Source: a virus
IMG/VR virus record: IMGVR_UViG_3300044612_002129
Coordinates: 1 to 36,145 of that record
DNA length: 36,145 nucleotides
Strand: one strand, 5' to 3'
Shown: piece by piece, positions 1 to 36,145 of the stretch
Layout of the letters: each line of letters opens with the position of its first letter
Position numbering within the stretch: the first letter of the stretch is position 1
The notes under the pieces: generated by a model
The model's input: the letters and a program-made list of their open reading frames with translations, nothing else
Database searches by the model: none
What the model was told of the DNA's origin: nothing
Program-made: the position numbers and the translations under genes

Positions 1-1
1 A

Positions 2-895
2 AAACGTGGACGTGGACAGCGTCCGCGCGGCGCATCTAACTACGGAGCCGGCGGCTACTCTGCACCTACGTACATTGCAGGTGCTACGATCAACGGAGCC
101 AACGTAACTGGTAACATCACGGTTAGCTCAGGTATCACTATCGACGGCGTAGACATTGGTGTTTTAAAATCGGATTTTGATGCTCACATAATTGACGCTG
201 CTGATGCGCACGACGCGAGCGCAATTAGCTTTTTGCCAACAGGCACCATAGCTGCTACAAACGTACAAGATGCACTTGCGGAAGTGGCTGCTGAGGCTAG
301 CGCGCTCGGTACACTTAACGATTCAAACATCTTTGTCGGTAACGCTTCTAACGTTGCAGTCGGTGTAGCGGTAACTGGTGACGTGTCGCTAACTAACACA
401 GGCGTCACTGCAATAGCTTCGGAAGTCATTGTTAACGCTGACGTGTCAACTACAGCCGCAATATCTCACTCTAAAATGGCAGCATTGACTGCTAGCCGAG
501 CTATGGTAACTGACGGCTCTGGTTTTGCTAGTGTTGCAAATGCTACGGCAGCTGAAGTCAACTACTTAGTAAATACTGAAGCACTTCAACAGCTGCTACT
601 AAACGATAACCAGGCAGCTGCTGCTACTATCGACTCGTTTGCGCACGCTAGCTTCGACAGCTTCGTGATAAAGTATTCATTGAAGCGTGGAACTTCTAAC
701 AAGGAAGTCGGCACGCTGATGATCGCGACTGACGGCAGCAACGCAAGCATTGCACAGGCTGCAAGTTCATTAGGTACCCTTGGCGTCACGTTCAGCGTAG
801 ACGTAAGCGGTGCAGATGTAAGATTACGATATACAAGTACGTCCACTGGCACGGCGCCTACAATTTCGTGGCGCATAGAAAAGTGGCTCGCTTAA
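2..895 (+). CDS. Tail fibre / virion structural protein, 5' end outside window
   Basis: The frame is open from the left edge, so the gene starts upstream; the internal TTG at 233 is not its real start. The visible 297 residues begin with a Gly/Arg-rich stretch, followed by short beta-repeat sequence (TINGANVTGNITV, TIDGVDIG). They then show the DAHDASAISF...GTIAATNVQDAL type of motif that recurs in phage tail fibres and in receptor-binding proteins. The last 80 residues are beta-rich with no cysteines. It is the first of four consecutive tail or fibre genes, and the next gene starts 26 bases after the stop. The structural assignment is family knowledge; which part of the tail it forms is not known. 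Confidence 0.7.
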   Translation, partial: KRGRGQRPRGASNYGAGGYSAPTYIAGATINGANVTGNITVSSGITIDGVDIGVLKSDFDAHIIDAADAHDASAISFLPTGTIAATNVQDALAEVAAEASALGTLNDSNIFVGNASNVAVGVAVTGDVSLTNTGVTAIASEVIVNADVSTTAAISHSKMAALTASRAMVTDGSGFASVANATAAEVNYLVNTEALQQLLLNDNQAAAATIDSFAHASFDSFVIKYSLKRGTSNKEVGTLMIATDGSNASIAQAASSLGTLGVTFSVDVSGADVRLRYTSTSTGTAPTISWRIEKWLA

Positions 896-921
896 TAATA
901 ACTGGAAAGTGAAGGTTATAT

Positions 922-3114
922 ATGGCTAACGATAGTTTTAAAATAAAAAAGGGCTTAAACATTGAGCCCAACACGGCACCTAACTTGTCTACCGATGGTG
1001 ACATCGGATTCAATTCTACTGACAGCAATCTGGAAGTTTACACAAACGGCTCAGTAAAAAAGGTTATCACTAACTCGCAGACGCAGACGTTAACTAACAA
1101 GACGCTGACTGCGCCTACTATTGACGTCATGACATTGGATGGTCAAGCTAGTGCACCAGCTAACCCGTCAGCTGGTAACTACAAAGTCTACGTTGACGAC
1201 ACGACTAGCAAACTTCAAATTCTGGACTCGTCGGGAACAGTCACAACCGTAGGCACGTCAGCTGGCGGCATTAACTACATTACTAATGGCGACGCGGAAG
1301 CTGCGACAACTGGCTGGGCCACGTACGCAGACGCTGCGGGCACATCTCCAGTCGACGGTACAGGTGGGACAGCCAACGTCACGTTTACACGATCAACATC
1401 GTCGCCACTGCGTGGTTTAGGCTCATTTTTAATCACTAAAGATGCCGTTAATCGGCAGGGCCAAGGCGCTAGCTACGCATTTACAATCGCCGACGCTGAC
1501 AAAGCAAAAACGATGCAGATTGACTTCGAGCTTGAGGTTAACTCGGGAACTTACGTCACAGGCGACGTAGCTGTTTACATTTACGACGTTACTAACGCTG
1601 CGGTAATACAACCATCTAGCTACCAAGTTGAAAACGTCGGCATCGAGTCACGTCAGCGGTTAACATTCCAAACTGCATCAAACTCAACTTCGTACCGCCT
1701 ATGCTTTCACGTAGCCAGTACAAGCGCCCTCGCATACGCACTCAAGGTCGACACGATCACGCTAGGCCCCCAAGTCGTCCCACTTGGTGCGCCGGTTACT
1801 GACTGGGTTAGCTATACGCCTACAGGTAGTTGGTCTGCCAATACGACATACACGGGTCGTTGGAAACGTGTCGGCGATAATGCTGAGATCCAGGTTAAGG
1901 TTGCAACAACAGGCGTTCCGACGAGCGCCAACTTATCAGTAAGTTTACCGTCAGGCTTGGTTATTGATACTGCAAAATTGCTGGTAAACACACTGGACGA
2001 AAAACTACCCTCAAGCTCTGGTAACATTTTTGATAACGGCACTACGTTTTTTGACGTGGATGCTTATTACTTAACGACTACGACGGTTTTACTTAAAGCC
2101 CTAGACGCCTCAGCAACTTACGCTAGAACTATAAGTACCGTAACCCAAGCAATTCCGATGACTTGGGCAAACGGCGACAATTTAATGGTATCTTTTTCCG
2201 TACCAATCGTCGGCTGGTCGTCGAGCACCGTGGTTAGTTCGAGTGCGGATACACGGGTAGTAGTAGCTAGACTTACTAATGCAAGCAACATCACCTTAGC
2301 ACCTAATAACAGCTTTGTTAAAGTGACTGGCTTAGATACTAAAACATTCGATACCTCTGGTATAGCTGACACATCAAACTCTCGAATGACCGCCGTTACT
2401 CCTGGTTACTACGACGTTATAGGCGAAATAGCAACAAGCGGCGTAAACACCATAGATGGCACACAGTACATGCTAACTGTTTATAAAAACGGTTCGCTCT
2501 ATCAAAGAGGTAACATTATTGAGTGTGACACCTCTGACGTATTCGGCATTACAGTTCAAGCAAAAGTTCAACTCAATGCCGGAGATTACGTTGAGCTTTA
2601 TTTGTATGGCGAAGGAAATAACAGCGCATCTACAATAACAGCTACACAAGCAATGCTTGCTTGCTCCCTCATTCAAGGCCCCAGCCAGATTGCTGCGAGC
2701 GAGGTGATTGTTGTCGATGCTTATGGACCGACATCTGTTCACAATAGTTCACAAGCCGACTTGACTGGTTGGACTGAGATACACGACACGCACGGAGTTT
2801 TCAATCCAACAACTGGAGTGTTCACGGCACCGGCACCGGGCTATTACAGATATGAAGCTGCCTACGGACCACAAAACACGGGCACACCTTGTTCCATTTT
2901 TGTGAGAAAAAACAGCGCAGCTTATACCGGAACTAGACGAGGAAGCGCATATAGCAACGGCTCAGTTTACCCAACGGCCCAAGTTTTTGGGACCATGTGG
3001 TTAAACGCGGGCGAGACGATAAATTTCCAAGCTCAAAATAGTTCAGTTGGTACCGTCTCAACAGATTCGCAAAATACTTTCCTGACGATTCATCGCCTCG
3101 GCGGGGTGATGTAA
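922..3114 (+). CDS. Tail fibre-like protein with C1q-like C-terminal domains
   Basis: The product is 730 residues. The start follows a GGAAAGTGAAGG ribosome binding site. Residues 1-115 resemble fibre N-termini (FKIKKGLNIEP, TQTLTNKTLTAPTID). Residues about 117-290 look like a carbohydrate-binding beta-sandwich (NYITNGDAEAATTGW, SYRLCFHV). Residues about 295-425 carry the WVSYTPTGSW...GRWKRVGDNAEI pattern found in many phage fibres. Residues about 440-585 and 590-730 each look like a C1q/TNF-like jelly roll, with TPGYYDV or APGYYRYEA followed by LNAGDYVELYL or LNAGETINFQA. It probably binds the host surface or decorates the virion. The tandem C1q-like arrangement is inferred from motif spacing, not from a profile search. 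Confidence 0.72.
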   Translation: MANDSFKIKKGLNIEPNTAPNLSTDGDIGFNSTDSNLEVYTNGSVKKVITNSQTQTLTNKTLTAPTIDVMTLDGQASAPANPSAGNYKVYVDDTTSKLQILDSSGTVTTVGTSAGGINYITNGDAEAATTGWATYADAAGTSPVDGTGGTANVTFTRSTSSPLRGLGSFLITKDAVNRQGQGASYAFTIADADKAKTMQIDFELEVNSGTYVTGDVAVYIYDVTNAAVIQPSSYQVENVGIESRQRLTFQTASNSTSYRLCFHVASTSALAYALKVDTITLGPQVVPLGAPVTDWVSYTPTGSWSANTTYTGRWKRVGDNAEIQVKVATTGVPTSANLSVSLPSGLVIDTAKLLVNTLDEKLPSSSGNIFDNGTTFFDVDAYYLTTTTVLLKALDASATYARTISTVTQAIPMTWANGDNLMVSFSVPIVGWSSSTVVSSSADTRVVVARLTNASNITLAPNNSFVKVTGLDTKTFDTSGIADTSNSRMTAVTPGYYDVIGEIATSGVNTIDGTQYMLTVYKNGSLYQRGNIIECDTSDVFGITVQAKVQLNAGDYVELYLYGEGNNSASTITATQAMLACSLIQGPSQIAASEVIVVDAYGPTSVHNSSQADLTGWTEIHDTHGVFNPTTGVFTAPAPGYYRYEAAYGPQNTGTPCSIFVRKNSAAYTGTRRGSAYSNGSVYPTAQVFGTMWLNAGETINFQAQNSSVGTVSTDSQNTFLTIHRLGGVM

Positions 3115-3144
3115 CATGAGTACACGTTTTAAACGAGGTGACTC

Positions 3145-4968
3145 GTGCCACGCGTAACCCAAGTATTCAGCCAAATCCCCTGGACAGGCGGACTTAACGA
3201 CTCAGTCGACAGCGGGCTGATCCCCGCTAACGACCTCGTGCAGGCCGATAACGTTCAGTTTGCTACTAACGGCTCGCGCCTGAAACGTGAGGGGTTAACG
3301 TACATCGACAAGGACTTGCCTACGGTCGTTAAACGTATATCGAGTGGCACAACACGTTCACTCGTATTCAACGCAGCGGTTACCACGGCTAGTAACAACT
3401 TCTTCCACGTAGGCGAGAAGATCACTGTTAGCGGTATAAACGTTAACTACAACGGTAATCAAACGGTCGCCTCAATTACTACTACCGACGTTACTAACGA
3501 TACGATTACATATACAGTTGTTGGAACATTTGCCGAAACAGTAATAGCCTCTTCAGCTACCGTCGTCCGCAATTACAAAATTATTGGTCTACACGACTAC
3601 TGGTACTTTGACTCTGGTAACAACATCAAGCAGCAGGAGCTTATAGCAGTTAGCTCACAAGCTGAAATGTACCGCTTTGATAGTAACGGCGACCGCATTT
3701 ACATCGCCAAGGATTCTGGCGCCACAGCTAACGCCGTCACACCCATCGAGCGTTGCGACATCATCACGTTTAACAACAAGTGCATCGTGACAGTTGAAGG
3801 CGTAGGCAATCTCCCACGCTTTTACGACGGCATGTCGACAGACGAATGGTTTGACCTGCCAAATGCCCCAGACGGGACGTTTATGCGCGAACACATCGGT
3901 CGCATCTTTATGAACGACAAGGCTGACAAAGATTATTTGCACTTCTCTGAAACGTTTGATGAGACGGTTTGGTTGGGTTTTGGTGATTCAGGCGCCTTGT
4001 ATGTAGGCATTGAGGATGGAGATCCGAAAGGCATCACTGGCATCGCGCCGCCGTTTAAGGGCATTCTTTTGATCTCTAAAGGCGAAAAAATCATCAAGCT
4101 AGTTGGCGACGCGCCCGAGACGTTCCAACTCGTCCCGATGACAAGCGGTCTTGGCGGCATTAACCACAAGGCAATGGTAGCTGTAGACTTCGATGATGTT
4201 TACTTTCTCTCGCGCCGAGGATTCCATTCAGCAGTTGCTACTGATACAGCTGGCGACTTCGAAGCTAACTTCCTAAGTAAGAAAATTCAGAATGAATTCA
4301 ATACTTGGAATAAAGCTAACCTTGACATGACTCAAGGTGTTTACATCGAGACGTTAAACTCGGTCGCCTGGGCTGTTACAGAAGACGGGGAGACCGGCCC
4401 TTCAGCCGTCTGGTTATACAACCCAACTATTAACGAGGGCGAGTGGTTCCGGTGGCCCGGTATAGCAGCTTACGCTTTAGGAAAGCGACTAGCCTCTAAC
4501 GAAGTACGCATGATTATCGGCACTGACGCAGGAAGAATCCTGCAGGCTCAAAATAATACCTACGCTGACAACGGTGGCTCGTATACATTTCGCATCAAAA
4601 CAGGCACCATTTACCCTGACGGTAATCCGCAGACGATCAAGGGTTTTAAGCGCATGAGCTTGTTGTTTAGACAGCGCGGTAGGTTTAGTTTTCAGGTAAT
4701 CTTTCGCGTCGATAACCAGGCTCCGCAAGCGTTTACTTTCGAGCAGACAATTGATGGTGATGAGTTAGGTGAAGATTTTATGCTTGGTTCTAGCATCCTA
4801 GGAAGCGAGACAATTATGGCTCCGGTTACCAAGCAAGTACTAGGCTACGGGCGCGGCTGCACTATAGAAGTGGCGCAAACGGGGCCAGAGTCACAAGTAG
4901 AGCTTTATGGCTACATGATAGAATACAAGGACGTTAGCTTAGCTGACGAAGTAAAGGAAGGTAATTAA
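3145..4968 (+). CDS. Tail / head-tail stabilisation protein (beta-propeller-like)
   Basis: The product is 607 residues. It starts at GTG, chosen because a GAGGTGA ribosome binding site sits a few bases upstream. The N-terminus (PWTGGLNDSVDSGLIPANDLV, then NGSRLKREG) is the opening found in a class of podovirus tail proteins that includes tail-tubular or stabilisation proteins. The rest is beta-rich with many aromatic and glycine positions and no membrane segment. It probably forms part of the short tail below the portal. It lies between two fibre-like genes and shares one base (TAATG) with the next gene, so translation is probably coupled. The tail role is fairly sure; the exact family is less so. 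Confidence 0.6.
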   Translation: MPRVTQVFSQIPWTGGLNDSVDSGLIPANDLVQADNVQFATNGSRLKREGLTYIDKDLPTVVKRISSGTTRSLVFNAAVTTASNNFFHVGEKITVSGINVNYNGNQTVASITTTDVTNDTITYTVVGTFAETVIASSATVVRNYKIIGLHDYWYFDSGNNIKQQELIAVSSQAEMYRFDSNGDRIYIAKDSGATANAVTPIERCDIITFNNKCIVTVEGVGNLPRFYDGMSTDEWFDLPNAPDGTFMREHIGRIFMNDKADKDYLHFSETFDETVWLGFGDSGALYVGIEDGDPKGITGIAPPFKGILLISKGEKIIKLVGDAPETFQLVPMTSGLGGINHKAMVAVDFDDVYFLSRRGFHSAVATDTAGDFEANFLSKKIQNEFNTWNKANLDMTQGVYIETLNSVAWAVTEDGETGPSAVWLYNPTINEGEWFRWPGIAAYALGKRLASNEVRMIIGTDAGRILQAQNNTYADNGGSYTFRIKTGTIYPDGNPQTIKGFKRMSLLFRQRGRFSFQVIFRVDNQAPQAFTFEQTIDGDELGEDFMLGSSILGSETIMAPVTKQVLGYGRGCTIEVAQTGPESQVELYGYMIEYKDVSLADEVKEGN

Positions 4969-6137
4969 TGGCAACTCTAGACGTACGTAGGCTATACGCT
5001 GACGGGGACATTCTTTTAGCGGCGGACCTTGATGCTTTCTTAGATGACATTGAAACGTTAATTAACGTTACAAAGTTAAATGACGATAACATTCAGAATA
5101 ACGGTATCACTGCTAGTGACAAGCTTATAGACGCGTCTATCACAGCGGCCAAGCTAGCTAGCAACTCGGTCATCACAGCTAAGATTCTTGATGCTAACGT
5201 AACAGCAGCTAAGCTGGCTACCGATAGCGTGGAGACTGCTAAAATAGTCAACCTAGCAGTCACTACAGGCAAAATAAACGACCTAGCTGTTACGACCGCA
5301 AAGATTAACGATCTAGCTGTTACTAACGCAAAAGTTGCTAACGGGACTCTTACAGCAGCTAAGTTTGCATTTTTACCTGAGCTAACAAAAGTCGACGTTA
5401 CAACAACCTGGGTTGTACCTTCAGGTATTGATAATATTTTAGTCGTAGGTGTGGGTGGTGGCGGCGGTGGCGGCGCAGGCGGTACTGACGGTAACTATAG
5501 CTCCGGCGGCGGCGGAGGTGGTGGCGGCGTTACAGGCATGGTTGCGGTAGCAGTTACTCCGGGCGAGACGTTAACTGCATCTTTAGGTACAGCAGGTAGT
5601 GGAGGCGCAGCTACTGGAGCTGCTACAGGACCTAGCGGCGGTAATGGCGGACAAACGACACTGAGCGGTGGATTTGGCGTTCTTAGATTTACAGGTGGTC
5701 TCGGCGGCTTAGGCGGTAACCAAAACACAGGCACGAGAGTTGGCGTAGCAGGCGGAGCCGGTGGCGTATCTAATGGAGGTATTCGTACAGCTGGCGGTGC
5801 TAGCGCCGACCAGCAGTCTATAACTGGAGGCACAGATGGCGACAACTCGCTATATGCTGCTGGAGGAGAATTTAACAACGGCAGCTCCGCAGGATCGGCA
5901 GGTACTGGCGGAGGCGGTGGAGGTGGCGGTGGTGGCTTAGCCGCTGGCGGTAACGGAGGCATCTGTGCATTCGGTACAGCTACAGGGTCACCGTCAGCTG
6001 CTGGTGCCGGAGTTGCAGGTACGCTAGGTTCAGGTGGCGGTGGCGGAGGCGGTGGCGCTAGCGGAGGCTCCATTGGAGCGGCTGGCGGCGCAGGCGGTGC
6101 AGGCCGCGTCTACGTCTACTACGTAAACCAGGCGTGA
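4968..6137 (+). CDS. Glycine-rich tail fibre / adhesin-like protein
   Basis: The product is 389 residues and its start overlaps the previous stop (TAATG) after an AAGGAAGG site. Residues about 1-45 are a short acidic head (DVRRLYADGDILLAADLDAF). Residues about 50-130 are pseudo-repeats of the ITAAKLA / VTTAKINDLAV type that often form fibre stalks. Residues about 150-385 are dominated by glycine, with several runs of seven to ten Gly separated by short loops, ending in GRVYVYYVNQA. Such Gly runs match the polyglycine-II sandwich adhesins of the T-even gp38 type, where the loops set host range. The structural parallel is inference from composition. A long proline-rich ORF on the other strand is only the mirror of these Gly codons. 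Confidence 0.68.
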   Translation: MATLDVRRLYADGDILLAADLDAFLDDIETLINVTKLNDDNIQNNGITASDKLIDASITAAKLASNSVITAKILDANVTAAKLATDSVETAKIVNLAVTTGKINDLAVTTAKINDLAVTNAKVANGTLTAAKFAFLPELTKVDVTTTWVVPSGIDNILVVGVGGGGGGGAGGTDGNYSSGGGGGGGGVTGMVAVAVTPGETLTASLGTAGSGGAATGAATGPSGGNGGQTTLSGGFGVLRFTGGLGGLGGNQNTGTRVGVAGGAGGVSNGGIRTAGGASADQQSITGGTDGDNSLYAAGGEFNNGSSAGSAGTGGGGGGGGGGLAAGGNGGICAFGTATGSPSAAGAGVAGTLGSGGGGGGGGASGGSIGAAGGAGGAGRVYVYYVNQA

Positions 6138-6143
6138 TATAAT
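6136..6143 (+). promoter_or_regulatory. Candidate extended -10 promoter before the ejection-protein genes
   Basis: TGATATAAT gives a perfect TATAAT at 6138-6143 preceded by a TGn extension; the TGA stop of the glycine-rich gene forms part of it. There is no good -35 box 17 bases upstream (TCTACT), which extended -10 promoters can tolerate. It would start RNA near 6150, about 20 bases before the first ejection-protein gene. The sequence is clear; activity is inferred. Confidence 0.4.
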
Positions 6144-6170
6144 AGCTAAGATAGCCAGGAGGGCTTACAA

Positions 6171-7013
6171 ATGCTAGGTGGATTGATAGGCGGAGTATTA
6201 GGAGCCATCGGAGGCGCCCAGGGTAACAACTCATCGCAGACGACGACTCGTAACCTTGCGCCAGAAGGTGAGCTAGAAAAGCGCGGTGGCGCAGTTGCCT
6301 TAGGACAGCTTAACGAACTTGAGAAGCTTTTTGGTCAGGGTCCCGGCGCGCAGGACGTGCAGTCAGGGCTAACAAGTCAGCGTGATCTGGCTAGTATGCT
6401 AGCGCAATTTGCTCAGGGCGGCTTTATGCCTGGGCAACAAGATATCTCACAAGCTAACACGCTTGCGCAGCAACTGTTTCAGGGACAACAAGTTGGCCTT
6501 AGCCAGGCATTTGATACACAGCGTCAGCAAGCATCTCGCAACGCAGCTCGAATGGGCCGAGCAGGCATTGACCCAGTTTTGCAAAACCAACTTATGCAAG
6601 GACAAGCGCGTCAGCAACAGCAGTTAAATGCTGATATCGGTTCGTACGCTACTCAATATGCTCAGTCGCTTCCACAACAGCGACTTGGATTTGCTCAGCA
6701 GCTTGCACAGGTCAACCAAGGATTAGCGTCGCAGGCTATGGCTAATCGTCAGGCGCTGTTAGGACTTGGCTCGCAACTTCGTTCACAAGAGCAGAACTTT
6801 CGATTAGGCTCAGCTAGTACTACGCAAACTACTTCAAGTGGCGGTGGATTTGGTGGCGCGTTGGCGGGAGCATTGGGTGGCGCAGCGGGCGGGCTAACCG
6901 CGGCAAAAGGTTTTGGCGGAATTAACTTTGGAAGCTTATTTAGTGGAGGTAGTTCTACGCCAAATGCAATAAGTGCTCTACAAAAAAATCCTAATGCTAT
7001 GGGAGTCAGCTAA
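6171..7013 (+). CDS. Putative DNA ejection / internal virion protein
   Basis: The product is 280 residues, starting after an AGGAGGG ribosome binding site. The N-terminus is a short hydrophobic glycine stretch (MLGGLIGGVLGAIGGAQG). Residues 60-215 are strongly Gln/Ala-rich and helical, with few aromatics (SQAFDTQRQQASRNAARMGRAG, MQGQARQQQQLN). The C-terminus is again Gly/Ala-rich (GGFGGALAGALGGAAGG). This composition, and its position first in a run of three large helical genes after the tail genes, match the ejection proteins of podoviruses (P22 gp7/gp16/gp20-like). It ends on TAATG shared with the next gene. The role is inferred from composition and context. Confidence 0.55.
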   Translation: MLGGLIGGVLGAIGGAQGNNSSQTTTRNLAPEGELEKRGGAVALGQLNELEKLFGQGPGAQDVQSGLTSQRDLASMLAQFAQGGFMPGQQDISQANTLAQQLFQGQQVGLSQAFDTQRQQASRNAARMGRAGIDPVLQNQLMQGQARQQQQLNADIGSYATQYAQSLPQQRLGFAQQLAQVNQGLASQAMANRQALLGLGSQLRSQEQNFRLGSASTTQTTSSGGGFGGALAGALGGAAGGLTAAKGFGGINFGSLFSGGSSTPNAISALQKNPNAMGVS

Positions 7014-8134
7014 TGGCAACTATCGATCAGCTAATGGCGGCCTTTGGAGCCTTCGGACAAGCGGCACAAGAGTACGGCGCGACTAAAGGCATTCAAGATG
7101 CTACGCTCGCCGTTCAAGAGCTTAAAAAGAATACTGAGATGGATTACCAGCAGCGCATTGCTGCTCAAGGGCAAATCGCTAATCAATTGCAGGCTGGCTT
7201 GGCGGGTTTGAACGCGCCGCAGGCGCAGATAGCTGCCGCTGTTGGCGCTGTAGCTCCACCTAAGATTGAGTCGGCTGCAGATGCTTTGCGTCTAGCTCAA
7301 ACCGCTACTAACCCTGCTGATAAAGAGCAGCTGTTAACTTTAGCTACTAAGTTTGGTACAGCGGAGTCGAAGCTAAAAGAAGAAATGAACCAGCCGTTAA
7401 TTAATCAAGAAACGGCGGCGTTAAGACAGCGAGAGATGGATAAGCGTTTTGCTGAAGCTTACTATCGTGAAGGTAAAACAGCGCCAATGCCTACATCAGA
7501 GGTTCAAAAGGCAATGGATATAGATTTTGCTAAAAGTCTACCTAAACTTCAAGCAGAATTACGCACAGACCAAGATTCGCTAGTCAAACTTGATAGTGCC
7601 GTAGAATACTTATCTAAAGGCAAAAGTTCAGGTATTACACTTAATCGAGGTATTATAGGCCGTGCAGTTGGGTCGGAACGCGTAAAAGCAATTGATAACA
7701 TTAAGCAATCGATCTTACCTAATATTAAAAAATATTTTCCTGGCAGCACATCTAACGTAGAATTGTTAGAGACGTTAGCCTCCTCGGGTTTAAATGAAGG
7801 TTTGACTGATAAAGAGCTTGCACGTAACGCGCAAGGTATTCAAGCCATGATTCGATCAGGTATGGAAGCCGAGCAGCGACGCATAGAATACTTTAGACAA
7901 AATAAAACATTGGACGGGTATAACGATCCGCGCGATCCAGCCAACATGACTGCTGAGCAAGTAAAAGAAATGTACCAGCAGTTTATTGACAAAAGTTCAA
8001 GCATGCGTGTTGACAAAGCTTCACAATCTAAGATCAGTGCAGCAGAAGCTTGGTTAAATGATCCAGCAAATGCTAAAAGTCCTCAAAGAAACGCTGTCAT
8101 TAGAAAACTTAGCACGATGAAAAATGGAGAGTAA
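7013..8134 (+). CDS. Putative DNA ejection / internal virion protein
   Basis: The product is 373 residues, with its start codon overlapping the preceding stop (TAATG). It is almost entirely predicted helix: an Ala/Gln-rich N-terminal third (MAAFGAFGQAAQEYG, AQGQIANQLQAGLAG), then charged helices (NQETAALRQREMDKRFAEAYY, EAEQRRIEYFRQNK). There is no signal peptide or catalytic motif. Large helical, Ala/Gln-rich proteins at this place in podovirus genomes are carried inside the capsid and ejected with the DNA. The first two members of the run are translationally coupled, which suggests a fixed stoichiometry. The specific role is inferred. Confidence 0.5.
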   Translation: MATIDQLMAAFGAFGQAAQEYGATKGIQDATLAVQELKKNTEMDYQQRIAAQGQIANQLQAGLAGLNAPQAQIAAAVGAVAPPKIESAADALRLAQTATNPADKEQLLTLATKFGTAESKLKEEMNQPLINQETAALRQREMDKRFAEAYYREGKTAPMPTSEVQKAMDIDFAKSLPKLQAELRTDQDSLVKLDSAVEYLSKGKSSGITLNRGIIGRAVGSERVKAIDNIKQSILPNIKKYFPGSTSNVELLETLASSGLNEGLTDKELARNAQGIQAMIRSGMEAEQRRIEYFRQNKTLDGYNDPRDPANMTAEQVKEMYQQFIDKSSSMRVDKASQSKISAAEAWLNDPANAKSPQRNAVIRKLSTMKNGE

Positions 8135-8139
8135 ACTAC

Positions 8140-10344
8140 ATGAGCGCAGCAGAATTTGATGTTAATTCGTTTTTAAATGAAAAGTCTGCGGCGCCTGCCG
8201 CTGCTGGCAATTTTGATGTTGATGCTTTTTTAAACGATACGTCTCCTGTGGTTGATAAACCAACTTACGCTAACGGCGCATCGCCAACTCGTGCGTTAAA
8301 TCAACCAGCTCCTTCGATGACATCAGACCTGCGTGCGCAATTAGGTCGCGGTAACGAACGTGGCAAGTTTTCTAAACTAAAAGAATTGTACGGCGCTGAA
8401 AACGTTGCAGCAGCTAACGATGGCACGTTTAAAATTAAAGAAGGCGACGTTTGGTATCAAGTTGACCCTAACCTGGACGCTGTAGATCCGTGGAAAGCTA
8501 CTGCTGGTGTATTAGCCGGCGGAGCAGCTACGTTTGCTGGTTACGGCGCAGCCGGTGTAAACATCTTAGCTAACATGGTAACTGGTAAAGGTAACCTTTC
8601 AACCAATCCACAGCAGATTGCTGAAGGATTGCTAAACGAATTCCTACCTAAAGGCGAAGCACAAACGTTTGCAAAAGAGACGGTGTCAGAGCTTGGCGAG
8701 AATGAATCGTTGATCGCTACTACTGGAGCTAGCGTTGGCGTTGGCTTAGCTACTGGTGGCGCTAGCCTTATGGCTCAGGGCTTGGCACAGGGCGCCGTGG
8801 CGCTTGGCATGGAAGGCTCGCGCATTAGCATGGGCGCAGCCGAAGGTACTTACGATATTGACCCGGAAGAGTACGTAAAAGATTTAGCTACTGAGACTTT
8901 GTTTGCTGCTGGCGGAGCCGTGATTTTACCTGGTGTTCGACCGGGACTAAAGTGGCTTGCAGAATCTGGGGCAGCTAAAAAGCTTGGTGAACTAGCTAGT
9001 AAATTACCCGGCCCATCAAAAGAAGCTGTTTACAACGGCTGGGGCGCACTTACTCGCATGGGTGGAGAAACTACACAGCGAATTTTTGAGCGTGGTGATA
9101 AAGTTCAGCGGTGGGTTAACCAAGGTGCGGGCAAAACTACACAAGATGCAGTTGATACTTGGTCAAGACAAATTACAAGTAACGTAAGAAACATGGCTAG
9201 TGCTGCTACTGAAGCACGTACTGAGCTTTATAATAAAGGACAAGCATCGCTGCGCGCAGCTGCAAAAGCCGATACTAAAATTGATTTAAAAGCGCTAACT
9301 AATCCATTTATTGAAGATTTGCAAAACGCTGGTTTAGTAAAAGTAGCAGCTCGTAAGGGTGCCGCAATGCGAGGCGAATTTGTAGACGGCAAGTTTTTGT
9401 CTAAACAAGCAGGTATCGAACTTGATTTTGAATTAATACCTTACGAACAATTTAAAGCGCAGGCTATTAAATCGGGTGAGTTACCTGATCTAGCTTTCTC
9501 AGAAGAATCGTACAAAGGTTTACAAAAAATGTTTACTGAGGTGTCGGCTCTTCGAGATCCCGCACTTAGCAAAAAAACAGGGTTTGAAGCTGTTGAAAAT
9601 TTAGGTAAAGCTTCTAGAGTGCTTAGCGACATCACGCACGAACTTCGTGAAACTGGCATTGATAATAACCTTAATGTTCTGGAAAGGCTTGCAACTTCTG
9701 CAGACAGCAAATTTAGAAAGGGCGCCTTAGATGCATTAGGTGGCGAAGGATCTGAATTAGGGCGCGTGTTTGTAGCAAATAAAGAAGCTTACCGTACTTT
9801 TAAAAGTACTTTTGGGCCGCTTGAAAAAGCGGCATTAGCTGAGCAGCAAGGAAACAAGGAAGCTTTTGCTTCTTTAGGTCGAACCATTTCTGGCCGCACA
9901 AATAAAGCTGAAACACGTGGCGACCTTTTAAAGGGTATTCAATTTTTAAAAAATAACGGAATTAAATCTAGTGATAATTTGCAATATTTAGCTGATGACA
10001 TTGCTGATATTAATGCTGCTAGAAATCTAACTGAGTCTATTGATAAAGCGGGTCCTCGTCTTAAAACTGCCGGTCTTATGGCTGGCGGGGTCGGCGTAGC
10101 TAACCCCTTAGCGGGCGGGTTAATAGCAGGCGGCGCACTTGCTAGTGCTCCACAAATTCCAGCTGCAATGTCCCGTATTGGTTACGGCATGATGGATCTT
10201 GCGCGCGCTAACCCTGGAATGATGTCTAAACTCTTAATGAACCCTGCTACAGGCTCGCAAATTCCATTGATGTGGATACAGGCTGGTCAAGCTGAGCAGC
10301 AAACTAACGAGCTAATGATGTCTAGGATACCAGGAGCCCAATGA
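8140..10344 (+). CDS. Large internal virion / ejection-type protein
   Basis: The product is 734 residues. The N-terminus carries two copies of a short motif, FDVNSFLNE at residues 5-13 and FDVDAFLND at about 24-32; such repeats are common at the start of phage internal virion proteins and may be a scaffold- or partner-binding tag. A compact domain follows (RAQLGRGNERGKFSKLKELYG). Several Gly/Ala-rich hydrophobic segments come next (about 128-160, 195-220, 250-265), and another lies near the C-terminus (GLMAGGVGVANPLAGGLIAGG). The middle is long charged helix. This pattern suits a protein that inserts into or crosses the host envelope during DNA entry. No peptidoglycan-cleaving motif was seen. 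It ends one base before the next gene. Confidence 0.52.
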   Translation: MSAAEFDVNSFLNEKSAAPAAAGNFDVDAFLNDTSPVVDKPTYANGASPTRALNQPAPSMTSDLRAQLGRGNERGKFSKLKELYGAENVAAANDGTFKIKEGDVWYQVDPNLDAVDPWKATAGVLAGGAATFAGYGAAGVNILANMVTGKGNLSTNPQQIAEGLLNEFLPKGEAQTFAKETVSELGENESLIATTGASVGVGLATGGASLMAQGLAQGAVALGMEGSRISMGAAEGTYDIDPEEYVKDLATETLFAAGGAVILPGVRPGLKWLAESGAAKKLGELASKLPGPSKEAVYNGWGALTRMGGETTQRIFERGDKVQRWVNQGAGKTTQDAVDTWSRQITSNVRNMASAATEARTELYNKGQASLRAAAKADTKIDLKALTNPFIEDLQNAGLVKVAARKGAAMRGEFVDGKFLSKQAGIELDFELIPYEQFKAQAIKSGELPDLAFSEESYKGLQKMFTEVSALRDPALSKKTGFEAVENLGKASRVLSDITHELRETGIDNNLNVLERLATSADSKFRKGALDALGGEGSELGRVFVANKEAYRTFKSTFGPLEKAALAEQQGNKEAFASLGRTISGRTNKAETRGDLLKGIQFLKNNGIKSSDNLQYLADDIADINAARNLTESIDKAGPRLKTAGLMAGGVGVANPLAGGLIAGGALASAPQIPAAMSRIGYGMMDLARANPGMMSKLLMNPATGSQIPLMWIQAGQAEQQTNELMMSRIPGAQ

Positions 10345-10345
10345 C

Positions 10346-10627
10346 ATGGATATCGAAAGAATACACGACAAGCTAGATACCTTGATCGACAAGCAATCAG
10401 AAATGAACGCTATCCTAGCTGTTCAAGCTGAGCAGCTGCGTATTCACATATTGCGAACCGATCAGTTGGAGGCTCTCGCCCAAGATTACCGAGAAGAAAT
10501 GCTAGATAAGGTTGAGCCAATTGAGGAGCACGTCCAGATGCTAAAAGGTGCCGGAAAAGCTATGGCTATCGTCGGCACCGTGGTAGGGCTCGTCCTTGCA
10601 GCCCTTAAGTTGTTTTTTGGTCGTTAG
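10346..10627 (+). CDS. Small coiled-coil protein with C-terminal membrane anchor (holin / XhlA-like)
   Basis: The product is 93 residues. Residues 1-65 are an amphipathic, probably coiled-coil helix (IERIHDKLDTLIDKQSEMNAI). Residues 68-88 are one transmembrane segment (GKAMAIVGTVVGLVLAALKLF), ending in GR. This layout resembles haemolysin XhlA-type proteins, which often help phage lysis. It starts one base after the preceding stop, so it is probably coupled to the ejection-protein gene. The alternative is a small virion membrane protein. Its stop codon lies inside the 10-bp tandem repeat that follows. Confidence 0.5.
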   Translation: MDIERIHDKLDTLIDKQSEMNAILAVQAEQLRIHILRTDQLEALAQDYREEMLDKVEPIEEHVQMLKGAGKAMAIVGTVVGLVLAALKLFFGR

Positions 10628-10660
10628 TAGTCGTTAGTAGTCGTTAGTAGTCGTTAGTAG
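10621..10660. repeat. Four perfect tandem copies of TCGTTAGTAG between convergent genes
   Basis: The 10-base unit TCGTTAGTAG is repeated four times without mismatch. The first copy contains the stop of the + strand gene, and the array ends exactly where the stop codon of the - strand gene begins (10661). Because 10 is not a multiple of 3, the TAG in successive units falls in successive frames. The reverse complement (CTACTAACGA) likewise carries TAA in successive frames, so the array has stops in all six frames. No hairpin with a U-tract accompanies it. Confidence 0.9.
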
Positions 10661-10879
10661 CTACTTAATCAAGCACACAAACTCACTTAGCTTTCTTAGA
10701 TAAGGTATTTCATTTGCTACCGTACCTTCTATTCTACACCATTGTGGACGAGGGTCGTTAGTTGCAAAATACTCCATATACCCGTCTGGGTAAAAAATCC
10801 TGGGAGATCCAGTATCCGTACGAAACCACAGTTCAGCGTGTGTCTTTGATTGTTTGTGAGCCTTCTTTTTCTTTCTCAT
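10661..10879 (-). CDS. Small basic protein of unknown function
   Basis: The product is 72 residues. It starts at ATG after a TAGGAT site. The N-terminus is highly basic (MRKKKKAHKQSK); the rest is a compact mixed sequence with several aromatics (AELWFRTDTGSPRIFYPDGY) and no recognisable motif. It is the last gene of the long leftward transcription unit and starts one base after the stop of the lipoprotein gene. Its stop directly abuts the 10-bp tandem repeat. I do not recognise a family. Confidence 0.55.
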   Translation of the reverse strand: MRKKKKAHKQSKTHAELWFRTDTGSPRIFYPDGYMEYFATNDPRPQWCRIEGTVANEIPYLRKLSEFVCLIK

Positions 10880-10880
10880 G

Positions 10881-11429
10881 TTAATATCCTACACTGCCGC
10901 CAGCCCAGCTGACTGTTGACAAGCCGACTGTAAACACGCATGCGCGGCCATCAGTAGTTTGATAAGTCCCAGGAGTAACCAAAGCTAGCCGAGTATTCGC
11001 GCCAGCTGACTGGCTAACACTAGCTAAGATAGTTCGATTAGCCAACACTAGCAGGACCTCTGGATTTGCACCGCTAACAGTCGAGCAGGGCTTAATTACC
11101 TGCGTGATTGTGTAAGGTGTGGCTGGCGCGTCGGAACCGTCTTCACCATTCGTGCCGTTTAGTAATAGCGCGTCGCTGCCATCAGTACAAGATATTCGCG
11201 CGCCGCCGGCTGGTGCCGCCTCGCTAGCTAGCACCGTCTGCACGCTACAGGACGAGCCGTTTGAGCCGTCGCTACCAGGTAAACCAGTTAACCCCTGTGC
11301 GCCCGTGCGCCCATCATCACAGCCGTTACCTGCAAGAGTGCACCCAAGCATCTCGCCAACATTGCTAGAATAATTCTGACACGCGGTCGCTCCCAATAAA
11401 ACCCCTACGAACAATAGACTCTTAAACAC
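10881..11429 (-). CDS. Putative lipoprotein with collagen-like Gly-X-Y repeats
   Basis: The product is 182 residues, starting at GTG with a strong AGGAGGT site. Residues 1-16 form a signal peptide (MFKSLLFVGVLLGATA) followed by Cys17, a plausible lipobox for acylation. Residues about 40-60 are seven consecutive Gly-X-Y triplets (GRTGAQGLTGLPGSDGSNG), as in collagen-like bacterial and phage proteins. The rest is beta-rich with several cysteines (CSVQTVL, ISCTDG, IKPCSTV, ACVFTV) that could form disulphides. It would be anchored in an envelope membrane. Possible roles are superinfection exclusion or cell-surface alteration; neither is shown. It overlaps the upstream gene by 8 bases. Confidence 0.6.
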   Translation of the reverse strand: MFKSLLFVGVLLGATACQNYSSNVGEMLGCTLAGNGCDDGRTGAQGLTGLPGSDGSNGSSCSVQTVLASEAAPAGGARISCTDGSDALLLNGTNGEDGSDAPATPYTITQVIKPCSTVSGANPEVLLVLANRTILASVSQSAGANTRLALVTPGTYQTTDGRACVFTVGLSTVSWAGGSVGY

Positions 11430-12066
11430 CTGCTACCTCCTCGGTACGTTGTTTTTGCTTGTTACCATGATACTCGTATGCTCTGCAGCCACAAGACTTA
11501 GAAGTTCTAAATCTAGTGACTTTTACTTCTTTTACGTTACCGCAAATACATTGCACTGTTAACATTCGCATGCCGCGCTTGTTAAACTTAGTACAGCTAG
11601 ACATATCGACGTAGCCTTTTAGAACCGTAAAATACCCGTACGTTTTACCTACAAAATCTTCGACCTTTTCTTTACAGTAAATGCGATTGCCGCGTTTGGC
11701 TGCCTCATTCTTAGCCTTATTAACTCGCTCGCCAGATAACGTTGACTCGCGAACTTGCATAGTAGTGTGCTTACAGAAATCGCAGGTACCTGGCACCGTA
11801 GCAATTGTTCGCACCATACGAAACGCCGCGTCTGGATCATGTTTATTGTTAATAGGTAATACGCCGTACTCGTTAAGGTTTGCGCCCTTACAATCACACA
11901 TGTCTACTATAGGTGATGAGTCACGTTTAAACCGATCAGCCTTATCGTCTAGCGTCATACCTAGCGCGGCTGTTCGCTGTCTAGTCGTAAGCCCTACTAA
12001 AAACTTTTCGTTTGGCCAGTAAGCTATTAGTTCTTTAACGTGTTCGCGTTCAGTCTGCTCGTTCAT
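11422..12066 (-). CDS. Cys-rich protein with HNH-associated zinc motif
   Basis: I place the start at ATG 12066 because a CAGGAG site lies just upstream; the longer frame to 12114 lacks one. The product is 214 residues. The C-terminal part reads GKTYGYFTVLKGYV ... MLTVQCICGNVKEVKV ... SKSCGCRAYEYHG. That is the pattern of a small zinc-binding unit (F-x-V-L, C-x-C-G, S-C-G-C) seen in phage proteins near or fused to HNH and AP2 homing endonucleases. The N-terminal half has further cysteines (MCDCKGANL, CDFCKHTTM) and may bind a second zinc. It lies one gene from an HNH endonuclease. Nucleic-acid binding is likely; no nuclease motif was found. Confidence 0.55.
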   Translation of the reverse strand: MNEQTEREHVKELIAYWPNEKFLVGLTTRQRTAALGMTLDDKADRFKRDSSPIVDMCDCKGANLNEYGVLPINNKHDPDAAFRMVRTIATVPGTCDFCKHTTMQVRESTLSGERVNKAKNEAAKRGNRIYCKEKVEDFVGKTYGYFTVLKGYVDMSSCTKFNKRGMRMLTVQCICGNVKEVKVTRFRTSKSCGCRAYEYHGNKQKQRTEEVAGV

Positions 12067-12421
12067 GCGCGCTAACTCCTGTGTTTGCTTCGTATACAAA
12101 TAATGTACGCGCAAAATCCTCTTCTGTAAAGAGAAAAGCAGGTTTTTTTACCAAGTCGCTTACAACGTTCACGGCGTCGACTAACTCTGTAGGGTGGGCC
12201 GCATAAGCTGCTTCAAGTTTTTTACGCGTGCCTAAAAACGTTAGGGGAGCCGATTCGTTAATAACAACTTCCATTACAGCGGTAACCCAGCATCTGGTTA
12301 CCTCGGTGTTAGTCCAAGCGCCCTTTAATTCGCTTTGTAAATCCAGGGCGCGCTGCCTTATTTTTAGCAACACGTCGGTCTCTATATTTCTTTTAGGCGC
12401 CGGCTTGGTCTTCCAATCCAT
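12050..12421 (-). CDS. Protein of unknown function
   Basis: The start is taken at ATG 12421, which has a GGAGGT site 8 bases upstream, rather than an earlier in-frame ATG lacking one. The product is 123 residues. After a basic N-terminus (MDWKTKPAPKRN) it is mainly helical and acidic (KIRQRALDLQSELKGAW, AVNVVSDLVKKPAFLFTEEDF). There is no membrane segment or recognised motif. Its first 29 bases overlap the end of the HNH gene and its end overlaps the next gene by 17 bases, typical of this tightly packed operon. Confidence 0.5.
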   Translation of the reverse strand: MDWKTKPAPKRNIETDVLLKIRQRALDLQSELKGAWTNTEVTRCWVTAVMEVVINESAPLTFLGTRKKLEAAYAAHPTELVDAVNVVSDLVKKPAFLFTEEDFARTLFVYEANTGVSAHERAD

Positions 12422-12800
12422 CTTGCGTACCTCCAAAGTTATATTCGTACACACGTTTAACGTAAACTAAAAACGATTCAACGTCCATCTCTTTTTTAGC
12501 CATGTTGCAAGTCCCGCAGCAGGCCATGAGTGAGCCTACAACGTACGGCATATCATTGCTAACCCTGTCGACACCGTTATAAACAAACGGCTGAGTTGTG
12601 TAAGCGCGCTTTTGCTTGTCGTGTACGTACCGCTGTTTAGGCTCCACGCCGCAGAGATAGCAGTTATGTTGCGTGATCATTACAAACGTTTCTAAGTCTA
12701 ACTCAAAAGCAAGCCCGCGTTTGCGGGCCGACTTTCGATATTGTCTCCATAACGCCTTAGCGTTTGGATTAGCTGTTAAGGGCTTCAACGTAAGCCTCAA
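12393..12800 (-). CDS. HNH endonuclease, probably homing type
   Basis: The product is up to 135 residues. Both plausible starts are TTG: 12800 (GGTGA upstream) or 12788 (GAGG upstream). The sequence follows the phage HNH pattern: ARKRGLAFELDLETF, then CYLCG, then YNGVDRVSNDMPYV, then CCGTCNMAKKEMDVESF. The two Cys pairs (CYLC and CCGTC) form a zinc site. NGVDR with the following Asn carries the HNH active-site turn, and the Asn-x-x-x-Lys near the end is typical. It overlaps both neighbours, so it is an integral part of the operon rather than a clean insertion. It is likely a free-standing homing endonuclease or a nicking accessory nuclease. Confidence 0.82.
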   Translation of the reverse strand: MRLTLKPLTANPNAKALWRQYRKSARKRGLAFELDLETFVMITQHNCYLCGVEPKQRYVHDKQKRAYTTQPFVYNGVDRVSNDMPYVVGSLMACCGTCNMAKKEMDVESFLVYVKRVYEYNFGGTQDGLEDQAGA

Positions 12801-13194
12801 ATGCTTTCACCGACTCCCAGCGCGCGTGCATGTCGCTGTCTCTAGCTAAAGCAATTGTATCTGCCACGTAATCTTTAATACCAGGAAACGTCGAATAAGT
12901 GCGCATGCCAAAACGACTTACTAATACGACATTGCCTACCTGAAGATCCAATGGTACGGGCGCGCCATCATCTCCATAGTAACCTTCTCCAGTAGCAAGT
13001 ACAACCGCCACGTCTGCCGCATTTTCTTTAGTAGCTGAACGGTGGTCCGTAAGCGAAGAGGCTACAATAAGCCCACCGGCAGTTTTGATTTCTGGCGGAG
13101 GTAACAGCTCTAGCAACAACCTATTACCACGCATTGGTAACTTGTGCGGCCCGTCAGCTAGCTTGGCAAATCTACTCAGATACTTCGTTTCCAT
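12769..13194 (-). CDS. GroES-like co-chaperonin
   Basis: The product is 141 residues, with an AAGGAG site before the ATG. From about residue 20 it follows the GroES fold: MRGNRLLLELLPPPEIKTAGG (first strand and mobile-loop region), LIVASSL, DVAVVLATGEGYYGDDG, PLDLQVGNVVLVSRFG, and a final ALARDSDM. This matches the GroES order of KTAGG-I, V-x-V-G-x-G, V-x-V-G-D-x-V-L. The C-terminal 20 residues (ARWESVKAFEAYVEALNS) extend beyond usual GroES. Phage co-chaperonins such as T4 gp31 replace host GroES so that GroEL can fold the capsid protein. No GroEL gene is present, so it would work with host GroEL. Confidence 0.75.
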   Translation of the reverse strand: METKYLSRFAKLADGPHKLPMRGNRLLLELLPPPEIKTAGGLIVASSLTDHRSATKENAADVAVVLATGEGYYGDDGAPVPLDLQVGNVVLVSRFGMRTYSTFPGIKDYVADTIALARDSDMHARWESVKAFEAYVEALNS

Positions 13195-13444
13195 TTGATA
13201 ACTCCTTTTTTTCTTTACGTAGAGCTTTAAGCTCTTTTTTTAATTTAGTAATATCTTCATTTAGCGATTCGCGGTCTTTAATGTCTGACAGCTTAGCCTC
13301 CATGCGGTTGGCTAACATCTGCGCTTCCTCTATTAAAGAAAGTAGAGCCGAATAGTTACGCGTCTCGTTAAGCTTTCTCATCTCGTCCAACACTGAGCAT
13401 ATGACTCGGTTAGGGTAGTAGCTGCTGAAATAATGTTCACTCAT
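13172..13444 (-). CDS. Small coiled-coil protein, unknown function
   Basis: The product is 90 residues, with a GGAGGA site before ATG. The N-terminal half (SEHYFSSYYPNRVICSVLDE) is followed by a long charged helix (LIEEAQMLANRMEAKLSDI, then EDITKLKKELKALRKEKKEL), a clear coiled coil that would dimerise. There is no DNA-binding or catalytic motif. It overlaps the GroES-like gene by 23 bases and the upstream gene by 8. The function is unknown. Confidence 0.55.
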   Translation of the reverse strand: MSEHYFSSYYPNRVICSVLDEMRKLNETRNYSALLSLIEEAQMLANRMEAKLSDIKDRESLNEDITKLKKELKALRKEKKELSNGNEVSE

Positions 13445-13685
13445 GTGGCTGGTCCTCCAAATCTTTTAGTAGCTGCCTTAAAACTTCTTTTACATTGTCT
13501 GCTCGAAGAAAAAGCGTATTGTCGTATCCGCCACTTCGGCAGTTAAGGGTTTCCTCAGGTTCTAACTTTCTAAGTGAACACTCCTCGTAAGCCGCCGACA
13601 CCTTAATACGCATATCGATGTAGCCTTTTTCCAACTCTTCCCTAGTAAGAGTTTTTACATGCTCCTCCAGATTAAACTCAAACAT
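13437..13685 (-). CDS. Small acidic protein, unknown function
   Basis: The product is 82 residues, starting at ATG after AAGGGG. The sequence is acidic and probably helical at both ends (FNLEEHVKTLTREELEKGY and NVKEVLRQLLKDLEDQ), with two cysteines in the middle. There is no recognised family. It lies between the AbrB-like gene and the coiled-coil gene, overlapping the latter by 8 bases. Confidence 0.5.
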   Translation of the reverse strand: MFEFNLEEHVKTLTREELEKGYIDMRIKVSAAYEECSLRKLEPEETLNCRSGGYDNTLFLRADNVKEVLRQLLKDLEDQPHE

Positions 13686-13688
13686 TAG

Positions 13689-13895
13689 CTAACCCCTTCT
13701 TTTAATTGTTACAGGTTGATTACGTTCTAACATTTCCTTAAGCGCCTCCATAAAAAGCTTTTTAATTGCTTTTTTAATTATCCTCCGTTTTTTAGATTTG
13801 ACCCCTGTTATACGCCGCATCTCCGTTAACAAGTCAGCTGGCAATACAATAGAGCCATGCTCATTAACAGTTAATGTCCAGACCTTACTCTTCAC
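13689..13895 (-). CDS. Small basic protein with possible AbrB-like N-terminus
   Basis: The product is 68 residues, with a GTG start coupled to the recombinase stop by a 4-base GTGA overlap and a GGGAG site. Residues 4-25 (KVWTLTVNEHGSIVLPADLL) resemble the swapped-hairpin start of SpoVT/AbrB-like DNA-binding proteins, with the G-x-I-V-L-P turn. The rest is very basic helix (KSKKRRIIKKAIKKLF). A small DNA-binding protein directly downstream of a recombinase could be an excisionase or regulator. That is inference; the AbrB likeness rests on about 20 residues. Confidence 0.45.
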   Translation of the reverse strand: MKSKVWTLTVNEHGSIVLPADLLTEMRRITGVKSKKRRIIKKAIKKLFMEALKEMLERNQPVTIKRRG

Positions 13896-14596
13896 ACGCT
13901 AACTCCCTCTTTTAATTTTGCAGCCAGGCTGGCTGTGTTAGTTGCGGTTACATATAAACTTGCAGTCTGCATCGAATTCCAACCGAACATCGCAAGTAGC
14001 TCAGCCTCGCGGGCGCCCAGCTCCACTGCGCGCGTAGCAGCTAGTTTGCGTAAGCTGTGAGGCGTTAGCCCCAAGGGCTTTAGCGCACGACGCAATTGGT
14101 GAGCGACGATCTTAACCTCGGGCGCATTGTGGACTTGTCGACTCTTGTTGCCTTTACCCACAACTATACCCATAGATACCCGATTAGCCTCAGAGATGCG
14201 TAGCCCACTAGACAATAGTGCAAATGCTTGGGCTGCCATCTCAGGTGTTAACTCAGCGCGGATACGTGTAACGGCTTCGCCGAACGTTAGCTGCGGCCTT
14301 TTAGGTGTATAAGCATTCTTAAAAAGCCTAGCATTGTCGCACATAAACTGGGAGAACTTGTTTTCCTGGTTAGGCCAACCGAAGCCAGCTAGCTGGGCGG
14401 CTCGAATGAATAGAGTCTTAATCGTATACGCCATATATCCGCCATTTACACAGTGGCGGAAAAACCCTGCCGGATCGTTTGGCAGGTATTCTTCGGGGAT
14501 GCTGGCAAGTCTACTAGCCTCTGACTTGTAGCTAGCGTAGCTCCAGGCGTTTTCTTTAGAGGCTAAGTATCTTTGTTTAAGCGTTTGTGTCTTCAT
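13892..14596 (-). CDS. Tyrosine recombinase (integrase family)
   Basis: The product is 234 residues, short for the family. Residues 1-100 are a helical core-binding domain. Residues 105-230 are the catalytic domain. Arg133 lies in SSGLRISEANR, a Lys in GKGNKSR (148-151), His180 and Arg183 in HSLRK, Trp206 in FGWNS in place of the second His, and the nucleophile Tyr215 in SLYVTATN. All catalytic positions are present at normal spacing. It could integrate the phage, resolve multimers or invert DNA. The ribosome binding site is weak. Upstream are two GTATAC palindromes, a terminator-like hairpin and the tandem noncoding repeats, so its expression may be controlled by that leader. Confidence 0.85.
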   Translation of the reverse strand: MKTQTLKQRYLASKENAWSYASYKSEASRLASIPEEYLPNDPAGFFRHCVNGGYMAYTIKTLFIRAAQLAGFGWPNQENKFSQFMCDNARLFKNAYTPKRPQLTFGEAVTRIRAELTPEMAAQAFALLSSGLRISEANRVSMGIVVGKGNKSRQVHNAPEVKIVAHQLRRALKPLGLTPHSLRKLAATRAVELGAREAELLAMFGWNSMQTASLYVTATNTASLAAKLKEGVSV

Positions 14597-14598
14597 AG

Positions 14599-14625
14599 GT
14601 ATACATTAGCTCGCTTTTTGTATAC
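14599..14625. promoter_or_regulatory. Paired GTATAC palindromes upstream of the recombinase
   Basis: GTATAC occurs at 14599-14604 and 14620-14625, with 21 bases from one start to the next, i.e. two helical turns, so both face the same side of the DNA. The first begins three bases upstream of the recombinase ATG. Same-face palindromes here suit a dimeric repressor or recombinase accessory site. The sites are seen; function is inferred. Confidence 0.35.
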
Positions 14626-14646
14626 TTGCAAGTGTTAAACTAAAAC

Positions 14647-14671
14647 GCCCCGTTTTGGCAACACACGGGGC
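14647..14671 (-). terminator. Terminator-like hairpin just before the recombinase gene
   Basis: GCCCCGT (14647-14653) and ACGGGGC (14665-14671) form a perfect 7-bp stem with an 11-base loop. On the - strand the stem is followed by GTTTTAGTTT, a short U-tract, so it could end leftward RNA coming from the noncoding repeats about 50 bases before the recombinase start. The U-tract is only moderate, so termination may be partial or regulated. Confidence 0.5.
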
Positions 14672-14724
14672 CACGTGTATAGAAGCAAGCCAAACTCACC
14701 ACTTAAACAGGCAGGTGACGCCTA

Positions 14725-14924
14725 GGCGGGCCGCTAGCGACTTCGGCCATGTGCTTACTGTGGTTCAAGTTTGCTCGTCGGTAACAAACCGAATCTTGCG
14801 CCCCGATAACCCACTTATTCAGCACCGAATATTGTCTTCATCTGCGTGTCTCCAATGGCAGCGGCTGACCCAACTCCTGTTGGCTCCCGTTCACACCACA
14901 GCTTCCACGCCTCCGCCCAAAACT
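14725..14924 (-). ncRNA. Tandem structured RNA candidate, copy A
   Basis: This is a 200-base element sharing conserved blocks with copy B: block 1 at 14725-14771 (46 of 47 bases identical), block 2/3 at 14803-14853 (47 of 51), block 4 at 14901-14924 (24 of 24). The ends pair (GGCGG with CCGCC). Block 1 contains a GGCCG/CGGCC hairpin with a 10-base loop. Variable insert 1 forms TCGGT-aacaa-ACCGA and insert 2 forms CCAAC-tcct-GTTGG. On the - strand block 3 holds GGAGA, then 7 bases, then ATG opening the 8-codon ORF MKTIFGAE (14815-14841). The strand is uncertain; - is preferred because the flanking genes and terminators run that way. Confidence 0.5.
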
Positions 14925-14938
14925 AACTAATAAAAAAA

Positions 14939-15168
14939 TGGGCGGGCCGCTCGCGACTTCGGCCATGTGCTTACTGTGGTTCAAGTTAGCGCGGACATTT
15001 CTGCCCTCTATCCTCACGGCTATACTTTAAGCGACTACTGTCTGACTATCATCGCTCTAACCGATTACCCACTCGTTCGGCACCGAATATTGTCTTCATC
15101 TGCGTGTCTCCCAAGCTACTCCGCATTATCAGTTACGGTGCTTTGCTTCCACGCCTCCGCCCAAAACT
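14939..15168 (-). ncRNA. Tandem structured RNA candidate, copy B
   Basis: This second copy has block 1 at 14941-14987, block 2/3 at 15061-15111 and block 4 at 15145-15168. TGGGCGG (14939-14945) pairs with CCGCCCA (15157-15163), closing the whole element. On the - strand the closing helix is followed directly by seven U (14932-14938), as in an intrinsic terminator. Insert 1 is longer than in copy A (73 against 31 bases) and forms AGCGA/TCGCT. Insert 2 forms AAGC/GCTT enclosing CCG/CGG. These differ in sequence from copy A but occupy the same places. The - strand mini-ORF is MKTIFGAERVGNRLER (15049-15099). It starts about a dozen bases downstream (in - orientation) of the holin-like gene stop. 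Confidence 0.5.
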
Positions 15169-15180
15169 CACTTCGTTCGT

Positions 15181-15570
15181 CTATGCCTGTTTAATAGTCA
15201 AGGCTGCCTTAATAAGCTTTGTAGCCTTATCAAGAGCCTCTGCCTGTACCTGCTGCTCAGCGCGAACACCTTCTAGTCCGTTAGCCAAGTAGTCAGTTTT
15301 CAATGTTAGCTCGTCAACTTGACTAACCCCATCACCTGGCGCGGGCGGCGCTTCCGACGCGGCTTTAGCCGAGTCGTCCCCGACAGACATACCCTTCCAG
15401 CTAACTAAAGCATTGGCTCCAGAAAAGATGCCGACAATGCCAACTAGCAGCATGACATACGACTCAGACAGCCCTCCAGGCTTTACAAACTCAATTACAG
15501 TACCTAGTAGGACCGTTAGTAGCGACATAAACGCTTTACGGCCACCCATGGCTTCAATTAATCTTTGCAT
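15181..15570 (-). CDS. Holin-like protein with two membrane segments
   Basis: The product is 129 residues, starting at ATG after GGAG. It begins with an amphipathic MQRLIEAMGGRKAF, then two transmembrane helices at about 14-30 (FMSLLTVLLGTVIEFV) and 38-58 (YVMLLVGIVGIFSGANALVSW). An Ala/Pro-rich linker and a C-terminal coiled coil (NGLEGVRAEQQVQAEALDKA) follow. The MGGRKAF...LL opening and two-helix layout are common among phage holin-like membrane proteins. It overlaps the upstream gene by 17 bases. It is the last gene before the noncoding tandem repeats. Holin function is inferred. Confidence 0.5.
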   Translation of the reverse strand: MQRLIEAMGGRKAFMSLLTVLLGTVIEFVKPGGLSESYVMLLVGIVGIFSGANALVSWKGMSVGDDSAKAASEAPPAPGDGVSQVDELTLKTDYLANGLEGVRAEQQVQAEALDKATKLIKAALTIKQA

Positions 15571-15994
15571 CCTCTAACTCCTCGGACGGGCCGCCGTCCT
15601 TCATAGTGTAAGTAACCACATTATAATCACGATCAAAACGAAGTCCAGCGTTGTATAACTTAGCGTAACGAAAAAGCCCTTGCAAGAATTGCTCAAACGT
15701 TTCGCCCTCTTCCTTAGGGCTCCAGAAGTGTCCGGCTTCGGCGCGCAGATTGGTAGCCCACAATAGCTGTTCCAAATCTTTAATCGTCACTGATATGCGC
15801 GTTTTACGTTCAAGCTCCTTAAGAAATTCAGCAAGCGTAACTTGCGTATCCTCAAAACCAATATCCTTACTAGCAAACCCTTGCAGGGCGTTGATCATCA
15901 AAACGGACAAGGTTACAAGTGAGACGCGAACCTCGCCGTCTTTAGGTGCTAATTCATTATCCTGAGGTAGCGCATCCAACTTGTAACCGCCCAT
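15554..15994 (-). CDS. Protein of unknown function
   Basis: The product is 146 residues. The start at ATG 15994 has no clear ribosome binding site and lies one base from the preceding stop, so it probably relies on translational coupling. It has a short charged N-terminus, a mildly hydrophobic stretch (VRVSLVTLSVLMINALQGF) and a helical, acidic C-terminal half (EEGETFEQFLQGLFRYAKL). There is no known motif. Sequence gives no further clue. Confidence 0.5.
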   Translation of the reverse strand: MGGYKLDALPQDNELAPKDGEVRVSLVTLSVLMINALQGFASKDIGFEDTQVTLAEFLKELERKTRISVTIKDLEQLLWATNLRAEAGHFWSPKEEGETFEQFLQGLFRYAKLYNAGLRFDRDYNVVTYTMKDGGPSEELEDAKIN

Positions 15995-15995
15995 A

Positions 15996-16442
15996 TTAAC
16001 GCTTATTCGCAGTCGCTACCTGTTTAGCAATCTCTTGCGCCCGAGCGCGGACGCCTGTAGCCGGAGCCGACGACACAGTCGTCGTCGCTGGCGGCGTCGC
16101 GATCTCCTGAAACAAAGCGTCTGATAGCGTCGCGTCTGAGTCCTGCTGTACGTCAAACTGCGAAGAGACCTTGCCCTTTACGTTTTTGTCATCAAGGCGC
16201 ACGATTTTAGTTAATAGACCAGTTTGGATCTTACCATCCTTAATCATATATTTAATATTGCCTGCAGTATACACACGAAACGTCGTCCCGTCTGTTCCTC
16301 GCATAAGCAAATTCATGTTTTCTGGATTCTGTAGCGACGGCTCAAAGCCTGTTACGTATCCAATAATTTCGCCACCTACTGCTAGGTCGCGCACCTTTTT
16401 AGCTCCACCAGTCACCTTCTGGTTAACACTCTGAAATGCCAT
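15996..16442 (-). CDS. Unknown protein, possibly OB-fold ssDNA-binding
   Basis: The product is 148 residues, with a GGAGG site before ATG. Residues 15-90 are beta-rich with a pattern that could be an OB fold (VRDLAVGGEIIGYVTGFE, NLLMRGTDGTTFRVYTAGNI, LLTKIVRL). The C-terminal third is low-complexity Ala/Thr-rich and ends basic rather than acidic, unlike typical SSB proteins. It sits a few genes from the exonuclease and polymerase, where an ssDNA-binding protein would be expected. The assignment is weak. Confidence 0.4.
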   Translation of the reverse strand: MAFQSVNQKVTGGAKKVRDLAVGGEIIGYVTGFEPSLQNPENMNLLMRGTDGTTFRVYTAGNIKYMIKDGKIQTGLLTKIVRLDDKNVKGKVSSQFDVQQDSDATLSDALFQEIATPPATTTVSSAPATGVRARAQEIAKQVATANKR

Positions 16443-16443
16443 A

Positions 16444-16653
16444 CTACTGGCCTCCTTTTAATGCCCGCTTAATTGCGGTAATTGCTTCTTCAACTGTCGC
16501 AGTAACCGGGATGCTGGTAGACCCAGGCCCCATTATTACTGTGCTTTTAAACGTTGGTAGGTATGTCACTGCCATTACTTGAGCCGCAAAGATGTAAACC
16601 TCGCGCCCATGCGTTGTATCGATAAACTTAACTACGCCGTCCGCGTTTTCCAT
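16444..16653 (-). CDS. Small FlbD-like protein, unknown function
   Basis: The start is taken at ATG 16653, which has GGAGGA nine bases upstream; the longer frame to 16707 lies inside the previous gene. The product is 69 residues. The arrangement of a short first strand (VVKFIDTTHGREVYIFAAQV), a second region (TYLPTFKSTVIMGPG) and an amphipathic C-terminal helix (VEEAITAIKRAL) resembles the flagellar FlbD family fold. No flagellar role is implied in a phage. The likeness is by eye only. Confidence 0.4.
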   Translation of the reverse strand: MENADGVVKFIDTTHGREVYIFAAQVMAVTYLPTFKSTVIMGPGSTSIPVTATVEEAITAIKRALKGGQ

Positions 16654-17134
16654 AATCTGAATTCCTCCTTGCACTTCCGGCTTCATATACCCGCTCCATC
16701 TGCTCACTTAGACTAATTAAATTGTTATAAAGTCTGCTGGCCTCTAGCATGCGCGGCCCGTATACCACTTGCCCGCCTACCGCATCAGAAGCTTCTTTCT
16801 TTCGTGCGTAAGCTGGCAGCACCTTTTCTTTAAGCGCCGCCACCTGCTTAGCTACCACGTCGGCTAGAACGCGTAGCTCCTGACGGGTCGTAGACAAAAC
16901 AGCACCCTCCGTGGCAAGTCCATCCTTGGACAGTTCAGCAAACGTCAGCCGGTCTTGTAGATCCTCAAAGATGCTATACAGTTTTGGATTCTTCTTGTTG
17001 ACTCCGGTAACCTTGCCTAAATGTATGCGGCGAGCTAGTTGCTTTACCAACCAATCGTACTGCTCAATAGAGACAGCTAGCTTGTGTAAACTAGCTGCTC
17101 CGCCTTTTCTTCTTAAATGCTCTGGTATGCTCAT
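16628..17134 (-). CDS. Helical protein of unknown function
   Basis: The product is 168 residues, starting at ATG with AAGG upstream. It is mainly predicted helix with many charged residues (SIEQYDWLVKQLARRIHLG, TRQELRVLADVVAKQVAALKEK) and a basic tail (SARRNSDYGKRGRRS). There are no cysteines, membrane segment or catalytic motif. It starts four bases after the exonuclease stop and overlaps the next gene by 26 bases. A DNA- or protein-binding accessory to the exonuclease is possible but unsupported. Confidence 0.5.
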   Translation of the reverse strand: MSIPEHLRRKGGAASLHKLAVSIEQYDWLVKQLARRIHLGKVTGVNKKNPKLYSIFEDLQDRLTFAELSKDGLATEGAVLSTTRQELRVLADVVAKQVAALKEKVLPAYARKKEASDAVGGQVVYGPRMLEASRLYNNLISLSEQMERVYEAGSARRNSDYGKRGRRS

Positions 17135-17138
17135 TAGG

Positions 17139-18290
17139 TTATACCTTGCCTGGTCTAATTTTGTAGCCTGGATATGGTGACTTTAAAAACTTGGCTTCCA
17201 AGATCGTCCCGTCTTTAAACTTTACCTTCTTAACTTGTCGCCCACTGTCAGGCAGCATCAACTTTAGCAAGTTTTGCTCGATGTTGTCAACATCTTTCTC
17301 AAGTTTTTTCAAGGCCGCGTACTCAGCGTAAACTGCCTCTAGCTCGTCACCACGTTGGCCAAGGTAACTCGTATCTGTAGCCCACTTCTTATCCGGCAGC
17401 GTTTGGAAGAATTCCTTCTTAGTGTCGATTTCGGGCCAACACGATTCTTTAAATCGGCAGAAGGCACATGACATGGAGCCAAGCACCTCTGTACGGTCGA
17501 CCGTTTCTGGCCCCGCCCCTGAGTAGATAGCATCGGCAACTAGCTGGAATTTAGCATTCACTTTATCTGCCAGGTTTTGTGAACAGCGCCAGCGAATTTC
17601 CCTGAGCTTACTATTAGCCTTATTATACTGTAAAAGAAACGCGTATTCAATACCGCGTGCCTGCATAAAATCAGTCATCGCGTAACCGTTAAGCTGACAC
17701 ACGTTAGAAGTGATTGAGCTATCGTTTAGTTCTTTTAGAAAAGCTTCGACATCGTCAGCGTAGTAAGCATTCTCGCCGATACGCTTTAGCGCGCGCATCT
17801 TTTGGTACTTAGCATCGTCGTCCTCCCAAGAACTTGCGTAGCCACCTGACCACTTAACGCCTTTCGACTTCACATCTCCGATCATGGCATAGTCATCAAA
17901 GACAACTACGAAATCGACTGAGCCCTCAATGATCTTACCGCTTGGCAATTCACAGAAAGTAACTACCTGCTGCTGGTACTTAATCTGAAAAATTCCGCAG
18001 CGCTTCATCATGTTAAGTACGTGGCGTTCGATGTCGTGCCCAAAATCCAAAAGGCGAATAGTATGAGCTTCTTTTACTTCTGGTGGATATTTGGCGTGAC
18101 CTTCATGTTCGTGTAATTCGTAAGCTAAAGCGCGCGCACACTTGCCAGACGCAGACGGGCGCAAAGGGTAGCCCCAAGATTTGCCGGCGTCTTGCTCCTC
18201 TTGCTGTTTGTTAAGTAGCGCAGCATCAAATAGATCAATGATGCCAACCTCTGGCGGTCTAGCGCTTTGGTTGTGTTTGTTCGACGACAC
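17139..18290 (-). CDS. PD-(D/E)XK exonuclease with Cas4/AddB-like Fe-S cysteines
   Basis: The product is 383 residues, starting at GTG right after GGAGG. It has the RecB/Cas4 nuclease motifs in order: RPSASGKCARALAYEL (residues 44-59), GSVDFVVVFDDYAMIGDVKSKG with Asp126 and Asp139-x-Lys141, and QLNGYAMTDF (Gln199, Tyr203). Cys51 upstream plus Cys275, Cys278 and Cys284 (CAFCRFKESCW) give the one-plus-three cysteine layout that holds a 4Fe-4S cluster in Cas4 and AddB. It probably resects DNA ends for recombination or digests host DNA. It overlaps the preceding small gene by 32 bases and sits in the polymerase/RuvC segment. Confidence 0.8.
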   Translation of the reverse strand: MSSNKHNQSARPPEVGIIDLFDAALLNKQQEEQDAGKSWGYPLRPSASGKCARALAYELHEHEGHAKYPPEVKEAHTIRLLDFGHDIERHVLNMMKRCGIFQIKYQQQVVTFCELPSGKIIEGSVDFVVVFDDYAMIGDVKSKGVKWSGGYASSWEDDDAKYQKMRALKRIGENAYYADDVEAFLKELNDSSITSNVCQLNGYAMTDFMQARGIEYAFLLQYNKANSKLREIRWRCSQNLADKVNAKFQLVADAIYSGAGPETVDRTEVLGSMSCAFCRFKESCWPEIDTKKEFFQTLPDKKWATDTSYLGQRGDELEAVYAEYAALKKLEKDVDNIEQNLLKLMLPDSGRQVKKVKFKDGTILEAKFLKSPYPGYKIRPGKV

Positions 18291-18495
18291 GGAAGCCTCC
18301 TAGCTTATCAACGGACACTGGTAACTCTATTCCATAAGTTTGTAAGAAGATTTCTAGAGACTTCAGCGTGATCAGTTGCTGGCATTCAGTGTACGAGGCA
18401 GCTGGCGGCGCGCCAACTGTCATAGCAATCTTTTGCATTTCGAATAACATCTCGGACGTTAATTGTAGCTTAATTGTCTCAGCTTGGTTATTCAT
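18259..18495 (-). CDS. Small protein of unknown function
   Basis: The product is 78 residues, with a GGAG site before ATG. It is mainly helical (TIKLQLTSEMLFEMQKIAMT and CQQLITLKSLEIFLQTYGI) with a basic C-terminus. No family is recognised. It lies between the dNTP hydrolase-like gene and the exonuclease and overlaps both, so it is surely translated in the same unit. Confidence 0.5.
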   Translation of the reverse strand: MNNQAETIKLQLTSEMLFEMQKIAMTVGAPPAASYTECQQLITLKSLEIFLQTYGIELPVSVDKLGGFRVVEQTQPKR

Positions 18496-18865
18496 TTGTC
18501 TTAGCTCCCGGCGCCAGCGGCGCTCCGAATTGTTCGTGTAACTCTTGTGAGAGGGCTAGTGCTCGCCATGCTAGCGAGTTAGCTTCTAACAATACTTCTT
18601 TAGGTGTAACACTAGCGTCGTCGCGGCCCATAGCTGCTAGCAGATCGTTAAGATCCATTAGATGTCGAAGGATACAGTCGCCGTGATCCATTGACTTACC
18701 TCGAGCATGGTGCAGTGGTTGACCGGGGTTATGCTTGTCGTTACCAATTTTTGATAAGTTAGCTACACCAGCTAAGGCTGCTGGGAAGTAACGAATGCAT
18801 CCGGCATCTAGTGGATAGTTTTTACGCTCAGCTGAATCAGTAGGTAACGTTTTATTCCCATCCAT
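18488..18865 (-). CDS. dATP/dGTP diphosphohydrolase-like protein (former DUF5664)
   Basis: The start is taken at ATG 18865, with GGTGGA upstream; the earlier frame lies inside the polymerase gene. The product is 125 residues. It shows the family core: KNYPLDAGCIRYFPAALAGV, SKIGNDKHNPGQPL, HHARGKSMDHGDCILRHLMDL. The conserved K-H-N, S-x-D-H and R-H residues look like a metal and nucleotide site. This family is annotated as dATP/dGTP diphosphohydrolase and is common in phages, next to replication genes. Here it overlaps the polymerase gene by 14 bases. It probably adjusts dNTP pools; a specific substrate cannot be read from sequence. Confidence 0.7.
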   Translation of the reverse strand: MDGNKTLPTDSAERKNYPLDAGCIRYFPAALAGVANLSKIGNDKHNPGQPLHHARGKSMDHGDCILRHLMDLNDLLAAMGRDDASVTPKEVLLEANSLAWRALALSQELHEQFGAPLAPGAKTNE

Positions 18866-20735
18866 CAGATATTCCACCCTCGTAGTCAAGTGTAATCTCC
18901 CCATAACTAGTTGTCAAGCGCATTGCGCACAAGGCTTCTAGCGCAATCTTGTCAGCCTCAACAGCCTGTGCGCGTGGCACCGATGCGCCGATGTAATCGT
19001 GAACAAACAGTCGTGGCTTAGCTGGAATACCCGCGTTACGTAGCTTCGTTAACGCCTCAAAAGCCGCGTGCATGTTGTAGTCGCTAGCCGACCCTTGAAT
19101 GAGCCTATTAAATCCTTGCATGTAAACTTCTTCAGGATTGTCGAAGTGTACCGGGCGGCCCAAAAGGTTGTTTATCGTTTCGCCTTCTTCAAGAGAGCGC
19201 ACGATCTCTCCAGCTCTTTCAAATGCCGTTTCATATGCTTTGCGATAGTTGGAGTAAATACGCTTGGATTCGCCTGGAGATACTGCAAAACCAGCTTGTG
19301 TGAAAGATATGCGTATTCCGTTAGCTCCAGCGCCATAGAGGCCTGCGAAACCGATAGTCTTTGCTGCTCTGCGTTCTTTCGGGTATAATTTGCTAACTCC
19401 GTCAACAGCGCAATCCAGTCCGAAGAATTCTTTAGCGTTGTTATCGTGGAAGCTAGCGCCTGAGAGTACAATTTCGCAGATCTTCGGGTCATCTGTATAT
19501 ATTCCAATGAGTTTCGCTTCGATTGCTTTTGCGTCGTAGCCAATCATTACCTCGCCTTCGTCTGGTAGAAAAAATCGTTTAAGTTTTTTTGGAGTCTGCT
19601 GTAAGTTTGGGCGCTCACACGACAGGCGGCCTGTCCGCGTACCTGTAATGTTAAAAATTGGATGTACATAGCCTCGATCATCTGCTTGTTCTAACAAACC
19701 TGGAATAAACGCAGTCAGCACCTTCTGAGTCTTGCGCCACTCAAGGTAAGTGCGCACGTCATCGTGGCCTTCGTCCGCTAAACGGTTAAGTACTTCCTTA
19801 CCTGTAGTCTCGTTACCCTCTAACGAACGAACATCATAGCCATAGAAGTCTGCTAAGAGCCAGCGCATCTGTGCGGGGCTATCGTAGTCAACTTGTGTAG
19901 GTACCTTAGCTAGAGCCGCTTCGCGGCGAGGCTCGCGCGCCTTAGTTAGCTTCATGGCGTCGTACTTACTGTGAATGTGGGCTAGCTGGATGTTGTGATA
20001 GGCAGCGTGTGCATCGGCCCACAGGCTATCTAACTGCTCGCGTAAGCTCGCTTCTTTAATACGCAATTCTTCCTGATACGCTAGCAATCCCTCAACGTCA
20101 AGTCGCATGCCAGCCAGTTCCGCTTCTAAACACATCTTAGCCCACGGAAGCAGCTTCTCGTCAACAAACGTTAACTCATCCAAATTCATCTTTGCTACCA
20201 GGTGCTGATACAAACGGTACGTGTACTCAACGTCTTTTAATACGTACGCTTCCGACTCGTGTCCGCCGTCAGTCGACTCCCAGTAAGGCTCTACACCTAG
20301 GAAATATGGTGCCAGCGTCTTAAGAGAGTGTTTGCCTGCTTTTCGATTTCCTGGCGGTGCGTTATCAATATAGTCCGCAATCCATTGATCAGGTATCTTT
20401 TTAGTGTGAACAAACGCCATGAGGTTGGTATCGGCTACCCAGGCGTCACGTAACCGCTCCGCCAACTCCGGCGCCTTGACCGATAGCCATAGCAAGTCAA
20501 ACTTCATAGAATGGCCTATGAGTTTTGTATTGTGTATGTTAAGAAGGTCACGGGTGATTTCAAGTGCTCGCGTCTGACCTTGACCGACAATCTGGTTATC
20601 AGGCGCCCAGCAAGCTAGCTGTGTGATTCTGCCATGCCAAGGGGACAGTGAGTGGTCATTACGGCAGATCGACTTACCGTAATCCGGACAGCTCGGCACA
20701 TCGCAGCAAGTCTCTAAATCTAAAGCATACAACAT
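18852..20735 (-). CDS. Family A DNA polymerase with 3'-5' exonuclease domain
   Basis: The product is 627 residues from ATG 20735 (GAGGTG upstream; the start overlaps the previous stop as TGATG). The exonuclease domain has Asp6-x-Glu8 (ALDLET), Asp80 (GHSMKFD) and YVLKD with Asp168. The polymerase domain has TGTRTGRLS, motif A with Asp401 and Glu406 (GYDAKAIEA, close to the T7 DASGLE form), and motif B RRAAKTIGFAGLYG with Lys459, Phe463 and Tyr467. Phe463 is the position where Phe normally disfavours dideoxynucleotides. Motif C is VHDYIGAS: Asp580 is kept, but the usual Glu after it is Tyr581. It is the replicative polymerase of the phage, working with the primase and SF3 helicase. Confidence 0.93.
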   Translation of the reverse strand: MLYALDLETCCDVPSCPDYGKSICRNDHSLSPWHGRITQLACWAPDNQIVGQGQTRALEITRDLLNIHNTKLIGHSMKFDLLWLSVKAPELAERLRDAWVADTNLMAFVHTKKIPDQWIADYIDNAPPGNRKAGKHSLKTLAPYFLGVEPYWESTDGGHESEAYVLKDVEYTYRLYQHLVAKMNLDELTFVDEKLLPWAKMCLEAELAGMRLDVEGLLAYQEELRIKEASLREQLDSLWADAHAAYHNIQLAHIHSKYDAMKLTKAREPRREAALAKVPTQVDYDSPAQMRWLLADFYGYDVRSLEGNETTGKEVLNRLADEGHDDVRTYLEWRKTQKVLTAFIPGLLEQADDRGYVHPIFNITGTRTGRLSCERPNLQQTPKKLKRFFLPDEGEVMIGYDAKAIEAKLIGIYTDDPKICEIVLSGASFHDNNAKEFFGLDCAVDGVSKLYPKERRAAKTIGFAGLYGAGANGIRISFTQAGFAVSPGESKRIYSNYRKAYETAFERAGEIVRSLEEGETINNLLGRPVHFDNPEEVYMQGFNRLIQGSASDYNMHAAFEALTKLRNAGIPAKPRLFVHDYIGASVPRAQAVEADKIALEALCAMRLTTSYGEITLDYEGGISDGWE

Positions 20736-21163
20736 CAACACACCTCATCGATATGCTCATAATACACCCTCCACTTATTGCTGTCAACTTTAAAAATACC
20801 TCGATCTGTTTCTACTTCCACGTAGTCTGGCGTACGTAGGTCTATTCTTACCCAGATGTAATCACCTTTGTGCACCATGCTTTCGTGAGCTGAAGCAGGT
20901 ATAATGCAGTGCGGCGTCGACTTAGTTTTCCATTTACTACCGTCTAGCCTAAAATCTCGCTTGGCTTTACAAACGATGATGTCGCGGTACTTAACGCCAA
21001 AAAAGTACTCTAGCTTGGCCATGAGCTCATCGCCGTCCATCTCAGCCTCTGTCAGCTTAATCTCTGGAAACAGCGGCGCAATAAACAGCTCAAATATTTT
21101 ACGAAGGTTCTCACTGCGCCCGACTGCGGATTTTGATTTTGTATAATTACTGTTGCTCGCCAT
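20735..21163 (-). CDS. Protein of unknown function next to the polymerase
   Basis: The start is at ATG 21163 with GAGG upstream; the annotated longer frame overlaps the previous gene without a site. The product is 142 residues. It has a basic N-terminus (SNSNYTKSKSAVGRSENLRK), a helical middle, and a beta-rich C-terminal half with many aromatics (KGDYIWVRIDLRTPDYVEVE, NKWRVYYEHI). It is coupled to the polymerase by a one-base overlap, which suggests a replication-related role. No motif is recognised. Confidence 0.5.
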   Translation of the reverse strand: MASNSNYTKSKSAVGRSENLRKIFELFIAPLFPEIKLTEAEMDGDELMAKLEYFFGVKYRDIIVCKAKRDFRLDGSKWKTKSTPHCIIPASAHESMVHKGDYIWVRIDLRTPDYVEVETDRGIFKVDSNKWRVYYEHIDEVC

Positions 21164-21557
21164 CGTCACCCTCACCGTAACCAAAACCTAGTACACCCAT
21201 GCCAACAATCATTTCAAGCTCGTCGTCCGAAGGTTCTTCGTCATCATCCTCAGGAAACCGTTCATCTAGCTGGCCTTGTATTGAATCTTCGATAGCACAC
21301 AAAGCCATGATGGCACCTAGCAGGACACCTTTGCCTAAGTGAGAGCGTGACAGGTAGTTAAGATCCGCAATAGTAAACACTTGCTCCAGCTTTTCAGCCA
21401 TGCGTAAGCCGTCGATTTTGTCCCAGCCGTCTAAAGTAGGCTGCAGGACTTCGTACTCTTCTGCTAAATCGTAAGCAATGTCTGCAAGGTTCACACCTCG
21501 ACGCATGCCGTCGTTGCCACGAAGTCTACGCATAACAACTTTATTTTTTTTAACCAC
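21147..21557 (-). CDS. Acidic protein of unknown function
   Basis: The product is 136 residues from GTG with GGAG upstream; the start overlaps the ruvC stop by 8 bases. An eight-A run follows in the first codons (VKKNK), a place where slippage could occur. The N-terminus is basic and the C-terminus strongly acidic (ERFPEDDDEEPSDDELEMI), with a helical middle (HLGKGVLLGAIMALCAIED). An acidic tail can mimic DNA or bind partner proteins, but no function can be assigned. Confidence 0.5.
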   Translation of the reverse strand: MVKKNKVVMRRLRGNDGMRRGVNLADIAYDLAEEYEVLQPTLDGWDKIDGLRMAEKLEQVFTIADLNYLSRSHLGKGVLLGAIMALCAIEDSIQGQLDERFPEDDDEEPSDDELEMIVGMGVLGFGYGEGDDGEQQ

Positions 21558-22053
21558 GGCCAGTCTCCTTCATCCAACCTGCAATACCAATACCTAAGGC
21601 ATCTAGCTGATCGAAGCATCCTGCTTGAATTGCTGCGCGAACCTTCTCAGTTGTCTCAGCATTCCCTTGAGCCCAAAGTAAGATGCCGCGCGCCACGTCA
21701 ACCTTCTCTGCTTTACCAGTGCCTGCAATTAGGCGCTTCATCGTCGTGTTCTGAATAGGCTGGTACTCGCACCAATAGGGTACAGCCGCCATGAGCGCGC
21801 CTGTCGCATTGGCCAATATCTGACCGCTGCGTCCCTGCATCACTGTGTTCTCAATGTAAGCGTAAGTCTGTTCTTCTGGGTCCAAAGACATTAACTCGCG
21901 GCTAACTTCGTCATGCAGGTAGACTATGCGCTTATGCACATCATCTGTGCGCTTGGCAACTAGCTGCTTAAATATAAATAGTTCTTTACTTTCTGGATCG
22001 AAGACAGCAAGGCCTACGGTGTTACTAGCTGGGTCAATGCCTACTACGAGCAT
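21550..22053 (-). CDS. ruvC: RuvC-like Holliday junction resolvase
   Basis: The start is at ATG 22053, with AAGGAAGG about 10 bases upstream. The product is 167 residues, normal for RuvC. Catalytic acids fit the family: Asp7 (VVGIDPASNT), Glu68 (AYIENTVMQG), Asp148 and Asp151 (FDQLDALGIGIAGW). The Lys pair (GTGKAEKVDV) precedes the last motif. It would resolve branched replication or packaging intermediates. Its ribosome binding site lies in one arm of a strong terminator hairpin, so access to it may be controlled. Confidence 0.85.
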   Translation of the reverse strand: MLVVGIDPASNTVGLAVFDPESKELFIFKQLVAKRTDDVHKRIVYLHDEVSRELMSLDPEEQTYAYIENTVMQGRSGQILANATGALMAAVPYWCEYQPIQNTTMKRLIAGTGKAEKVDVARGILLWAQGNAETTEKVRAAIQAGCFDQLDALGIGIAGWMKETGRG

Positions 22054-22063
22054 AAAAAGAAAA

Positions 22064-22102
22064 CCTTCCTTGGCTGTGGACGTAGGTGTCAACCAAGGAA
22101 GG
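22064..22102 (-). terminator. Perfect 10-bp hairpin plus U-tract that also holds the ruvC ribosome binding site
   Basis: CCTTCCTTGG (22064-22073) and CCAAGGAAGG (22093-22102) are perfect complements separated by 19 bases. On the - strand the stem is followed by TTTTCTTTTT and then the ruvC ATG. It lies directly after the transglycosylase stop, as a terminator should. The 3' arm contains AAGGAAGG, the only ribosome binding site for ruvC, so any read-through RNA would have that site folded away. It probably separates the lysis part from the recombination/replication part of the operon. Confidence 0.75.
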
Positions 22103-22112
22103 CTAAGGTAGG

Positions 22113-22604
22113 CTAATCTTGGTGTGCAACTTGACGTCCGGCACGCTCTGCTTTTATCTGAGCGCGTGCTCGTTCTACCTTTTTAACGTAATCGAAGTTA
22201 GCAACGTTTGTCAACTTAAATCGGTTTGGGCCTCGGTTATAACAGACATACCAGTAGCGTCCGTAGGCAGCGCAGCTTGGCCGCTCTCTAAGCCAGGCAA
22301 GGTAAGCTGCTGCGGCTCTAGTATTAACTCTTGGATCTTTGCTAGCGTTGGCTCCGAAGTACTCTGGTCGAAGTTGAAATAGCCCGACTTCTTTAGCGGC
22401 GCCAATTGCCCTGGGATTAAGGTTGCTTTCAACTCTTGCGATTGCAAGTACTGTGCTATGGTCCAATCCATGTTTCTTAGCCTCCGTTTTAATTATATGT
22501 TCTAATTCTGGACGCGTCTCTGCTACTACCACCGCGCCGGCGATGGCGGCGAACAGGAGCAATTTAATAACCCATGTATAGACATTTCTCGTTTTTTTCC
22601 GCAT
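22113..22604 (-). CDS. Lytic transglycosylase (SLT-like) with N-terminal membrane anchor
   Basis: I choose ATG 22604, which lies ten bases after GGAGA; the ATG at 22613 is too close to the site. The product is 163 residues. Residues 10-28 (TWVIKLLLFAAIAGAVVVA) are a signal anchor. The catalytic domain reads VLAIARVESNLNP with Glu59, KEVGLFQLRPEYFG, then RAAAAYLAWLRER and YWYVCYNRGPNRF, the order seen in soluble lytic transglycosylase-type domains. It cleaves peptidoglycan from the periplasmic side and is likely part of the lysis set, possibly released from the membrane like SAR endolysins. Confidence 0.8.
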   Translation of the reverse strand: MRKKTRNVYTWVIKLLLFAAIAGAVVVAETRPELEHIIKTEAKKHGLDHSTVLAIARVESNLNPRAIGAAKEVGLFQLRPEYFGANASKDPRVNTRAAAAYLAWLRERPSCAAYGRYWYVCYNRGPNRFKLTNVANFDYVKKVERARAQIKAERAGRQVAHQD

Positions 22605-22897
22605 GCGGCACATTCTCCTTGTTCGATTCGCTTTTTAACTACATCTTCATTGTAGCCAAAAGGTAGCTGCTCGTCAAGACTTGTGTAACCGTCGTAAGCA
22701 TATGGGTTATATTGAATGCCAAGCTCGGCCTCCTTAACCATATACGTTGCCGTGGTGTAAGTGCCTACAACTCTTACAATGTAGTAATCGCTGGTTGATC
22801 CTTGACGCACTATTTCTACTTCGATACCTGGATACAAGCCGCCCGTAGTTGGACCGTTATAAGTAACTCGCTGGCCTGGCTTAAAACGATACGACAT
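22526..22897 (-). CDS. Protein with SH3-like N-terminus and Cys-rich tail
   Basis: The product is 123 residues, with GGAGA about 12 bases before ATG. The N-terminal half (RFKPGQRVTYNGPTTGGLYPG, then EVEIVRQG) looks like a small SH3/KOW-type beta barrel. The C-terminal part has ECAACGKK and NCSCS, a possible zinc knuckle. Its last 79 bases overlap the transglycosylase gene in another frame, a long overlap that may be shared coding. The function is unknown. Confidence 0.45.
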   Translation of the reverse strand: MSYRFKPGQRVTYNGPTTGGLYPGIEVEIVRQGSTSDYYIVRVVGTYTTATYMVKEAELGIQYNPYAYDGYTSLDEQLPFGYNEDVVKKRIEQGECAACGKKREMSIHGLLNCSCSPPSPARW

Positions 22898-23111
22898 AGT
22901 TGATTCTTTTCTCCACTATTATGCGTGTTACCAAAACTGCATTACCAACGTACCAACGCTGCTCTTCAGTCGTGTGTCGACGAATCAGTTGGTCTGATAG
23001 TTGTGACAGTCGGTACTGGTCTGAGATGGCGCGTTGTAACTCCTGGTTTGAGGTTAGTTCCTTTGGCTGGATGCTCCCGATAATTGCCAAGATTACGACT
23101 AGCGATTCCAT
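22881..23111 (-). CDS. Small membrane protein, unknown function
   Basis: The product is 76 residues, starting at ATG with GAGG six bases upstream. Residues 4-14 are a short hydrophobic segment (LVVILAIIGSI) followed by a charged helix (QELQRAISDQYRLSQLSDQL). It overlaps the previous ORF by 146 bases in another frame, and the next gene by 17. N-terminal anchor plus helix is the layout of many small phage lysis accessory proteins. The function is not known. Confidence 0.45.
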   Translation of the reverse strand: MESLVVILAIIGSIQPKELTSNQELQRAISDQYRLSQLSDQLIRRHTTEEQRWYVGNAVLVTRIIVEKRINYVVSF

Positions 23112-23202
23112 CTTTAACCTCTTTAAGCATGAAGCTAATACGATTAATTTCTGTTGCTAAAATTGACAACGCGCGCTCTAATTCAATGATATCTTTTTCC
23201 AT
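22966..23202 (-). CDS. Small helical protein overlapping the next gene
   Basis: The product is 78 residues, starting at ATG with GAGG seven bases upstream. The first 35 residues are a charged amphipathic helix (EKDIIELERALSILATEINR), and the rest is basic and Thr/Pro-rich without clear structure. The last 146 bases overlap the downstream gene in another frame. It is possible that only the first part is functional and the tail is passive read-through to the next stop. Confidence 0.4.
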   Translation of the reverse strand: MEKDIIELERALSILATEINRISFMLKEVKDGIASRNLGNYREHPAKGTNLKPGVTTRHLRPVPTVTTIRPTDSSTHD

Positions 23203-23217
23203 GTTCGTACCTCTTAA

Positions 23218-23535
23218 TTACTTAGTAACCGCAACACCAACACCAGCCCCAACAATAAACCAAAGCCAAGGTTCCCTATACCAAGGAGTAGGCAGCGCGT
23301 TAACAATTGGACTTGCCGTTTTAAGGGCTTGTTTAAGTGCAGCATTTTGATCTCCTAGCATCGAGATTGTTTCAGCCTGTCGTTTGATAACGATATCGCC
23401 GCTAGCTAGCACGTCTTCGCACGACGCCAACTGTTCCTTACAGCTGTCTATTACTGTCGCCTGAGCCGGGTTTGCTAGAAGAACCAAAACGAGCGCGGTG
23501 CTTAGCCAGCTTTTCTTCGTAAGATAATGTATCAC
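23218..23535 (-). CDS. Secreted coiled-coil protein with C-terminal anchor (spanin-like partner)
   Basis: The product is 105 residues from GTG with a GAGGTGA site. Residues 1-26 are a signal peptide ending ANPAQA, which predicts ordinary cleavage; Cys32 lacks a good lipobox. A periplasmic coiled coil follows (CKEQLASCEDVLASGDIVIK, AETISMLGDQNAALKQ). Residues 89-103 are a C-terminal membrane segment (WLWFIVGAGVGVAVTK). The gene starts inside the i-spanin-like gene in another frame, as Rz1 does in Rz. The C-terminal anchor is unlike Rz1 and recalls unimolecular spanins, but without their N-terminal lipoprotein signal. Confidence 0.5.
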   Translation of the reverse strand: MIHYLTKKSWLSTALVLVLLANPAQATVIDSCKEQLASCEDVLASGDIVIKRQAETISMLGDQNAALKQALKTASPIVNALPTPWYREPWLWFIVGAGVGVAVTK

Positions 23536-23707
23536 GAATCACCTCTGTTTTTAATTTATCAATTTGTTTATCCATTTGCAAGGCTTCTTGGCGCTGCGCG
23601 TTAAATTTCTCAACTTCTTTGGACGTGTGTCGTCCGCGCAAAAAATCTATTGCAAACACGGCTCCTACTAGCCCTGCAATTATTAATATTACGTCAGTCA
23701 TTGTCAT
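23438..23707 (-). CDS. i-spanin-like (Rz-like) inner membrane protein
   Basis: The product is 89 residues, starting at ATG eight bases after GGAGG. Residues 4-22 are an N-terminal transmembrane helix (TDVILIIAGLVGAVFAIDF). A long charged periplasmic helix follows (KEVEKFNAQRQEALQMDKQ, then KLKTEVIRDTLSYEEKLAKH), with a flexible tail. This is the Rz plan, and the gene overlaps the secreted coiled-coil gene by 98 bases in another frame. Together they may link inner and outer membranes at lysis. The assignment rests on layout and context. Confidence 0.5.
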   Translation of the reverse strand: MTMTDVILIIAGLVGAVFAIDFLRGRHTSKEVEKFNAQRQEALQMDKQIDKLKTEVIRDTLSYEEKLAKHRARFGSSSKPGSGDSNRQL

Positions 23708-23792
23708 TCGGTGGTCCTCCCCAATCGGCTATAATCTGCATTCCTAAAACCACTAGCAGGAATGCTATAAAGAAAAGTAAAAACTCGTGCAT
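23694..23792 (-). CDS. 32-residue single-pass membrane peptide
   Basis: The ATG at 23792 overlaps the protease stop (TAATG) and has GGTGAG eight bases upstream. The product is MHEFLLFFIAFLLVVLGMQ followed by 13 polar residues ending PPNDND. Residues 4-21 are a strong transmembrane helix. The gene overlaps the i-spanin-like start by 14 bases. Good site, coupling at both ends and a hydrophobic product make it a convincing small gene of the lysis cluster, perhaps a pinholin or a holin regulator. Confidence 0.55.
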   Translation of the reverse strand: MHEFLLFFIAFLLVVLGMQIIADWGGPPNDND

Positions 23793-24478
23793 TAGCGGTA
23801 CTCACCTTTTTTAAGCCCGTCAATAGCTTTAATAACTTCAGCTGTCGGCGTAGCAATTGCATACTCTCGATTAGTCATCACGATAACACCTGCGACATTG
23901 TTAGTAGCAGCATTGACAACTGGGCCGCCTGAACAACCTCCGTATGTAGGGTCACGCATAATAAGCACATGTTTATTATTGATCTGTGGAATCGTAGCGT
24001 ACTCAATAGTTTTATGCCAGAGTTTGACTAGGCGTACTGCCTGGGCATAGCCATAACTAATTAGTTCGGTATTAGCTTTAAACGGCGCGGTTGCTAGACC
24101 GTAAACACTTTTAGGCTTTAATCGTTTAGAAACGTTTAACAGGCATAAGTCAACCTTAGGTTCGCCGCTGAATACTATTGTAGCTTCGTATAGATCATCG
24201 CCACGACTAACAGAAATCGAATCAACGTTTTCGCAGTTATGGCCTGCGGTAACAAACGTTAGCTTGTTACCATAACGCGCAAAAAACCCGCTTCCGTATG
24301 ACACGTCAAATTCGCCAGTGTTAGTATTTACTTTGCTTTGAATTGTTTGGTAAACCGCGTCGATGGCAAACTTGTCGCTAGGTGTGTGAGCTGGACTTTT
24401 TTGAACAGTGCTAACTGTGGTAAACGAACTACCTAACATGTTGCCAACAAACACTGAGAGCGCTAATATTTTAACCAT
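23792..24478 (-). CDS. Secreted trypsin-like serine protease
   Basis: The product is 228 residues. The N-terminus (VKILALSVFVGNMLGSSF) is a signal peptide. The chymotrypsin-fold triad is complete: His80 in FVTAGHNC, Asp110 in GEPKVDLCLLNV and Ser183 in YGGCSGGPVVN. The GSGFFA turn before the His and the late AGVIVMTN strand are also typical. It should be exported and act in the periplasm or outside. The gene lies in the lysis cluster between a membrane-anchored protein and the tiny membrane peptide. The ribosome binding site is weak and the start overlaps the upstream stop by 8 bases. Its target is unknown. Confidence 0.78.
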   Translation of the reverse strand: MVKILALSVFVGNMLGSSFTTVSTVQKSPAHTPSDKFAIDAVYQTIQSKVNTNTGEFDVSYGSGFFARYGNKLTFVTAGHNCENVDSISVSRGDDLYEATIVFSGEPKVDLCLLNVSKRLKPKSVYGLATAPFKANTELISYGYAQAVRLVKLWHKTIEYATIPQINNKHVLIMRDPTYGGCSGGPVVNAATNNVAGVIVMTNREYAIATPTAEVIKAIDGLKKGEYR

Positions 24479-24788
24479 AATTAGCCATCACTTTCTGACA
24501 TTCTCTGTCTAGACGTTCAAGGACCTTTTGTAAGTTTAACTTACGCAATAGGCTGTTGTCAATAGTCTCCGACCAGATTTGTTGGCGCTGTGGCATGCAT
24601 TCCATTAGGATGTTGCTCGTGCCATCGCGGTTGTCCCGCCACTCGATAACCTCGCCAGCGTAGCTAGGAACGCTTACCTTTGGCCGGGTTGGCGGTGGCG
24701 ATGCTGACAATGGTGAACTCAACGCCTTGTAAACGAATAAAAAGCTGATTAACAATATCACTAATAGAACTGCCAGTAAGTGTCGCAT
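24471..24788 (-). CDS. Membrane-anchored small protein, unknown function
   Basis: The product is 105 residues, starting at ATG after AAGGGG. Residues 4-22 are an N-terminal transmembrane segment (LLAVLLVILLISFLFVY), followed by a Pro-rich linker (SASPPPTRPKVSVPSY). The C-terminal domain (about 45-100) has two cysteines and a charged helix (LRKLNLQKVLERLDREC). It is coupled to the protease by an 8-base overlap, so it may be a partner or inhibitor of the protease. No family is recognised. Confidence 0.5.
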   Translation of the reverse strand: MRHLLAVLLVILLISFLFVYKALSSPLSASPPPTRPKVSVPSYAGEVIEWRDNRDGTSNILMECMPQRQQIWSETIDNSLLRKLNLQKVLERLDRECQKVMANYG

Positions 24789-24836
24789 CTTGTAACCCCT
24801 TGTCGCTATCGTTAATTAAAAACTTAATTGTTACGG

Positions 24837-25250
24837 TCATAGCGGTCGAAACTCTCTTGAAGGGCGGTCAGCGCGCGTGCCTCGGTCGATATGCGTCCAC
24901 GACGCCGTGTATTCTATAGCTTCCATAAATAGCCCGTGTTTACGCAGCAGCTCCGCCCCTTGAGCGTGCGCTCGAATAGCTTGGCCTAGCTCTTGGCCTA
25001 GGAAGTCGACTGCCTTACCTTCCATGTGTAACGAGCGCTTCGCTCCGCCGGCGGCAGCGTTGGCGCTTGGCGGCCTAAAGCCAGAGCTTATTTTTAGCTC
25101 GTGTATGTAACCTAGCTCCTCTAACAAAAGGTTTAGCTTGGCTGCGGTAATGCGCGCCTCCATGCGAATGATGGCGCTAGCCTGGTCCTTACGGCCCGGA
25201 AACTTCCCGCCTGAGGTTAGAATATCTAGCTCAGTAAGCTTTGTTGCCAT
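24837..25250 (-). CDS. M15-type peptidase endolysin
   Basis: The start is taken at ATG 25250 (GGGAG upstream). The product is 137 residues with no signal peptide. Residues 53-82 show KISSGFRPPSANAAAGG and SLHMEGKAVDF, giving zinc ligands His75 and Asp82. Residues 113-122 (EYTASWTHID) supply the third ligand, His120. This is the D-Ala-D-Ala carboxypeptidase / L-Ala-D-Glu endopeptidase fold used by phage endolysins. As a cytoplasmic enzyme it would need a holin to reach the cell wall. It overlaps the MazG-like gene by 20 bases. The 48 bases after its stop hold only a weak AT-rich inverted repeat. Confidence 0.8.
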   Translation of the reverse strand: MATKLTELDILTSGGKFPGRKDQASAIIRMEARITAAKLNLLLEELGYIHELKISSGFRPPSANAAAGGAKRSLHMEGKAVDFLGQELGQAIRAHAQGAELLRKHGLFMEAIEYTASWTHIDRGTRADRPSREFRPL

Positions 25251-25560
25251 GTCGGTAACTTCTCCCTGCATTGTAAGCAATTTTTTTCTCTAACACTTGC
25301 TCAACGTCCCAGCCACGCGATCCAAAATAATCCATAATTCTAATCATCGCGTCAACTAGCTCAACTGCTTCACCTTCTGGTTTTCCGTTTATCTCGTAAT
25401 ACGGCGGTTTGCTTCCGCGCGCTTCTTCGCAGGCTTCTGCTAGTTCCGACACTATGAGCATTTGGATTTCTAAAGGTGAGCGTGGTACACCGTCGTGCCA
25501 GCCCTTCTCTTTAGCCATCTCGTGAACTATCAATGTGTACTCGTTTAACGTCTTACTCAT
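25231..25560 (-). CDS. MazG-like nucleotide pyrophosphohydrolase
   Basis: The product is 109 residues, with AAGG before ATG. It shows the all-alpha NTP pyrophosphohydrolase signature: SELAEACEEARG supplies an ExxE-type metal site in the second helix, and EAVELVDAMIRIMDYF supplies the ExxD in the third. The KGWHDGVPRSPLEIQM lead-in is typical of phage MazG-like proteins. It hydrolyses nucleoside triphosphates or lowers (p)ppGpp-type signals. It is the second nucleotide-hydrolysing enzyme in the window, with the one at 18488-18865. Confidence 0.75.
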   Translation of the reverse strand: MSKTLNEYTLIVHEMAKEKGWHDGVPRSPLEIQMLIVSELAEACEEARGSKPPYYEINGKPEGEAVELVDAMIRIMDYFGSRGWDVEQVLEKKIAYNAGRSYRHGNKAY

Positions 25561-25745
25561 CTTGTTACCTTACCTTCTATCGGATCTTTACGTCTAGATT
25601 CTTTTACTCTATTCCACCAATAATCACTTGGCACATCTTTCCAATACTGAACTTCTTTTAATTTTTCAAGTACTTCTAGCGTACACCACATAGAGTAAAG
25701 CTCGCCGCGTTCTTTATAAACTGCCCAAACAAAATTACTATTCAC
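25557..25745 (-). CDS. Small Trp-rich protein, unknown function
   Basis: The start is placed at GTG 25745, because GGAGG stands exactly six bases upstream; the longer frame overlaps the previous gene with no site. The product is 62 residues with five Trp (NFVWAVYKERGELYSMWCT, KDVPSDYWWNRVKE) and a basic end. It may fold as a small sheet. It overlaps the upstream gene by 8 and the MazG-like gene by 4 bases. No family is recognised. Confidence 0.5.
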   Translation of the reverse strand: MNSNFVWAVYKERGELYSMWCTLEVLEKLKEVQYWKDVPSDYWWNRVKESRRKDPIEGKVTR

Positions 25746-26397
25746 GATAAGCCTCCAGACTTGCGTCTGCGTAAAGTTTACGTATCCACTCGCTATTAGG
25801 TTCAGGAGAGTAGTAACCATTTACGCGACGTAGCAGGTCCATCCTGTCGACTAATGCAACGTTAGCCCGCACTAAACGATGATAGCCTTTTTTATGTAGG
25901 AAGTAAACAACAACAAACCAATTAAGATGGTCGGCGTACTGGTCATCTGTACGCACGATGCGTTCAAACCAACGTAGCCGCTCGTCGTCAGAGTAGCGAT
26001 ACGGCACGAATTTAAACAGGGCCGCCTGCACGAGGTTAACGAGGCCGAGGGCCGCCCACCAGTTACGTGCCGCAAACATGACGCCAGGAGAAGCAAGCTT
26101 ACTAGGAGCCGTGCGCCAATACAGTGCGGGCATCTTGTGGTCAAAACCTAGGATGAGCGGTAGTGCCTGATCGCTTGTAAAATCCTTGTAGTCCCAGCCA
26201 TCTAGCTTGGCTAGGCTTGGGTGCCGGACGTAGCCAACTTCTGCAACAAAGTTAACCAGATCCAGCTTTTCTAGCCGAAGGTCTCCTAGCACAAATGCTC
26301 GCGACGTCTCTGCGCACGAGTCGCCTACTGAGGATGGCCAGCTGTTGCCGTTCTGTTCAAAGTGCATTGTGTTATCTATTGCGTGTAAGTATGCCAC
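25738..26397 (-). CDS. Protein of unknown function
   Basis: The product is 219 residues from GTG 26397 (GAGGA upstream). It is rich in aromatics and looks globular, with conserved-looking stretches (NGNSWPSSVGDSCAETSRA, NFVAEVGYVRHPSLAKLDGW, LYWRTAPSKLASPGVMF, HLNWFVVVYFLHKKGYHRL). A mildly hydrophobic segment (NWWAALGLVNLVQAALF) does not look long enough to be a sure membrane helix. It could be an enzyme, perhaps carbohydrate-related by its many Trp/Tyr, but I cannot name a family. Confidence 0.55.
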   Translation of the reverse strand: MAYLHAIDNTMHFEQNGNSWPSSVGDSCAETSRAFVLGDLRLEKLDLVNFVAEVGYVRHPSLAKLDGWDYKDFTSDQALPLILGFDHKMPALYWRTAPSKLASPGVMFAARNWWAALGLVNLVQAALFKFVPYRYSDDERLRWFERIVRTDDQYADHLNWFVVVYFLHKKGYHRLVRANVALVDRMDLLRRVNGYYSPEPNSEWIRKLYADASLEAYRE

Positions 26398-26401
26398 TTG
26401 G

Positions 26402-26935
26402 TTACTCTTCCTCGTTGTCGATTGCTTCGAGTTCTGCGTCGTCCGCCTCTACATAATTAGCAATTGTTGCTTCCTCGTCCTCTACACTGGGGTCAGCTAA
26501 AATGCAGGCAGAAATCCAATCGTCTCGCTGTTCCATCAACTTCTCCACCTTGCGGCGCTCGCGCTGGAGTTCCTTTTGAAGGTCATTAATATATTTCTGA
26601 ATTGATTCGGCTGTGTCGTACTCGCCAGGCAGGACGTGCTTTGTGGCTTTGTCCCACAGGAGTTTTAACTCGTCGTAGGCGTTGGCTTCGATGACTTCAA
26701 CCTGCGGTGCATGAAAGCTTATCGGGCCTTCGATTTGCTCGCAAGAGTAGACCTCGTCTCCAATAATCCAAAACCTTCGCGGCGCTCCCTGCTTCTCGCG
26801 CCACTCGCCGAAGAAAACGTGTTCAGGGTTCCAGCTTCTAGAATCTGCAAAGTCTGATTCGTTAAATTCTTTACCCATCGGACCAATCACAGTCTTTCCA
26901 GCTAACGCTAACTCTTTGGCTTGGATGATGTTCAC
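26402..26935 (-). CDS. Coiled-coil acidic protein, unknown function
   Basis: The product is 177 residues. The GTG start overlaps the previous stop (GTGA) with GGAGG six bases upstream. Residues 1-85 look like a small mixed domain (TVIGPMGKEFNESDF, APRRFWIIGDEVYSCE). Residues 110-140 form a coiled coil (IQKYINDLQKELQRERRKVE) and the C-terminus is strongly acidic (DDAELEAIDNEEE). It has no recognised motif. Confidence 0.5.
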   Translation of the reverse strand: MNIIQAKELALAGKTVIGPMGKEFNESDFADSRSWNPEHVFFGEWREKQGAPRRFWIIGDEVYSCEQIEGPISFHAPQVEVIEANAYDELKLLWDKATKHVLPGEYDTAESIQKYINDLQKELQRERRKVEKLMEQRDDWISACILADPSVEDEEATIANYVEADDAELEAIDNEEE

Positions 26936-27327
26936 GACTCACCTCCAGTTCGTCGAACTAACGCCTTAACAATCAGCCCACGAAGCTCGCTCTCGTCTAA
27001 GCTACCTAGCTGATCAAGTACATGATGCAGCGTCGGCGCAGTGACATCGATCTTCGTCGACGAGTAGGTAACCTTTGGCACATAACCAGCTGCAATCAAC
27101 TGCGCAACGTTAACGTACGACAAGTACGAAGCTATCGCTGGCATATAAATCTTACGATTAGGGTAACGCGTAATCTCGATAGCCGATCCAGGTTTTATGC
27201 GCGCGTCGGTTATAAACTGCGTGACCTTACGTGTGTACTCGCTAGCACGGCCCGGATTTCTATTGGCCACTTGTCGGCCAATTTTAATTGCTGATTGCAC
27301 TACTCTATTTCCTACTGGAAGACTCAT
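26932..27327 (-). CDS. Basic protein of unknown function
   Basis: The product is 131 residues, with AAGG before ATG. It is basic throughout, with a helical N-terminus (VVQSAIKIGRQVANRNPGRA), a short beta region (SAIEITRYPNRKIYMPAI) and a helical C-terminus. It may bind nucleic acid, judging by charge and position between primase and nucleotide-metabolism genes, but no motif confirms this. Confidence 0.45.
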   Translation of the reverse strand: MSLPVGNRVVQSAIKIGRQVANRNPGRASEYTRKVTQFITDARIKPGSAIEITRYPNRKIYMPAIASYLSYVNVAQLIAAGYVPKVTYSSTKIDVTAPTLHHVLDQLGSLDESELRGLIVKALVRRTGGES

Positions 27328-27573
27328 TTAATTACCTTTCGTTAACTGTTTAACTAAGTCTAGCAAAAATAAAACGTCTTGTCTAGCATTAAGTACAAAA
27401 AGTGCATCGTCCATGTGCCAATAGGTTGGTCGCGACACGTCGTGTTTGCTTAAGCTTGGGCGCGGTTTAACTACGTCTACGTTAAACGGAATGTTGGCGC
27501 TGCAAATCCACTCGCCTGCGTACATGGCGTTAACGCGCTTTTCAATCTCGTCTAAGCGTTTTTTAGTATCCAT
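27328..27573 (-). CDS. Small protein of unknown function
   Basis: The product is 81 residues, starting at ATG after AAAGG and overlapping the FmdB-like gene by 11 bases. It has a helical N-terminus (KKRLDEIEKRVNAMYAGEW), a central loop with prolines, and a C-terminal helix (ARQDVLFLLDLVKQLTKG). No family is recognised. Confidence 0.45.
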   Translation of the reverse strand: MDTKKRLDEIEKRVNAMYAGEWICSANIPFNVDVVKPRPSLSKHDVSRPTYWHMDDALFVLNARQDVLFLLDLVKQLTKGN

Positions 27574-27805
27574 CTTTATACCAACCTTTGCCTTTCAATA
27601 TATGTGACGTGCCCTGGGAAATTAAGCGCTTTTTCTCGACGCCTCCGCAAGCTGGACAGGCTTCGCCAGGTTCGTCGCGCTCGGCGGCGCTCATGCTTGT
27701 GTAAAACACTTCGTACTCATGGCCGCATTCGTAATTCACGCTTGCGACATCCTTTATATACGGTTTTGATACGATAGATTCACATTTGTATTGGTAAATT
27801 GGCAC
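27563..27805 (-). CDS. FmdB-like zinc-ribbon protein with an insertion in the zinc knuckle
   Basis: The product is 80 residues from GTG with GAGG upstream. It opens MPIYQYKCE and continues YECGHEYEVFYTSMS, then CPACGG, ISQGTSHILKGKGWYKDGY, the order of FmdB-type zinc ribbons. In the usual family the first Cys pair is C-x-x-C; here 18 residues (ESIVSKPYIKDVASVNYE) separate Cys8 from Cys27. The second pair (CPAC) is normal. It may be a small regulatory or nucleic-acid-binding protein. It starts four bases after the primase stop. Confidence 0.6.
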   Translation of the reverse strand: MPIYQYKCESIVSKPYIKDVASVNYECGHEYEVFYTSMSAAERDEPGEACPACGGVEKKRLISQGTSHILKGKGWYKDGY

Positions 27806-27808
27806 AGG

Positions 27809-28660
27809 TTACCTCGCTCGCGTTTTACGCTTAAAATAAACATCGTAAACTATTCTAGCGGCCTCGTCAAGTCTACTTGCGTCAGCCGTAATACCTTGTA
27901 GTTCCGCGCAGTTGTCAGCCAAGGCTAGCGCCTCTTCATATCCTAAACCAACAACATCAGCTAGGTCACAGACGATGGCATACAGTCGGTCGTGACGCGA
28001 CACTCCCGGGCGACAGCCTTCCTCGCCGCGTAAAAACCGCCACGAGGATTCGCTAAGCTCACCGCTGGCTTTACGCGCTTCGTCAGCCTTACGTAGCTCG
28101 GCGGCCCGAGCATCAAACGCTGCTATCCTGTCGTCATAGCGCGCTAGCCAGCTAGCTAACCGCGTCGGCGTAACCTTCCTATCCATTACAACCAACTCCT
28201 GCTCGGCGCCTGTCTTTTCGTTAGTGCCTAGCGGTGCGCGAGTCAACCTAGCTGGGTCCTTCATTTTGCGGTCAGCGGACGGAAAGATTATATCTAGTCT
28301 TCTACGTACCTCAACGAAATCCTCATAACCAATATCCTCTGTCAACGCGCAAACAAAGTGCATGCTTTTGTTGCCAGACCAGACGGCTGTGGTAACTGGA
28401 AACTTAGAGTCAGCCATGTAAGCTAGCTGCTCGCCTGCATCGGCGCCGTCGTCGCGCTCAATTAGTAAATTTCTATACGCGGTTACGTTAGCACTCGTTC
28501 GCCATACCTTAATTGGGTTTACGGATACCCACTGTGGGCGGCGCGCTTCAGCTTCAGTCAACGTAACTGCTGCAGCCTCTGACAACTGGCGACTAGCTGC
28601 TAGCCGCTCGCCAGGTAAAAACAACTTGTCTAAGTAATCCTTTAGCAAGCTAGCTGCCAT
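27809..28660 (-). CDS. Archaeo-eukaryotic-type primase (AEP / prim-pol-like)
   Basis: The product is 283 residues, with AAGG before ATG. It carries the AEP motifs: LLIERDDG with Glu68 and Asp70 (metal binding), SGNKSMHFVC with His101, and DPARLTRAPLG with Asp135, Arg138 and Arg141. A helical C-terminal part (about 190-280) follows, where many such primases have a helicase-interacting domain. It lies one small gene from the SF3 helicase, the usual primase-helicase pairing of phages and plasmids. It would make primers for the family A polymerase. Confidence 0.8.
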   Translation of the reverse strand: MAASLLKDYLDKLFLPGERLAASRQLSEAAAVTLTEAEARRPQWVSVNPIKVWRTSANVTAYRNLLIERDDGADAGEQLAYMADSKFPVTTAVWSGNKSMHFVCALTEDIGYEDFVEVRRRLDIIFPSADRKMKDPARLTRAPLGTNEKTGAEQELVVMDRKVTPTRLASWLARYDDRIAAFDARAAELRKADEARKASGELSESSWRFLRGEEGCRPGVSRHDRLYAIVCDLADVVGLGYEEALALADNCAELQGITADASRLDEAARIVYDVYFKRKTRAR

Positions 28661-28910
28661 CGTTATTTACCTTTATTTTAGTTGTAAAAACTTTTACAGG
28701 TAACGCATTAATATAAAAAATTTGTCCGCATCCAACTGGATGATCGTCCGGTGAACAAAAAGCTGAGCCTATAATTCCAGAAACAACTTCAGCATCTACT
28801 GCTTCTTCGTCGTAATTGCGTAAGTTAGGATACGCAGCGCTTTTGCTTTGCTGCTCTTGTTTTTCTCCACAGTGTGGACAAGTAACCCAAACTTTATCAA
28901 ACATGCCCAT
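28650..28910 (-). CDS. Small zinc-binding protein, unknown function
   Basis: The product is 86 residues, starting at ATG with GGTGG six bases upstream. It opens MGMFDKVWVTCPHCGEKQEQ, has a later Cys (GSAFCSPDD) and another (VGCGQIF), giving four possible zinc ligands. It then ends in a beta hairpin (FYINALPVKVFTTKIKV). Small MGMFD...CPxCG proteins occur in many phages without known function. It sits between the helicase and primase genes and overlaps the primase by 11 bases, so a replication-related role is possible. Confidence 0.55.
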   Translation of the reverse strand: MGMFDKVWVTCPHCGEKQEQQSKSAAYPNLRNYDEEAVDAEVVSGIIGSAFCSPDDHPVGCGQIFYINALPVKVFTTKIKVNNDGS

Positions 28911-28912
28911 AA

Positions 28913-30247
28913 CTAACCACCCTTAAGCACACACGGCTTAAACACTCTACCTTTTTTAAGCTTACACTTCTCAATACCTAAAGTCGATAGCGCTTCGCGA
29001 ATCATTGCCTTATCTGTTTGGCTTGGTACGCGACCCATAACCTCCTCTACCTTTGCAAACAGCTCAGTAACCATGACACTTGGCTGCAGCGGATCATTAG
29101 GTTTCGCAATAACAACTTCGTCTAACACAGCCAACCAATCACCGTAACGTTCCTCTACCGCTTCAGCCTGAGCCTCCTTGTCTGGCTCAATGTAACTTCG
29201 AATACCAGGGTTAACAGCAAGTTCCTTAACGTACTCTTGGTAGCAGTAAAGAAGAATGCGTTCGCCGTTATTACGTACATCGTGGTACCAACTTTTGTTA
29301 CCATGGTCAGCCTCGGTATCTGGCTGCGAGATGATCGGCAACAGCCTGCGGCGGTCCGCTTCATCGTTAGTAATCGAAATCTTACGATTGCTTAAGATAG
29401 CCGTCTTGTTAGTTAACCGAGCCTTCCTGTGCGCGCGATTTTTCGGATTAATCGTAATGTATTCCTCACCAGTTACCTCTTTAAACTTGCCGCCAGAGAA
29501 GGCGCGTGTTGAGTTGGCATCTGGAAATAGTAGCAAGCGGGCGCCAACTAGCTGCTCTCCCCAGTGCGGGCCTGTAAAATCTTCCATGCGTGTATGGATG
29601 ACGCGCTCTCTACCTAACGCATCACTGATCGCTTGGAACACGGTCGACTTTCCATTACCACCGCCGCCGTACCAATGTAGGTACTGGGTTCGGGCGCTCT
29701 TCCAATCTAACAGTGAGCCGATCCACAACGTCAGGGCTTTGGGATCGTTAGTTAGCCCGATAACATGTTTGAACCCAGGCAGCGACTCTAACGTAATGTT
29801 GGCGGCTTCAGCTGTCGTCACCGCTAACCGCTTAAAGCACAGCACCTCTAGCTGGTCAGCAAACGCTACCGCAGCTACCTGCGAAAACTTGATTGCACGA
29901 GTAGTCGAGCTGTTTAGCGTCTTACGAATAAACGCCACTACCTCAGTTCTGCCCTTGGCTACATGGTGTGGCTCCGCCTGAAAGACTAACGTGTCGAGCA
30001 TCTCGTCTGTAATCGGTGCAAGCGTGTTAGCTAGCTGATCGCGTTTGAATACTTGTGAGCCTTTAGACTCATTAGCCGTCTCCGAATCGACAATCAAATC
30101 ATGGTGCTCGATGATGGCGTCGGCTAACGCTATCATGCGCTCTGGAGTAGCTACGTTGGCGTCGGCACGCTGGCGAACGCGAGAAGCGCGAGCCTGAGCC
30201 ATGCGAATGACACCGGCGCCAGCTGGCTGCTGGTTGTCGTTACTCAC
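28913..30247 (-). CDS. SF3 (D5/P4-like) replicative helicase
   Basis: The product is 444 residues from GTG, with GAGG seven bases upstream. Residues 1-185 are a helical N-terminal region. Walker A is GGGGNGKST (194-202, Lys200). Walker B is ARLLLFPDANS around 236-246. The sensor motif is TNKTAILSNRKISI with Asn287, and the arginine finger lies in DEADRRRLLPI (299-301). The C-terminus is a small basic domain (REALSTLGIEKCKLKKGR) that may be a winged helix. It should form a hexamer and unwind DNA next to the primase. It is the second gene from the leftward promoter. Confidence 0.88.
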   Translation of the reverse strand: MSNDNQQPAGAGVIRMAQARASRVRQRADANVATPERMIALADAIIEHHDLIVDSETANESKGSQVFKRDQLANTLAPITDEMLDTLVFQAEPHHVAKGRTEVVAFIRKTLNSSTTRAIKFSQVAAVAFADQLEVLCFKRLAVTTAEAANITLESLPGFKHVIGLTNDPKALTLWIGSLLDWKSARTQYLHWYGGGGNGKSTVFQAISDALGRERVIHTRMEDFTGPHWGEQLVGARLLLFPDANSTRAFSGGKFKEVTGEEYITINPKNRAHRKARLTNKTAILSNRKISITNDEADRRRLLPIISQPDTEADHGNKSWYHDVRNNGERILLYCYQEYVKELAVNPGIRSYIEPDKEAQAEAVEERYGDWLAVLDEVVIAKPNDPLQPSVMVTELFAKVEEVMGRVPSQTDKAMIREALSTLGIEKCKLKKGRVFKPCVLKGG

Positions 30248-30566
30248 CGCGAGCCTCGCTATCGTTAGCTAGCTGCTCGCCTTCTTCTGCGATCTTGTTA
30301 GCCTCAGCTTGCTCAGCCGCGACAGCCTCGGCCTGCATAACATCTGCCATGGTTCGAATAGCATAGGCAACTAGCTGGATCTGCGGTACGCCGCTGACTA
30401 GCGACATCTCAGTTAACAGGTTTTTCGTGTCTTTGTCGATATGTACCAGACTGCGAGCTAGCCGCTGGCCGTTTTGGCGGCGGCGCCGGCGTTGGCTGGG
30501 TTTGTAAGCTGGCTGTTTTGGCAAAGAGTCGTAATAAGCTTGCTGCTGTTCTGGTGTTAGTTCCAT
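30240..30566 (-). CDS. First gene of the leftward operon; basic, possibly ribbon-helix-helix DNA-binding protein
   Basis: The product is 108 residues, with AGGAG before ATG. A strongly basic patch (RRRRRQNGQRLAR) precedes SLVHIDKDTKNLLTEMSLVSG and VPQIQLVAYAIRTM, which resembles the strand-helix-helix pattern of RHH proteins. The tail is an acidic Ala/Glu helix (AEAVAAEQAEANKIAEEGEQ). As the first gene after the iteron region, it could bind the candidate origin or autoregulate. This is inference; the RHH likeness is weak. Confidence 0.5.
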   Translation of the reverse strand: MELTPEQQQAYYDSLPKQPAYKPSQRRRRRQNGQRLARSLVHIDKDTKNLLTEMSLVSGVPQIQLVAYAIRTMADVMQAEAVAAEQAEANKIAEEGEQLANDSEARGE

Positions 30567-30610
30567 ATTTAATGGCTCCTTTTTAGCCCTGAATTGGGCG
30601 TTGTGAGTCT

Positions 30611-30640
30611 AGTTTAGCATCAAGATAATGGCGCCGTCAA
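30611..30640 (-). promoter_or_regulatory. Leftward sigma70-type promoter
   Basis: Read on the - strand, TTGACG (30635-30640) is followed by an 18-base spacer and TAAACT (30611-30616). It sits about 45 bases upstream of the first leftward gene, with nothing else between, so it probably drives the long convoy. Its -10 and spacer are identical in kind to those of the rightward promoter at 31005-31034. Confidence 0.6.
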
Positions 30641-30737
30641 GGCAATTAACCGTAATCCTGTGTTAAGAATGCGTTAATGTGACAATTTACGGCACCTACC
30701 TAAAAGCGCGCTAACTACTTGATTTCACGTTGAAAGG

Positions 30738-30954
30738 TTGCCACCTTGCCCCTGGTTGCCACCAAGTTGCCACCAGAATTCGTTAGTATTATTAATAGCT
30801 TATAGCTTGGTGGCAAGGTTCCATACTTAATAAGTAAAATATTATATATAAAGTAAGAAAGCTTACTCAGATAGCATATATTCTATTTGGCGGGTGTTCC
30901 TTGTTTTTGTAGAAACTAATATGAATGGGGGTAAAATGTTGCCACCTTGCCACC
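30738..30954. repeat. TTGCCACC iterons around AT-rich DNA: candidate origin of replication
   Basis: Exact TTGCCACC occurs at 30738, 30756, 30767, 30939 and 30947, plus an inverted copy GGTGGCAA at 30809-30816, and a degenerate TTGCCCCT at 30746. The last two direct copies abut. Between the two clusters lies very AT-rich DNA (about 30781-30900), with a hairpin AGTAAG-aaag-CTTACT at 30852-30867. Clustered iterons beside an AT-rich stretch, next to the helicase and primase genes, is the classic plan of an iteron origin. A multi-site operator for the divergent promoters is the main alternative. Confidence 0.55.
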
Positions 30955-31004
30955 TAACTAATTTGCTATTTTAAGGTCCAGTTAGGGCAATCGTATGCCT
31001 CCCC

Positions 31005-31034
31005 TTGACAGCGTTCAAAAAACACGGTTAAACT
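31005..31034 (+). promoter_or_regulatory. Rightward sigma70-type promoter
   Basis: TTGACA at 31005-31010 (consensus) is separated by 18 bases from TAAACT at 31029-31034. It precedes the single + gene at 31078 and is divergent from the leftward promoter. Between the two promoters lie the iterons. Confidence 0.65.
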
Positions 31035-31077
31035 GGGCTGCAGATCGAACGTATTCGATTTAATAGGAGTTGTTTTT

Positions 31078-31320
31078 ATGTATGCAGATGCTGTGCTGGA
31101 GATAGACAAGAGCCATCGTGCTGGCTGCTACCTGCTGACTGTGAAATCGGGTCGCAAAGCTCAACGTATAAACAGAGCTTTGGGTGGGTATTACCAAGAC
31201 ACAATTAAGCCAGATGACGAGGCTATATTCCACCTTAAGCCCACGGCCATGCTAGTTGCTTTGCTAGCTGCTGGCAAGGCTAAGGTTTGGTCACGAGCCT
31301 TTGTTGCCAATTTAGCTTAA
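31078..31320 (+). CDS. Small protein of unknown function, sole rightward gene of the control region
   Basis: The product is 80 residues, starting at ATG with TAGGAG eight bases upstream. The N-terminus is beta-like (YADAVLEIDKSHRAGCYLLTV), followed by a basic stretch (KSGRKAQRINRALGG) and a hydrophobic-helical C-terminus (PTAMLVALLAAGKAKVW). Monocistronic, strongly promoted, next to iterons and opposite the main operon, it is placed like an early regulator, copy-control or host-takeover protein. The sequence does not show which. Confidence 0.55.
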   Translation: MYADAVLEIDKSHRAGCYLLTVKSGRKAQRINRALGGYYQDTIKPDDEAIFHLKPTAMLVALLAAGKAKVWSRAFVANLA

Positions 31321-31329
31321 AACATAAAA

Positions 31330-31350
31330 AGCCCGTTTTTTAAGCGGGCT
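31330..31350 (-). terminator. Terminator between the + control gene and the small - cluster
   Basis: AGCCCG (31330-31335) and CGGGCT (31345-31350) form a 6-bp GC-rich stem with a 9-base loop. On the - strand it is followed by TTTTTATGTTTT, a good U-tract, so it should stop leftward RNA from the tiny membrane-protein genes before the origin region. On the + strand it follows the gene stop at once but lacks a proper U-tract, so rightward termination is less certain. Confidence 0.6.
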
Positions 31351-31373
31351 GGTTAAATTTATTAACGCGTCGA

Positions 31374-31553
31374 CTAGCTAACTAGCTGGACAATCATATA
31401 TCCGTAAAATAAAAACACTGCAAATACTGCAGCAACTACCAAAACTGGAATTAGGCAATATTTTACAGCACCAAAAACCATTGTAGGTATAAATAAAAAC
31501 CCTTCAAAAATAGAAAAAATAGTATTTACAAGAAACCCTAAACTGCCGCCCAT
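31374..31553 (-). CDS. Small two-segment membrane protein (59 residues)
   Basis: An excellent AAGGAGG site lies six bases before ATG 31553. The product opens MGGSLGFLVNTIFSIFEGF, and two hydrophobic helices (about 6-29 and 34-56, CLIPVLVVAAVFAVFLFYG) cover almost the whole chain. There are few charges. It is the last gene of the tiny - cluster. A holin-like or membrane-altering role is possible. Confidence 0.6.
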   Translation of the reverse strand: MGGSLGFLVNTIFSIFEGFLFIPTMVFGAVKYCLIPVLVVAAVFAVFLFYGYMIVQLVS

Positions 31554-31583
31554 TTAAAACCTCCTTTTGATTTATTAATTATA

Positions 31584-31781
31584 CTAGTCGCTACTATCAA
31601 CATCAATAAAAACAATTTCACCTGTATCTTTATCGTACGCATAAACGTAGCCATTTTTGTAGATGTACTGCAACTCAAAAGCTTTAGCGTCTGTATTTGA
31701 CACATACCAGTAACGAGTACAGCAACGACCGTTCTGCTCAATTTTAAATACGGAACATTTTGGAATTTGTACATTAGTCAT
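31584..31781 (-). CDS. Small protein of unknown function (65 residues)
   Basis: ATG 31781 has AGGTG seven bases upstream and overlaps the previous gene by 8 bases. The product is Tyr- and Cys-rich (CSVFKIEQNGRCCTRYWYV) and beta-like, with an acidic end (GEIVFIDVDSSD). A competing - strand frame (31538-31774) lacks a site and is rejected. No family is recognised. Confidence 0.55.
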   Translation of the reverse strand: MTNVQIPKCSVFKIEQNGRCCTRYWYVSNTDAKAFELQYIYKNGYVYAYDKDTGEIVFIDVDSSD

Positions 31782-31947
31782 TTTTTAACACCTCTCTTAA
31801 ATTATCGACCAAATTAGCGTTTAATTCAATTAATAAACGAGTTAGCTCGTTTACTCGCGTTTCGTTGGGCTGATTAGCACTTAATTCGCGATTCAAATAA
31901 TGACGAGCTGCTTCGATATTTCGTAACTGTTTTAATAAACGTTTCAT
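31774..31947 (-). CDS. Small charged helical protein (57 residues)
   Basis: ATG 31947 has AGGTG upstream and overlaps the previous gene by four bases (ATGA). The product is a basic/acidic amphipathic helix throughout (KRLLKQLRNIEAARHYLNRE, TRLLIELNANLVDNLREVLK), probably a coiled coil. The function is unknown. Confidence 0.55.
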   Translation of the reverse strand: MKRLLKQLRNIEAARHYLNRELSANQPNETRVNELTRLLIELNANLVDNLREVLKND

Positions 31948-32096
31948 TTTGACACCTCAACCGTTGCGACCGTTGCAATACCTAAACCGATAGCGAAAAT
32001 AAACAAATCAGCGCGACCGGACATTAGACTAAACGCGGCACCGACTGTCGAAACTGCTAGTGCAAAGCTGCTAGTGATTAGTAAAACCTGTTTCAT
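31944..32096 (-). CDS. Small two-segment membrane protein (50 residues)
   Basis: ATG 32096 has AAGGAG eight bases upstream. The product has two hydrophobic stretches, about 3-25 (QVLLITSSFALAVSTVGAAF) and 31-46 (LFIFAIGLGIATVATV), separated by SGRAD. It is the first gene of the four-gene - cluster and overlaps the next by four bases (ATGA). The function is unknown. Confidence 0.55.
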   Translation of the reverse strand: MKQVLLITSSFALAVSTVGAAFSLMSGRADLFIFAIGLGIATVATVEVSK

Positions 32097-32173
32097 CTTA
32101 TTCACTCCTTGTTTAACGTTCTGATCTAATAGTAATGCAGTCGGTGTGCCAATCGCGAAAAGAAATGTAATGC

Positions 32174-32190
32174 AATTGAGCGTCTCAATT
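32174..32190. promoter_or_regulatory. Inverted repeat, candidate operator
   Basis: AATTGAG and CTCAATT are perfect 7-base arms with a 3-base centre, 78 bases upstream of the first gene of the tiny - cluster. No U-tract follows on either strand, so an operator is more likely than a terminator. Function is inferred. Confidence 0.35.
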
Positions 32191-32651
32191 TGGCGGAAAG
32201 CAATTTAACCCTGCAAAACTTTTAGTCATTGTCTAATAATTAGTTGACGTTCGATTTTGAGATTTATTCTCGTCTATATGTAAAAAACAGGTTTTCGGAC
32301 CATAATAAGTCTGTAATTGAATTAAGATTCAATAAATCATTAGTGATATCAACAGGTTAGGTAGACACAGCCCCCATCTGGGCACCCACCAAGACCCCCC
32401 AAACATGAGGCAAATTACATAATTATTAAGATGTCTGTACAATTGATAGCTAAGTCATTGATATCAGGTGGATAGCCGGCCGGATAGACCGGGGTACCGC
32501 TAGAAATTAGTGAGAGGGGGCGCGCATCAACCATCACGTCCGCTCTTATGGCTATTGGTTCGCAGATGAATTTTTCCCCAGTTTAGTAAATTTAGCAGCT
32601 AGTTGCCTTTTAGCCTAGTAATTACGCATACTTAGCTCACTCGCGCGCCCG

Positions 32652-32660
32652 TGCTACAAT
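32652..32660 (+). promoter_or_regulatory. Promoter for the terminase/structural genes
   Basis: TGCTACAAT is an extended -10 element (TGn plus TACAAT at 32655-32660, five of six consensus bases). TTAGCT at 32632-32637 lies 17 bases upstream as a weak -35. Transcription would begin near 32667, giving about a 50-base leader to the ATG at 32718. Confidence 0.5.
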
Positions 32661-32717
32661 AAGTTGTCGGCAACGCTGCTGACGACCCTAACCGACACGA
32701 CTGTGAGCGAAGCGAAC

Positions 32718-33122
32718 ATGCCTTACAAGAACAGAAAAAAAGAGTACGCCAAGCGAAAACAGGAGCGCGTACTCGACAAGCTAGCTGCCTTCGAAGAGTT
32801 TCAAGCCAACCTGGCTCCGAAGCTTCAGCGCATGATTTTAGACGGCAGTTCTAGCGAAGATATTTTGGAAGAGACGGCGGCGTACGCGGCGGCGCGCATT
32901 GCAACTATTGCCATGACCGAACAGGATAGCTCGAAGGCATTGGCTGCTGCGAAAGACATCATCGACCGCGCGCGTGGAAAAGCTGTTGAGCGAGTTGCGA
33001 TTGCTCACAAGTACGAAAAGATGGACGAGAACGCGCTTGATGCGTTGCTGCTATCTAAAATTAAAGATGCGGAACTACCACAGCTAGAGGAGAGCGCCGA
33101 TGCCGATTCCAAAGATACCTAA
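32718..33122 (+). CDS. Putative small terminase subunit
   Basis: The start is at ATG 32718. A longer frame from TTG 32664 would begin at or before the predicted RNA start. The ribosome binding site is poor (GAGCGA). The product is 134 residues: a very basic N-terminus (MPYKNRKKEYAKRKQERVL), then a central helix pair (LAPKLQRMILDGSSSEDIL), a long Ala-rich helix (TAAYAAARIATIAMTEQDSSK) and an acidic tail. Size, charge pattern and position before the large terminase fit a small terminase that recognises phage DNA. It overlaps the next gene by 23 bases. Confidence 0.6.
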   Translation: MPYKNRKKEYAKRKQERVLDKLAAFEEFQANLAPKLQRMILDGSSSEDILEETAAYAAARIATIAMTEQDSSKALAAAKDIIDRARGKAVERVAIAHKYEKMDENALDALLLSKIKDAELPQLEESADADSKDT

Positions 33123-33423
33123 ATCAACACGCATCAACGGCGAACGGTGGCGCGTACTTATGCGTCGGCAAGTAGTTTATGAAGGCGAACAGTGTGAGGG
33201 CGTCTGTCACCCAGATCGGCACGTCATCGAAGTTTCACTTGGCTCAAATAACGAATACCACATCATGGATACGTACTACCACGAGGTACTGCACGCCATC
33301 GTAGCTGGCTCTGGTATCGAGCTATCAGACGATCAAGAGCACGCGATCATCGTAAACGCAGCTAGGTGGCTTGCTGCCAATTGCGACATTCGCGAGAAGC
33401 CACGTAAGCCAAAGAAGAGTTAG
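33100..33423 (+). CDS. HExxH zinc metallopeptidase-like protein
   Basis: The product is 107 residues, starting at ATG with GAGGAG seven bases upstream, within the end of the terminase-like gene. YYHEVLHAIVAGSG (59-72) contains His61-Glu62-x-x-His65, and DDQEHAIIVNAARWL supplies Glu80 as a possible third zinc ligand. The front part is a beta sheet (INGERWRVLMRRQVVYEG, RHVIEVSL). This looks like a small ImmA/SprT-like metalloprotease domain. Its place between small and large terminase suggests a virion-assembly or early role, for instance cleaving a repressor or protein, but no substrate is evident. Confidence 0.65.
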   Translation: MPIPKIPKSTRINGERWRVLMRRQVVYEGEQCEGVCHPDRHVIEVSLGSNNEYHIMDTYYHEVLHAIVAGSGIELSDDQEHAIIVNAARWLAANCDIREKPRKPKKS

Positions 33424-33426
33424 CTA

Positions 33427-34899
33427 GTGGATGTCACCAAGCTAAGTAAAAAAGAAAAGCTAGAGCTACTTGATGCCCTGGAAGCCCGGACGCAAAAGAA
33501 ACGCGCCAAAGGTGGCAACTATGTCCCTAACGCTGGTCAGGTGCGCGTGCATCAATCGACTAAGTCTATTCGCGTCGTGACTGCTGGTAACGGGGGCGGG
33601 AAGACGGCGCTCGCAGCTAACGAAGCCATCTGGGCTTGCCTTGGTTACAACCCAGAAACGAAGACTCACTCACCAGTACCGTGTCGCACAATCGTCGTAC
33701 TAGATCAGCCGCCAAAAGTCGCAAATACATGGCTACCTGAACTGCGCAAGTGGTACCAACTAAAACCAGAGCAGCTGCATAAGGATGGCAAGCCGTTTGT
33801 TTCTAGGATAACTTTTGACAACGGCAGCGAAATCCTCTTCGTCTTCCACGAGCAGGAGCCCATGTCGCTCGAATCTATCGAGCTGTCGTTCCTGATTGCG
33901 GACGAACCGTTTCCTCGTTGGATGTGGATTGCACTGCGCCGTGGCGGTCGTACTAAGGGCCGACCGTTCAGGGCGTTGCTCGTAGGTACTCCTATTAGCG
34001 GCTCGTGGCTTCGAGAAGACGTAGTCGATCCGTGGTCACGCGGCGAGCTACCCGAAGCCGAAGTGTTTCGTTATGGCACCAAGGAAAACGAAGCCAACCT
34101 GGCTGCTGGCTACGTCGAAGAATTCTCGCGCTTTTTAACTGAGAAGGAGCGCCAGATTCGACTCGAAGGTCAGTGGGCTGACTTAGATGGACTCGCATTG
34201 GCGCACTTGTTTAAGCGCTCAACACACTTGTTACCCTCAGCTACCTACCGTTTTGCGCCTCATTACCCAGTAGTCATCGCGATTGACCCTGCGTTAGCTA
34301 AAAAGCACGTTGCCTTGATGCTTGGAATTACAAAAGACGATCAGCTAGTTGTCCTAAAAGAGCTAGCTGTCAAGGGCACCGCCCCGCAGTTTGCACAAGC
34401 CATGAAGCCTTGGATGGCTGGGCACCGCGTAGTCGATATTGTTTGCGATAGTTTGGGCTCAAGCGAACTAACTGGCGGCGACGGCATGCTTTCCTTTATA
34501 AATTCGCTAAACGCTAACGGAATTCGGTGCAGAGCCACTACTTACGACGAAAAACAAGACGAAGGATGGCTCTCACTGATTCAGCGCGTGCTTGCAGTGC
34601 CAGTTGAGCCAGATAACTTGGGCCGCATGGAGCCGCAGCTCAAGATTTTAGACTCGTGCGTAGGTTTAATTCACGACATAGAGACAGTTTCGTGGGAGCG
34701 CGTACGTTTAGAGACTGAGCTTTACAAGCCAAAGCTAGATATCAAAAAGAAAGACTTCCTTGCTTGTCTGAAATACTGCTTAGCGGCGCAGCCGACCTTC
34801 GATAAGGGCCGTGAGCGCGTCATCAGAGGTAAACATGGCGCAGGCCTCAATAGCCGTGACCGGGCGCTACAGAAGATTGTCAAGAAAAACTCATGGTAA
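33427..34899 (+). CDS. Large terminase subunit (ATPase and nuclease)
   Basis: The product is 490 residues from GTG, with AAGAG upstream. The ATPase domain has Walker A in VVTAGNGGGKT (50-60), Walker B in LSFLIADE ending at Glu160, and a VGTP coupling motif near 186-189. The nuclease domain has an RNase H-like set: Asp287 (VVIAIDPAL), Asp341 (DIVCDSLG) and a final Asp in IKKKDFLACLKYCL. It packages DNA into the capsid, working with the portal that follows. The product is the usual length for the family. Confidence 0.92.
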   Translation: MDVTKLSKKEKLELLDALEARTQKKRAKGGNYVPNAGQVRVHQSTKSIRVVTAGNGGGKTALAANEAIWACLGYNPETKTHSPVPCRTIVVLDQPPKVANTWLPELRKWYQLKPEQLHKDGKPFVSRITFDNGSEILFVFHEQEPMSLESIELSFLIADEPFPRWMWIALRRGGRTKGRPFRALLVGTPISGSWLREDVVDPWSRGELPEAEVFRYGTKENEANLAAGYVEEFSRFLTEKERQIRLEGQWADLDGLALAHLFKRSTHLLPSATYRFAPHYPVVIAIDPALAKKHVALMLGITKDDQLVVLKELAVKGTAPQFAQAMKPWMAGHRVVDIVCDSLGSSELTGGDGMLSFINSLNANGIRCRATTYDEKQDEGWLSLIQRVLAVPVEPDNLGRMEPQLKILDSCVGLIHDIETVSWERVRLETELYKPKLDIKKKDFLACLKYCLAAQPTFDKGRERVIRGKHGAGLNSRDRALQKIVKKNSW

Positions 34900-34935
34900 A
34901 CTACCTTTTAAGGGCGCCTGGAGGGCCTATACTTA

Positions 34936-36145
34936 ATGGATAATTCAATTTTACGTCCCGACGATGCACGAGTAATCAATGAAGGCCGCTCCAAGACTTT
35001 AGGTGATGTCGCCGAAGGTTTAGACGGTAAACCTGTAGCAATTGAAGTACCTCTGCGCGATCAGATTGTTAACAAGCTGTACAAGCGGCTTAAAGAACAA
35101 GGTGAGGGTCAGCGAACGCGAGAAATGTGGCAGATTGGTAACAGTGATCGGGCCGCCTGGCTGGCAAAGATGCGCGCCATGCTCGAAACGTTCGACGAAT
35201 TTATTGAGCCGATCTACGATGCGACACAAGAATGGTCGTCTACGCTCCACTTGCCAACTACGTTTATCGCCTGCAAAACTTACCACGCGCGCATGTTTGC
35301 AGCCATCATGGCTGTCGACCCGCCATTCACAGTTAAGGCTCGCCAAGCGCACAGCGTTGACCGCGCACAGTTAATCCAAGAACTTATGGGTTACACAGTA
35401 CGCGAATGGGCCAATAATAACAAAGGCGTAGAAGAAGAAGTCGACAAATGGGTTTGGCGATGGGTTACTCAAGGCTCAGGCATTCTTAAATCACGCTGGG
35501 ATCGCAAGTTTGTACGATATGTCGACGTCGTCACTGAGAAGCGCGCCACTGGCGTAGTAGAAATGCCAGGCCCAGACGGTTATCCGCAAAGCATGGCTGT
35601 TTTTGAGGATGTTGAGATTGAGAAAGAAGTTTTACAAGAAACATTCAACGGTCCATGCCTTGAGGCTATTCCGGTTGAGGATATCCTGCTAGTTGGCTCC
35701 GGTGACCCGCAGCTAGCTGACGATGTTATCCATAGCTACTACCTAACAGCCAGCGAACTACTTTCTATGGCTGACCAATCCATCTTTAACATGGACGCAG
35801 TCGAAAAAGTAATCTCGCATGGACGTAACTACAAGCAAACTGACTGGACGTCGGCGATCAAGTCTCAGATGGCTTACTCGTCAGGCACTGGGCAGATCGA
35901 TAAAGAGATAGATGTTACGCGTTACCAGATTCTCGAGCGCTATGCACGCATTGACGTTGATGAGAGTGGTATTGCTAGCGAAGTTATCCTATGGGTACAC
36001 GAGTCGACTGGAGAGATTCTTCGCGCGACTTATTTACACCGCGTAAACAAAGCGGGCTTACGTCCGTTTCACAAAGCTGACTTCCATATTCGTGAGGGGC
36101 AGATTTACGGAACAGGGCTGCCAGAACTTATGTACTCACTGCAAA
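34936..36145 (+). CDS. Portal protein, 3' end outside window
   Basis: ATG 34936 has GGAGG ten bases upstream. The frame runs open to the right edge, 403 residues so far. It contains DQIVNKLYKRLKEQGEG, TREMWQIGNSDRAAWLAKM, DKWVWRWVTQGSGILKSRW, VEDILLVGSGDPQLAD and FHIREGQIYGTGLPELMYS. This last motif and the preceding pattern are characteristic of podovirus-type portal (head-tail connector) proteins. It follows the large terminase directly. Capsid and connector genes should lie beyond the edge. Confidence 0.8.
   Translation, partial: MDNSILRPDDARVINEGRSKTLGDVAEGLDGKPVAIEVPLRDQIVNKLYKRLKEQGEGQRTREMWQIGNSDRAAWLAKMRAMLETFDEFIEPIYDATQEWSSTLHLPTTFIACKTYHARMFAAIMAVDPPFTVKARQAHSVDRAQLIQELMGYTVREWANNNKGVEEEVDKWVWRWVTQGSGILKSRWDRKFVRYVDVVTEKRATGVVEMPGPDGYPQSMAVFEDVEIEKEVLQETFNGPCLEAIPVEDILLVGSGDPQLADDVIHSYYLTASELLSMADQSIFNMDAVEKVISHGRNYKQTDWTSAIKSQMAYSSGTGQIDKEIDVTRYQILERYARIDVDESGIASEVILWVHESTGEILRATYLHRVNKAGLRPFHKADFHIREGQIYGTGLPELMYSLQ

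Follow-up and report, generated by a model that had tools for sequence, protein, structure and literature searches.

Two tandem copies of an element that is almost certainly a structured RNA are encoded on the minus strand of the window, the whole 36,145-base stretch of IMG/VR virus record IMGVR_UViG_3300044612_002129 that was analysed. Using pattern scans and a covariance model, the element was found in 11 other uncultured phage records, yielding 13 full members and three diverged copies, with sizes of 123-298 nt. Selection acts on the RNA itself, since the core is highly conserved while neighbours, peripheral arms and closing-helix letters all vary. From these sequences the RNA appears, somewhat more probably than not, to act in trans as a free non-coding RNA.

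The common fold is closed by helix P1 (5-8 bp), which joins both ends of the RNA. The P2 arm consists of GCGUG/CACGC followed by a variable stem. The P3 arm consists, in order, of GNGC/GCNC, an internal loop GAAnnn/AGUAA, GWGG/CCWC, an internal loop GUAAUC/UUGAA and a second variable stem. P4 is a hairpin with the conserved loop RGUMGCG and stem letters that vary freely. The two variable arms are unconstrained in length and sequence.

Tandem copies in the window

A repeat search reproduced the duplication described in the initial annotation. The blocks occur in the same order in both copies: positions 14725-14777 and 14941-14993 are 94% identical over 53 nt (46/47 in the first 47), 14803-14853 and 15061-15111 are identical at 47 of 51 positions, and 14901-14928 and 15145-15172 at 27 of 28 (24/24 in the first 24). 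The inserts between the blocks measure 31 against 73 nt and 47 against 33 nt, as had been claimed, and the ends of the copies pair, TGGGCGG with CCGCCCA in copy B and GGCGG with CCGCC in copy A. The AAAACT that ended the blocks as originally quoted falls outside the fold. No strand had been given; the RNA strand of both copies is minus (Table 1). A third copy is absent elsewhere in the window. Chance origin of the repeat is excluded, because the duplication spans about 125 conserved nucleotides and 11 other records contain the same blocks. Single-sequence folding energies of the window copies (minus strand z -0.3 and -0.8; plus strand z -1.5 and 0) did not reveal the structure, which emerged from comparative evidence.

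Table 1. Positions of the two RNA copies, their parts and their neighbours in the window
Feature	Positions	Strand	Remarks
RNA copy B, 5' of copy A on its strand	14940-15162	-	P1 to P1' spans 223 nt; model R1 score 118.4 bits, as a training sequence
Copy B P1 5' strand, GGGCGG	15157-15162	-	Pairs with CCGCCC at 14940-14945
Copy B P2 5' strand, GCGUG	15150-15154	-	Pairs with CACGC at 15102-15106; closes variable arm 1
Copy B core block, CACGCAG AUGA AGACAAUAUUCGGUGCCGAACGAGUGGGUAAUC	15063-15106	-	P2 3' strand, junction and P3 5' strands
Copy B UUGAACCACAGUAAGCACAUG (P3 3' strands) and P4 hairpin GCCGA-AGUCGCGA-GCGGC	14946-14984	-	
T-run (7 T), terminator-like, directly 3' of copy B P1'	14932-14938	-	Read from the sequence
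RNA copy A, 3' of copy B on its strand	14724-14918	-	195 nt; 117.6 bits to model R1, as a training sequence
Copy A P1 5' strand, GGGCGG	14913-14918	-	Pairs with CCGCCU at 14724-14729
Copy A core block, UGGAGACACGCAG AUGA AGACAAUAUUCGGUGCUGAAUAAGUGGGUUAUC	14805-14854	-	Conserved
Copy A UUGAACCACAGUAAGCACAUG and P4 hairpin GCCGA-AGUCGCUA-GCGGC	14730-14768	-	
Hairpin GCCCCGU...ACGGGGC then GUUUUAG, in the gap separating copy A from the recombinase	14640-14671	-	Read from the sequence; under the T-run threshold of the scanner
Tyrosine recombinase, neighbour outside the element	13892-14596	-	PF00589, E 6e-6; phrog_1
129-aa ORF, neighbour outside the element	15181-15570	-	Ends 18 nt before copy B; no family found

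Homologous loci

DNA patterns of the conserved blocks were scanned over the viral collection and GTDB genomes, and each match was read individually. The patterns were exact, and the member set is thus biased toward the conserved core. Real members were L007 (record G001), L010 (G002), L012 (G003), L017 (G004), L019 (G005), L020 (G006), L021 (G007), L022 (G008), L024 (G009), L025 (G010) and L046 (G011). Second-type copies, in which P1, P2 and P4 are retained and a different sequence replaces P3, were L019b, directly after L019, and, both in G006, L020b directly after L020 and L042 elsewhere. The element-bearing records range from 12 to 157 kb and their gene content is otherwise different. After L019b lies a third short element (approximately 5728-5812, minus strand), closed by GCGGCA/UGCCGC and followed by CTTTTATTT; it is possibly a mini-copy or another RNA of the same array. 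Inside L022 the core segment AGACAAUAUU is partly tandem-duplicated (approximately 9122-9170, minus strand).

Covariance model R1 was built from 11 members, with L021 withheld. The initial annotation had proposed a covariance-model search; with R1 it recovered L021 at 95.2 bits (E ~1e-20). Second-type L019b scored 29.3 bits, and L046, found later by pattern, scored 29.7 bits as a whole and 46.9 bits for its 3' part; its P2 (GUGCG/CGCAC) adds fresh compensatory changes. The model scored nothing in the five unrelated loci searched and gave no match in Myxococcus phage Mx1 or Manatee Spring phage. INPHARED was searched by blastn with the window, L017, L020 and L042 copies, yielding chance matches only and no member.

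Several pattern matches were rejected. A 19/19 match in Mx1 lies inside a CDS, in a record where the model finds nothing. The sole match in the GTDB scan was a chance match in an archaeal coding sequence, the exact pattern being one that could miss divergent copies. L008, L009, L011, L013-L016, L018 and L023 were read from the sequence as chance matches, and four of these rejected loci were searched with R1 without a match. No host could be assigned, the best relative of the terminase being that of an uncultured Manatee Spring phage, at 35%.

Secondary structure and covariation

Variable arms were trimmed ahead of alignment, and all pairing counts refer to the core only. From 12 core sequences RNAalifold proposed P1, P2, P3, P3', P3b and P4, with compensatory change in 18 of 30 pairs. 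Across 13 members 95.0% of 377 cells were paired and 21 of 29 pairs changed on both sides, in 73 cells compared with 19.5 in shuffles. The covariation measure was 0.566 compared with 0.171, and none of 500 shuffles reached any of these measures. Sliding the partners by 1-3 columns reduced pairing to 30-44%, and every slid register failed. In an all-against-all scan of column pairs, for which no structure was given, the helix pairs ranked top. Since kinship among sequences can outscore shuffles, a tree-aware null was generated by simulating 300 alignments on a FastTree tree with the substitutions per branch kept. The covariation test proposed earlier was run against this null using our own code approximating R-scape; five column pairs reached E<0.05, all five inside the fold.

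The same is seen helix by helix. All 8 alignment pairs of P1 have changes on both sides in the 13 members, the helix being GGGCGG/CCGCCC in the window, UGUGACAG/CUGUCACA in L007, GAGACCA/UGGUCUC in L019, GCCGGG/CCCGGC in L021 and UUGAGCAG/CUGCUCAA in L025. P2 is 100% paired in 13 members, with compensatory change in 3 of 5 pairs, and P4 has compensatory change in 4 of 5. The middle pair of GNGC/GCNC in P3 is UA in six members, AU in five, CG in one and GC in one, both sides changing in step, and P3' reads GUGG/CCAC in L046 and the window copies and GAGG/CCUC in the other members. Rather than drifting without compensatory pairing, P1, P2, P3 and P4 change on both sides among relatives and stay paired, which supports the original reading of a structured RNA not described before, whose core is fixed and whose stems vary.

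The minimum-energy fold of L021 alone (123 nt) is the consensus (z -2.8). Its reverse complement folds about as well (z -3.1), so the strand cannot be read from energy. A suggestive small hairpin, P2.5 (GNN/NYC before GG), forms perfectly in L021 and in the AGAGA members, with U-U mismatches left in the others. By its letters, AGUA facing GAA in P3 resembles the bulged-G (sarcin-ricin or loop E) motif. L025 (approximately 1981-2095) and L046 (approximately 3322-3435) have a near-identical P3 variable arm (AAUGUAGGGCU..AGGGCCUGAG...GUGGCUAGGACUAAACCACUACC) in members that are otherwise different; this arm is perhaps a peripheral domain exchanged between phages.

Comparison with known RNAs

At the gathering threshold, none of the 4227 models of Rfam 15 matched the window or the 11 homologous loci. 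At E up to 10 the window and L020 gave no match, L007 gave one chance match and L021 two on the other strand. The earlier statement that no named family fits is borne out, and the lack of an Rfam match at the thresholds used sets the element apart from each RNA considered below. The pRNA of phi29-like phages lies at the genome end and serves packaging. Both it and the element are small phage junction RNAs of similar length, but the genome positions of the element vary.

GOLLD is also a structured phage or prophage RNA whose function is unknown, and it too has a conserved core beside parts that are conserved less (PMC2864571, PMC12286853), and ROOL is also phage-encoded, with an elaborate fold and no known protein partner (PMC12286853). 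Many GOLLD RNAs are longer than 800 nt and located near tRNA islands, and ROOL is highly complex, with multiple pseudoknots, and often near tRNA islands too (PMC12286853). The element, unlike GOLLD, has the shorter lengths given above and a different fold, and no tRNA was found in the window. The STAXI motif likewise forms tandem repeats near ssb and integrase genes, but is mainly a repeated pseudoknot (PMC2864571), whereas the element has nested helices closed by P1. HK022 put (PMC9378689) and EAR/epsC RNA (PMC2864571) similarly lie within operon transcripts and act via conserved stems; they are cis-acting antiterminators, whereas P1 of the element closes beside a U-run.

In the open-access papers searched, GOLLD, ROOL, STAXI and put were comparable and none was recognisable as the element. 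The RNA family is new, at the level of structure, within a wider kind, phage non-coding RNA of unknown function, that is already known. Few such phage RNAs are known (GOLLD, ROOL, pRNA), and function is lacking for most. The natural L021 member, at 123 nt, has a size suited to probing and structural studies.

Genomic context

Several of the gene names given here were read from translations. In three records the element is flanked by SSB-like and helicase-primase genes, two records have it in the portal-scaffold-capsid region and two ahead of a recombinase, and elsewhere it precedes a spanin-like lipoprotein or follows an IMPDH-like gene. It is mostly co-oriented with the surrounding genes; L010 is followed by opposite-strand ORFs. 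No shared class unites the downstream genes, which are of helicase-primase, endonuclease-like, spanin-like, recombinase or capsid-region type, and L010 has none nearby. The search for a partner protein shared across the 12 records brought up only general phage proteins (PolA, ClpP-like proteases, portal, tail), none of which occurs in every record.

The initial annotation had offered duplicated recombination sites for the adjacent tyrosine recombinase as an alternative. A recombinase domain (PF00589) was found in 2 of 12 element-bearing records, several of which are fragments, and was not detected in G001, G002, G005, G006 and G010 (54-157 kb). With such varied neighbours and no constant linkage, an attachment or crossover site was rejected as the general role, and a metabolite riboswitch of a single pathway is disfavoured.

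ClpP-like proteases are encoded in G001, G002, G005, G006, G009, G010 and G011, with more than one in G005 and G006. In G001 the minus-strand frame that starts at reverse position ~2849 of L049 encodes a 703-aa ribonucleotide-reductase-like protein with an apparent small intein (CLHPLTKVL...ALANGIMTGNC). In the window, a 383-aa protein (17139-18290, minus strand) matches the Cas4-domain exonuclease PHROGs phrog_1990 and phrog_1706. Between the recombinase and copy A (14598-14640), GTATAC is repeated and the palindrome-like ACTTGCAAGT occurs, a possible recombinase operator or attachment site.

Transcription signals and proposed function

Of 16 copies, 11 carry TTTT in the 9 nt that follow P1', compared with none of 16 on the other strand (background 3.8%; p ~1e-12). 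Copy A has no T-run directly 3' of P1', and the hairpin between it and the recombinase is a possible terminator of a putative copy A transcript. In six members the best sigma-70-like promoter stops 5-6 nt short of P1, with good sites in L046 (TTGACA-17-TATTCT-6 nt-P1), L022 (TTGACA-17-CATACT-5) and L007 (TTGACT-17-TATTCT-6) and fair ones in L012 (TTGAAG-16-TATAAC-6), L019 and L021. The pooled p was ~1e-8 with locus positions as the background and 3e-6 with shuffles, in a test framed after L022 and L007 had been viewed, L046 being added later. No recognisable sigma-70 promoter was found upstream of the window copies, which may be co-transcribed with the gene ending 18 nt upstream. Judging from these signals, which are present in part of the family, the element is probably a promoter-RNA-terminator gene of 120-300 nt; for the window copies we infer as much by extension.

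As a trans-acting RNA the element would be made as its own unit, with RNA polymerase starting at the first base of P1. It would fold during synthesis, P1 closing last, and the U-run directly after P1 would end and release the transcript once P1 had closed. In trans, the invariant internal loops together with the loop of P4 would bind a phage or host partner, most likely a protein or ribonucleoprotein, while the two variable arms would stay peripheral. Because the second-type copies keep P1, P2 and P4 with P3 replaced, P1-P2-P4 looks like a chassis and P3 like the specificity part. A bolder proposal, which we advance tentatively, is that of an exchangeable-chassis RNA class in several phage lineages: with P1, P2 and P4 fixed and P3 and the two peripheral arms swapped, it might serve as a trans-acting RNA or ribonucleoprotein scaffold against or within host machinery, its closing helix being a folding-dependent terminator.

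The main rival is a cis-acting attenuator, in which a riboswitch-like leader would use P1 and the U-run as a fold-dependent terminator and a ligand or phage protein would decide read-through to the next gene. In seven copies (L012, L017, L020b, L024, L025, L042, L046) a start codon, mostly with a ribosome-binding-site-like motif, follows within about 30 nt of the T-run directly after P1'. With no room left for another promoter, the genes there can be reached only by read-through, an arrangement compatible with a leader and equally with a free RNA. The genes upstream also often end no more than 30 nt away, and tandem copies are usual among riboswitches. However, the downstream genes are unrelated, where a riboswitch would have a consistent class, some copies precede only another copy, and simple reading of the sequences brought no alternative antiterminator pairing to notice. 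We consider such a leader rather unlikely, though far from negligible.

By analogy with HK022 put or EAR, the nascent RNA might instead bind polymerase in cis and alter downstream pausing and termination; HK022 putRNA alone changes downstream termination (PMC9378689). Like these, the element lies in phage operons on the strand of the genes, is sometimes tandem and has highly conserved loops, but it ends in a terminator-like signal itself and its placement extends beyond operon starts, which makes antitermination improbable.

Marginally more improbable still is a DNA-level site for recombination, replication or packaging, folded in single-stranded form. The element adjoins a tyrosine recombinase in the window, is near one in G011 and lies beside SSB-like genes in three records. 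Against this stand the few records with a recombinase, the strand-specific T-runs, the excess of G-U over A-C on the RNA strand (14 to 4, a weak signal), and a P1 that lacks the conserved sequence which a protein-recognised site needs.

A duplicated protein-coding remnant or decayed mobile element, to which the tandem duplication in one genome and a 91-aa plus-strand ORF covering copy A might point, is scarcely conceivable: every member has stops in all three RNA-strand frames, no open frame is common to the family, and the compensatory changes in the helices refute it through covariation across 12 records.
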